The notes under the pieces: model-generated
Databases searched by the model: none
What the model was told of the DNA's origin: nothing
The model's input: the letters and a program-made list of their open reading frames with translations, nothing else
Made by a program: the position numbers and the translations under genes
Assembly (NCBI GenBank): GCA_945870105.1
Contig: CAMBRL010000013.1
Location: 1-42,749 of the forward strand
Reading direction: 5' to 3'
Length of the DNA stretch: 42,749 bases
DNA from: Chitinophaga pinensis
Lineage (GTDB): Bacteria; Bacteroidota; Bacteroidia; SXHM01
Part shown: positions 1 through 42,749 of the stretch, piece after piece
How the letters are laid out: each line of letters begins with the position of its first letter
How positions within the stretch are numbered: position 1 is the stretch's first letter

Positions 1-397
1 TAATTATATTTTCAGCAACAGTGGTAACCTGCCGCTCTAATTGAAGCGGGGGCAGTTTTTCATTCTCAATATCTAACTGATAAGCCGTACGATAAGCTGC
101 CAGATATTCGCCACGCTTTACACACATATTAAACACCTGAATAAAATGCGAACAATACAGGGCTACCTTTTCGCGCAACTTTTCTTTTTCAGCCATAAGT
201 CCGGCTGACTCTGCTTTTTTTGCACGCATTGCCAGCATCTTGCTGTTATACTCAGGGTATATAGCATTCAGTCGGTCTTTTGTCCGTTGGGTAAGTGGGT
301 TGGTCAAACCTGCATTAGCGTTTTGCATAAACGCCATCATTAACGCCTGCTGGCGACCTTGATTTGACTTAGGGTAGAACTTGGCCTCGGCTGACAT
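1..397 (-). CDS. Unrecognised protein, N-terminal 132 residues only
   Basis: An open frame begins with ATG at 395-397 and runs off the left edge of the window. It encodes at least 132 residues without a stop. The start reads MSAEAKFYPKSNQGRQQA. The rest is rich in Lys, Arg, Ala and Gln, has no signal peptide or membrane segment, and looks like a soluble, mostly helical protein. Good coding character and a clean ATG next to an AT-rich gap argue that it is real. I do not recognise the family and assign no function. The missing C-terminus could change this. Confidence 0.65.
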   Translation of the reverse strand, partial: MSAEAKFYPKSNQGRQQALMMAFMQNANAGLTNPLTQRTKDRLNAIYPEYNSKMLAMRAKKAESAGLMAEKEKLREKVALYCSHFIQVFNMCVKRGEYLAAYRTAYQLDIENEKLPPLQLERQVTTVAENII

Positions 398-497
398 TTT
401 TTTAGGTTTTAGGTGCTAAAAATTGATTTTTGAATACAAAATACGGTTTACAAAGCTGCTAATATATATATTTTTATAATAAAATAGATTTTAGTAT

Positions 498-525
498 ATT
501 TTGTAATTAATTATTTTGTAATTAA
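498..525. repeat. Short tandem repeat in AT-rich gap
   Basis: The 13-base word ATTTTGTAATTAA occurs at 498-510 and again at 513-525, giving a 15-base period of just under two copies. Function unknown. AT-rich tandem words like this can be chance in low-GC spacers. Confidence 0.5.
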
Positions 526-532
526 ATATATT

Positions 533-546
533 TTAGCATATGCTAA
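533..546. repeat. Perfect 14-base palindrome
   Basis: TTAGCATATGCTAA equals its own reverse complement. It lies about 140 bases upstream of the leftward gene starting at 397 and nearly 190 bases downstream of rnhA. It could be an operator for a dimeric regulator, but nothing else supports that. Confidence 0.4.
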
Positions 547-743
547 TATTTAACTTATTATAATAAACTTAAATTTAGAACAATAAAAAGCTCAAAAATG
601 GATGGCGGGAAGCATCTCCAAATGTGCTAAAATATAATTTTTTATAAGAAACTTGACTTTAACATAAATGCAAGGGCAGTTTTGTATAGCGGATGGGGGT
701 TAACATGTCCGCGAACTACTAAAAAATAGGTGCTAGTTTGTGG

Positions 744-1214
744 CTAAAACAATCCTTCCGCTTTGCGGATAGCCTCATACCCCTCATCCACTAACAAACC
801 TCTACTATTAGAGGCAGCCACTGCAAGTTGGTCGCAGCGTTCGTTAAGTGGGTTGGCGGCATGGCCTTTTACCCATTTGAATTTTATGTGGTGCTTGGGA
901 TATATTAACAGGAAGCGCTTCCAGAGATCAACATTCTTTTTGTCTTTAAAGCCTTTTTTTACCCAGCCAAAAACCCAACCCTTGTCAACCGAATCTACTA
1001 CATATTTAGAGTCTGAAAAAATGGTAACGTGGCTGTTGGGAACCTTTATCATTTCCAAAGCGACAATAACGCTTAGTAATTCCATGCGATTGTTGGTAGT
1101 CAGTCGGTAGCCCTGCGAAACTTCTTTGCGATGATGGTCTTTCAACAACACAATGCCGTAGCCCCCGGGTCCGGGATTTCCAAGCGCACTGCCATCGGTG
1201 TAGATTGTAATCAT
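744..1214 (-). CDS. rnhA: Ribonuclease HI
   Basis: Cleaves the RNA strand of RNA-DNA hybrids in the cytoplasm, with roles in primer and R-loop removal. At 156 residues it has the usual length of bacterial RNase HI. The catalytic carboxylates are visible: D7 in YTDGSALGNPGPGG, E45 in NNRMEL, D68 in FSDSKYV and D128 in NERCDQLA. H118 in WVKGHA is the conserved mobile histidine. The ATG at 1214 sits 5 bases from a dispersed repeat that forms its leader, and an exact TAnnTTTG element lies at 1263-1270. Family assignment is secure. Confidence 0.96.
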   Translation of the reverse strand: MITIYTDGSALGNPGPGGYGIVLLKDHHRKEVSQGYRLTTNNRMELLSVIVALEMIKVPNSHVTIFSDSKYVVDSVDKGWVFGWVKKGFKDKKNVDLWKRFLLIYPKHHIKFKWVKGHAANPLNERCDQLAVAASNSRGLLVDEGYEAIRKAEGLF

Positions 1215-1218
1215 ATAT

Positions 1219-1336
1219 AAGCCAAGTAGGAGTTAGGCAAGTAGCCAAATAGTGGTCAGGCGCAAAGGTAAACCAAGTAGCCACATAGCAAAGTAGGGAT
1301 TGCTAATTGCCTAGCTCCTACTTGCCTATTTGGCTT
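1219..1336. repeat. Dispersed inverted repeat built from AAGCCAAATAGG-like words
   Basis: The left arm starts AAGCCAAGTAGG (1219-1230) followed by AGTTAGGC. The right arm (1309-1336), read on the minus strand, is AAGCCAAATAGG, CAAGTAGG, AGCTAGGC. The arms match except for one extra 8-base word. A middle portion, CCAAGTAGCCACATAGC with a GGATTGCT centre, closely matches a second copy at 39576-39658. The element fills the gap between rnhA and plsC and supplies the last PlsC codons including the stop. Confidence 0.75.
1263..1270 (-). promoter_or_regulatory. Candidate -7 promoter element for rnhA
   Basis: On the minus strand this reads TACCTTTG, an exact match to the Bacteroidota -7 consensus TAnnTTTG, about 50 bases before the rnhA ATG. 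It lies in the part of the gap that interrupts the two arms of the dispersed repeat. No clear -33 TTTG was found. Confidence 0.4.
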
Positions 1337-2088
1337 GAATTAAAAAAAGCATCCTCCCTCAAAATCACTTCTTCCTGCAATTTGTAAACTTTTTCTTTCA
1401 GTGCAGGAATATTTTTTTCGGTCATGCCCAAGGTTTCAATTGGTTTCAGAAAACGGACACCCACCGTTCCTGGTGTAACTAATAAGGTGTCCATCGGCAT
1501 TAGCAGGCGGCAGTTTAAAACAACCATGGGCAGCAGGGGCGTTTGTGTTTCTATGGCAATGCGAAAAGCACCGTCATGAAATTCTTTCAGCGGTTTGCCG
1601 GTGCGATTGCGTGTGCCTTCGGGCATAATAAGAATGGAAGTGCCTTCTCTCAATTCCTTTATCATATTGTCAATGCTTGCCTTGCGGCTTTCGGGACTGC
1701 TGCGGTCAACAAACAAACAGGCCACACGAAACAGATAGCCTATTACAGGAATTTTTGCGGTCTCCATTTTCGCCAACGTTTTGTAAGCCATTTTTATGGA
1801 CGAACCACAGGCAAACAAATCCAGGGTTGAAGAGTGGGTGCCTGCAATTACATATGCACGATTGCTGTCAATATGCTCATATCCTGTAAAATCCTGTTTC
1901 ATAAAACTGAGCGCAAACCATACATCACTCCAAAAGCGGTAATACTTCATCAACGGACGGATATAATTTTTGCCGCCTGCTATAATTATTAGCGGAGTAA
2001 TAAAAATGCTCACTGCCACAAACAGAAAAAACACCAGATAACTCCAAACGGAATATAGTGGCTGAATAATTTTGAAGAGTGTTTTCAT
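1318..2088 (-). CDS. plsC: 1-acyl-sn-glycerol-3-phosphate acyltransferase (PlsC family)
   Basis: Membrane acyltransferase that adds the second acyl chain in phospholipid synthesis, or a related lysophospholipid acyltransferase. The 256-residue protein has a hydrophobic N-terminus (residues 15-37). The family motifs follow in order: HSSTLD with the catalytic H85 and D90, FVDRSS near 126-131, PEGTR at 156-160, and LLPMVV at 185-190. The C-terminal residues SSQIGK and the TAG stop are encoded by the right arm of the dispersed repeat at 1219-1336, so the native end was probably replaced or extended. Exact acyl substrate cannot be read from sequence. Confidence 0.88.
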   Translation of the reverse strand: MKTLFKIIQPLYSVWSYLVFFLFVAVSIFITPLIIIAGGKNYIRPLMKYYRFWSDVWFALSFMKQDFTGYEHIDSNRAYVIAGTHSSTLDLFACGSSIKMAYKTLAKMETAKIPVIGYLFRVACLFVDRSSPESRKASIDNMIKELREGTSILIMPEGTRNRTGKPLKEFHDGAFRIAIETQTPLLPMVVLNCRLLMPMDTLLVTPGTVGVRFLKPIETLGMTEKNIPALKEKVYKLQEEVILREDAFFNSSQIGK

Positions 2089-2100
2089 TATAAAAAGTGT

Positions 2101-2163
2101 TCACCACAGATTACACAGATTATCACAGATAAAATTTGAGCAAATCTGTGTAATCTGTGGTGA
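2101..2163. repeat. Perfect 21-base inverted repeat (CACAGATTACACAGATT type)
   Basis: The arm TCACCACAGATTACACAGATT at 2101-2121 is perfectly complementary to 2143-2163, with a 21-base loop. It fills the gap between the RDD gene and plsC, both on the minus strand. The words ACCACAGATTACACAGA resemble a short repeat I recall from many environmental bacterial genomes. There is no U-tract, so it is not a classic terminator, though a transcript would fold into a strong hairpin. Confidence 0.85.
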
Positions 2164-2167
2164 GTAT

Positions 2168-2896
2168 TCATCGTGTTAATACTATATAATCATTCAGCAG
2201 CGTTTTCAAAAAAGCAATTTTATCTTTTGGTATTTCTGCAATATCTAAAACATCGCGCAGTTTCTGCACCAGCATATCCAGTGCTTCTTTGTGTGCTGTG
2301 TTGTTATATTTTTTGGTGCGTTCAATCACTGATTTTATCAGCAGCATATCACTCTCGCTCAGTCCGCGCACCTGAGGATATTTAGGCTCGTAATTTTCAC
2401 GCGTGTTGATGCGCAGCACATCCGCAATTTCAATGTTTAATGATGAGCGCGTTTTAATAACTGTAGTATGTGCCAGCATATCGCCAAGTCTTTGTCCGCG
2501 CACAGTAGAGTTCACCAGCACCGCAGCAATAGTACCTGACGAAAACCAGATGTCAACCAACCGGAAAGCCCAGCGAATCAAATAATCACTTATCACCGGT
2601 TGCTTGCCGTTTAGCTTTGCCACTTTTATACCAATTGCTTTTTTACCCAGTGATTGTCCGTTCATCCAAATCTCACTTGCAGGCGAATAAAATAGGTAGA
2701 TAGGAAGTATAACCAGGTACATAAAATAGTTGATGCTGTCTAATCCAAAAACCCACATCCAGAAAAGGTAAAGAAGCAGTATAGAAAAATTCAGAATCCA
2801 GAAATCAAGGAAGAATGCAAAGAAGCGATCGCGAAACGAAGCGAGCTCATATTCAATGGTTACATTCTGGGTGGTGGTTATTTCTATCGTTCGCAT
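2168..2896 (-). CDS. RDD family integral membrane protein
   Basis: The 242-residue protein has an RDD domain in its first ~155 residues. The start region contains FRDRFFAFFLDFWILN, and the second signature is SLGKKAIGIKV followed by IRWAFRLVD. Two or three hydrophobic helices lie between about residues 30-75 and 120-135. The C-terminal ~90 residues are soluble and charged. RDD proteins are of uncertain function; some relatives affect ion or solute tolerance. No MoxR, SpoIIM or DUF58 neighbour is present, unlike many Bacteroidota RDD loci. It is divergent from the secreted TPR-like gene. Confidence 0.85.
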   Translation of the reverse strand: MRTIEITTTQNVTIEYELASFRDRFFAFFLDFWILNFSILLLYLFWMWVFGLDSINYFMYLVILPIYLFYSPASEIWMNGQSLGKKAIGIKVAKLNGKQPVISDYLIRWAFRLVDIWFSSGTIAAVLVNSTVRGQRLGDMLAHTTVIKTRSSLNIEIADVLRINTRENYEPKYPQVRGLSESDMLLIKSVIERTKKYNNTAHKEALDMLVQKLRDVLDIAEIPKDKIAFLKTLLNDYIVLTR

Positions 2897-2918
2897 CGGT
2901 GCGATAAAAGTAAAAAAC

Positions 2919-2926
2919 TATTTTTG
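2919..2926 (+). promoter_or_regulatory. Candidate -7 promoter element
   Basis: TATTTTTG matches the Bacteroidota TAnnTTTG consensus exactly and ends 17 bases before the ATG at 2944, which predicts a very short leader. Confidence 0.45.
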
Positions 2927-2943
2927 CGCTTCACAAAAAATAA

Positions 2944-3696
2944 ATGATGAACTACTTTTTACCTTTTGCATCTTGTCTCTTACTTCTTGCATTTGACTTA
3001 TCAGCGCAAGTAATCGGTGGCGAACTAGTTAAACTCGAAGAGCTTTACGACAAAGGCAAATTCGAAGACTGTGCCTACAAAGCTGAGACCTATACCGAAA
3101 GCGAGAAGTATGCAAAAAATCCTGAGCCTTACCTCTACATCAGCATGTGTTATTACGAGTTTCATTTCTCTGAAGACGCCAAAATAAAAGAGTATTACAA
3201 ATCTGCTCTGAAAGATGCGTTGAAACATGCCGTGAAAATGAAAACCTACGACAAAGAATTAAATTTCTACAAAGACAACAGCGAGTATTTAGACAAACTT
3301 CGTCAGACTTGTCTGGAAGAAGCAAAAGCCCTGGTTGACAAAAAAGATTACAGCAAAGCATCATCTTATTACTACAAGCCACTGGTAAAATTAGACCCCG
3401 ATAATTTTGAGTTGCTGTTTATAAAAGGCGTGTGCGATGCCCTTATGCGCAATGGAAGCGAAGCTTACAAAAGCCTGAACGATGCTATGCCGCAACTTGA
3501 AAAAATTGCAAATGAAGGAACTTACAAAGCGCCAAAACTTATTGAAGCATCGCTTTCAGATGCATTTGTAAATTACTCAACTTTACTAAAAGACCAAAGC
3601 TATGCCGACTCGGCAAAAGCAATAATCATGTTCGGAAAAATTCTTCTGCCCGTGGATAAGGCAGTAGATGAACAGTATAAAAAGTTCACCAACTAA
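2944..3696 (+). CDS. Secreted TPR-like protein of unknown function
   Basis: The 250-residue protein starts with a signal peptide (MMNYFLPFASCLLLLAFDLSA, likely cut after LSA). The mature part is helical, with repeated patterns such as KLEELYDKGKFEDCAYKAE, PEPYLYISMCYYEF and EAKALVDKKDYSKASSYYYK. These look like degenerate tetratricopeptide repeats, which usually hold protein complexes together. A periplasmic or outer-membrane-facing scaffold role is an inference. Two ATG codons occur back to back at 2944 and 2947; either could start. It ends at a bidirectional terminator shared with the convergent haloperoxidase gene. Confidence 0.78.
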   Translation: MMNYFLPFASCLLLLAFDLSAQVIGGELVKLEELYDKGKFEDCAYKAETYTESEKYAKNPEPYLYISMCYYEFHFSEDAKIKEYYKSALKDALKHAVKMKTYDKELNFYKDNSEYLDKLRQTCLEEAKALVDKKDYSKASSYYYKPLVKLDPDNFELLFIKGVCDALMRNGSEAYKSLNDAMPQLEKIANEGTYKAPKLIEASLSDAFVNYSTLLKDQSYADSAKAIIMFGKILLPVDKAVDEQYKKFTN

Positions 3697-3700
3697 AAAC

Positions 3701-3735
3701 AAAAAAACCTGCTTTTGGCAGGTTTTTTTGTTTTG
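3701..3735. terminator. Bidirectional intrinsic terminator
   Basis: Perfect 12-base arms AAAAAAACCTGC (3701-3712) and GCAGGTTTTTTT (3718-3729) surround a TTTTG loop. The A-run and T-run make it work on both strands, between two convergent genes ending at 3696 and 3754. Confidence 0.88.
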
Positions 3736-3753
3736 CAATTTAGTGGAGTCTGA

Positions 3754-5298
3754 TTATTTCTTTACCAATGTTTTTGAAACCATTGCCCCTTTGCTAAGGT
3801 CATATGCATTAACAGCATAAACACCGGAAGCAAAGTCTGAAATATCCATTCTGCCTGTTGAAGAAGTATTAACAGCAACCTGCTGTCCCATCATGTTATA
3901 CACCTCAAGACGGTCAATTTTAAAACCTTTGCTATAAAAATTAACCACATCACTTGCAGGGTTAGGATACATTTCAAATATGAAACCATCAGTGTTATTA
4001 TCTGCAACACCAACAGCTAAGCCTGCGAATAAGTCGTTGATATTTTCACCGATTTCTCTTCCCATGGTAAGACCGGTATTGTTCCCAAATTCAAAGTGAA
4101 TGCCACCATAAAGTCTTGAAACGGCTGCTTCTTCTGCTGCCTCATCAAAATTGTTGTATGAGCGCGGACCACCAAAATTAGTTCCGTGTGTGCTGTCAAT
4201 AAACGCATACGAAGTTCCGTAAAGAGATTCCATAATCTCGCTCATAGCACCTGATTGTGATGAGTGTCCGCTCGAATACTCAGGGAAAGGAGGCGTTCCG
4301 ATTAAAGCAACCCACGCATTATCAATGTTGTCTTGTATATAGGTTACTGGACGTGTGCAATTATAGATATACTTGGTTTTCCAGCACGCAAGAAAAGCAT
4401 CTGAAAGAGCAATTCCCATTTTTGCATACGCAATAGCAGCAGTTTCAAGGTTTGCATTTTCGTGACGAAGAATATTACGCAACATATAAATGCTATGTCC
4501 TGGAGGTGATATACTTCCACCGCCATCAGCCCAATATTGAGCTATGGAAACCTGATCTGATGTATTGTTATTTACCTGATAATATACCTGATAGGCATAC
4601 GCATAAAAAGCAGAATTAATATCAGTAGAAAAAGCTGGAGGAGGGCCTGGAATAACACCGGTTGTATCATCCGTTACAAACGGGCGATGACTTCCCCAAT
4701 AAGGTTGCATTGCTACTTGAGCACCAAAAGCTTCCCACATGCCGGGACCAACCGGAGGAACATAACTTCCCGGGAAGTTAGCAGTATAGCCAAGGTGGCC
4801 GCCATCCGTTTTTGAGAACTGAAAAATGTCATTGGCAATTGCTTCACCAAATGATTTTGAATCATTGAAATCCCCTGTAGGAATTTGACCCTGAAAAAGG
4901 GTGTTGTAGTAATCACGGATATCATGCAGCGAATCTTTGTTTAGTTGCGTGGCATTCCCAAAAAGGCTATCCATAACGGCAGCCATAGCATTATTAACTA
5001 CAGTGGGCCAATGGTAATTTGCATTTCCATCGGGAGCTGTTAATGAAGTAAGTTCAGGAATTGCTCCAACCGTTGATGTCATTGAAGGAATACCTGGAAC
5101 AGTAGATTCATACAAAGCAAGGCCGGTAAAGCCTAATGCACGCGAAATTACAGGAGGCGTAAAGCCCGGAGTTTCTTTAATCAACTTTGCTCCAAATCCA
5201 AAATAGTGATTTGGCACAGTAGCATCATACGTGCTTGCATCCTGAGCCTGAGCTAAGGAAAAAGAAGCAGTACAAATAATAAGTAATAGTTTTTTCAT
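3754..5298 (-). CDS. Vanadium-dependent haloperoxidase homologue (PAP2 superfamily) with T9SS sorting domain
   Basis: Predicted secreted enzyme that would oxidise halides with peroxide at a vanadate centre, or act as a related acid phosphatase. I start at 5298, giving 514 residues, because MKKLLLIICTASFSLAQAQ is a good signal peptide; an upstream ATG at 5325 adds 9 residues and weakens it. Numbered from this start, the known active-site set is present with the spacings of the fungal chloroperoxidase: K309 and R316 (KYIYNCTR), S343-G344-H345 (PEYSSGHS), R395 and H401 (RLYGGIH). The last ~70 residues (MYPNPASDVVNFYS to the final KTLVKK) are a type A T9SS sorting domain, so the product is likely surface-bound or released. 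Confidence 0.87.
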   Translation of the reverse strand: MKKLLLIICTASFSLAQAQDASTYDATVPNHYFGFGAKLIKETPGFTPPVISRALGFTGLALYESTVPGIPSMTSTVGAIPELTSLTAPDGNANYHWPTVVNNAMAAVMDSLFGNATQLNKDSLHDIRDYYNTLFQGQIPTGDFNDSKSFGEAIANDIFQFSKTDGGHLGYTANFPGSYVPPVGPGMWEAFGAQVAMQPYWGSHRPFVTDDTTGVIPGPPPAFSTDINSAFYAYAYQVYYQVNNNTSDQVSIAQYWADGGGSISPPGHSIYMLRNILRHENANLETAAIAYAKMGIALSDAFLACWKTKYIYNCTRPVTYIQDNIDNAWVALIGTPPFPEYSSGHSSQSGAMSEIMESLYGTSYAFIDSTHGTNFGGPRSYNNFDEAAEEAAVSRLYGGIHFEFGNNTGLTMGREIGENINDLFAGLAVGVADNNTDGFIFEMYPNPASDVVNFYSKGFKIDRLEVYNMMGQQVAVNTSSTGRMDISDFASGVYAVNAYDLSKGAMVSKTLVKK

Positions 5299-5322
5299 GT
5301 ATATTTTTTTTGGTTTGAACGA

Positions 5323-5330
5323 CAAAAATA
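5323..5330 (-). promoter_or_regulatory. Candidate -7 promoter element for the haloperoxidase
   Basis: Reads TATTTTTG on the minus strand, an exact TAnnTTTG match about 25 bases before the ATG at 5298. It overlaps the codon of the alternative upstream ATG, which supports the downstream start. Confidence 0.45.
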
Positions 5331-5397
5331 TACTTTCGTTACTTTAAATGGGAAAATTATGACGGTTAATCGATTAACAACAAGGCATTAAGAATAC

Positions 5398-6492
5398 CTA
5401 AACGAATTTTTCTCCTTTAGAGATTGTAACATCATTTACAATCAACTTGATTTTCTGCTCTTCGGTTTTGCGGCAAACTAAAAGTATTCCGTCAGACTCA
5501 ACTACAATGTAGTCTTCCAATCCTTCTAACACAACCAACTTGTCTTTGGGAACATTAACAATGCAGTTTTTGGTATCGTAAACCACTACATTTTTTCCGA
5601 TGATGGTATTTCCTTCTTTGTTTTTGTCGGCATACTCGTAAAGTGAACCCCATGTTCCAAGGTCGCTCCAGCCGATGTCGGCAGCAAGGACGTAAACATT
5701 TTTAGCCTTTTCCATCACGGCATAGTCAATGGAAATATTTTTGCAAACGGTGTATGCTTTTTTAATAAACGCCTCTTCGGCAGGAGTTCCGTAAAGTGTT
5801 TTTCCCTCACCAAAAACCTGAAACATTTCACTGGAATGATCGCGGAAAGCACTTAAAATACTTTTTGCCGACCAGATAAAGATTCCGGAGTTCCACAAAA
5901 AATCACCGCTGGCAAGAAATTGTTTTGCCATATCTAAGTCAGGTTTTTCGGTAAAGGTTTTTACTTTTCTTACCTCACCACTTCCGTTCAAAAACTCCTG
6001 CTCGTTGAACTGAATGTATCCGTAACCGGTATCAGGTCGCGAAGGTTTTATACCAAGTGTGCAGAGCACATCGTACTTTGCCGTTGTTTCCAATGCTTTA
6101 TTGATAACACTTACAAACCCTTCGGTATTCAAAATAAGATGGTCTGATGGAGCCACCACCATATTAGCATCAGGATTTATAGCACTGAGGCGAAAAGCCG
6201 CATACGCTACACAGGGAGCGGTATTCTTGCGGCTTGGCTCGCAGATTATTTGTTCGTTGGTAAGGGCAGGCAGTTGCTCCTTTACCAGTTCTCGGTAACT
6301 TTCATTAGTTACCACATAAATATTTTCGGGCGGACAAACTTTTTGAAAACGATCGTAGGTCTGTTGTATTAGTGTTTTACCTGTTCCCAATACATCCAGA
6401 AATTGCTTTGGATGCGGAGTGCGGCTCATAGGCCAGAACCTTGTTCCTACTCCGCCTGCCATTATTACTACGTAATTGTTTTTCATTTCCAT
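5398..6492 (-). CDS. manC: Mannose-1-phosphate guanylyltransferase
   Basis: Makes GDP-mannose from mannose-1-phosphate and GTP for polysaccharide and glycoconjugate synthesis. From the ATG at 6492 the protein has 364 residues; the first ATG at 6522 lies inside a palindromic repeat and is unlikely. The nucleotidyltransferase signature GGVGTRFWPMSR is at residues 13-24, PKQF at 28-31, and FTEKPD and the IDYAVME segment follow as in the family. It is the single-domain form without a phosphomannose isomerase domain. No sugar-nucleotide genes are adjacent. A start at 6486 (MKNNYVV) is also possible. Confidence 0.88.
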   Translation of the reverse strand: MEMKNNYVVIMAGGVGTRFWPMSRTPHPKQFLDVLGTGKTLIQQTYDRFQKVCPPENIYVVTNESYRELVKEQLPALTNEQIICEPSRKNTAPCVAYAAFRLSAINPDANMVVAPSDHLILNTEGFVSVINKALETTAKYDVLCTLGIKPSRPDTGYGYIQFNEQEFLNGSGEVRKVKTFTEKPDLDMAKQFLASGDFLWNSGIFIWSAKSILSAFRDHSSEMFQVFGEGKTLYGTPAEEAFIKKAYTVCKNISIDYAVMEKAKNVYVLAADIGWSDLGTWGSLYEYADKNKEGNTIIGKNVVVYDTKNCIVNVPKDKLVVLEGLEDYIVVESDGILLVCRKTEEQKIKLIVNDVTISKGEKFV

Positions 6493-6499
6493 TTTCGTA

Positions 6500-6550
6500 G
6501 AGACACGATGTTCGTGTCTCAATCTTTTGGAGACGCTAGCATCGCGTCTC
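6500..6550. repeat. Two adjacent palindromes of GAGACACGATG type
   Basis: First hairpin: GAGACACGA (6500-6508), loop TGT, TCGTGTCTC (6512-6520), 9 bp. Second: GAGACGC (6530-6536), 7-base loop, GCGTCTC (6544-6550), 7 bp. Both are variants of one word family and lie in the 67-base gap between the aminotransferase and manC, so they would be in a shared transcript. The element ends 7 bases before the manC ATG and may limit its translation. Confidence 0.75.
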
Positions 6551-6559
6551 TAAACACAT

Positions 6560-7855
6560 TTAACCTTTTTTCAATTTTGAAAGCGCAGCGCGCAGTTGTG
6601 CAATCACCTTTTCAATGTCTTCGGTTTTTACAGTGCCTATGGAAAGGCGATACCAATTTGATTCTGATGAAGTACCAAAAGCAAAGAAAGGAACTAATGC
6701 TGTTTTTGCTTCATCCAATAAATAGCTGGTAATATCCTGTGTTGTGGAAAGAGTTTTTCCTGTTTCGGTTTTGTAACCGTGCAGCGCGAACTGAACAGTA
6801 AGATACATAGCACCTTGCGGAGCAATTGAATCCACTGCAAATCCTTCGTTTTTTAATGACTGAAAACCGTTGTAAAATCCGGCTAAACGTTCAGAAACAC
6901 TTTTATTTATCCATGTTAAATATTCGTCCACTTCATTTTCTTTTTCCAGAAAAACAGAGGTTGCAACCTGCTCTGCTTTTGGCGACCATGCTCCCACGTG
7001 TGAAAGCAATGCGCGCATTTTGTCAATTATTTTTTGCGGTCCAAATGCCCAACCAACACGAACTCCTGTTGATGCAAATGCTTTTGAAATTCCATCAATG
7101 TAAATTGTGTAGTTCCGCATCTCAGGACGCAAACTAACCGGATCGTAATGCTTATTACCAGTCATGGTTAACGCCCAGTAAATCTGGTCGTACATAAGGT
7201 AAAGCGGTTTACGGCCTTCTTCTCGTTTTGCGTTTTCTTCCAGAATTAAATCACAGATTTGCTCTAGCCCTTCTTTGCTGAACATGGTTCCTGTCGGGTT
7301 AAGCGGTGAGCAAAGAGCAACAACGGTAGCATCAGCTAAATGTGGTTTCAAATCCTGTGCCGATGGCATGAATTTGTTTTCTGCAGTGGTTTCTATCTCT
7401 ACTTTTTTGCACGAAGAAAGGTGCGTGTAATGATTATTATTCCAGCTTGGAACAGGATAAATTACTGTATCCCCCGGATCTAAAAGCGCTGTGAAGGTTG
7501 CATAAATCAACGGACGCGCACCTGCCGAAATCAGAATTTGATTTTCGGTATAATCCAGATGTCCTTTACGTTTCAGGTATTTTGAAACTGCTTTGCGCAA
7601 CTCGGGAATTCCATTAGCTGCGGGATAATTGGTCTGGTTGTTTTCGTAAGCTTTTATTATTTCAGCTTTTAACCCATCAGGAATAGGAAATATAGTGGAG
7701 TTAAAATCTCCGATAGTGAGGTTGTATATTTTTTCACCGTTCTTAATCTTCTCGTTTACCTCGTTAGCGATTTTTATGATTTCGCTGGCAATAAGGTTCT
7801 CGGCTACTTCGGATACAATTAATTCGCGGGTGGTGGTGGCTGCCATTATATTCAT
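6560..7855 (-). CDS. Class I/II PLP-dependent aminotransferase
   Basis: Fold type I aminotransferase of 431 residues, similar to aspartate or aromatic aminotransferases. The substrate is not resolved. Key parts: NYPAANGIPELR (76-87) in the substrate region, SPLNPTGT (183-190), YDQIY with the PLP-contacting D223, and SKAFASTGVRVGW with the Schiff-base lysine K258. The C-terminal WYRLSIG carries the carboxylate-binding arginine. The ATG at 7855 is used; a second ATG 3 codons on is an alternative. It lies upstream of manC on the same strand with a 67-base repeat-filled gap, so co-transcription is possible. Confidence 0.87.
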   Translation of the reverse strand: MNIMAATTTRELIVSEVAENLIASEIIKIANEVNEKIKNGEKIYNLTIGDFNSTIFPIPDGLKAEIIKAYENNQTNYPAANGIPELRKAVSKYLKRKGHLDYTENQILISAGARPLIYATFTALLDPGDTVIYPVPSWNNNHYTHLSSCKKVEIETTAENKFMPSAQDLKPHLADATVVALCSPLNPTGTMFSKEGLEQICDLILEENAKREEGRKPLYLMYDQIYWALTMTGNKHYDPVSLRPEMRNYTIYIDGISKAFASTGVRVGWAFGPQKIIDKMRALLSHVGAWSPKAEQVATSVFLEKENEVDEYLTWINKSVSERLAGFYNGFQSLKNEGFAVDSIAPQGAMYLTVQFALHGYKTETGKTLSTTQDITSYLLDEAKTALVPFFAFGTSSESNWYRLSIGTVKTEDIEKVIAQLRAALSKLKKG

Positions 7856-7881
7856 CTGGTTAGAATTCCGTTGGTTGGTGG

Positions 7882-7889
7882 CAAAGATA
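7882..7889 (-). promoter_or_regulatory. Candidate -7 promoter element for the aminotransferase
   Basis: Reads TATCTTTG on the minus strand, an exact TAnnTTTG match about 27 bases before the ATG at 7855. Confidence 0.42.
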
Positions 7890-7949
7890 AAAAAATGGTG
7901 TTTGGGCGGGAATTATTTTTGAAGTCCTGCCCAAAGCACCGATACTCTT

Positions 7950-8822
7950 TTACTCCGCTGCTTTTGCAGGGTTCAGCAAGTCATAAAACTGATCAAGTTT
8001 CGGCAGAATGATGATACGGGTTCTGCGGTTGGTGGCACGCCCTTCCTCCGTATCATTAGTGGCAAGAGCATTAAACTCACCACGACCTGCTGCAATAAGG
8101 CGGTTCGGGTCAATTTTATAATCATTTTGCAGAACACGAATAACTGCTGTTGCACGTTTTACGCTTAAATCCCAGTTATCGGAAATGCAGTTGTTGCTGA
8201 TAGGTTTATTATCAGTATATCCTTCCACCATTACTTCCATTTCTCTTCTTGAATCAAGAATAGCAGCAATTTTACCTAATACTTCTTTTGCGCGTGATGT
8301 AAGATTTGCGCTTCCGCTTTGGTAAAGCATTTTATCGGAAAGATTTATGAACACTACTGTTTTGTCCACTTTAATTTCCACATCGTTGTCGTCCAAACCT
8401 TCTTTTAAAACGCCTTTCAGGTTAACAGCCAAAGCAAGGTTAATTGAATCGGCTTTTGTTTTTGCTGCTTGTAACAACTGAATGTATTTGTCTTTTTTCT
8501 CCAGCTGTTCCAGCGTTTTATTAATGTTCTGATTTGCTGCCTGAGAAAGAACCGTTAAATCACCCACTTGTGTAACTTGTTTGTCGCGTTGTTGTTTGCA
8601 ATCTGTAAGTTGTTCAGTCAAATATTTAAGCGAGGTGCGTGCTTCAATCAGGTCGGTAGAATAGCGGTTGCGTTCATCTTCGCACTTCATTAATAATTCG
8701 TTGGCGTTTTTCAGTTCGCTTTCTTTTTTGGTTTGCAGTTCAAGGAATTTCTTTTTGCTAACGCAAGACGAGATACTTGCAGCAAGAATAAGAAGAGTTA
8801 AGAGGCGCAGTGTAAGTTTCAT
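7950..8822 (-). CDS. OmpA-family lipoprotein with coiled coil
   Basis: Likely outer-membrane lipoprotein that binds peptidoglycan and ties the envelope together. I start at 8822 (290 residues): MKLTLRLLTLLILAASISSC is a lipoprotein signal peptide with C20 as the lipidated cysteine. The frame is open upstream to 8981, but that stretch overlaps the neighbouring OmpA gene and has no signal character. Residues ~25-125 are charged and heptad-like, probably a coiled coil. Residues ~147-275 form an OmpA_C/MotB-like domain with VEGYTDNKP and the NDTEEGRATNRRTRI signature. The gap to the next OmpA-type gene is 49 bases, same strand. Confidence 0.85.
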   Translation of the reverse strand: MKLTLRLLTLLILAASISSCVSKKKFLELQTKKESELKNANELLMKCEDERNRYSTDLIEARTSLKYLTEQLTDCKQQRDKQVTQVGDLTVLSQAANQNINKTLEQLEKKDKYIQLLQAAKTKADSINLALAVNLKGVLKEGLDDNDVEIKVDKTVVFINLSDKMLYQSGSANLTSRAKEVLGKIAAILDSRREMEVMVEGYTDNKPISNNCISDNWDLSVKRATAVIRVLQNDYKIDPNRLIAAGRGEFNALATNDTEEGRATNRRTRIIILPKLDQFYDLLNPAKAAE

Positions 8823-8871
8823 GTTTTTATATTTTGCACGAAAGTAAAAATTAATTGAACAGTGAATACAT

Positions 8872-9969
8872 TTACTGAAATACCACCTCAACCCTTCTGT
8901 TATTTTGTCTGCCTTCTTCAGTATCGTTTGCAGTAATTGGTTCCAGATCACCCTTGCCGTCAAAGGAAAGTCGTGAAACACTGATATTTTTTTCTTTTAG
9001 AAAATTTAAAACCGCTTCTGCTCGGTTTCTTGAAAGAGTAAGGTTATCGTCTTTCTTCCCTACATTATCTGTGTGTCCTATGATATTTGCTTTTATAATT
9101 GGATTATTGTTTAAATATTCTGCAAGTTCATTCAACTCACTAAATGATGAAGGCAGCAAATCTGCTTTGCCTGATTCGAAAACAATATTTTTAAAAATAT
9201 GAGCTTTGCCTGTTTCGTAAACTTTCGGAGATTCAATAGCAGCAATTTCCTCAACAACTGCATGAGCAGTTATTTCTTTATCCAAAGGAGTCAGCGTAAA
9301 ATCATCAATAAAATAATGAGAGTAATTTCTTTTCCCGGGAATTTCCACATTGTAATTCATAATGGCGAATTCTGTTTTTTCGCGATAAACAAAACAACCG
9401 AACGTAAGATATTTTTCTGTGCCGTTGGCTTCATAAACAGCACTCAGCAATGTCCAGTCTTCTGAATTATTATATCCGGATTCATTCCTGAAAACCATAG
9501 GTGGCTTTGACATCGGAGGTCCGTATTTCTGCAATCTGAAGGTATCGGAAGAAAAAATGATGCAGAAGCCTTTCATAGAACCCAGCCACTTTGCATCGCC
9601 CCGACTGATGTATAATTCCACTTTATAATTTCTTCCCTTTTCGAGTGGTTTTATTAATTTGGTTTGTAAATACTCGCGGTAATTTCTGGTGATGCAGATA
9701 CCCGCATAGGCCTTGCCCGAATGCGGTTCCTGCTTGCCAAAGAAATTCTTACTTGTGTTGGATTTTTTACTTTTTGCCTCGGAATGAAAATAATCACCAC
9801 CACCTGCCAATACCGGGTTTATCCAATTCTCAAGGCAGTTTTTTCCTTGTCCAATATCGGTAGGCAGGTCTTTATGCTTTTCAAAATCTGAATTGGAAAT
9901 CAGGTTTTCCTGTGAGCACAATTTGCCGGAAGCAATTAATACTAAGAGAAAAATATGCAGAAATTTCAT
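8872..9969 (-). CDS. OmpA-domain protein with N-terminal lectin-like domain
   Basis: Secreted or outer-membrane protein of 365 residues from the ATG at 9969 (MKFLHIFLLVLIASGKLCSQ signal peptide). The N-terminal ~200 residues begin NLISNSDFEKHKDLP and continue with a W-x-NP, GGGDYFH and G-KAYAGI pattern. I recall this beta-sandwich-like module preceding OmpA domains in Bacteroidota; its ligand is not known to me. The C-terminal ~110 residues are OmpA-like, with GHTDNVG, LSRNRAEAVLNFL and NDTEEGRQNNRRVEVVF. Lacking a convincing lipobox, it probably sits in the periplasm or outer membrane through the OmpA domain. It is upstream of a second, different OmpA-type gene. Confidence 0.8.
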   Translation of the reverse strand: MKFLHIFLLVLIASGKLCSQENLISNSDFEKHKDLPTDIGQGKNCLENWINPVLAGGGDYFHSEAKSKKSNTSKNFFGKQEPHSGKAYAGICITRNYREYLQTKLIKPLEKGRNYKVELYISRGDAKWLGSMKGFCIIFSSDTFRLQKYGPPMSKPPMVFRNESGYNNSEDWTLLSAVYEANGTEKYLTFGCFVYREKTEFAIMNYNVEIPGKRNYSHYFIDDFTLTPLDKEITAHAVVEEIAAIESPKVYETGKAHIFKNIVFESGKADLLPSSFSELNELAEYLNNNPIIKANIIGHTDNVGKKDDNLTLSRNRAEAVLNFLKEKNISVSRLSFDGKGDLEPITANDTEEGRQNNRRVEVVFQ

Positions 9970-10027
9970 TTTGTAAATAGTTTCCAAATATCCGATAATT
10001 TGAACAAAGATTTATTTTGATTGTTTT

Positions 10028-10043
10028 TGTAACAATGGTTACA
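10028..10043. promoter_or_regulatory. Crp/Fnr-type dyad upstream of cytochrome c peroxidase
   Basis: TGTAAC-AATG-GTTACA is a perfect 6-base dyad with a 4-base centre. It is centred about 42 bases before the start predicted from the TATTTTTG element at 10065-10072. That is the class II activator position for Crp/Fnr-family regulators. The core GTAAC-N4-GTTAC resembles sites I recall for HcpR-like or Fnr-like proteins. Confidence 0.55.
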
Positions 10044-10064
10044 TAGATTAACCAAAACAGATAC

Positions 10065-10072
10065 TATTTTTG
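10065..10072 (+). promoter_or_regulatory. Candidate -7 promoter element for cytochrome c peroxidase
   Basis: TATTTTTG is an exact TAnnTTTG match ending 20 bases before the ATG at 10093. No -33 TTTG is present at normal spacing, which fits activator-dependent use with the dyad at 10028-10043. Confidence 0.5.
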
Positions 10073-10092
10073 AAATCTCAAAATCTATAACA

Positions 10093-11148
10093 ATGAACAA
10101 ATTCAATTTGCATTTTATCGCAGTAATTTCTGTTGCTGTTTTTCTAAACAGTTGTTCTTCGCAACCGGAACAAAAACAGGAAGCAAGCACCGAAAATGAA
10201 GAAGCAAAAATTGATGCGGAAATAAAACCTCGCCTGTCTGCTTTTGCTGCATTACCCGCAGTTGCAGAAAATCCTGAAAATCCGATTACGGAGGCAAAAG
10301 TAAAACTGGGTCATGCTTTGTATTTTGACACGCGCTTATCAAACGCAGGAAAAATCAGTTGCAACTCCTGCCACAATCTGGAAACATTTGGAGTGGATAA
10401 TTTACCAACCTCGCCTGGTGATGCCGGAAAAAATGGCGACCGTAACTCGCCCACTGTATTAAATGCTGCATTGCACACCACCCAATTTTGGGATAGCCGC
10501 GCAAAAGATGTGGAAGAGCAAGCGGGAATGCCGGTTTTAAATCCTGTGGAAATGGAAATTCCTGATGAAGCATTTTTGATTAAACGCCTTTCTGCAGTTC
10601 CTGAATACAAGCAACTTTTTAACGAAGCTTTTCCGGGAAAAGGAATTACGTATGAAAACATGCGCAAAGCAATTGGTGCGTTTGAGCGCAAATTGATAAC
10701 ACCTTCGCGCTTTGATAAATACCTTGCCGGTGATAATACCGCACTCGCATTAGAAGAGAAAAAGGGTCTGAACAATTTTATAAAAATCGGTTGTACCACC
10801 TGTCATAGCGGTGTTGCTCTAGGGGGAAACATGATGCAGAAATTTGGTGTTCATCGCGAGTACTGGACATTGACCGACAGTAAGAAGATTGATGAAGGTA
10901 AAGCAGCCCTGACCAAAGAGGAAGGTGATAAATATATGTTTAAAGTACCATCGCTGCGCAATGTGGAAAAAACGTATCCTTATTTTCATGACGGCAGTGT
11001 TGCTGATTTGAAAAAAGCAATTCAGATTATGGCTGTTGCTCAATTAGCTTACCGCATGAGCCCTGAAGAAATAAATTCGATTGAAGCATTTTTAAAATCG
11101 CTGACAGGAGATATTCCGGCAGAATTTAAAAAAAAACCTGCACTGTAA
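10093..11148 (+). CDS. Di-haem cytochrome c peroxidase (CcpA/MauG family) lipoprotein
   Basis: Reduces hydrogen peroxide to water with electrons from periplasmic cytochromes. The 351-residue protein has a lipoprotein signal peptide with LNSC and C21 as the lipidated residue, so it is membrane-anchored. Two haem c sites are visible: C90-N-S-C-H94 and C234-T-T-C-H238. The family segments GDRNSPTVLNAA, QFWDSRAKDVEEQA and VPSLRNVEKTYPYFHDG are all present. It stands alone with its own promoter and a Crp/Fnr-like site. Its stop codon directly abuts that of the convergent cysN, leaving no spacer for a terminator. A catalytic, non-MauG role is likely but unproved. Confidence 0.9.
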   Translation: MNKFNLHFIAVISVAVFLNSCSSQPEQKQEASTENEEAKIDAEIKPRLSAFAALPAVAENPENPITEAKVKLGHALYFDTRLSNAGKISCNSCHNLETFGVDNLPTSPGDAGKNGDRNSPTVLNAALHTTQFWDSRAKDVEEQAGMPVLNPVEMEIPDEAFLIKRLSAVPEYKQLFNEAFPGKGITYENMRKAIGAFERKLITPSRFDKYLAGDNTALALEEKKGLNNFIKIGCTTCHSGVALGGNMMQKFGVHREYWTLTDSKKIDEGKAALTKEEGDKYMFKVPSLRNVEKTYPYFHDGSVADLKKAIQIMAVAQLAYRMSPEEINSIEAFLKSLTGDIPAEFKKKPAL

Positions 11149-12414
11149 TTACTGAATCATTCCCGCAGCAACTGTTTCGTTGGTTCCTTCGTCAATGAGA
11201 ATAAGACTTCCGGTGATGCGGTTGTTTTTGTAGCTGTCTTTGAACAAGGGCTTGGTCGTGCGCAAACGTGCGTGAAAAATATCGTTCATTTTCACGCTTT
11301 TGTCTTCCTCAACTTTGTTGAGTGTGTTGATATCAACCTTGTAATTTATTTCTTTGATAACAGCTCGTGCTTCATTGCTGGTGTGCTTCAAAAAATACTT
11401 TGCACCGGGTTGTGGCGATTTATTATTGAGCCAGCATAACATTGCATCCACGTCTTGTGTACTTTCCGGTGGATTTTCTTTTTTCACGAGCATATCACCG
11501 CGACTAATGTCTATCTCATCTTCCAACGTAATGGAAACCGACATAGGTGCGAACGCTTCATCCAACGCACCATCCAGAGTTGCAATGGATTTTATTTTTG
11601 AAGTAAATCCCGAAGGCAATGCAACTACTTCATCACCCGGCTTAAAAATTCCTCCAGCAATTCTTCCGGCATAACCGCGATAATCATGGTATTCATTTGT
11701 ATGCGGACGAATAACATATTGCACCGGGAGACGTGCATCTTCATGATTCCAGTCACTGCCGATGTGTACATTTTCAAGTGTATTTAAAAGTGGGGAACCT
11801 TTGAACCAATCCATGTTAGTGGAACGGTCAACCACATTATCGCCATCCAGCGCAGAAATAGGAACAAACTCAATATCCTTAACATCTAACGTTGCTGCAA
11901 ATTTTTTGTATTCGGCAACTATGCGGTTGTAAGCTTCTTCGCTGTATTCCACCAGATCCATTTTATTTACGCATACAATAAGGTGTGGAATTTTTAACAG
12001 CGATGCAATGAAGGAATGACGACAGGTTTGCTCAATCACACCTTTGCGCGCATCAATTAAAATTAGCGCAAGATTGGCGGTTGATGCGCCTGTAATCATG
12101 TTGCGAGTGTATTGAATATGCCCGGGTGTATCGGCAATAATGAATTTGCGTTTGGGTGTTGCGAAGTAGCGATAGGCAACATCAATGGTAATTCCCTGTT
12201 CACGCTCAGCTCTTAATCCATCTGTCAAGAGTGAAAGGTCAATATGCTGTAATCCTTTTTTTTCACTTGATGCTTTTACTGCATCTAACTGGTCTTCAAA
12301 AATTGATTTCGAATCATATAACAATCTTCCGATGAGTGTGCTTTTGCCATCATCAACAGAGCCTGCAGTTGTGAACCTCAAAAGTTCCATGTCCAAATAT
12401 CCTTGCGTATCCAT
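11149..12414 (-). CDS. cysN: Sulfate adenylyltransferase subunit 1 (GTPase)
   Basis: GTP-hydrolysing subunit of ATP sulfurylase; with CysD it makes adenosine 5'-phosphosulfate from sulfate and ATP. From the ATG at 12414 there are 421 residues starting MDTQGYLDMELLRFTTAG. I reject the ATG at 12438 because it lies in a dispersed repeat. GTPase motifs are GSVDDGKST (18-26), DTPGH and NKMD, followed by the elongation-factor-like beta-barrel domains. It is not fused to CysC, unlike NodQ-type proteins. It is third in the operon cysC-cysD-cysN, 66 bases after cysD, with a palindromic repeat in the gap. Confidence 0.94.
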   Translation of the reverse strand: MDTQGYLDMELLRFTTAGSVDDGKSTLIGRLLYDSKSIFEDQLDAVKASSEKKGLQHIDLSLLTDGLRAEREQGITIDVAYRYFATPKRKFIIADTPGHIQYTRNMITGASTANLALILIDARKGVIEQTCRHSFIASLLKIPHLIVCVNKMDLVEYSEEAYNRIVAEYKKFAATLDVKDIEFVPISALDGDNVVDRSTNMDWFKGSPLLNTLENVHIGSDWNHEDARLPVQYVIRPHTNEYHDYRGYAGRIAGGIFKPGDEVVALPSGFTSKIKSIATLDGALDEAFAPMSVSITLEDEIDISRGDMLVKKENPPESTQDVDAMLCWLNNKSPQPGAKYFLKHTSNEARAVIKEINYKVDINTLNKVEEDKSVKMNDIFHARLRTTKPLFKDSYKNNRITGSLILIDEGTNETVAAGMIQ

Positions 12415-12424
12415 TTCATTTTTT

Positions 12425-12476
12425 ACCACTAAGAGCAAAAATTCACTTAGTATTCTTGTGAACTTAGTGGTGAATT
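12425..12476. repeat. Palindromic repeat of ACCACTAAG type between cysD and cysN
   Basis: ACCACTAAG (12425-12433) pairs with CTTAGTGGT (12463-12471), and AATTCAC (12440-12446) pairs with GTGAATT (12470-12476). TTCAC/GTGAA inside gives a further alternative stem. It overlaps the upstream, probably unused ATG of cysN. The ACCACTAAG word recurs as a dispersed repeat in many environmental genomes by my recollection. Confidence 0.7.
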
Positions 12477-12480
12477 ATTT

Positions 12481-13386
12481 TTAAAAATATCCTGATTTTT
12501 TTCTGTCCTCCATTGCCGCTTCGCTGCGTCTGTCATCTATTCTGCTTCCGCGTTCTGTTACTCTGGTTGCAGCAACTTCTTCAACAATTTCTTCTGCTGA
12601 GTTTGCAGTGGATAACACTGCGCCCGTGCAACTGATATCACCAATGGTGCGAAAACGTACCTGCATTTTCTCAACCTTTTCAGTTGGTTTAAGAGGAATA
12701 ACATTTGCATGCGCATAAATTACTCCCTCTCTAACAAAGCACTCCCGTTCATGCGTAAAATACAACGAAGGCATTTCAATTTTTTCGTGCAGAATGTATT
12801 GCCACACATCCATCTCGGTCCAGTTGCTGATAGGAAATACACGAAAGTGTTCACCAATATGTTTTTTGCCGTTGAAAATATTCCAGAGTTCAGGTCTTTG
12901 GTTTTTGGGGTCCCACTGACCGAACTCATCGCGGTGCGAAAAGAAGCGTTCTTTGGCTCTTGCTTTTTCTTCGTCTCTGCGGGCTCCGCCTATGCAGGCA
13001 TCAAATTTGTATTTCTCAATTGTGTCAAGCAGCGTAACCGTTTGCAAAACATTGCGACTTGCGTTGTAGCCTTTTTCTTCTGTCACTCTTCCGCTGTCTA
13101 TACTTTCCTGAACAGAGCCTACTATTAATTGTGCTCCGTATTTTTTTGCAAGGTTATCACGGTAAACAAGTGTTTCTTCAAAGTTGTGTCCCGTATCAAC
13201 ATGTACTAAAGGAAAAGGAATGTTTGCAGGAAAAAATGCTTTTCGTGCCAGATGAAAACACACAATACTGTCCTTCCCTCCCGAAAAAAGCAGTGCCGGT
13301 TTTTCAAACTGCGCAGCCACTTCGCGAATAACAAAAATGGATTCGGCTTCTAATTCTTTTAAATGTGACAGTTGATACGTGTTCAT
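12481..13386 (-). CDS. cysD: Sulfate adenylyltransferase subunit 2
   Basis: Catalytic ATP-pyrophosphatase-type subunit of ATP sulfurylase, partner of CysN. At 301 residues it has the usual length. The PP-loop SGGKDS is at residues 35-40, followed by the conserved HVDTGHNFEET, GGARRDEEKARAKER and the KKSGYF C-terminus. Its ATG overlaps the cysC stop in an ATGA arrangement (13383-13386), which indicates translational coupling. No cysH, cysI or cysJ is nearby, so this window alone does not show whether the activated sulfate goes to assimilation or to sulfation. Confidence 0.95.
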   Translation of the reverse strand: MNTYQLSHLKELEAESIFVIREVAAQFEKPALLFSGGKDSIVCFHLARKAFFPANIPFPLVHVDTGHNFEETLVYRDNLAKKYGAQLIVGSVQESIDSGRVTEEKGYNASRNVLQTVTLLDTIEKYKFDACIGGARRDEEKARAKERFFSHRDEFGQWDPKNQRPELWNIFNGKKHIGEHFRVFPISNWTEMDVWQYILHEKIEMPSLYFTHERECFVREGVIYAHANVIPLKPTEKVEKMQVRFRTIGDISCTGAVLSTANSAEEIVEEVAATRVTERGSRIDDRRSEAAMEDRKKSGYF

Positions 13387-13955
13387 TTCTTCAGTTCAAT
13401 CTTAGGCAAAACATGTTCAAGAATTTCATTTACACATATTTCTAAATTCTGTAAATGTGTGTTCAATGTTAGTTCAGGATTGACAGGTGATTCGTAAGGA
13501 GAGTCAATTCCTGTAAAATTTTTCAGTTCACCTTTACGCGCTTTTTTATACAAGCCTTTTACATCGCGTTGCTCACAAACTTCTAAAGGACAATTGACAA
13601 ATACTTCTACAAATTCATCACCCATTAATTCGCGCACAATTTTTCTGTCGTCTGCAAAAGGTGAAATAAATGCAGCAATAACAACGGTTCCCGAATCAAC
13701 AAACAGTTTCGCAACCTCACCCGTTCTGCGGATGTTTTCTTTTCGTGCTTCTTCGGTGAACGATAAATCTTTATTCAATCCGGTTCTTAAAATATCTCCG
13801 TCTAATGTATAGGTATGAATATGCTTTGCAAAAAGTTGTTGCTCCAGCTCAACGGCAATGGTAGATTTTCCGGCACCAGAAAGTCCGGTAAGCCACACGG
13901 CAAGACCTTTGTGTCCTTTTAATTTGTTGCGTTGGTTCTTGCTTATGTTTTTCAT
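13383..13955 (-). CDS. cysC: Adenylylsulfate kinase
   Basis: Phosphorylates adenosine 5'-phosphosulfate to PAPS. The 190-residue protein has the Walker A loop GLSGAGKST at 24-32 and the family segments DGDILRTGLNKDLSF, ENIRRTGEVAKL and FVNCPLEVCEQRD. It is the first gene of the operon and overlaps cysD by 4 bases. An exact promoter element lies at 13964-13971, predicting a leader of only a few bases. A full activation pathway (CysDN then CysC) is encoded together. Confidence 0.95.
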   Translation of the reverse strand: MKNISKNQRNKLKGHKGLAVWLTGLSGAGKSTIAVELEQQLFAKHIHTYTLDGDILRTGLNKDLSFTEEARKENIRRTGEVAKLFVDSGTVVIAAFISPFADDRKIVRELMGDEFVEVFVNCPLEVCEQRDVKGLYKKARKGELKNFTGIDSPYESPVNPELTLNTHLQNLEICVNEILEHVLPKIELKK

Positions 13956-13963
13956 CGGGGAAG

Positions 13964-13971
13964 CAAAAGTA
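13964..13971 (-). promoter_or_regulatory. Candidate -7 promoter element for cysCDN
   Basis: Reads TACTTTTG on the minus strand, an exact TAnnTTTG match 9 bases before the cysC ATG. This would give an almost leaderless transcript. Confidence 0.42.
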
Positions 13972-14026
13972 TTGAATTATAAGTTTTAATTTCTTTTATA
14001 CATTTACCTTAATTAATTTTAAAAAC

Positions 14027-15589
14027 ATGAAACTAAAATTTACTCTTTTTCTTCTTGGTTTTTCTGCTGCTGCAATCGCACAAAATCAGGTTCCTGTTAT
14101 TTCAAATGTTTCGGTTGTTGCACCCTGGAACACAGGACAAGTATTGATTGATTGCGATGTTGCCGATAACGAAAATGATAACGTTGACATCAAAATTGCA
14201 TTTTCTGCTGATGGCGAAAACTATGTTGTTTCAACCGGAACAGTGACGGGTGATGTAGGTTTTCCGACTGTACCCGGAACAGGAAAACACATTATCTGGA
14301 ATTACGATACTATTAGCAATGTGACTAATTATTCTATCCGAGTGATTGCTGATGACCGACAAGTTCCAAACATACAGGACATTGTTGACCAGGTGGACAG
14401 CGTGCTTATGCGCAGTGATCTGGAAATGGTTGCTTCGGGCATACGCCATTATTCTGCTAACCCAACACATCTGGAGGCAGTGAAAGACACCATTGAACAG
14501 CGTTTTACAGATGCAGGACTTAGTGTTTACCGTCAGGATTTTCCGCGTGCCGGATATACAGGACAAAACATTATTGGCAAAAAAGCAGGACTGGGAAGTG
14601 AGGCTCATACCTTTATTGTTGATGCACATTTTGACACCGTAAGCGATTCGCCCGGTGCAGATGACAATGGCTCAGGTGTAGTTGGCTTCTTACAAGCTTT
14701 GCGTGTTTTAGCTCCTTATAATTTTGAAAAAACTATAAAATTCATCGGTTTTGATTTTGAAGAAAGTGTTGGTGTAGCCGGAACTTATGGCAGTCTGATG
14801 TACACCCAAACTCAAATTCCAAGTTGGGAAATTATTGAGGGTGTAGCTAATTACGAGATGATTGGTTACTACACCAACGAAGTAAATTCACAACAAATTC
14901 CGTTTGGATTTGCTTTCTTGTTTCCCGACCAATATGCTGAAGTAATTGCCGACAGCTCGCGCGGCAATTTTCTCATAAATGCAGGCGATACGGAGTCTTC
15001 TGCTTTTACTGCTGCATTTGATTCGCTGTCTGAAATGTATGTTCCCTCACTGAAAGTAACGTCAATAGTATTGCCAAACAATGGCTTAATCTCAGCTGAT
15101 TTCCGCAGAAGCGATCATGCCAATTTCTGGGATCTTGATGCTCCTGCTTTATTACTTACCGATGGCGCAAACTTCCGCAACCTTGATTATCACACGCCTA
15201 ACGACACGGTGGGCGCTCTCAACTTTACGTTTATGAGCAATATTGTAAAAGGCACCGTTGCAACGATTGCAACGCTGGCAGGCTTGCAGCACAGCTCTTA
15301 CTTTAATGCCGGAAATATTATTGCTTCTGTTCCCGAATCAAATTTTGTGTGTGATGTAGTAGTGTTCCCAAATCCGGTGAAAAATAAACTGACGATAAAA
15401 ACGGGTGATTGTTTTCAGCAAGGCTTTAACCTTACAGTTGTTGATGTGCTGGGCAAACTAGTGAAGACCGAAAAAGTTGCAGCAAACACACAAACCGAAA
15501 TTTCATTTTCAACTATTCCTTCCGGAAATTATTTTGTGGTGATGGAAGATGGTGGGAAGAGGAGTGTGAGAAAGGTGGTGGTGGAGTAA
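14027..15589 (+). CDS. Secreted M28-family zinc aminopeptidase with T9SS sorting domain
   Basis: Exported metallopeptidase of 520 residues, likely removing N-terminal amino acids from peptides outside the cell. Signal peptide 1-19 (MKLKFTLFLLGFSAAAIAQ). Residues ~22-110 form a beta-sandwich-like N-terminal domain. The peptidase domain holds the co-catalytic zinc set: H201 and D203 (DAHFDTV), D212 (GADDNGSG), E245-E246 (DFEE), E277 (NYEMIG) and H389 (DYHTPNDT). The C-terminal ~75 residues from VFPNPVKNKLTI to KVVVE are a T9SS sorting domain. The stop is followed immediately, in the same frame, by the ATG of a small gene. Confidence 0.93.
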   Translation: MKLKFTLFLLGFSAAAIAQNQVPVISNVSVVAPWNTGQVLIDCDVADNENDNVDIKIAFSADGENYVVSTGTVTGDVGFPTVPGTGKHIIWNYDTISNVTNYSIRVIADDRQVPNIQDIVDQVDSVLMRSDLEMVASGIRHYSANPTHLEAVKDTIEQRFTDAGLSVYRQDFPRAGYTGQNIIGKKAGLGSEAHTFIVDAHFDTVSDSPGADDNGSGVVGFLQALRVLAPYNFEKTIKFIGFDFEESVGVAGTYGSLMYTQTQIPSWEIIEGVANYEMIGYYTNEVNSQQIPFGFAFLFPDQYAEVIADSSRGNFLINAGDTESSAFTAAFDSLSEMYVPSLKVTSIVLPNNGLISADFRRSDHANFWDLDAPALLLTDGANFRNLDYHTPNDTVGALNFTFMSNIVKGTVATIATLAGLQHSSYFNAGNIIASVPESNFVCDVVVFPNPVKNKLTIKTGDCFQQGFNLTVVDVLGKLVKTEKVAANTQTEISFSTIPSGNYFVVMEDGGKRSVRKVVVE

Positions 15590-15787
15590 ATGGAAAATAA
15601 AGACTTTCACTACACTGTTAGTGATGAACAAATTGCGGCTTATTCAAAATGGACTTTAGAGGAAAAGTTAGATTGGTTAGAGCAAACTGCAAAATTTGCC
15701 AATTATCATTTAAGTAAAGAAGAGCGAAATTTGATATTCAACGTTGGCAACAAAATAATATTGGAACGTAACGGTTTGATGAAATAA
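15590..15787 (+). CDS. Small conserved-looking protein of unknown function
   Basis: 65 residues, soluble, no signal peptide. It begins MENKDFHYTVSDEQI and contains a W-x-L-x-E-K-L-x-W-L-E-Q core. I have a faint memory of similar small proteins encoded beside toxin or nucleotidyltransferase genes, but no partner is present here. The ATG follows the M28 peptidase stop with no spacer and in the same frame, so it is either translationally coupled or reached by rare readthrough. Codon use and composition look genuine. Confidence 0.6.
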   Translation: MENKDFHYTVSDEQIAAYSKWTLEEKLDWLEQTAKFANYHLSKEERNLIFNVGNKIILERNGLMK

Positions 15788-15790
15788 TTT

Positions 15791-15840
15791 TTACCGCAAA
15801 GGTTTTACTCTGCCCCTTCTCAGTTCTCTCTGCGGTTAAA
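15791..15840. repeat. Imperfect palindrome of ACCGCAGAG type overlapping the lgt end
   Basis: ACCGCA (15793-15798) pairs with TGCGGT (15831-15836), with imperfect flanks. Read on the minus strand the right half starts TTTAACCGCAGAGAGAACTG. It encodes the last Lgt residues FNRREN and the TGA stop. It lies between the convergent small gene and lgt. Confidence 0.55.
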
Positions 15841-16683
15841 CTTCCCCTTTACCAATATCCAAATCCCCAACAGCACAAACGGAATACTGAGTATCTGCCC
15901 CATATCAATCGGCAGGTTTTCTTCAAAGCCAACCTGACGCTCTTTTATAAACTCAACAAAAAAGCGGAAGGTGAAAATGGAGATGATGCAGAGGGCGAAA
16001 TAGAAACCTGTTTTTATTTTTGGTGGCCCTTCGACTACGCTCAGGGTGACAGGTGTTGACAGCCCTTTTCTTTTATACAACAAAAACATAACAACAAACA
16101 AACTGAAATAAAAAATAGCCTCATACAATTGTGCGGGATGGCGGGGCTCCATATCAACCTGCTCAAAAACTATTGCCCAGGGTACATCGGTTGGGTAGCC
16201 TATAATTTCGGAATTAAAAAAATTGGCCATGCGTATAAAACCGCAGGCAAGCGGTGTGGCAATGGCTATGCGGTCGAGCAAGGGAAGCAGGTCTTCTTTG
16301 GTTTTCCATTTATAAATCAACAGCGCCAATAAAATACCGAATGCACCGCCATGACTTGCCAAACCGGTGTATGCCTGAAAAACCATTTTGCCGTTCTCAT
16401 CATAGCCAATGGGCAAAATCATTTCAAGCGGGTGATAGAGAAAATAGTCAGGCTCATAAAACAAACAATGCCCCAGCCGTGCACCGGCAAACGAGCCTAT
16501 GATGGCGTATGTAGCAAGCTGACTTAATTTCTGATACGGGATTTTTTCGCGCTTATACAGCCATTCCAGAAATTGAAAAGCTGCAATAAAACCGCCCACA
16601 AACAGCAACCCGTAGTAGCGCACAGGTATCCCGAAAACGGTAAACGCTTCGGGGGCAATGTTCCAGTGGATGTAGGCCAGCAT
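15820..16683 (-). CDS. lgt: Prolipoprotein diacylglyceryl transferase
   Basis: Inner-membrane enzyme that attaches diacylglycerol to the lipobox cysteine, the first step of lipoprotein maturation; several predicted lipoproteins in this window depend on it. I use the ATG at 16683 (287 residues); a TTG at 16695 could add 4. About seven membrane helices. Signatures: GLASHGGAFG, FIRMANFFNSEIIG with the conserved R and E, RHPAQLYEA, and FRFFVEFIKERQ. A stretch encoding VTLSVVEGPP at about residues 212-221 comes from a dispersed repeat inserted in frame in the loop before the penultimate helix, and the C-terminus FNRREN comes from another repeat. Confidence 0.93.
   Translation of the reverse strand: MLAYIHWNIAPEAFTVFGIPVRYYGLLFVGGFIAAFQFLEWLYKREKIPYQKLSQLATYAIIGSFAGARLGHCLFYEPDYFLYHPLEMILPIGYDENGKMVFQAYTGLASHGGAFGILLALLIYKWKTKEDLLPLLDRIAIATPLACGFIRMANFFNSEIIGYPTDVPWAIVFEQVDMEPRHPAQLYEAIFYFSLFVVMFLLYKRKGLSTPVTLSVVEGPPKIKTGFYFALCIISIFTFRFFVEFIKERQVGFEENLPIDMGQILSIPFVLLGIWILVKGKFNRREN
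16026..16053. repeat. Dispersed repeat inserted in frame inside lgt
   Basis: The plus strand reads CCCTTCGACTACGCTCAGGG then TGACAGG. This is a word I recall as a very common interspersed repeat in unrelated bacterial genomes. On the coding strand it gives VTLSVVEG, typical of such insertions, within the Lgt membrane protein. Confidence 0.65.
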
Positions 16684-16765
16684 AATTGACGGCAAAGTAA
16701 CGAGAAATAATTTCTGAAGTCAGATTAGATAATATCCATGCCTAAAAATAATTTCCCCCTAATGT

Positions 16766-16794
16766 TTTGCATTTAATTAAAACATTTACCTTTC
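16766..16794 (+). promoter_or_regulatory. Possible promoter of the RRM gene
   Basis: TTTG at 16766-16769, a 17-base spacer and TACCTTTC at 16787-16794 resemble the Bacteroidota TTTG/TAnnTTTG promoter with one mismatch. It lies 25 bases before the ATG. Confidence 0.35.
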
Positions 16795-16818
16795 GCCTGT
16801 TAAATTAAATACAATTAT

Positions 16819-17079
16819 ATGACCATCTACGTAGGTAACCTTTCTTTCCAAATGAAAGATGACGACCTGAAAAACACATTCTCTGAGTTCGGCAATGTAA
16901 CATCTGCCAAAGTAATCAGTGACAAGTATTCAGGCCGCTCAAAAGGCTTCGGTTTTGTTGAAATGGATAACGATGCAGCAGGTAAAACTGCCATTGAAGC
17001 CCTCAACGGAAAAGAAGTTCAGGGTCGTCCACTTCGTGTGAACGAAGCACGCCCGAAAGAAGACAACAGAGAGAGATAG
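16819..17079 (+). CDS. Small RRM-type RNA-binding protein
   Basis: Single RNA recognition motif of 86 residues covering nearly the whole protein. RNP2 is IYVGNL at residues 3-8 and RNP1 is KGFGFVEM at about 42-49. The C-terminal tail is short, basic and acidic (ARPKEDNRER). Such stand-alone RRM proteins are common in Bacteroidota and cyanobacteria and are often cold-induced, acting on RNA structure. Its RNA targets cannot be read from sequence. It is a monocistronic gene with its own terminator at 17120-17148. Confidence 0.93.
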   Translation: MTIYVGNLSFQMKDDDLKNTFSEFGNVTSAKVISDKYSGRSKGFGFVEMDNDAAGKTAIEALNGKEVQGRPLRVNEARPKEDNRER

Positions 17080-17119
17080 TTCTCCCTTCCCTTTTCTAAA
17101 ACGGCTTTATTGCTATGCA

Positions 17120-17148
17120 CCTTCTCTGGAAACGGAGAGGGTTTTTTT
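17120..17148 (+). terminator. Intrinsic terminator after the RRM gene
   Basis: CCTTCTCTG (17120-17128), GAAA tetraloop, CGGAGAGGG (17133-17141), then seven T. The stem has 9 pairs including two G-U. Confidence 0.8.
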
Positions 17149-17155
17149 GTTTGTT

Positions 17156-17185
17156 CCCTCTCCTTTGGAGAGGGTTAGGGTGAGG
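17156..17185. repeat. Dispersed palindrome of CCCTCTCCTTTGGAGAGGG type
   Basis: CCCTCTCC (17156-17163), TTT loop, GGAGAGGG (17167-17174), followed by TTAGGGTGAGGC. It matches a word family I recall from many bacterial genomes. It lies between the RRM terminator and the end of the convergent lytic transglycosylase gene. Confidence 0.65.
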
Positions 17186-17190
17186 CTTTT

Positions 17191-18690
17191 CTACCCCACC
17201 TTAATCTTCGCCCCTATCTTTAGCGGATGATTATCGTTAGAGATGTTGTTAAGGCGCTTCAACTCTGTAATGGTAATGCCATTTTCATTGGCAATTTTCC
17301 AAAGTGTATCACCTTTCTGAATGGTGTGGAATTTATTTTCGCCTGATGTTGTTTTCTCCGGTTGTGTAGTTGCAACTTTTGGTTTTTCTTCAGCAACAAC
17401 CGCTGTTTTTGTTTTTACGGGAGCCGCTGTAAACACAATTAATTTATCACCCGGATGAATGGTGTTACCTTTCAGTTTGTTCCAGTCTTTTAAATCACTT
17501 ACCGAGCAGCGGTATTTTGATGCAATGCTGCTCAGCGTTTCGCCACTTTTAATGGTATGTTTTTTCTGTTCGCCCGGTGCCGAAATTTTTTCAACTGCAG
17601 CAACTGCCGGAGGCGAAACTTCCTGATTCATGTTATACAAATCGGTTTCATTAGCCATAAACAAACCTACTTTTTGTTTCGGCAAAACCAGTGTATTAAA
17701 CTCTTCCGTTGCAGGAATAAATTGCTTGCGATAGCATGGATTCAGGTATTCCAGATCTTCAACCGAAATATCCAACACCTTTGAAAGGCTTGCAAACGTA
17801 AGCTTGTTTTTAACGTGAAGCGTATCAACCTGGTAATGAAAAATGCGTGGCGAAAGCGGATAAATATTGTGTTCCGAAGCATAGTTCATTACATACGTTG
17901 CTGCAATAAAAGCGGGGACATAACCTTGCGTTTCAACAGGCAGATAAGGGCGTAATTCCCAATACGTTTTTTTGCCGGAGCGTCTCATGGCTTTGTTCAG
18001 TGTTCCCGGTCCGCCATTGTAGGCTGCAAGCACTAATTGCCAGTCGCCAAACATTCCGTAAAGATATTTCAGGTATTCGCAGGCCGCAACGGTTGACAAA
18101 TACGGATCGCAGCGTTCATCCACATACGAATTGATTTTCAGGTTATACATTTTGCCGGTTCCGTAAACAAATTGCCAAAGCCCCATAGCGCCTGACTTTG
18201 ATTTAGCTACCGGATTAAGAGCAGATTCTATAATAGCAAGATGTTTCAGCTCCAATGGCAAATCATATTTATCCAGCGTTTCTTCAAACAAGGGAAAATA
18301 GTGTTGTGCCAGACCAAGCAACTGACCTACTTTTTTGCGTTTCTGCACCGTGTAGGCATGGATATAACTTTTTACCGCGGCATTGTAATCAAGGTCAAAA
18401 GGTGACAGCGCATCTAATTTATTCAAACGGTATTCGTAAATAAAGTCGTCATAAACCGGAACAGAATCGGAAGAGAAGTTGTAAACGTTCAGCAAGCCGG
18501 TGTCAGTAGTAAACGATGAGCTTTTAAAAAACTCAAGCGTGCAAAGGCTGTCGAGCATAGCCAAGATAGGGTCATCGGAACAGACATCTCCATTATAGTC
18601 TACACTTACTATTGTATTCTTGATTTGTGCTCCAACCGAACCCGCCAGCATAATGCTGCTGAACAGAAGTAGTATAAATTTATTTTTCAC
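17191..18690 (-). CDS. MltD-like lytic transglycosylase with two LysM domains
   Basis: Periplasmic enzyme cleaving peptidoglycan with formation of anhydromuropeptides. 499 residues with a signal peptide (MKNKFILLLFSSIMLAGSVGA). The transglycosylase (SLT) domain spans ~140-260: the catalytic E155 is in LAIIESALNP, followed by SGAMGLWQF and AAYNGGPGT (222-230). Two LysM domains that bind peptidoglycan lie at ~378-421 (HTIKSGETLSSIA) and ~454-498 (HTIQKGDTLWKIA), joined by a Thr/Lys/Pro-rich linker. The architecture and length fit MltD. No lipobox is evident, so it is probably soluble in the periplasm. Confidence 0.92.
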   Translation of the reverse strand: MKNKFILLLFSSIMLAGSVGAQIKNTIVSVDYNGDVCSDDPILAMLDSLCTLEFFKSSSFTTDTGLLNVYNFSSDSVPVYDDFIYEYRLNKLDALSPFDLDYNAAVKSYIHAYTVQKRKKVGQLLGLAQHYFPLFEETLDKYDLPLELKHLAIIESALNPVAKSKSGAMGLWQFVYGTGKMYNLKINSYVDERCDPYLSTVAACEYLKYLYGMFGDWQLVLAAYNGGPGTLNKAMRRSGKKTYWELRPYLPVETQGYVPAFIAATYVMNYASEHNIYPLSPRIFHYQVDTLHVKNKLTFASLSKVLDISVEDLEYLNPCYRKQFIPATEEFNTLVLPKQKVGLFMANETDLYNMNQEVSPPAVAAVEKISAPGEQKKHTIKSGETLSSIASKYRCSVSDLKDWNKLKGNTIHPGDKLIVFTAAPVKTKTAVVAEEKPKVATTQPEKTTSGENKFHTIQKGDTLWKIANENGITITELKRLNNISNDNHPLKIGAKIKVG

Positions 18691-18920
18691 TTTAGTGTCT
18701 TCTTTACAATGATTGCTCTAACCCTTTTAACGCAAATCCTTGCAATTTATTTTGTTTGCCTCAGGGCATTTAATTTTTTCAAAGTTCCGAAAATATCTTA
18801 AAAACCTGAATTTATTAAGACCAATTTATCCCAACTCAACGACTAAATAGTTTGAATTCGCAACGAAGTTAGGGTTAATGCCGCATCATTAGTGGAGAAT
18901 AACATATCGTTAACAGTTTT

Positions 18921-18954
18921 TTTGATTTAGCGGCAGTTAGAGTTTGTACATTCG
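18921..18954 (+). promoter_or_regulatory. Possible promoter of the efflux operon
   Basis: TTTG at 18921-18924 and TACATTCG at 18947-18954 (one mismatch to TAnnTTTG) with a 22-base spacer, 30 bases before the ATG at 18985. The rest of the 294-base gap from 18691 shows no gene. Confidence 0.3.
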
Positions 18955-18984
18955 CCCCGCATTTCTAAATCATCACCCCTTCTG

Positions 18985-19341
18985 ATGAAACTGTTTTCGA
19001 GATATATTTTTTTGCTGCTTGCCATCTTTTTTGCTTCGCCATTGGCGGGCAAGAGCGCGCAACGTTATCTCAAACATCAGTTAATAAAAAAGGAAGCAAC
19101 AGCATCACGCGAAAACGACAAGTCTTCTGAAAAAATATTTTTCTGCGAACAGGAAGAAACTCCTGAAAATAATTTAGAAGAATTAGAAGAAGACGAAACA
19201 ATCACCAAATTTATTCTTTCATCTCAAAGCAGTTTATCGCTTTACCTCTCCAAAAAAATAGCTGCCGATTCGCATTCCTTTGGGTTTGCTAATTCAGGAA
19301 AGCTTTTCCTTTTATTTCACTCGCTGAAATTATACTGCTGA
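18985..19341 (+). CDS. Small exported protein at the head of the efflux operon
   Basis: 118 residues with an N-terminal signal peptide (MKLFSRYIFLLLAIFFASPL). The middle is acidic (EEDETITKF) and the C-terminus hydrophobic (FLLFHSLKLYC). No known domain. I recall small proteins of this general form ahead of CzcCBA or AcrAB-type operons in Bacteroidota, which suggests a role with the pump, but the function is unknown. The gap to the adaptor start is 139 bases and holds a small hairpin. Confidence 0.6.
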   Translation: MKLFSRYIFLLLAIFFASPLAGKSAQRYLKHQLIKKEATASRENDKSSEKIFFCEQEETPENNLEELEEDETITKFILSSQSSLSLYLSKKIAADSHSFGFANSGKLFLLFHSLKLYC

Positions 19342-19347
19342 TTTTTT

Positions 19348-19366
19348 AGGGCTTTTTATTAGCCCT
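19348..19366 (+). terminator. Weak hairpin between the small gene and the efflux adaptor
   Basis: AGGGCT (19348-19353), 7-base loop, AGCCCT (19361-19366), followed by a loose T-rich run. It could reduce read-through into the pump genes, but it is short. Confidence 0.3.
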
Positions 19367-19480
19367 GCCTTTTCTATTCGCTGCTTTCTGCGGCACCCCT
19401 TGCTTTTTTCTAATCGTGTATTATCGTTGAAAAACAAAACATTTTTTATCAATCAATTTAATTTAAATCCAAATAGTATA

Positions 19481-20566
19481 ATGAAGAGAGGTATTATTCT
19501 CCTTAGCGCAGCCGCTTTATTTCTTTATTCAAGCTGTACACACAAAGAACATGAAAAAGAAGAGCACGGTAAATTTTTAGTTACCAGTCCGATACGAAAG
19601 GACACTTCGTTTTTCCACGAGTATGTATGCCAGATACGTGCCATCAGTCACATTGAATTACGTTCTCAGGAAAGAGGCTACTTGCAGAACATTCACGTTG
19701 ATGAAGGTCAACTGATAAAAAAAGGTCAGCTTATGTTTCAGCTTATGCCTTTGATATATACTGCAGAAGCAAATAAAGCGGAAGCGGAGGCTGCCTATGC
19801 AGAAATTGAATACCAAAACACAAAAAGCCTGTCGGATAGCAATATCGTATCTAAGAAAGAGCTTGCTCTGGCAGAAGCTCATTTGAATAAAGTAAAAGCA
19901 GAGTTGGCATTAGCACAGGCACATTTAGGATTTACAGATATAAAGGCTCCTTTCGATGGTATAATGGGGCGGTTTAATGATGTGCGCTTAGGCAGCCTTA
20001 TCGATGAAGGTGAATTGCTCACAACACTTTCTGACAACAGCAAAATGTGGGTTTATTTTAATGTTCCCGAATCTGAATATTTAGATTACATCACTAAAAC
20101 AAAAGACAAAAAGCAGCATGTAAAATTACAAATGGCAAACAACCAGATTTTTGATCAGGAAGGGATTGTAGAAACCATTGAGGCTGATTTTAATAACGAA
20201 ACAGGAAACATTGCCTTCAGAGCAACATTTCCTAATCCTGACGCAATACTAAGACACGGAGAAACGGGAAATATTCTGATGCCAGTAGATCTTAAAAATG
20301 CACTAATTATCCCGCAGAAAGCAACCTTTGAAGTATTGGACAAGAAATATGTTTTTGTAATAACCGAAGAAGGAATAGTAAAGTCAACGCAAATTACCAT
20401 TGGTGCTGAAATACCTCATCTGTATGTAGTAACCGAAGGCTTGAAAGAAGGCGATAAAATTCTTTTAGAAGGATTACGCAAAGTAAAAAATAACGATAAG
20501 ATTGAGTATGAGTTTGAAGAACAGGACAAAGTAATTTCTGAGCTTAAACATTTACATGCTGAATAA
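19481..20566 (+). CDS. RND efflux periplasmic adaptor, lipoprotein (AcrA/MexA type)
   Basis: Membrane fusion protein linking an RND pump to its outer-membrane channel. I start at 19481 (361 residues): MKRGIILLSAAALFLYSSC is a lipoprotein signal with C19. The upstream open stretch to 19400 has no signal character. Order of parts: barrel-sandwich half (SQERGYLQNIHVDEGQLIKK), a helical hairpin (~85-140, rich in Glu/Ala/Leu), second half (LGFTDIKAPFDGIMGRF), then beta-barrel and membrane-proximal domains (GETGNILMPVDL). First gene of adaptor-pump-channel, 23 bases before the pump gene. Confidence 0.92.
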   Translation: MKRGIILLSAAALFLYSSCTHKEHEKEEHGKFLVTSPIRKDTSFFHEYVCQIRAISHIELRSQERGYLQNIHVDEGQLIKKGQLMFQLMPLIYTAEANKAEAEAAYAEIEYQNTKSLSDSNIVSKKELALAEAHLNKVKAELALAQAHLGFTDIKAPFDGIMGRFNDVRLGSLIDEGELLTTLSDNSKMWVYFNVPESEYLDYITKTKDKKQHVKLQMANNQIFDQEGIVETIEADFNNETGNIAFRATFPNPDAILRHGETGNILMPVDLKNALIIPQKATFEVLDKKYVFVITEEGIVKSTQITIGAEIPHLYVVTEGLKEGDKILLEGLRKVKNNDKIEYEFEEQDKVISELKHLHAE

Positions 20567-20589
20567 AAAGAACCGAAAAAAATAAAACG

Positions 20590-23500
20590 ATGTTTAGCAA
20601 ATTTATTCAACGCCCGGTTCTTGCCATAGCCATTTCGCTCGCAATTGTTTTTATGGGAATATTAGCCATAAACACAAGACCGGTAGCCCAGTTTCCGGAT
20701 ATAGCGCCACCACGGGTTAATATTTTTATAGAGTTCCCGGGCTCCAATGCAGAGGTGTTGGTTAAATCCACGGTAACTATTCTGGAAAGAGCAATTAATG
20801 GCGTGCAGGGCATGCAATACATTATCTCTGATGCCACCAGTGCCGGTGAGGCAACCATTCAAATTGTATTTGAACCGGGTACCGATCCGAATGTTGCCGT
20901 AGTAAATGTTAAAACAAGGGTTGACCAGGTGATGAGCAACCTTCCTCCCCTGGTAGCACGGGAAGGGGTTATCATCACGCCCATACAGCCCAGCATGTTG
21001 ATGTATGTAAACCTCTACAGCAAAGACAAAAATGCTGACGAAAAATTTCTGTTCAACTATGCCAATACCTATATGCTGCCCGAGCTTCAGCGCATAAGCG
21101 GAATGGGTAGAGCTATCGCATTAGGCAGCCGGGCATTTGCCATTCGAGTTTGGTTAAAACCTGACCGCATGAGGGCCTATAATGTTTCGGCAGACGAAGT
21201 GCTGGAAGCTATTGAGCAGCAAAGCGTACTCGGAAGACCTGGCAGGGTGGGATTAAGCTCAGGAAGAGTTGCACAATCATTAGAATATGTGTTTACTTAT
21301 CAGGGGTGGTATAATACACCTGAACAGTATAAAGAAATTATCATCAAGGCTAATGCTGATGGAGAGATGCTTAAACTAAAAGACCTGGCCGAAGTTGAGG
21401 TGGGAAGCGAGTTTGTTGACATTTACTCAAACAAAGACGGAGATCCTTCTACCTCACTGGTGCTGAAACAAATTCCCGGAAGCAATGCCAGTAAAGTAAT
21501 AGCCAATGTGAAAGAAAAGCTGGAAGAATTGAAGAAAGACTTTCCGCCCGGAATGGATTATGAAATTAATTATGACGTTTCAAAATTTGTAGATGCATCT
21601 GTTGAAAAAGTGCTTCACACGCTTGTAGAGGCTTTTATATTAGTAGCACTGGTTGTGTTTATTTTTCTTGGCGACTGGCGTTCAACGCTTATTCCTACGC
21701 TTGCAGTTCCTGTTTCGCTTATCGGTGCATTTATGTTTATGCAGTTTTTCGGGTTAAGCATAAACCTGATCACGCTTTTTGCATTGGTATTATCCATTGG
21801 TATTGTGGTTGACGATGCTATTGTGGTAGTAGAAGCAGTTCATGCCAAAATGGAAGAAGAAGTGCATTTATCTCCTTTCAATGCAGTTAAAAAAGTGCTT
21901 GGAGAAATCAGCGGAGCCATTATTGCCATTACGTTGGTTATGGTATCTGTATTTATCCCCGTTACGTTTATGACCGGACCTGTGGGTGTCTTTTACAGGC
22001 AATTCTCCATCACCATGGCATCATCTATTGTACTTTCAGGAATAGTGGCACTTACACTTACCCCGGTTCTTTGTGCCATGATCTTGAAAAATAATCATGG
22101 AAAACCTAAACGTAAAACCCCGGTAAGTATATTTATTGATTGGTTCAATAAAAATTTTGAAAGGCTTACCGGAAGATATACCTCTCTGCTTACACTCATT
22201 GTTAACCGCAGACTGGTTACGTTCGGTCTTCTTGCAGCTTTCGGATTTGGTATTTTATTCGTAAACGAAAGCCTGCCTGCCGGATTTATTCCCAGCGAAG
22301 ACCAGGGACAGATTTATGCAATTATCCAAACTCCTTCAGGTACTACGTTGGAAAGAACAAACGAGGTTTCCAGACAGCTTCAAAAGATTGCCATAAGTGT
22401 TGATGGCGTTCATTCAGTTACTTCGCTTGCCGGATATGAAATTCTTACCGAAGGCCGCGGCTCTAATGCCGGAACCTGCTTAATCAACCTTAAGGATTGG
22501 GATGACCGCGAACACAACGTGAAAGAAATAATTGAAGAGCTCGAAGAAAAAACAAAAGACTTAGGAGCAGTTGTAGAATACTTTGAACCGCCTGCGGTTC
22601 CGGGATATGGCTCTTCAGATGGTTTTTCTTTACGGTTGCTGGACAAGAGCAGCGATGTGGATTATCAGGAGTTTGACAGAATGAACACACAGTTCATGGA
22701 TGCATTGAGAAAAAGAAAAGAGCTGGCCGGATTATTTACATTCTATGCTGCCAACTATCCGCAATACGAATTGCAGATAGATACCAAGCTTGCCATGCAA
22801 AAAGGAGTTACCGTTGGTAAAGCAATGGAAAACCTGAACGTTATGATTGGAAGCACCTACGAGCAAGGCTTTATACGATTCAACAATTTCTATAAAGTAT
22901 ATACCCAGGTTGATCCTGCATACAGAAAACTCCCGTCAGACATTTTGAATTTATTTGTGAAAAACGACCGGGATGAAATGGTGCCGTATTCAGCATTTAT
23001 GACCATGAAAAAAACGCAGGGTCCTAATGAGATAACACGTTTCAATCTTTATACATCTTCCTCTATCAGAGGGGTTCCTGCCAAGGGTTATACAAGTGCC
23101 GATGCCATTAAAGCAATACAGGAAGTTGCTAAAGAAACCTTACCCCACGGTTATGACATAGCATGGGAAGGTTTATCCTACGATGAGGTAAGAAGAGGAA
23201 ATGAAGCATTGTACATTTTCATTGTGGTATTAATATTCGTGTACTTGGTTCTTGCAGCTCAATACGAAAGCTTTGTAATTCCGCTTGCAGTTGTTCTTTC
23301 TCTTCCGGCAGGAGTTTTCGGCTCATTTTTCTTGTTGAAGGCGTTAGGATTAGCGAATGACATTTACGCACAGATCGGCTTAATCATGCTAGTGGGTCTG
23401 CTGGGGAAAAATGCCGTGCTTATCGTAGAGTTTGCTGTTCAAAAACGGCAGCAAGGCTTAACTGTTCTTGAAGCCGCCATTGAAGGAGCAAGAGTACGTT

Positions 23501-23829
23501 TCCGGCCAATCTTAATGACATCATTCGCTTTTATTGCGGGGCTAATTCCTTTGGTAGTTGCTACCGGTCCCGGTGCTGTTGGAAACCGGACAATCGGTAC
23601 ATCAGCATTGGGGGGCATGTTGTTCGGAACAATTTTCGGGGTAATTATTGTACCGGGGTTGTACTACATATTCGGAACACTTGCCGATGGAAGAAAACTG
23701 ATTAAAGGCGAAGATGAAAATCCGCTCAGTGAATCTTTTGTAGAAGGCAACTCCCAATCAGCTTTGCTTAAAAAATGGAAACAGGCTTTTAAAAATTTTC
23801 GAAAAAACAGAAATGAAAATATTGAATAA
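20590..23829 (+). CDS. RND multidrug efflux transporter (HAE1/AcrB family)
   Basis: Inner-membrane proton-driven exporter of 1079 residues. N-terminal MFSKFIQRPVLAIAISLAIV is helix 1. The proton relay pair D408-D409 is in helix 4 (IVVDDAIVVVEA), and the partner lysine is in LLGKNAVLIVEFA in helix 10. Two large periplasmic loops (~30-335 and ~560-880) form the drug-binding and docking domains. The aspartate pair in a GIVVDDAI context and the length point to the hydrophobe/drug branch rather than the metal (CzcA/CusA) branch. Actual substrates are unknown. The 3' end overlaps the channel gene by 17 bases. Confidence 0.95.
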   Translation: MFSKFIQRPVLAIAISLAIVFMGILAINTRPVAQFPDIAPPRVNIFIEFPGSNAEVLVKSTVTILERAINGVQGMQYIISDATSAGEATIQIVFEPGTDPNVAVVNVKTRVDQVMSNLPPLVAREGVIITPIQPSMLMYVNLYSKDKNADEKFLFNYANTYMLPELQRISGMGRAIALGSRAFAIRVWLKPDRMRAYNVSADEVLEAIEQQSVLGRPGRVGLSSGRVAQSLEYVFTYQGWYNTPEQYKEIIIKANADGEMLKLKDLAEVEVGSEFVDIYSNKDGDPSTSLVLKQIPGSNASKVIANVKEKLEELKKDFPPGMDYEINYDVSKFVDASVEKVLHTLVEAFILVALVVFIFLGDWRSTLIPTLAVPVSLIGAFMFMQFFGLSINLITLFALVLSIGIVVDDAIVVVEAVHAKMEEEVHLSPFNAVKKVLGEISGAIIAITLVMVSVFIPVTFMTGPVGVFYRQFSITMASSIVLSGIVALTLTPVLCAMILKNNHGKPKRKTPVSIFIDWFNKNFERLTGRYTSLLTLIVNRRLVTFGLLAAFGFGILFVNESLPAGFIPSEDQGQIYAIIQTPSGTTLERTNEVSRQLQKIAISVDGVHSVTSLAGYEILTEGRGSNAGTCLINLKDWDDREHNVKEIIEELEEKTKDLGAVVEYFEPPAVPGYGSSDGFSLRLLDKSSDVDYQEFDRMNTQFMDALRKRKELAGLFTFYAANYPQYELQIDTKLAMQKGVTVGKAMENLNVMIGSTYEQGFIRFNNFYKVYTQVDPAYRKLPSDILNLFVKNDRDEMVPYSAFMTMKKTQGPNEITRFNLYTSSSIRGVPAKGYTSADAIKAIQEVAKETLPHGYDIAWEGLSYDEVRRGNEALYIFIVVLIFVYLVLAAQYESFVIPLAVVLSLPAGVFGSFFLLKALGLANDIYAQIGLIMLVGLLGKNAVLIVEFAVQKRQQGLTVLEAAIEGARVRFRPILMTSFAFIAGLIPLVVATGPGAVGNRTIGTSALGGMLFGTIFGVIIVPGLYYIFGTLADGRKLIKGEDENPLSESFVEGNSQSALLKKWKQAFKNFRKNRNENIE

Positions 23830-25237
23830 ATTATTTACAGCTGTTATTGCAATCTCAGTGTTGGGAGCATGTGCTCCTGCGCTCAAGACCACACGAACAG
23901 AAAACAAATCAGTTCCCGCGAGCTACTCTCAATCGCAAGATACTACCAATACGGCAAAAATAAAATGGAAGGACTATTTTAATGATGCCAATCTGGCTGC
24001 ATTGATTGATACTGCTCTGAAAAACAATCAGGAGTTAAATATCACGCTTCAGGAAATTGAGGTTAATAAAAATGAAATAAGAGCAAGAAAAGGAGAGTAT
24101 TTACCTTTTGTGGGGTTAAATGCAGGAGCCGGGTATGAAAAGGTGGGAAGATATACCGCACGCGGAACGATGGAAGAAAACCTTGTGGTTAATGATGGAC
24201 CTAATGCATTAAAGTCACAAACTGATTTTATAATTGGGCCCTATGCGTCATGGGAAATTGACATCTGGAAGAAATTGCGCAATGCCAAAAAAGCAGCAAC
24301 AACCCGATACCTCGCAAGCATTGAAGGCAGAAATTTTATGGTTACTAATCTGGTAGCAGAGATTGCAAGTTCATATTATGAACTGCTGACGCTAGATAAC
24401 CAAATGGACATTGTTCAGAAAAACATAGAAATTCAAAACAAATCTTTGCAAATAATAAAGCAGGAAAAAGACGCTGCAAAGGTTACTCAGTTAGCTGTAA
24501 ACAGGTTTGAAGCCCAGCTTCTCAACACGCAAAATCTGCAATACGACATTCTGCAAAACATAACTGAAACCGAAAACAGGATTAATCTCCTGACGGGCAG
24601 ATTCCCACAACCCATACCAAGAAATCCGTTGTCTTTTACTGATATTGTGCTCGACACTATTTATTCCGGTGTTCCTTCTCAACTTCTGCAAATGCGCACA
24701 GATATAAGGCAGGCAGAACTTCAACTGGCAGCTGCAAAGCTGGATATAAAAGTTGCTAAAGCTAATTTTTATCCTTCTTTTAAAATCACAGCAGGAGTGG
24801 GTTTGAACGCTTTCAATCCTGCCCACTTGATTAATCCGCAATCGCTCATTTATACGTTAGCCGGAGAACTAATCACTCCGTTAGTAAACAGAAATGCAAT
24901 TAAGGCAACTTATTATAACGCTAATGCAAAACAAATACAAGCGGTTTACAATTATGAGCGTACTATTTTAAATGCCCATCTTGAAGTTGCAAACCAGCTT
25001 TCAGGGATTAATAATTTCGCGAAAAGCTTTGATACAAAATCTAGGGAAGTAGATATACTCGCACAATCTGTCACCATTTCAAATCAACTTTACAGATCAG
25101 CACGGGCAGATTATATGGAAGTATTGCTAACCCAGCGCGAAGCGCTTGAATCTAAAATAGACCTGGTTGAAATAAAAATGAAGCAACTGAATGCTAAAGT
25201 CAATATTTATAAAGCGTTAGGAGGAGGTTGGAATTAA
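23813..25237 (+). CDS. Outer-membrane efflux channel lipoprotein (OprM/NodT family)
   Basis: TolC-like trimeric exit duct for the pump encoded upstream. 474 residues, signal peptide with LGAC and lipid-site C20. Two repeated OEP segments are visible: the first with IDTALKNNQELNITLQEIE near residue 65 and the second with LQMRTDIRQAELQLAAAKLDI near residue 295, plus the FYPSFKITAG strand and a long coiled-coil pattern. The 17-base overlap with the pump gene shows one operon. It is followed by a multi-stem dispersed repeat at 25247-25342. Confidence 0.93.
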   Translation: MKILNKLFTAVIAISVLGACAPALKTTRTENKSVPASYSQSQDTTNTAKIKWKDYFNDANLAALIDTALKNNQELNITLQEIEVNKNEIRARKGEYLPFVGLNAGAGYEKVGRYTARGTMEENLVVNDGPNALKSQTDFIIGPYASWEIDIWKKLRNAKKAATTRYLASIEGRNFMVTNLVAEIASSYYELLTLDNQMDIVQKNIEIQNKSLQIIKQEKDAAKVTQLAVNRFEAQLLNTQNLQYDILQNITETENRINLLTGRFPQPIPRNPLSFTDIVLDTIYSGVPSQLLQMRTDIRQAELQLAAAKLDIKVAKANFYPSFKITAGVGLNAFNPAHLINPQSLIYTLAGELITPLVNRNAIKATYYNANAKQIQAVYNYERTILNAHLEVANQLSGINNFAKSFDTKSREVDILAQSVTISNQLYRSARADYMEVLLTQREALESKIDLVEIKMKQLNAKVNIYKALGGGWN

Positions 25238-25246
25238 ATTCAAACT

Positions 25247-25342
25247 CGTCATTGCGAGGAACGAAGCAATCTCATAAATGAGCTACTGCATTGAAATATG
25301 AGATTGCTTCATTCCGCTGAAAAGGCGGAATTCGCAATGACG
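25247..25342. repeat. Three-stem dispersed repeat of CGTCATTGCGA type
   Basis: Outer arms CGTCATTGCGA (25247-25257) and TCGCAATGACG (25332-25342) enclose a 13-bp stem (GAAGCAATCTCAT 25263-25275 with 25298-25310) and a 6-bp stem (TTCCGC 25312-25317 with 25325-25330). All arms pair perfectly, giving a cloverleaf-like fold. It fills the space between the channel gene and the convergent J-domain gene. The words match an interspersed repeat I recall from many bacteria. Confidence 0.85.
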
Positions 25343-25789
25343 TTATTCCTTCTCCGAAGCCTTGGTCGTTTTCCTGTACGGATAACTTTCAAAAATATGC
25401 CTTCTTGCAAAACGAATACGATTATCTGAATTGATCAGTTTGTTGTACGTGTTTTTTTGCACACCAAAATATTCATACGCACTGCCATCAGTAAAAATTA
25501 CATTCAGAGTTACCCCTTTATAACGGAAATCATCAATACCAGAATTAGTAATGGTGGCAGTATATTCCTCTTTGTATTGCAAATGCGTTTCAGGCGAAAG
25601 ACTTACCAGAAAATGATACGCCTCAATAATCTCTTTGCTCTTTAATTCCGCTTCGGCATGTGCAGCAGGATCCTGAAATTTATCAGGGTGCCACTCTTTC
25701 ATTAAGTTACGGTAAATGGTTTTTAACTCAGCAAGGGAGCCTTCCTTTGTTATGCCAAATAGTTTGCGATAATCGGTAATGCGTTTCAT
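25343..25789 (-). CDS. J-domain protein fused to a KTSC domain
   Basis: 148 residues. The N-terminal ~70 form a DnaJ-like J-domain with the HPD motif at H34-P35-D36 (KEWHPDKFQD), which in the family stimulates the Hsp70 ATPase. The C-terminal part (~83-141, FRYKGVTLNVIFTDGSAYEY then FGV and ESYPY) matches the KTSC domain, a small module named after its own signature and often linked to nucleic acid or stress proteins. No Gly/Phe or zinc-finger region is present, so it is not a full DnaJ. No DnaK gene is adjacent. The stop falls at the end of the dispersed repeat. Confidence 0.8.
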   Translation of the reverse strand: MKRITDYRKLFGITKEGSLAELKTIYRNLMKEWHPDKFQDPAAHAEAELKSKEIIEAYHFLVSLSPETHLQYKEEYTATITNSGIDDFRYKGVTLNVIFTDGSAYEYFGVQKNTYNKLINSDNRIRFARRHIFESYPYRKTTKASEKE

Positions 25790-25811
25790 AGTTTATTCTT
25801 CAAAAAGGGCG

Positions 25812-25819
25812 CAAACATA
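25812..25819 (-). promoter_or_regulatory. Candidate -7 promoter element for the J-domain gene
   Basis: Reads TATGTTTG on the minus strand, an exact TAnnTTTG match 23 bases before the ATG at 25789. Confidence 0.42.
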
Positions 25820-25863
25820 CGATTCGTTTTGATTAAACAAGCCTATGCTTCGGTTGCCCAAAC

Positions 25864-25895
25864 AAAAAAAGAGCGGCATCCCTGCCGCTCTTTTT
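25864..25895 (-). terminator. Strong intrinsic terminator of the act-cox operon
   Basis: AAAAAGAGCGGCA (25866-25878), loop TCCC, TGCCGCTCTTTTT (25883-25895): a 13-bp perfect stem with A and T runs on both sides. It lies 23 bases after the coxA stop in the direction of transcription and would also work on the plus strand. Confidence 0.9.
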
Positions 25896-25917
25896 CTTTA
25901 TACAATAATTAAAACGC

Positions 25918-27711
25918 TTAATGGCTTTCTTCCTCTCCCGGAGCCATCGGCTCAGTTTGCGGAGTAAAGTCACCCGCTTTGCCGGGCTTGTTATAATCAT
26001 AAGGCCAACGGTGTACTTCCGGAATTTTACCGGGCCAGTTACCGTGCATGTGTTTCATAGGAGCTGTCCATTCCAGTGTAGTGCTGCCCCAAGGATTTTG
26101 AGGAGCTTTAGTTCCACGGAAAATACTGTAGAAGAAATTAAAGAAGAAGAAAAACTGCGCAATTGCGCCAAGGAAGGCAAACATACTGATCATCTGGTTG
26201 ATATCCGTAAACTGGTCAAACAGCGGAAAGTTAGTGTTCTCATAATACCTGCGGGGAATACCTGCCAATCCTAAAAAGTGCATCGGGAAGAATACACCAT
26301 ACATAGAAGTAATGGTAAGCCAGAAGTGAACATAACCCAAATTCTTGTTCAGCATTTTACCATACATACGCGGAAACCAGTGATAAACACCTGCAAACAT
26401 CCCGAAGATAGCCGAAGCACCCATTACAATGTGGAAGTGGGCAACCACAAAATACGTATCGTGCAGGTTAATGTCCAGAGCGGCATCGGCAAGAATAATA
26501 CCTGTTAAACCTCCGGTGATAAAGGTAGAAACCATCCCGATTGCAAATAGCATAGCAGGAGTGAAGACAATGTTCCCTTTCCACAGCGTAGCTAAGTAGT
26601 TAAATACTTTTACTGCAGATGGTATAGCAACCAGAATAGTAGTGAATACGAATACCGAACCTATGAAAGGATTCATCCCCGTAACATACATATGGTGACC
26701 CCATACAATAAACGAAAGGAAGGCAATCGCAAGAATAGACCCAATCATCGCTTTGTAACCAAAGATAGGTTTGCGTGAGTTGGTTGCAATAATTTCGGAG
26801 TTGATACCCAATGCAGGCAACAGAATAATGTAAACCTCAGGGTGACCAAGAAACCAGAACAAGTGTTGGAATAGAATAGGACTTCCGCCTGTGTGCTCCA
26901 AAGCCATACCACCGATATTGATATCGCTCAGGTAAAAGCTGGTACCAAAGCTGCGGTCAAAAATCAACAGCAAAGCAGCCGCAAAAAGAACAGGGAAAGA
27001 AAGAACCCCCAGAATAGCAGTAACCAAAAACGCCCAGATAGTAAGAGGCAGTCTGGTCATGGCCATCCCTTTTGTACGCAGGTTAATAACAGTAACAATG
27101 TAATTCAAGCCACCCAGTAATGCAGATACAATGAATAACGACATACTCACTAACCACAACGTCATACCCATTCCTGAACCCGGCATAGCCTGAGGCAAAG
27201 CGCTCAACGGAGGATAAACCGTCCAACCCGCAGAAGCAGGGCCACCGGTAACAAACAGCGATGCAATCATCACCACACTTGATACAAAAAAGAACCAGTA
27301 CGATAACATGTTAAGAAAACCCGAAGCCATATCACGCGCCCCAATCTGAAAAGGAATAAGCAGGTTACTGAACGTTCCGCTCAATCCGCCTGTTAATACA
27401 AAGAACACAAGTATGGTACCGTGTATAGTAACCAATGCAAGGTACATATCCGGTGTCATTACTCCACCCGGAGCCCATCTGCCCAGAAATGTTTCAAGGA
27501 TAGGGAAACTTTGTCCCGGCCATCCCAATTGAAGACGGAAGAAAGTGGACATAAACATAGCTATACAGCCCATGATGATAGCAGTTATCAAAAACTGCTT
27601 GGAGATCATTTTATGATCCTGACTGAACACATACTTAGAGATAAAACCCTCTTCGTGATGGTGCCCGTGATCGTGGCTGTGGTCGTGATGTGCGTGAGTA
27701 TCGTGTGACAT
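25918..27711 (-). CDS. coxA: Cytochrome c oxidase subunit I
   Basis: Catalytic subunit of an A-type haem-copper oxidase reducing oxygen in the inner membrane. 597 residues, about 12 helices. Ligands: H97 for low-spin haem, H290 in FLGHPEVY for CuB with the cross-linked Y294 and the D-channel E292, H339-H340 (VWGHHMY) for CuB, and the haem histidines in VVAHFHIVMG. The GHPEV motif places it in the A1 group. The N-terminus is unusual: 10 of the first 20 residues are histidine, mixed with aspartate, possibly binding copper. Last gene of the operon, 35 bases after coxB. Confidence 0.97.
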   Translation of the reverse strand: MSHDTHAHHDHSHDHGHHHEEGFISKYVFSQDHKMISKQFLITAIIMGCIAMFMSTFFRLQLGWPGQSFPILETFLGRWAPGGVMTPDMYLALVTIHGTILVFFVLTGGLSGTFSNLLIPFQIGARDMASGFLNMLSYWFFFVSSVVMIASLFVTGGPASAGWTVYPPLSALPQAMPGSGMGMTLWLVSMSLFIVSALLGGLNYIVTVINLRTKGMAMTRLPLTIWAFLVTAILGVLSFPVLFAAALLLIFDRSFGTSFYLSDINIGGMALEHTGGSPILFQHLFWFLGHPEVYIILLPALGINSEIIATNSRKPIFGYKAMIGSILAIAFLSFIVWGHHMYVTGMNPFIGSVFVFTTILVAIPSAVKVFNYLATLWKGNIVFTPAMLFAIGMVSTFITGGLTGIILADAALDINLHDTYFVVAHFHIVMGASAIFGMFAGVYHWFPRMYGKMLNKNLGYVHFWLTITSMYGVFFPMHFLGLAGIPRRYYENTNFPLFDQFTDINQMISMFAFLGAIAQFFFFFNFFYSIFRGTKAPQNPWGSTTLEWTAPMKHMHGNWPGKIPEVHRWPYDYNKPGKAGDFTPQTEPMAPGEEESH

Positions 27712-27746
27712 GTTCAGATAGTGTTTTCTTCTGTTAAATTCTATGA

Positions 27747-28823
27747 TTAGTGTTTCGAAGCGTCAGCGGTAACGGCATGAACCTTTGCGCTGTCGGCAGG
27801 TGCTGCAAGTGAGTCTGTTTTTACTTCAAGCGGAGCAGCAGGTGCTGCTGCTTTCAAATCTTCAGCAATAGTTTTTTTGCTTCCCAACCATTGACGGAAT
27901 GAAGTTTCGTCTTCAACTATGATATTCATCTGCATGTTAAAGTGCGATGCACCGCAGATTTTGTTGCACAAAAGAATGTAGTCAAACTTATCGTTTGCGG
28001 TTTCAACTCTCATTTGCTCAGTTGTCTTAATCGGCTTGAAGTGAAACTGAGTAGTCATACCCGGAACGCAGTTCATCTGAGCACGGAAGTGGGGCATGTA
28101 AGCACTGTGAATTACATCACGTGAATGAAATTTGAAGATTACCTCTTTGCCTACAGGCAGGTGAAACTCGTTGCGTACTAAAATATCATCAGACGATTGG
28201 GGGTCAGTGTAATCAATTCCCAATGTATTGTTGCCATCAATTGCGCGAAAACTTGCTTTCCCTAATTGGTTGTCATCACCGGCATAGCGGGCAGTCCAGT
28301 CAAATTGTTTTGCATACAATTCTATAACCATAACATCATCTTGCACAGGTGCTACAATCTGGTTCCATTTGCTGATACCATAAACAATGATAGTAGAAAG
28401 AACTACAGCAGGAATAAATGTCCAGATTAACTCTAGCTTGGTGCTGTGTACAAAAAATACAGGTTTGTGTTCTTTTTTGAAATAGTATTTCGCTGCGAAG
28501 AAAATAAGCAGAACGTGTGTGATAAAAAAGGCAGTACCAAGAATAGCCCAGTTGAATTTAAAAAGCGTGTCAATCGCAACTCCGTGTTCTGAAGCAGCTG
28601 CAGGCAGCGTTTTGTCGTTCATAGCATAAGACATATAAAACACCATGAAAATAAAGGCTGTGCCCATAATAAGCAGCAAGAGTGCGTGGGTTTTATTGTC
28701 ACTGGTAGTAACAGCGTTTACATCTGAGCCACGCAGCTCTGACGACAATTCAAATATTCTGATGATACGTCCGAACGTTATTAAGCCGAGAACGATTACA
28801 AGAAAGGTGAGAAAACTAATCAT
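27747..28823 (-). CDS. coxB: Cytochrome c oxidase subunit II
   Basis: Carries the CuA electron entry site. 358 residues. It has an extra N-terminal helix (MISFLTFLVIVLGLITFG) before the usual two helices (~45-66 and ~92-112, with a third near 131-150). The CuA ligands are H239, C286, C290, H294 and M297 (CNKICGASHFNM). The C-terminus is a low-complexity Ala/Pro/Lys tail from about residue 325. No haem c motif, so it is not a caa3-type fusion. It likely takes electrons directly or by a small cytochrome from the complex encoded upstream. Confidence 0.96.
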   Translation of the reverse strand: MISFLTFLVIVLGLITFGRIIRIFELSSELRGSDVNAVTTSDNKTHALLLLIMGTAFIFMVFYMSYAMNDKTLPAAASEHGVAIDTLFKFNWAILGTAFFITHVLLIFFAAKYYFKKEHKPVFFVHSTKLELIWTFIPAVVLSTIIVYGISKWNQIVAPVQDDVMVIELYAKQFDWTARYAGDDNQLGKASFRAIDGNNTLGIDYTDPQSSDDILVRNEFHLPVGKEVIFKFHSRDVIHSAYMPHFRAQMNCVPGMTTQFHFKPIKTTEQMRVETANDKFDYILLCNKICGASHFNMQMNIIVEDETSFRQWLGSKKTIAEDLKAAAPAAPLEVKTDSLAAPADSAKVHAVTADASKH

Positions 28824-28881
28824 GTTGAATTTTTAAAGTCTAAAGTTTAATGTTTTCTTAAAAAGGCCTTATTACTATCTA

Positions 28882-30300
28882 TTAAATATGGTGATGCGCT
28901 GATTCGTCCACAAACGGATGGTTCTTTGCAACCAGTGATGCTTTGGTAAGCGCATTCAGTGTTACATACCCAAACAATCCGGCAAATCCAGCAAACATTC
29001 CTATCTCCAGCAAACCGATTCCGTAGTTAGCTTTTACGGTACCCGGCATAATCATCAGGTACACATCTAACCAGTGTCCGCAAATAATGGCAACACCTGC
29101 AACCATCAGGAAGCTAATGTTACGCTTTGCATCTCTGGACATCAGCACAAGGAAAGGAAAAATAAAGTTGATAACCAGATTAGCTACCCAAAGCACTTTG
29201 TAATTCTCCCATCTGTCCTGAAAGTAAGTTACCTCCTCCGGAATGTTAGCATACCAGATTAGCAAGAATTGTGAAGTCCACAAGTAAGTCCAGAATACGC
29301 TTACACCAAACATGAATTTACCTAAGTCATGAAAGTGGTTCTCGTTGATGTGCTGAAAATATCCATTACGCTTCAGGTGAATACTGATTAAGGTAATCAT
29401 GGTCAATCCTGTTACAAACATTCCTGCAAATACATACCAGCCAAACAGTGTGCTAAACCAGTGTGGGTCAACCGACATTACCCAATCCCAAGCCATTGTA
29501 GAAGAAGTTACCGCAAAGAAAACCAGAAACCATCCTGCAGCGTTCATATTCTTTCTGTGTTTCACTTCATCGCCTGCCAAATCCTCAGCAAGTGAACGTT
29601 TGCGGAAAAACCAGGTGAAGAAAATCCAGATTGCTAAGTAGATAATAGCACGGGCAAAAAAGAAAGGTTTGTTAAGGTAGCCTGATTTACCTGCAATTAT
29701 TTCATCAAAGTGTGGGTTTGCAATACTATCTGTTGCTGCAGCTTTTTCATAGTTTGCAGCATATAAATCGTGCTCAGGTCCAACAGGGAATTTTGCTTCA
29801 CTTACATATTTATCAGCAGCAGGTGTAGCTTCAGCGTGAGGAGCATCGTGTCCGTGACCTTCCGCAACAGGTGCAGCATCGTGATGTTCTGCATGAGTTG
29901 TATGGTGTTGTAATCCTTCTTCATACGTGCGTAAATCCTGAACGGTAGTTTTTTCTGTTACCAGATAATCATCCATCCAGTGGTAAATGTGGTTAACGTG
30001 AAAAGCTGAACCTGCAAGAACAATCAAAATTACAAGTCCACCAATAGGCAGGTATTGCCCCATTGCTTCCGGAACTCTTTTAACACCGGCACTCCAACCT
30101 GCTTCTGAAGCATATTGAATGGCCACAAACAATGTTCCTGCCAGTGCTATAAAGGTAAAGAATAAACCGTTTACCAGCAGGTTAGCCCAAATCCTTTGTC
30201 CTTCAATTCCGGCAACAAAAGCGTAGATAAGACCTACAACTCCTAAACCCATCATTCCGAAGAGTATGTTTCTGGTATTTTTTGTCAGCGTGTAATTCAT
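28882..30300 (-). CDS. actF: Alternative complex III membrane subunit ActF
   Basis: Multi-helix inner-membrane subunit of the quinol:cytochrome c oxidoreductase known as alternative complex III. 472 residues with about 10 helices. A His/Ala-rich soluble insertion lies at ~125-180 (segments HHTTHAEHHDAAP and EGHGHDAPHAEA) between early helices. The family is related to NrfD/PsrC but shorter in motif content; identification rests on helical pattern, segments such as FFARAIIYLAIWIFFTWFF and TSSTMAWDWVMSVDPHW, and its place after actE. The operon continues into coxB 58 bases later. Confidence 0.92.
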   Translation of the reverse strand: MNYTLTKNTRNILFGMMGLGVVGLIYAFVAGIEGQRIWANLLVNGLFFTFIALAGTLFVAIQYASEAGWSAGVKRVPEAMGQYLPIGGLVILIVLAGSAFHVNHIYHWMDDYLVTEKTTVQDLRTYEEGLQHHTTHAEHHDAAPVAEGHGHDAPHAEATPAADKYVSEAKFPVGPEHDLYAANYEKAAATDSIANPHFDEIIAGKSGYLNKPFFFARAIIYLAIWIFFTWFFRKRSLAEDLAGDEVKHRKNMNAAGWFLVFFAVTSSTMAWDWVMSVDPHWFSTLFGWYVFAGMFVTGLTMITLISIHLKRNGYFQHINENHFHDLGKFMFGVSVFWTYLWTSQFLLIWYANIPEEVTYFQDRWENYKVLWVANLVINFIFPFLVLMSRDAKRNISFLMVAGVAIICGHWLDVYLMIMPGTVKANYGIGLLEIGMFAGFAGLFGYVTLNALTKASLVAKNHPFVDESAHHHI

Positions 30301-30335
30301 CGTGAACTATTTATTTTTTTACTGTAGAGTAGATT

Positions 30336-30956
30336 TTACTGTTTTTGCAAAGTCTGAACGTAGTGTGTTATTTTCCATCTTTCTTCTTTGTTCAGTTGCG
30401 AAGCATGTGGACCCATCATATTCACACCATACGTAATGGTGTGGAATATTTTCCCGGGAGTTAAATCTTTCATTGCACCGCCTCTTGAAGACATTCCTGC
30501 AGAGTAAGATGGAGGAGGTGGAAAACCACCAGCAGTAACTGTTTTACCGTCAGCCTGTCCGGTTGCACCGTGACAGTGTGTACAGTATTTTTCATACAAT
30601 ACTTTTCCGTCAGCAAGTATAGCCGGTGTAAGTTCAATAGGGTTGGTCAATTCAACTCCCGCTCTATCGTACTCTTCTTTTGAATCGGCATAAGCAAAAG
30701 GCATATTGTTGATAGCGCTTACTGCATAAGGATGCTCTCCTCGTGTAATAGTTCCCGCTACCGGTTTTTGTGCGGTCATACCATCAGCAAAATTCGGGTT
30801 CACCGAATAGGTTTCGTAAGATGGTGAGCGATACATGTCGGGCATGTATTCATAACCCGGGCTGTTGGGGTCTGTTTTCATGCACGAAGAAAGAGCAACC
30901 ATAAAACCAAAAGTTATGGCTGTCATGGAGGTCGTGCTGTATTTTCCTATTTTCAT
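30336..30956 (-). CDS. actE: Alternative complex III mono-haem cytochrome c subunit ActE, lipoprotein
   Basis: Mono-haem cytochrome of the complex, passing electrons toward the oxidase. 206 residues with a lipoprotein signal (ALSSC, lipid site C25). The haem c motif is C125-T-H-C-H129 in KYCTHCHGATGQADG; an axial methionine candidate lies in YGVNMMGPHASQL. The segment YEYMPDMYRSPSYE after the lipobox is typical of ActE. Located between actD and actF with gaps of 27 and 35 bases. Confidence 0.94.
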   Translation of the reverse strand: MKIGKYSTTSMTAITFGFMVALSSCMKTDPNSPGYEYMPDMYRSPSYETYSVNPNFADGMTAQKPVAGTITRGEHPYAVSAINNMPFAYADSKEEYDRAGVELTNPIELTPAILADGKVLYEKYCTHCHGATGQADGKTVTAGGFPPPPSYSAGMSSRGGAMKDLTPGKIFHTITYGVNMMGPHASQLNKEERWKITHYVQTLQKQ

Positions 30957-30983
30957 ATCCTGTTTAAAGATTTGAGTAATCTG

Positions 30984-31514
30984 TTACGCTTCTTTCTCTG
31001 TAATTTCAATGGCTCCGGTTGAACTCAACATTGATTTGATTTCTTCCGCAGTTTTTTTGTTTTCGTCTGTGTTAATCTGAACCATGAATTTATCATCCGT
31101 TGTTCTGTTGTCAGGATTATGAGGTTGCTGACCGGGATAAAGTCTGTTTACAATAAGGTAAGTAAGTGCCATTCCGTGAGCAGCAAAAAATACGGTCATC
31201 TCAAAACTTACAGGCACAAAAGCCGGTAAGTTCATGTAAAAGAATTGACTTGGTTTACCTCCAATGTCCATAGGCCAATCGAAGATAAGCATGTAGCCCA
31301 TCATCAGCCATGCCAATGAAAGACCGGTTGCTCCGTAAACAAATGCACCTATAGCAAGTCGTGTGCGCGGAACACCAATAACTGGATCAATTCCGTGAAT
31401 AGGAAAAGGTGAGAAAACGTCTTTAATCCGTACACCCTTGCTCACCATGTCTTTGGCTGATTTCAGGAGGATTTCCTCGTCATCAAACATTCCGTAAATT
31501 ACTTTTTTGCTCAT
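30984..31514 (-). CDS. actD: Alternative complex III subunit ActD (DUF3341)
   Basis: Small membrane subunit of 176 residues with two helices (~58-80 and ~98-122). The N-terminal cytoplasmic part begins MSKKVIYGMFDDEEILLKSA, and the IHGIDPVIGVPRTRLA and GGKPSQFFYMNLPAFVPV segments mark the DUF3341/ActD family. It helps hold the two large membrane subunits together in known structures. It sits 14 bases after actC. Confidence 0.94.
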   Translation of the reverse strand: MSKKVIYGMFDDEEILLKSAKDMVSKGVRIKDVFSPFPIHGIDPVIGVPRTRLAIGAFVYGATGLSLAWLMMGYMLIFDWPMDIGGKPSQFFYMNLPAFVPVSFEMTVFFAAHGMALTYLIVNRLYPGQQPHNPDNRTTDDKFMVQINTDENKKTAEEIKSMLSSTGAIEITEKEA

Positions 31515-31528
31515 TCTTCTGCGGGTTA

Positions 31529-32905
31529 TTATTTTTTGTATTTATCTCCTGATGATTTCAAGATAGATTTCAATTCGGCCATTGCAATTACAGGGAATGT
31601 GCGGCAGAACAACAGGAACAGGGTAAAGAAAATTCCTAGGGTTCCGACAAAAATACCGATGTCAATAAACGTAGGGTGGAACATCACCCAACTTGAAGGC
31701 AGGTAATCGCGGTGCAGTGATGTTACAATAATCACAAAACGCTCGAACCACATACCGATGTTCACGAAAATAGAAATGATGAACGTAGCAACAAAACTTC
31801 TGCGCACTTTTTTAATCCAGAAAAGTTGTGGAGTAATAACGTTGCAGGTCATCATGCTCCAGTATGCCCACCAATATGGTCCGCTTGCACGGTTAAGGAA
31901 AGCATATTGCTCATACTCAACACCTGAGTACCAGGAAATGAAAAGTTCGGTTAAGTAAGCAACACCCACAATAGAACCGGTGAGGATGATGATTTTGTTC
32001 ATCGACTCAACGTGGTTCACGGTGATGTAGTCTTCAAGGTTTAATGTTTTACGTGCAATCAGCATCAATGTCAATACCATCGCAAAGCCTGAGAAGATAG
32101 CTCCGGCAACGAAGTAAGGCGGGAAGATGGTGGTGTGCCAACCCGGTATTACCGAAGTAGCAAAGTCCATAGATACAATGGTGTGAACCGAAAGTACCAG
32201 TGGTGTTGAAAGACCTGCTAGTACCAATGAAAGTTCTTCAAAACGGTGCCATGCTCTTGCGTTTCCGCTCCAGCCAAAGCTAAGAATGTTGTAAATCTTT
32301 TGTTGCAATGGTTTACCCATCCGCGCAAATTTGTCACGCACTGTTGCAAAGTCAGGAACTAAACCTAAATACCAGAAAACTAATGATACGGTAAAGTAAG
32401 TTGAAATCGCAAATACGTCCCAAAGCAATGGTGAGTTAAAGTTTACCCACAATGAACCGAATTGGTTCGGAAGCGGAAGTACCCAATAAGCTAACCAAAC
32501 GCGACCCATGTGAAACACCGGGAAAAGGGCTGCGCAGATTACCGCAAAAATAGTCATCGCCTCAGCTGAGCGGTTGATAGACATTCTCCACTTCTGACGG
32601 AACAGCAAAAGAACGGCAGAAATCAAAGTTCCTGCGTGACCGATACCGATCCACCAAACGAAGTTGGTGATATCCCATGCCCAACCTACTGTTTTGTTAG
32701 AGCCCCATACTCCGATACCTGTTCCTACGGTGTAAGCAAGACAACCTACTCCCCATAACATGGTAATGAAAGATACGGTAAATGCCATCCACCAGTATTT
32801 ATTAGCTTTTCCCGCGATAGGATAGGTAATATCTTCTGTAACCTGATGATAGTCCTTCTTCCCTATTATAAGTGGCTCGCGGATGTGTGCTTCGTGACTT
32901 GCCAT
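31529..32905 (-). CDS. actC: Alternative complex III membrane subunit ActC (NrfD/PsrC-like)
   Basis: Quinol-binding integral membrane subunit, 458 residues, about 10 helices, related to NrfD and PsrC. Recognisable segments: [60 protein letters not shown] and [18 protein letters not shown]. In known ACIII structures this subunit faces ActB and forms the quinol site and a proposed proton path. It follows actB by 28 bases. Confidence 0.95.
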
Positions 32906-32933
32906 ATTGTTTTATAGTCGTTATTCGTTTATG

Positions 32934-35900
32934 TTATGCTGATTCTTTAACGTTTCTTACTTTGGTCTGGTAGTATACATTCGGCTGTGTTCCTACTTCT
33001 TCAAGAAGGTTGTAGCTTCTGTCATCTTTAGAAAGTTTGCGCACCTCTGATGTTACATCACTCAGGTCGCCAAAAACAATTGCATGTGTTGGACAAGCCG
33101 TAGCGCAGGCGGTTTGAATATCTCCATCTTTCACTTTTCTGCCTTCTTTTTTAGCAGTCAGTTTTCCTGCCTGAATTTGCTGAACGCAAAGCGAACATTT
33201 TTCCATAACCCCTCTTGAACGTACTACTACATCAGGGTTCAGAACCATTTTGCCCAAGTCATCATTCATGTTGAAATCAAACTGCTCGTTGTCTGAATAT
33301 TTAAACCAGTTAAATCTTCTTACTTTATAAGGACAGTTGTTTGCGCAGTAACGTGTTCCGATGCAACGGTTGTAAGCCATCATGTTCAGACCTTCCAAGC
33401 TGTGTGTTGTAGCAGCAACAGGACAAACCGTTTCGCAAGGTGCGTGGTTGCAATGCTGACACATCAGCGGCTGGAACAGAACAGAAGGATTTTCTGAAGC
33501 CGCTTCCATCTCTGTGAATTTGTCAATTGCATTCAATCCTTCTGCATCTGCAACTTCCTGATTCATATCGCTGCTGTAATAGCGGTCAATCCTGATCCAG
33601 TGCATTTCACGGCTTCTGCGCACTTCATCCTTTCCTACTACAGCAACATTATTTTCTGAGGTGCAGCTTGTTACACAGGCTCCGCAACCGATACAGGAGT
33701 TTAAGTCAATGGTTAATCCCCACAAATGTCCTGTTTCAAGATCATGGTCGCGCCACAGGTTAATATCTTTAACAGGTTGCTTGCCGTGGTTGGTAGTTTG
33801 TAATAGTAATGGAGCATTTCCTGATTTCGGATCTTTCAGGTATTCAGCAAATGTTGTTTCTTTTACAATCGCCTCTCTGCCCATCAAGGTGTGGTGAGTT
33901 TGAGTAGCAGCAATCTGATATTTTTCGCCTGTACCTTTTACGGTTACATCGTAAGCAGCATATGTTGCGTTTCCATCAACAACAGAAACAAATTGGTATG
34001 CATTTGCTCCGATACCGTCAGCAGTTTTTCCTGCCCCTGTTCTTCCATAACCAAGTGCTAAACCAACAGTTCCGTATTTCTGGCCGGGCTGCGGGAATGC
34101 AGGTGCCTTTATAGTTACTCCGTTTACGGTAACTTCAACTACATCAGCATTGTCATCACCTCTTTCCAAGCGGCTCAGATTAAGTTCCGCCATTTGTTTT
34201 GGTGACATGGTAACGTAGTTATCCCAGGTTACTCTTGAAATAGGATCAGGCAACTCTTGTAACCAAGGGTTGTTTGCCTGAGAACCATCTCCCAAACCTG
34301 TTTTAATATAGACCTGTAATTCAGTTGCTCCTGCGGCAACTCCTTTTCTTACTGCAGCAGCAGCTGAAGAAATATCAGTTGCGGGAGCAGCAGGTGTTTC
34401 TTTTGTTGCAGCAACTGCAGCAGGTTTAACCGGCTCAGCAGCTACCTGTGCAACAGGAACTGAATAAAAACCATCATGCAGACTTACTTCCCAAGAAGCG
34501 CCTGTTGTAGTTTGCCAGTTAGCTTTTAAATAATCGTGATAAGAAGTTTCAATTCCTGCCCAAACCAATAAACTCTCTTGTGCCTGACGTGTGCTGAATA
34601 AAGGAGAGATAGTAGGTTGACCTAAGCTGTATTGTCCTTTTTTAGGATTTGCATCGTTCCATGATTCCAGATAATGGTTATCAGGACAAACGTAATTTAC
34701 CAATGAAGCTGTTTCGTCTTCGCGGTCAGAAAAAGAGATTTTCAGTTTTACTTTTTCAAGCGCTGAAACAAATGCTGAACCGTAAGTATATGCCGGATTT
34801 ACACCATATAATATAACTGCATCAACTGAACCGCTTGCCATTTCAGCAACCAGGGCAGCTACTTTAGCATCGTCACCTTGTTTCAGATAAACCGGAGTTG
34901 CAGTATCAATCGTGTTTCCGTAGTTGCCTAATAATTCATTGATAGCATTTACTACCACCTGAACATTGGTGTCGTTGCTTCCGCAAATAACCAGACTTCC
35001 TTTTGCAGCTAACAATTCAGCAGCAGCTGTCTGTAATTTATCTTTGTATTCATCAGCAATACCTGCATCATAAGTAGCAGCGCCTTTTGCTTTTGCTATA
35101 ATATTATAGAGTGCTAAAACAGCTAATCCCTGCTCAGAAGGTTTTATTGCAACACGCACATCTGCGTTTGAACCGGTAACCGAAAGGGTGGTTTCAAACT
35201 GGAAGTGGCGTGACATTTTTCCGTTTTTCGGATTTCTTGTTTGTCCGTATTGTCCTGCATATTCAACAGAAGCAAGCCAGTTAACCAAGAAGTCAGCACC
35301 AAAGCTTACAATTACTTCAGCATTTTCAAAATGATAATCAGGAATAATTGCCGAACCAAAATTTGCTTGGTTCGCTTTCAGAATTCCTGAGTAAGAAACA
35401 GCATCGTAAGTAACCTGTTCGGTGCCGGGATATTTTGCTGTAAAGTCAGCAATTGCTTTTTTAGTGGTAGGACTGATGATAGAATTGCTCAGAATTCTGA
35501 TTTTCCCGCCCTTTGCAGCAATAGCTTCTAATTGTGATTTTATGTCTTTATCAACTTCGCTCCAGGTTGCAGCCGCTTTTTTAGCCAACGGATTTTTCAG
35601 CCTTGTTGAGTCATATAAAGAAAGAACCGATGAATTGATGCGTGCATTAACTGCTCCTTTAGTAACAGGCGAAAGTTTGTTTCCTTCAATTTTAATAGGA
35701 CGACCTTCGCGTGTTTTTACCAGAATGCTGGCGTAATCATTTCCGTCAGCAAAGGTAGATGCATACCAATTGGCAATACCCGGAGTAATTTCCTCAGGTT
35801 TGTTCAGGTATGGGATAGCTTTGTTTACAGGTGTTTCACAGGCTGCAATGGTTGCGGCTGTAACACCGAATCCAAGAAATTTCAGGAAATCCCTGCGGTT

Positions 35901-36041
35901 GGTTGAAGAATCGGCAAGTGCATCATTGCCAAGAAACTCTACATTCGTTTGCTCAGGAAATTCGTTTTCAGCGGATTTTCTGAACTCGGGAGTGTTTTCA
36001 AGTTCCTCTATTCCTTTCCAGTATTTTTTTACTTTGGTCAT
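32934..36041 (-). CDS. actB: Alternative complex III iron-sulfur subunit ActB
   Basis: Large periplasmic subunit of 1035 residues that relays electrons from the quinol site to the haem subunits. A Tat-type signal (NRRDFLKFLGFG at 49-60) ends in IAAC, which may also be lipidated. The first ~740 residues resemble a molybdopterin oxidoreductase domain that in this family carries no Mo cofactor. The C-terminal ferredoxin-like part has cysteine sets near residues 780 (CIGCGACVTSC), 860 (CQHCNHAPCETVC), 895 (CIGTRYCANNC) and 946-980 (CSLC, ACATAC), enough for four Fe-S clusters. An Ala/Pro-rich insertion lies at ~525-570. Confidence 0.95.
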   Translation of the reverse strand: MTKVKKYWKGIEELENTPEFRKSAENEFPEQTNVEFLGNDALADSSTNRRDFLKFLGFGVTAATIAACETPVNKAIPYLNKPEEITPGIANWYASTFADGNDYASILVKTREGRPIKIEGNKLSPVTKGAVNARINSSVLSLYDSTRLKNPLAKKAAATWSEVDKDIKSQLEAIAAKGGKIRILSNSIISPTTKKAIADFTAKYPGTEQVTYDAVSYSGILKANQANFGSAIIPDYHFENAEVIVSFGADFLVNWLASVEYAGQYGQTRNPKNGKMSRHFQFETTLSVTGSNADVRVAIKPSEQGLAVLALYNIIAKAKGAATYDAGIADEYKDKLQTAAAELLAAKGSLVICGSNDTNVQVVVNAINELLGNYGNTIDTATPVYLKQGDDAKVAALVAEMASGSVDAVILYGVNPAYTYGSAFVSALEKVKLKISFSDREDETASLVNYVCPDNHYLESWNDANPKKGQYSLGQPTISPLFSTRQAQESLLVWAGIETSYHDYLKANWQTTTGASWEVSLHDGFYSVPVAQVAAEPVKPAAVAATKETPAAPATDISSAAAAVRKGVAAGATELQVYIKTGLGDGSQANNPWLQELPDPISRVTWDNYVTMSPKQMAELNLSRLERGDDNADVVEVTVNGVTIKAPAFPQPGQKYGTVGLALGYGRTGAGKTADGIGANAYQFVSVVDGNATYAAYDVTVKGTGEKYQIAATQTHHTLMGREAIVKETTFAEYLKDPKSGNAPLLLQTTNHGKQPVKDINLWRDHDLETGHLWGLTIDLNSCIGCGACVTSCTSENNVAVVGKDEVRRSREMHWIRIDRYYSSDMNQEVADAEGLNAIDKFTEMEAASENPSVLFQPLMCQHCNHAPCETVCPVAATTHSLEGLNMMAYNRCIGTRYCANNCPYKVRRFNWFKYSDNEQFDFNMNDDLGKMVLNPDVVVRSRGVMEKCSLCVQQIQAGKLTAKKEGRKVKDGDIQTACATACPTHAIVFGDLSDVTSEVRKLSKDDRSYNLLEEVGTQPNVYYQTKVRNVKESA

Positions 36042-36065
36042 ATTAATATGGAGCTTATTCTATAA

Positions 36066-37328
36066 TTAGTAATGACATTTTGCGCACTCAAGTCCGCCCA
36101 TTTTTTCAACGGTTATCTTTTGCCCTTTAAACTTGTCTTTGTAAGTAGCGTGTATATAGTCGTAATAGCCGTTTCCGTTTCCTGCGGTTTGCACTTCGGT
36201 TGTGCGGTGACATTCTATACACCAAACCATTGTTAATGGTGAATGTTGTTTTACAACCGTCATCGAGTCGATTGCACCGTGGCAGGTTTTACATTCTTGC
36301 TTTCCGGCAATGGTGTGTTGGCTGTGGTTGAAATAAACGTGATCAGGTAGGTTGTGAACTTTTACCCATTGAATTGGTTTCTGGTTGCTGCCATATTTTC
36401 CGGTGTTCGGATCGTAATCCAAGGCTGCGTAGATTTTTGCAATTTCTTTTGTCCCGGTGATTCTACCTTCCTGAACTGCTTTGTGGCAGTTCATACAAAC
36501 GTTGGCTGAAGGGATGCCGGCAACTTTACCTTTTTCAGCGCCTGAGTGACAGTAAACGCAGTTGATTCCGTTTTGTCCCGCGTGTATCTGGTGAGAGAAA
36601 GCAATTGGTTGCTCAGGCTGATATCCTTGATAAACGCCAATGCCCATTAAAGCATCCCATCCGATTTTTGAAATCCATAAGAAACCAATGATAACCCCCA
36701 AGGCAACTATGCCTTTATTGTGTCCCAGCCAGTATTTTATTTCACCCCAAGTACCCAATTCTACAGGTGCGGGCAAACCATCTTTTTCATTTACCAATGT
36801 TTGCAGTGAGCGTTTTACTCCTGAAAGAACATTGATTAAGATTAGGAACAGGATGGTAAGACCAAGCAGCACATATAACATAGTGTTGCCTTTTGGTGCA
36901 GTTGCGGGTTCAGCACCTGGTGCAGTTGCTACCGGTGCAGGCGGTGACGGAGGCCCTGCTTTGATTGTAGCAATAATTGCTTTCAGCTCCTCATCAGAAA
37001 GATGCGTGAACGATGACATCGCTACTTTTCCGTAATCGTTGAAAATTTTGTTTGCATAAGCATCACCGCTTTTACGCAACTCTTCGTTGTTCTTAATCCA
37101 TTTGTAAAGCCACTCTTCAGCAGGTTGCGGAACACGGTCGAAAACACCTTTTAAACCGGGGCCTGTCAGTTTTTTATCGTCCAGCTTGTGACAGGCAGAG
37201 CAGTTTTGTTTAAAAAGCTTCTCTCCGTCAACGGCTTTTGCAGTAAAAGAAAATGTTAGAAAAAAGAGGAAAAAGAGAGGAAAAAATACCTTGGTTAGTT
37301 TAGTGTGCATCAGGCATTTAACATTCAT
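36066..37328 (-). CDS. actA: Alternative complex III multihaem cytochrome ActA with extra mono-haem domain
   Basis: First gene of the respiratory operon. 420 residues; signal peptide within the first ~32. Six CXXCH sites are present. The first, C43-SAC-H47, is in a small cytochrome c domain (~33-125, likely axial M104). Two helices follow (~149-170 and ~205-222). The other five (C257, C278, C346, C370, C415) form the pentahaem domain known for ActA. A start at 37310 (MHTKLTKVFF) would give a cleaner signal peptide. Electron flow would be ActB to ActA/ActE and then to the oxidase encoded downstream. Confidence 0.92.
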   Translation of the reverse strand: MNVKCLMHTKLTKVFFPLFFLFFLTFSFTAKAVDGEKLFKQNCSACHKLDDKKLTGPGLKGVFDRVPQPAEEWLYKWIKNNEELRKSGDAYANKIFNDYGKVAMSSFTHLSDEELKAIIATIKAGPPSPPAPVATAPGAEPATAPKGNTMLYVLLGLTILFLILINVLSGVKRSLQTLVNEKDGLPAPVELGTWGEIKYWLGHNKGIVALGVIIGFLWISKIGWDALMGIGVYQGYQPEQPIAFSHQIHAGQNGINCVYCHSGAEKGKVAGIPSANVCMNCHKAVQEGRITGTKEIAKIYAALDYDPNTGKYGSNQKPIQWVKVHNLPDHVYFNHSQHTIAGKQECKTCHGAIDSMTVVKQHSPLTMVWCIECHRTTEVQTAGNGNGYYDYIHATYKDKFKGQKITVEKMGGLECAKCHY

Positions 37329-37384
37329 ATTGCTGGGGTTTCTGATGAATAAGCGATGTAGAAGAAGGGCTTTTTTAGCCGGTG

Positions 37385-37392
37385 CAAAAATA
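37385..37392 (-). promoter_or_regulatory. Candidate -7 promoter element of the act-cox operon
   Basis: Reads TATTTTTG on the minus strand, an exact TAnnTTTG match about 57 bases before the actA ATG. Confidence 0.45.
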
Positions 37393-37436
37393 GAAGAAGA
37401 ATGAATGTGTGTGAAAAAAGTTCATAAAAATTGTTA

Positions 37437-37480
37437 ATTTAGAACTGTTCTAAATAAGACATTTTCAACGTATGAAAATG
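37437..37480. promoter_or_regulatory. Two adjacent operator-like dyads upstream of actA
   Basis: Dyad one: ATTTAGAAC-T-GTTCTAAAT, 37437-37455, perfect 9-base arms. Dyad two: CATTTTCA-ACGTA-TGAAAATG, 37460-37480, perfect 8-base arms. They lie roughly 65 and 90 bases upstream of the predicted actA start. They are candidate binding sites for one or two dimeric regulators; the regulator is unknown. Confidence 0.5.
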
Positions 37481-37507
37481 GACCGGTTTGTTTGGTGCTT
37501 TTTCAGC

Positions 37508-37521
37508 TGTTTTTAAAAACA
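37508..37521. promoter_or_regulatory. 14-base palindrome in the actA/sigma gap
   Basis: TGTTTTTAAAAACA is a perfect palindrome, about 155 bases before the sigma factor ATG. AT-rich palindromes of this kind arise by chance more easily than the two dyads beside it. Confidence 0.3.
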
Positions 37522-37676
37522 AAAACCAGAAATTAATAAACTTGCAAACTCTTTTCTGTAAAGGGATTTAGCGCGATTGAAAAATATTTTTTTCTTCAGC
37601 CTAACCTTTGCACAAAATCTTACGTGTAGTTGAATGCAGATTGTGTTTTGCCGTTTTTTATACCTTTATTGGTTAA

Positions 37677-38249
37677 ATGAACATTGAACAGGAACTTTTA
37701 CGGCAGTGTATTAATAAGGAACGCAAGGCGCAGTTTGCTTTGTATAAACAGTTGTATAGTTTTTTAATGAGCATTTGTTTTAGATATTGCAATAATAAAG
37801 AAGATGCCCAAAGCCTCTTAAATCTCGGCTATTTAAAATTGCTGAATAATCTTGAAAAATACAGACAGGAAATTCCGTTTGGCTTGTGGGCAAGACGACT
37901 GATGATCAACACCATTATTGATGAATACCGCAAAAACAAAAAAGAAAAAGAGCTTTTAGAATATCACGATTTTACCGACCGCAGAGAAGATGAAACACTG
38001 GTGGAAATAAACGATGCGGTAAAGCGCATGGATGCACAGGAAATTCAACGCCATATTGACAAGTTGCCGAATGTGAGTAAAAAAGTATTTAATCTTTTTG
38101 TGGTAGATGGTTTCGGACATAAAGAAATAGCCGAAATGTTGGGTATGAGCGAAGGAACCAGCAAATGGCATTTGAACAATGCCCGCGAAAAACTGAAAGT
38201 AAGAATATTAGGGACAGAGGTAGTTGAAATTAAAAGCAAAACAGCTTAG
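37677..38249 (+). CDS. RNA polymerase sigma-70 family factor, ECF type
   Basis: 190-residue sigma factor with only region 2 and region 4. Region 2 (~15-95) includes LMSICFRYCNNKEDAQSLLN and FGLWARRLMINTIIDEYRK. Region 4 (~125-180) has LPNVSKKVFNLFVVDGFGHK and the helix-turn-helix EIAEMLGMSEGTSKWHLNNA. It would redirect RNA polymerase to a small gene set when released from its anti-sigma factor. The gene 36 bases downstream looks like that partner. Target promoters cannot be told from the sequence. Confidence 0.93.
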   Translation: MNIEQELLRQCINKERKAQFALYKQLYSFLMSICFRYCNNKEDAQSLLNLGYLKLLNNLEKYRQEIPFGLWARRLMINTIIDEYRKNKKEKELLEYHDFTDRREDETLVEINDAVKRMDAQEIQRHIDKLPNVSKKVFNLFVVDGFGHKEIAEMLGMSEGTSKWHLNNAREKLKVRILGTEVVEIKSKTA

Positions 38250-38284
38250 CGCCTTTTCGCCTTAGCGGTAAAAAAGAAAACAGC

Positions 38285-39550
38285 ATGAGTAAAGAAAAAG
38301 AAACCGAAAACATCATCAACGAAAAGCTCAACAGCCGTGAGTTTGCCTTTGATGAAAAAGCATGGGCGGGTATGGAAACCTTGCTTGATGCACAGCAGAG
38401 GAAACGCAGAGTTGGGTTTTTCTGGTATTTCTCTGCTTCAATGTTTGTGGTTTTGGTGGCGGGTGCGGCTTGGTTTTTTATACCGACAACTGATAAAAAG
38501 GGGAAAGAAACAGAGTTGGCAACGGCTGCCAACCAGTCGGCAACGGTTCTCAACTCAACGGCAACGGCTGACACCCAGATGGCAACCATTCCTACCCAGA
38601 TGGCAACGGCTGAAACCTTGGTGGCAACCATTTCTACCGAGATGGCAACGGCTGAAACCCAGATGGCAACCATTCCTACCCAGATGGCAACGGCTGAAAC
38701 CTTGGTGGCAAACATTTCTACCGAGATGGCAACGGATGAAACCCGGCTGGCAAACATTCCTACCCAGATGGCAACGGCTGAAACCTTGGTGGCAACCATT
38801 TCTACCCAGATGGCAACCACTGAAAATGAACAAGATTCTGCCCAAGCAGCCGAAAAAATGCTTTCAACCGATTCTGCTTCTTTAGCAGAAACCGCTAAAA
38901 ACACGCTTACCGCGCCAGGAAAAGAAACCAAAAATGCCTGGGGTGTTATGGCAGGGACGGGGTATTGGTTTCCTTACTATTCAACTATAGGAGTAAATGA
39001 TAATAAGGGTATAATTGGTTTTACAGGCGGTATATATTATCAAAGAGCATTCAGCAAACATATTGAACTTGGAGTAAGTGCAGTTTATTCAAGCAGAGGA
39101 GCACTTAATAATGATAAAACTATTACCAATTCTGAGTTTGGTTTTGGAGTTGAAAACGACAAGACGACAATTTCGCCTCAAACGCTTCATTATTTAACTA
39201 TTCCTCTGTATCTGAGATTTAATATCACACAGAGAAGCCATCTTTTAGTTGGAGCTTGTTATTATCGGTTGCTTACCACTACTTCCAAAATAACACATAC
39301 AACCGAAAACAGCTTTGGTGTTCTTGAAAGCAGCACAGAAAAACAAACAGGAGAACATGCGGGCTTCCGCAAAAATGATATTGCAGCTTTTATAGGATAT
39401 GAGTTAACTCTGTTTGATAGAATGAACACAGGATTGCAGTTCAGTTATGGTTTTTATGATATTACCCAAAACAGTTACAATAATATTAAAGGAACTGACC
39501 GCAACATCTCCCTCCAACTCCAACTCAAATACGATTTAATCCGTCATTGA
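38285..39550 (+). CDS. Probable dual membrane-spanning anti-sigma factor with outer-membrane beta-barrel
   Basis: 421 residues with three unlike parts. Residues 1-43 are charged and lack a signal peptide (…FAFDEKAWAGMETLLDAQQ), consistent with a short cytoplasmic sigma-binding region. Residues ~45-66 form one inner-membrane helix (FFWYFSASMFVVLVAGAAWF). Residues 77-181 are 15 tandem heptads such as QMATIPT, QMATAET, LVATIST and EMATAET, followed by a short linker. Residues ~215-421 are a porin-like barrel (GVMAGTGYWFPYYSTIG … LQLQLKYDLIRH). This matches the layout of Dma-type anti-sigma factors described in Bacteroides, with the ECF factor just upstream. The sigma-binding role is inference from position and layout. 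Confidence 0.8.
   Translation: MSKEKETENIINEKLNSREFAFDEKAWAGMETLLDAQQRKRRVGFFWYFSASMFVVLVAGAAWFFIPTTDKKGKETELATAANQSATVLNSTATADTQMATIPTQMATAETLVATISTEMATAETQMATIPTQMATAETLVANISTEMATDETRLANIPTQMATAETLVATISTQMATTENEQDSAQAAEKMLSTDSASLAETAKNTLTAPGKETKNAWGVMAGTGYWFPYYSTIGVNDNKGIIGFTGGIYYQRAFSKHIELGVSAVYSSRGALNNDKTITNSEFGFGVENDKTTISPQTLHYLTIPLYLRFNITQRSHLLVGACYYRLLTTTSKITHTTENSFGVLESSTEKQTGEHAGFRKNDIAAFIGYELTLFDRMNTGLQFSYGFYDITQNSYNNIKGTDRNISLQLQLKYDLIRH
38513..38827 (+). repeat. 15 tandem 21-base (heptad) repeats in the trans-envelope protein
   Basis: 315 bases equal 15 units of 21 bases, each coding one heptad of the pattern x-[M/V/L/S]-A-T-x-x-[T/N]. The first three units (ELATAAN, QSATVLN, STATADT) are diverged. 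The central ones also follow a 42-base and an 84-base higher-order period. The word TGGCAAC recurs in most units. Because 21 is a multiple of three, slippage would change linker length without a frameshift. Confidence 0.92.
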
Positions 39551-39554
39551 TTGT

Positions 39555-40718
39555 ATGATAAAACTTTACTCAAAAAGCCACATAGCCACTAAGCCAAATA
39601 GCCAAATAGGATTTGCTACTTGGCTACTTCCCTGCTTGGCTATTTGCCTGTTTGCCTGCAACAAACCCGATGACCCCGAGCCAACCGATACCACCCCCGT
39701 ATTTTTCATCAACGGACAATTAGACAATTCGGGTCTTGCTATCAGTGCCGGTGAAAACGGCTATTATATGTATTCGGATTATTGGTTAGACGCTAACGAT
39801 GTGTTCACCTTTATGGGAGAGTTTAAGCCAACCGATTGCTTTAGTTGCGCCAATACTCTGAAGGTTATATTCAGCAATTACAAAGCCGATGCAGTTCCCT
39901 CTTCGGCAATTGATGCAGGAAGTTTTCCATTAACCTATCTTCCGTTTGCTGTTCCGGGCGGGGCGCCTGCAAGCTACAGCGTAAAGTTTACTCCGCTTAC
40001 AACGGGTGGTCAGCCGCAAAGCTTTTTATGGGACTTTGGCGATGGCACCACTTCTACCGAGGGAAGCCCCACACATATTTATGCCAATACCGGCATTTAT
40101 GAGGTAGGACTTACCGTAACTTACCAGTCGGGTTGCAGCAGCAATATCAGCAATCCGCTTAACCTAGGCGTGTCGGCACTTTCGTGCGATGCGGGGTTTA
40201 TTCTCTCTTCGGTGGATGTAAACACCGTTGCGCTTACTTCTAACCCGGGTGGCACAGCACCATGGACTTATGATTGGGATTTTGGTGACGGAACTGCCAA
40301 CGACAACAGCGCCAATCCAACCCACACCTTTGCCACCCCCGGAGTTTACCAAGTTTGTCTTACCACTGTAAGCAGCGATAGTTGCACAAATACCCGCTGC
40401 CTCAACGTTGCCACCGAAAATCCGGGCGAGTGTTCTATCCGTTATTCAGCCACCACTACCACTATTTCAAACCCTTTTAACCTTTCAACAGTAGAGGTGC
40501 AATGGACCGATGCGGCAGGTGTGGAATACACCTCCAACAATGCAGCACAGCCCATGGCCAGCTATTTTAAAATAAACAATGTGGAAGAATATGAAGTAAA
40601 TGAGAACGGAGATAGAACAAAAAAGTTGAACATCAGTTTAAACTGCACTTTATATAACGGAACTAATTCCATACAACTTGAAAATGCGGCAGCTACTATA
40701 GCGGTGGCACATCCATAA
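39555..40718 (+). CDS. PKD-domain lipoprotein, signal peptide derived from a repeat
   Basis: 387 residues, start 4 bases after the barrel gene stop, so probably translationally coupled. The lipobox is LFAC with C35. The whole signal region (residues ~7-35, including SHIATKPNSQIG and ATWLLPCLAICLFAC) is encoded by a palindromic dispersed repeat. Two PKD domains lie at ~141-205 (SFLWDFGDGTTSTEGSPTHI) and ~212-286 (YDWDFGDGTANDNSANPTHT). The C-terminal ~100 residues are a separate beta-rich domain. Likely exposed on the outer membrane surface or in the periplasm, with a binding or structural role. Confidence 0.85.
   Translation: MIKLYSKSHIATKPNSQIGFATWLLPCLAICLFACNKPDDPEPTDTTPVFFINGQLDNSGLAISAGENGYYMYSDYWLDANDVFTFMGEFKPTDCFSCANTLKVIFSNYKADAVPSSAIDAGSFPLTYLPFAVPGGAPASYSVKFTPLTTGGQPQSFLWDFGDGTTSTEGSPTHIYANTGIYEVGLTVTYQSGCSSNISNPLNLGVSALSCDAGFILSSVDVNTVALTSNPGGTAPWTYDWDFGDGTANDNSANPTHTFATPGVYQVCLTTVSSDSCTNTRCLNVATENPGECSIRYSATTTTISNPFNLSTVEVQWTDAAGVEYTSNNAAQPMASYFKINNVEEYEVNENGDRTKKLNISLNCTLYNGTNSIQLENAAATIAVAHP
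39576..39658. repeat. Second copy of the AAGCCAAATAGG-type inverted repeat, inside a gene start
   Basis: Left half AGCCACATAGCC, AAGCCAAATAGCC, AAATAGG; centre GGATTTGCT (39609-39617); right half GGCTACTTCCC, GCTTGGC, TATTTGCC, TGTTTGCC. The right half is an imperfect reverse complement of the left. It shares the CCACATAGC word and the GGATT(T)GCT centre with the copy at 1219-1336. It encodes the lipoprotein signal peptide. Confidence 0.75.
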
Positions 40719-40816
40719 ATAAAAAAACAAACCTACCAACCTTTATCAAACAATCAGCGTGTATATCACCGAAACCCAAAATCACTAAATCGTAATTCAC
40801 CAAATCATAAATAAAA

Positions 40817-42749
40817 ATGAAACAATTAATCTCTACCCTCACACTTATCTTTGCAGCAGCAATTTCAAGCTTTGCCTGCGTAGGTGAATTTACCTACACC
40901 GTTGAAAACAATGTTGTGGTTTTTCATGGAATATCAGATACCCCTGGCGTAACGTATCATTGGAACTTTGGCGACCAAAGCGATGCCAATGGCGAAAATG
41001 TAACGCATACGTATTCGGTTTATCCGGAGCATTACAATGTATGTCTTACGATTTCAGACGGACTCGGCTGCACCGATGAATATTGTGCAAGTGTTTATGT
41101 ACAAACAGGACCGGGCATGAACTGCGAAGGTTCATTTACCTATGTTGTTGAAGGTGCTACCGTTGCTTTTGAAGGACACTCAAGCTATTCCGAAGTTTCG
41201 TACTACTGGTTTTTTGGTGATGGTTCCAGCCCTGCAACCGGACAAGGTCAAACACATACCTATGAGCTTTATCCCGAACATTACGAAGTGTGTATGATTG
41301 TAGTAAACGGCAACGTTGGTTGCCAGGACACCGTTTGCCAAACCATTTATGTTGAAGGTCCTCCTGCCTGCGAAGCTTCATTCACCTATACCATTACCGG
41401 CACCGAAGTTCATTTTCATGGAGAATCAACCGTTCCCGGTGTAACCTATCACTGGAACTTTGGTGACCAAAGCGATGCCAATGGTGAGAACGTGGTGCAT
41501 AACTATGACCTTTCACCCGAACATTATGAAGTGTGCTTAACCATTCACAACAGCAGCGGTTGCGAAGATCAGGTATGCGAAACCATCTTTATTGAAAGCA
41601 CTACACCTGAAGAATGTCACGCATCTTTCACTTACACCATCAGTGGAAACGAGGTGCATTTTGATGGTGCATCTAACGTTCCCGGTGTTTATTACTACTG
41701 GCATTTTGGTGACGGAACAACAGGTGGAGGTGAAAATCCGGTTCATAATTACACTCTTTCACCCGAGCATTACAATGTTTGCCTGACTATCTATAACAAC
41801 GATGGCTGTGAGAATACCTATTGCCATACTGTATTTGTTGAAGGCAACGAAAATAACAGCGATTGCGAAGCTTCATTCACCTTTGTACAGGACGGAAATA
41901 TTGCAGTATTCCATGGAAGTTCATCAGTTCCGGGTGTTACCTATAGCTGGAGCTTTGGTGATGGCACCGAAGGCACAGGCGAAAACGTAACACATACGTT
42001 TACATCGTTCCCTGAACATTATACCGTTTGTTTAACAATTCACAACAGCAATGGATGCGAAAGCCATTCATGTCAGGTCGTTTATGTACAAAGCAGCAGT
42101 GGCGGAGGTGATGAGTGTGAAGCATCATTCACCTATACCGTTGTTGACAATGCCATACACTTCATGGGCCATTCAAATCAAAATGGTGTAAGCTACAGCT
42201 GGATTTTTGGCGACAACTCAACCGGACAAGGACAAGATCCTTGGCATACGTACACGCTGTTCCCGGAACATTATAATGTGTGCCTGATTATCAACAACAC
42301 TTCTAACGGTTGCAGCGATACCGTTTGTCAGACAGTATATGTACAACACGGAAGCGGAAGTACATGTAACTCAGAATTCACTTACACTATTACAGGTAAT
42401 GAGGTTCACTTTGCCGGACCATCTAATGCAGACGGAACGCATTACACGTGGAGCTTTGGTGATGGGCATGCAAGCGATATGCACAACCCTAACCATACTT
42501 ATACCTTGTTTCCTGAGCATTATGAAGTGTGCTTAACTGTTACCAACACCGCTAACGGTTGCAGCGAAGAATCGTGTCAGACTATTTTTGTAGAACATGG
42601 AAACAGCCCTGATTTGTTTGAGTTGTCGGGAACCATTTACACCGGACAAAATTATGCAGACGAAGGGTATGTAATGCTTATACAGTATGATGCAAGCAGC
42701 GGAGTGTTAACCAATGTTCAAACAATAGGAATTGGAACTAACGGACATT
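40817..42749 (+). CDS. Large cysteine-rich PKD-repeat surface protein, partial
   Basis: Open frame from the ATG at 40817 to the right edge, at least 644 residues. Signal peptide MKQLISTLTLIFAAAISSFA. Seven PKD domains follow, starting with cysteines at 40877, 41123, 41369, 41615, 41864, 42116 and 42365 (period 246-252 bases). Each has the C-x-x-x-F-T-Y/F strand, a W-x-FGD core and PEHY-x-VCL, and most have GC-x(4)-C, so about four cysteines per domain. After residue ~595 a different domain begins (LFELSGTIYTGQNYADEGYV), like a carboxypeptidase-regulatory or SpaA-type fold. A T9SS sorting domain is expected beyond the window but not seen. Likely a secreted adhesin or scaffold. Confidence 0.85.
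   Translation, partial: MKQLISTLTLIFAAAISSFACVGEFTYTVENNVVVFHGISDTPGVTYHWNFGDQSDANGENVTHTYSVYPEHYNVCLTISDGLGCTDEYCASVYVQTGPGMNCEGSFTYVVEGATVAFEGHSSYSEVSYYWFFGDGSSPATGQGQTHTYELYPEHYEVCMIVVNGNVGCQDTVCQTIYVEGPPACEASFTYTITGTEVHFHGESTVPGVTYHWNFGDQSDANGENVVHNYDLSPEHYEVCLTIHNSSGCEDQVCETIFIESTTPEECHASFTYTISGNEVHFDGASNVPGVYYYWHFGDGTTGGGENPVHNYTLSPEHYNVCLTIYNNDGCENTYCHTVFVEGNENNSDCEASFTFVQDGNIAVFHGSSSVPGVTYSWSFGDGTEGTGENVTHTFTSFPEHYTVCLTIHNSNGCESHSCQVVYVQSSSGGGDECEASFTYTVVDNAIHFMGHSNQNGVSYSWIFGDNSTGQGQDPWHTYTLFPEHYNVCLIINNTSNGCSDTVCQTVYVQHGSGSTCNSEFTYTITGNEVHFAGPSNADGTHYTWSFGDGHASDMHNPNHTYTLFPEHYEVCLTVTNTANGCSEESCQTIFVEHGNSPDLFELSGTIYTGQNYADEGYVMLIQYDASSGVLTNVQTIGIGTNGH
40877..42603 (+). repeat. Array of seven PKD-coding repeats
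   Basis: Seven units of 246, 246, 246, 249, 252, 249 and about 239 bases. They share segments such as SFTYT, W-x-FGD, PEHY and VCLTI. Unit-to-unit differences are spread along the sequence, so the array is not freshly amplified. Confidence 0.85.

Follow-up and report, generated by a model that had tools for sequence, protein, structure and literature searches.

Control of cytochrome c peroxidase by proteins of the Crp/Fnr family is known from Fnr in E. coli and Anr in Pseudomonas. Fnr has an iron-sulfur cluster with N-terminal cysteines, and its operator is TTGAT-N4-ATCAA. The locus described here shares with these systems the regulator family, the class II position of the site and the kind of enzyme, but their operator and cluster are unlike our site and unlike SC-Crp, the protein that we propose to bind it (SC-Crp is a label coined here for a Crp/Fnr paralogue for which no published name was found). 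Sulfane sulfur is sensed by regulators such as CstR, of the CsoR family, SqrR/BigR, of the ArsR family, and FisR, a sigma-54 activator. Their targets, persulfide dioxygenase, rhodanese and TauE, overlap with those assigned below to SC-Crp, and cysteine-based sensing would be expected in SC-Crp too, but they belong to other protein families. In its available part, PMC9774590 names CstR, SqrR, FisR, OxyR, LasR and OhrR as sulfane-sulfur regulators, and a persulfidated Crp-like protein has been reported in Acinetobacter, with no consequence described in the available part of that paper (PMC7315123). The literature searched, in which coverage of subscription journals was limited, contained no sulfane-sulfur regulator of the Crp/Fnr type and no link between a cytochrome c peroxidase and a persulfide regulon.

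The operator core itself, GTAACnnnnGTTAC, is that of the HcpR2 regulon, whose regulators are also Crp/Fnr proteins. According to the available part of PMC1274295, Arg180 and Glu181 of Crp/Fnr proteins are tied to two operator bases, and the HcpR2 motif, or GTAAC sites, to the loss of Glu181, a loss that goes with GTAAC in SC-Crp as well. Position 181 is Pro in the HcpR2 regulators, with Ser or Gln in rare cases, whereas SC-Crp has Val (or Glu) there; furthermore, the neighbouring targets of SC-Crp are sulfur genes, and hcp was not found in the seven genomes of the genus.

The window, that is the whole stretch of 42,749 nucleotides that was analysed, contains on its forward strand a gene (10093..11148, ATG at 10093) for a di-haem cytochrome c peroxidase of 351 aa with a lipoprotein-like N-terminus. 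The protein has two CxxCH haem motifs (CNSCH and CTTCH) and a PF03150 domain (CCP_MauG, E 8e-57), and residues 47-349 gave their best structure matches to PDB 6qkn and 6fu3 (E 7e-95 and 8e-95); no NCBIfam model matched at its cut-off. The domain, both haem motifs and a near full-length match to solved bacterial di-haem peroxidases (6qkn, 6fu3 and 1eb7) mark the predicted product as a di-haem cytochrome c peroxidase of the usual kind. Compared with these enzymes it is unremarkable in itself, and what differs is its regulation. The peroxidase gene is convergent with a run of genes on the reverse strand (11149..13955) that we take to be cysN-, cysD- and cysC-like from their open reading frames and the GTP_EFTU domain in the first gene. 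A matrix scan of the window gave no matching dyad for this run. Where congeners have a close copy of the peroxidase (loci L021, L022 and L023), genes like cysN, cysD and cysC were also observed near it, as was an OmpA-like gene, which in L023 lies between the peroxidase and the cys-like run.

Upstream of the peroxidase gene, at 10028..10043 on the forward strand, lies the 16-bp dyad TGTAAC-AATG-GTTACA (TGTAACAATGGTTACA), an inverted repeat of two 6-bp halves around a 4-bp centre, which we predict to be a dimer site for a Crp/Fnr-family protein, SC-Crp. It is followed after 21 nt by TATTTTTG (10065..10072), which we take to be a -7 element of the Bacteroidota TAnnTTTG type. From this element the transcription start is expected at 10077..10078, so the centre of the dyad, 10035.5, would lie 42-42.5 nt ahead of the start and the operator near -41.5. 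The initial annotation had described a perfect TGTAAC-N4-GTTACA dyad about 42 bases before the predicted start, and this description was accurate. A scan for sigma-70-type promoters was uninformative in this phylum.

The perfect dyad occurs once in the window and once in the whole 3.6-Mb draft genome (G000), where a first-order Markov model predicts 0.003 and 0.26 copies, respectively; for the dyad followed after 21 nt by TAnnTTTG, the same model predicts about 0.0003 per genome. When up to one mismatch was allowed, the dyad alone was not enriched in the genome, 21 sites as compared to 21 for the reversed pattern, which is the one point in favour of a palindrome that has arisen by chance and has no function. 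The argument is thus carried by the promoter spacing and the conservation, and only the promoter-coupled form of the dyad is informative. Copies with one mismatch at 4663 and 5425 of the window were set aside, both lying within open reading frames, as was a site at 31721 that scored 14.5 bits in the matrix described below; a composite of dyad and promoter at position 3608 of contig C118 of G000 was left uncounted for the same reason.

Conservation was followed in a genus set comprising G000 and six congeners (G001-G006), all of them drafts. Close copies of the peroxidase were found in three of the six, with 91% identity in G003 (L021), 89% in G001 (L022) and 86% in G002 (L023), while the other three had distant paralogues only. 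All 12 bases of the dyad are kept in these three copies, with the centre changed to ATCG, GATG and AAGG, respectively, and the flanks are also much changed; the -7 element of L022 is TAAATTCG. The spacing was then compared in more distant homologues, by searching TGTNAYNNNNRTNACA with at most 2 mismatches at every gap from 0 to 69 before TANNTTTG with at most 1 mismatch. Out of 104 upstream regions 6 were duplicates, and of the 98 unique ones the four from the genus were not counted, leaving 94. A gap of 21 was the peak, with 19 homologues, and 24 fell at gaps 20-22, where about 2 would be expected from the other gaps taken three at a time. When TANNTTTG had to be perfect, the numbers were 10 at gaps 20-22 and 0.4 elsewhere, and the reversed dyad gave 1 of 29 in all at these gaps. 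Under this criterion 70 of the 94 homologues have no dyad. The peak nevertheless implies that the class II Crp-type architecture of the peroxidase promoter is widespread, and together with the 12 kept bases around a changed centre it makes a functionless palindrome hardly credible. The site, its spacing and its conservation can be read from the genomes directly, and on this basis the dyad is very probably a class II Crp-type operator. A Crp/Fnr-superfamily site at this position of the peroxidase promoter had been proposed in the initial annotation, and the gap of 21, the congeners and the homologues all bear it out.

To find other promoters of this kind, the exact pattern TGTAAYNNNNGTNRCN{21,23}TANNTTTG was searched in the seven genus genomes, with a reversed pattern as control. 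It gave 13 matches in six of the seven genomes, compared with 1 in the control. Three of the matches belong to the peroxidase (G000, G002 and G003), five lie directly downstream of the Crp/Fnr paralogue SC-Crp (G002-G006), four belong to TauE/SafE genes (G000, G002, G006 and G003, the last at a contig end and assigned by sequence identity only) and one to a DUF6132-rhodanese pair (G006). Composites with up to 3 mismatches, which in bulk were only moderately above the control, also led to sulfur genes. Such weaker composites lie ahead of the gene for a metallo-beta-lactamase/rhodanese protein that resembles persulfide dioxygenases, where the gene was seen in G000 and G002 and sites also in G003, G005 and G006, and ahead of a DsbD-like gene, with a site in six of the seven genomes and the gene seen in G000, G001 and G002. 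The site of the DsbD-like gene in G000 (contig C41, 7274; L204, 2275) is TGTAGTTAATGTTACA, 21 nt before an element like TACTTTTG and 63 nt ahead of the gene. In the genus, the sulfur promoters have a weaker right half-site (GTTGCT, GTCACC) than the peroxidase. G001 and G002 have a further such composite, its dyad perfect or near-perfect, between divergent genes for tspO and a SAM-methyltransferase (L209, 1732 and L210, 4763), with a persulfide dioxygenase-like gene near. The initial annotation had suggested control linked to oxygen, nitric oxide or peroxide, to be checked by looking for further copies of the dyad before respiratory genes. The exact composites of the genus precede sulfur genes instead, which counts against the respiratory reading.

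The exact search was extended to 295 genomes of the class with TGTAACNNNNGTTACN{21,23}TANNTTTG, again alongside a control pattern, and 57 matches were obtained in 46 genomes, compared with 3 in the control. The gaps, confined to 20-22 by the pattern, were 21 in 42 cases, 22 in 13 and 20 in 2. From the 57 matches 30 loci were taken, 29 of which had a downstream open reading frame to examine. The first one was of a sulfur family in 15 of the 29: TauE in 6, persulfide dioxygenase-like in 5, and one each of YgaP-like, DUF6132 ahead of a rhodanese, rhodanese and SQR-like. The remaining 14 were of other or looser kinds, including a sulfate permease, a Cons_hypoth698 protein, two outer-membrane efflux proteins, an aldehyde dehydrogenase, a flavin reductase, hcp and unknowns. 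Where a family is named, the name is that of Pfam, and "persulfide dioxygenase-like", "SQR-like" and "YeeE/YedE" are our readings of those families; the persulfide dioxygenase-like protein scored 64 bits against the NCBIfam model of the Blh-type sulfur dioxygenase, far below its cut-off of 625. A predicted regulon of sulfur genes and the peroxidase, together with its site, is well supported by these comparisons, in which the content of the regulon is given by the matches themselves.

SC-Crp, a protein of 210 aa, is made up of a cNMP_binding and an HTH_Crp_2 domain, and it matches no NCBIfam model at its cut-off. In G006 it belongs to an operon with a small YgaP-like protein, a rhodanese, OsmC, a thioredoxin and a rhodanese-thioredoxin lipoprotein, where the YgaP-like protein and the thioredoxin were read by eye. 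The protein is complete in the five congeners G002-G006. In the window genome, contig C187 ends within the gene and leaves a 116-aa N-terminal fragment (92% identical) in which the cysteine motif is present and the helix cut off, so that the recognition helix in this strain is deduced from the congeners. SC-Crp was not found in G001, which is 68% complete and keeps the peroxidase dyad. A homologue scoring above 100 bits was counted by eye in 62 of 100 sampled genomes. Among 55 SC-Crp proteins Cys76 is invariant (55/55), Cys82 is present in 47 and missing in 8, and Cys83 is present in 42. Alignments with NtcA and with 3dv8 place the Cys76 segment at the position that we take to be the phosphate cassette for the cyclic nucleotide in CRP. 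The best PDB match is 3dv8 (E 7e-16), a solved structure of the Crp/Fnr family with cysteines opposite Cys76 and Cys82 in the alignment, but the relation is distant. In Lutibacter (L250, L260, L261 and L265), SC-Crp paralogues were observed near Sulf_transp-like genes; they keep Cys76, are without the CC pair and have a second paralogue close by.

The sites beside the SC-Crp genes have the same architecture as the one in the window. At 24 SC-Crp loci outside the genus, 17 composite sites were found at gaps 20-22 compared with 1.4 expected, with the peak at 21 among gaps of 0-59, while the reversed control gave 0 of 26 at these gaps. Further sites outside the genus, several of them perfect TGTAAC-N4-GTTACA dyads, lie ahead of SQR-like, persulfide dioxygenase-like and Sulf_transp genes. 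A matrix was built from 31 chosen sites beside non-genus SC-Crp genes, leaving out weak sites (L233, L245, L253 and L255) and near-copies (L237 and L269), and containing no peroxidase or genus site. The window dyad is the top 16-mer of the window in this matrix with 20.5 bits, where the training sites range from 9.6 to 22.9. Because the peroxidase dyad had suggested the pattern used to collect the training sites, this is an agreement and not an independent discovery.

The helix of SC-Crp, at positions 180, 181 and 185, reads Arg-Val-Arg in 29 proteins and Arg-Glu-Arg in 26, and the residue at 181 varies together with the fourth base of the site. For distinct sites beside SC-Crp, this base was G in 9 of 12 when residue 181 is Glu but in 2 of 18 when it is Val (Fisher 0.0012); for sites at the peroxidase, the numbers were 7 of 10 and 2 of 14, respectively (Fisher 0.010). 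The sampled genomes are related and shared ancestry is ignored, so these p-values are optimistic. The fourth base was N in the search patterns, that is, left free. The exceptions among the 24 peroxidase sites are five, L032, L038 and L106 with Glu and L070 and L090 with Val. Sites not included are L061, L059, L080 and G001, the last two having no SC-Crp, and the window's own site, where the helix is cut off. L107 was included, with a promoter 151 nt from its start and beyond the limit of the spacing test, the helix of L267 was assigned manually, and the close pairs L075/L078 and L098/L099 were counted separately. This covariation between residue and site, observed both at the regulator's own locus and at the peroxidase, points to SC-Crp as the probable regulator of the window dyad.

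Since the dyad equals the published HcpR2 motif (PMC1274295), the HcpR lead of the initial annotation was a reasonable one. Under such control, HcpR would activate the peroxidase through GTAACnnnnGTTAC upon nitrosative stress. HcpR2 control is plausible elsewhere in the class, where an exact composite lies just upstream of hcp in G077 (L310) and G037 (L311), and in the latter a Crp protein with the helix SRPSLAR (R/P/R) adjoins hcp. In the genus, on the other hand, a search of the seven draft genomes for hcp (PF03063) gave no match, and among 100 relatives it was found in 2. Pro181 occurs in none of the Crp proteins of the genus that were read. Two of these have Ser or Gln at this position, C31b (R/S/K) and C114 (R/Q/Q), but they are without Arg185, and neither is among the matches of G001 and G003. 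The exact composites of the genus precede sulfur genes. We regard nitrosative control of the peroxidase by an HcpR as very unlikely.

The other Crp proteins of the genus were surveyed as PF00027 matches, of which there are 35 in all, 8 in G000, 3 in G003 and 1 in G001. None of the 8 in G000 lies on C13, the contig of the window, and the earlier remark that no regulator gene is in the window is therefore true also for the PF00027 family. The helix could not be read in three Crp proteins, at G000 contig C14 and at G002 C7:44 (both interrupted) and at G000 contig C187 (cut). The types read at 180/181/185 were T/E/R (REC-Crp and C31a), P/E/R, Y/E/R, P/T/R, R/Q/Q (C114), R/S/K (C31b), R/E/R, R/E/F, R/V/R (SC-Crp) and R/G/R (the C5 protein of G000 and a copy in G006). 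Beside a set of cbb3-oxidase-type genes in G000 (contig C73, L197, 3971-8997), we observed a fusion of response-regulator, cNMP and HTH_Crp domains (REC-Crp, 351 aa, 12893-13948) and a kinase-like gene, an arrangement also found in L198-L200. The two could possibly form a two-component system that corresponds to FixLJ but has an output domain of the Crp kind. On contig C31 of G000 (L018/L019, 23300-25100), a hemerythrin-like gene near a molybdopterin gene is flanked by two Crp-family genes whose products have N-terminal CxxC...C motifs; one of the pair (T/E/R) looks Fnr-type, and the pair is among the PF00027 matches of G000, G002 and G006. A further Crp-family gene of G000 (L020, contig C14, 10827-11402), between moaA-like and ScdA/RIC-like genes, is broken by an in-frame TGA.

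Oxygen control of the Fnr type, by the C31 pair with its N-terminal cysteines or by the REC-Crp beside the cbb3-type genes, has in its favour that these proteins exist in G000, that REC-Crp is present in all four peroxidase-bearing genomes of the genus, and that the cbb3-type genes have Crp-type sites at the class II position ahead of them. The helices, however, are T/E/R (C31a and REC-Crp) or R/S/K (C31b), and T/E/R should read TTGA/TGAC. In agreement with this, the promoter dyad of the cbb3-type genes is TGAC-N4-GTCA (L197 and L200) or TGAC-N4-ATCA (L198), 21 nt before CATTTTTG, and not TGTAAC, and the site in G000 scores -2.4 bits with the SC-Crp matrix. REC-Crp was rejected as regulator of the dyad, as none of the four genus loci has a TGTAAC composite at the cbb3-type genes and the three that align have a different dyad. 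The window site does not match the Fnr operator TTGAT-N4-ATCAA, and no protein of the C31 type is among the PF00027 matches of G001 and G003, both drafts, which keep the dyad. Oxygen control by these proteins is improbable. Of the control proposed in the initial annotation, the Crp/Fnr site at the class II position stands, while Fnr or HcpR as its regulator is not supported, given the missing hcp and Pro181 and the T/E/R helices. SC-Crp, with its cysteines and its predicted sulfur targets, is more probable as the regulator than either of them.

It is also conceivable that another Crp protein reads the dyad, the C5 (R/G/R), C31b (R/S/K) or C114 (R/Q/Q) protein of G000 or one missing from the drafts, and that the sulfur genes and the peroxidase share the type of half-site and not the regulator. 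The draft genomes are incomplete, two Crp genes are interrupted (G000 contig C14 and G002 C7:44), the sulfur promoters have the weaker right half-sites, and no SC-Crp was found in G001. A second Arg / non-Glu / Arg helix is that of the C5 protein of G000 (L316), which has a copy in G006 (contig C4, L313). In both genomes, however, its frame ends at the recognition helix, and the counterpart in G002 (L314) is R/E/F, with none listed in G003. The three PF00027 matches of G003, which keeps the dyad, are REC-Crp (T/E/R), the P/E/R protein and SC-Crp, and neither there nor in the one match of G001 is the C5, C31b or C114 type found. As R/G/R is limited to G000 and G006, SC-Crp, which is R/V/R in G002-G006, is the sole Arg / non-Glu / Arg protein observed in G002 as well as in G003, the two congeners that carry the peroxidase and are more than 90% complete. 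The peroxidase is moreover linked to sulfur genes elsewhere, which speaks against a merely shared half-site, and another Crp protein as the reader of the dyad is unlikely.

This linkage is seen outside the genus. In L091 the dyad is followed by a persulfide dioxygenase-like gene and then by the peroxidase, and in L037 and L052 the peroxidase is part of a run of rhodanese, rhodanese, small membrane protein, peroxidase, thioredoxin and rhodanese; the end of a persulfide dioxygenase-like gene also lies upstream in L037. The run in L052 is headed by an ArsR-family gene (2851-3141), in a genome without an SC-Crp match, which suggests that one sulfur regulator has been replaced by another. We read the linkage as an indication that the peroxidase belongs to the sulfur response regardless of which regulator is at its head. 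Within the peroxidase loci L021-L124 no SC-Crp gene was found. Among 47 of 80 named peroxidase loci, with L059 left out as a poor match and L106 and L110 covered through the sample of 100 genomes, SC-Crp was present in 20 of 21 genomes with the dyad and in 21 of 26 without it, which is not significant (p = 0.20), nor is its co-occurrence with the composite across the class (p = 0.07); an explanation is that SC-Crp is so common. The Capnocytophaga locus L080 has the dyad in a genome without an SC-Crp above 100 bits.

Taken together, it is likely, on balance, that the peroxidase is activated from the class II position by SC-Crp upon sulfide or persulfide. In this model a dimer at about -41.5 would abut RNA polymerase on the TAnnTTTG promoter and turn on the periplasmic di-haem peroxidase. 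The activator would be SC-Crp, of about 210 aa, with the equivalents of Arg180, Val181 and Arg185 and with an invariant Cys, usually followed by a CC pair, at the position of the phosphate cassette. Apart from the peroxidase, SC-Crp would control persulfide dioxygenase-like enzymes, TauE/SafE exporters, rhodaneses, OsmC and thioredoxin, and also YgaP-like and Sulf_transp (YeeE/YedE-type) proteins and SQR-like enzymes. A thiol-reactive signal, either sulfane sulfur (a persulfide or a polysulfide) or something related to it, may modify the cysteines and thereby make SC-Crp active, and the peroxidase would be induced as a component of the response to sulfide stress. We infer activation rather than repression, the identity of the regulator in this strain and the physiological reason; sulfide or persulfide is a reasonably likely signal, judging by association with the target genes and by the cysteines. 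The widest form of the proposal, which we hold tentatively and with slightly more doubt than belief, is that SC-Crp is an undescribed sulfane-sulfur sensor of the Bacteroidota, in which the nucleotide pocket has turned into a cysteine switch (Cys76 with Cys82/Cys83), that it activates sulfide and persulfide detoxification via TGTRAY-N4-GTNACW about 21 nt before TAnnTTTG, and that the peroxidase is a genuine member of its regulon.

If this is true, the Crp/Fnr family would have provided a new solution to a task for which sensors are known in other regulator families, and one that is spread across a large bacterial group. It would also imply a direct link between sulfide stress and peroxide defence. 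The rule for operator and promoter, a dyad, 21 nt and TAnnTTTG, could then be used to predict the regulon in other genomes, and the covariation of Val or Glu with the site would be a DNA-reading code that is open to test by a single substitution.
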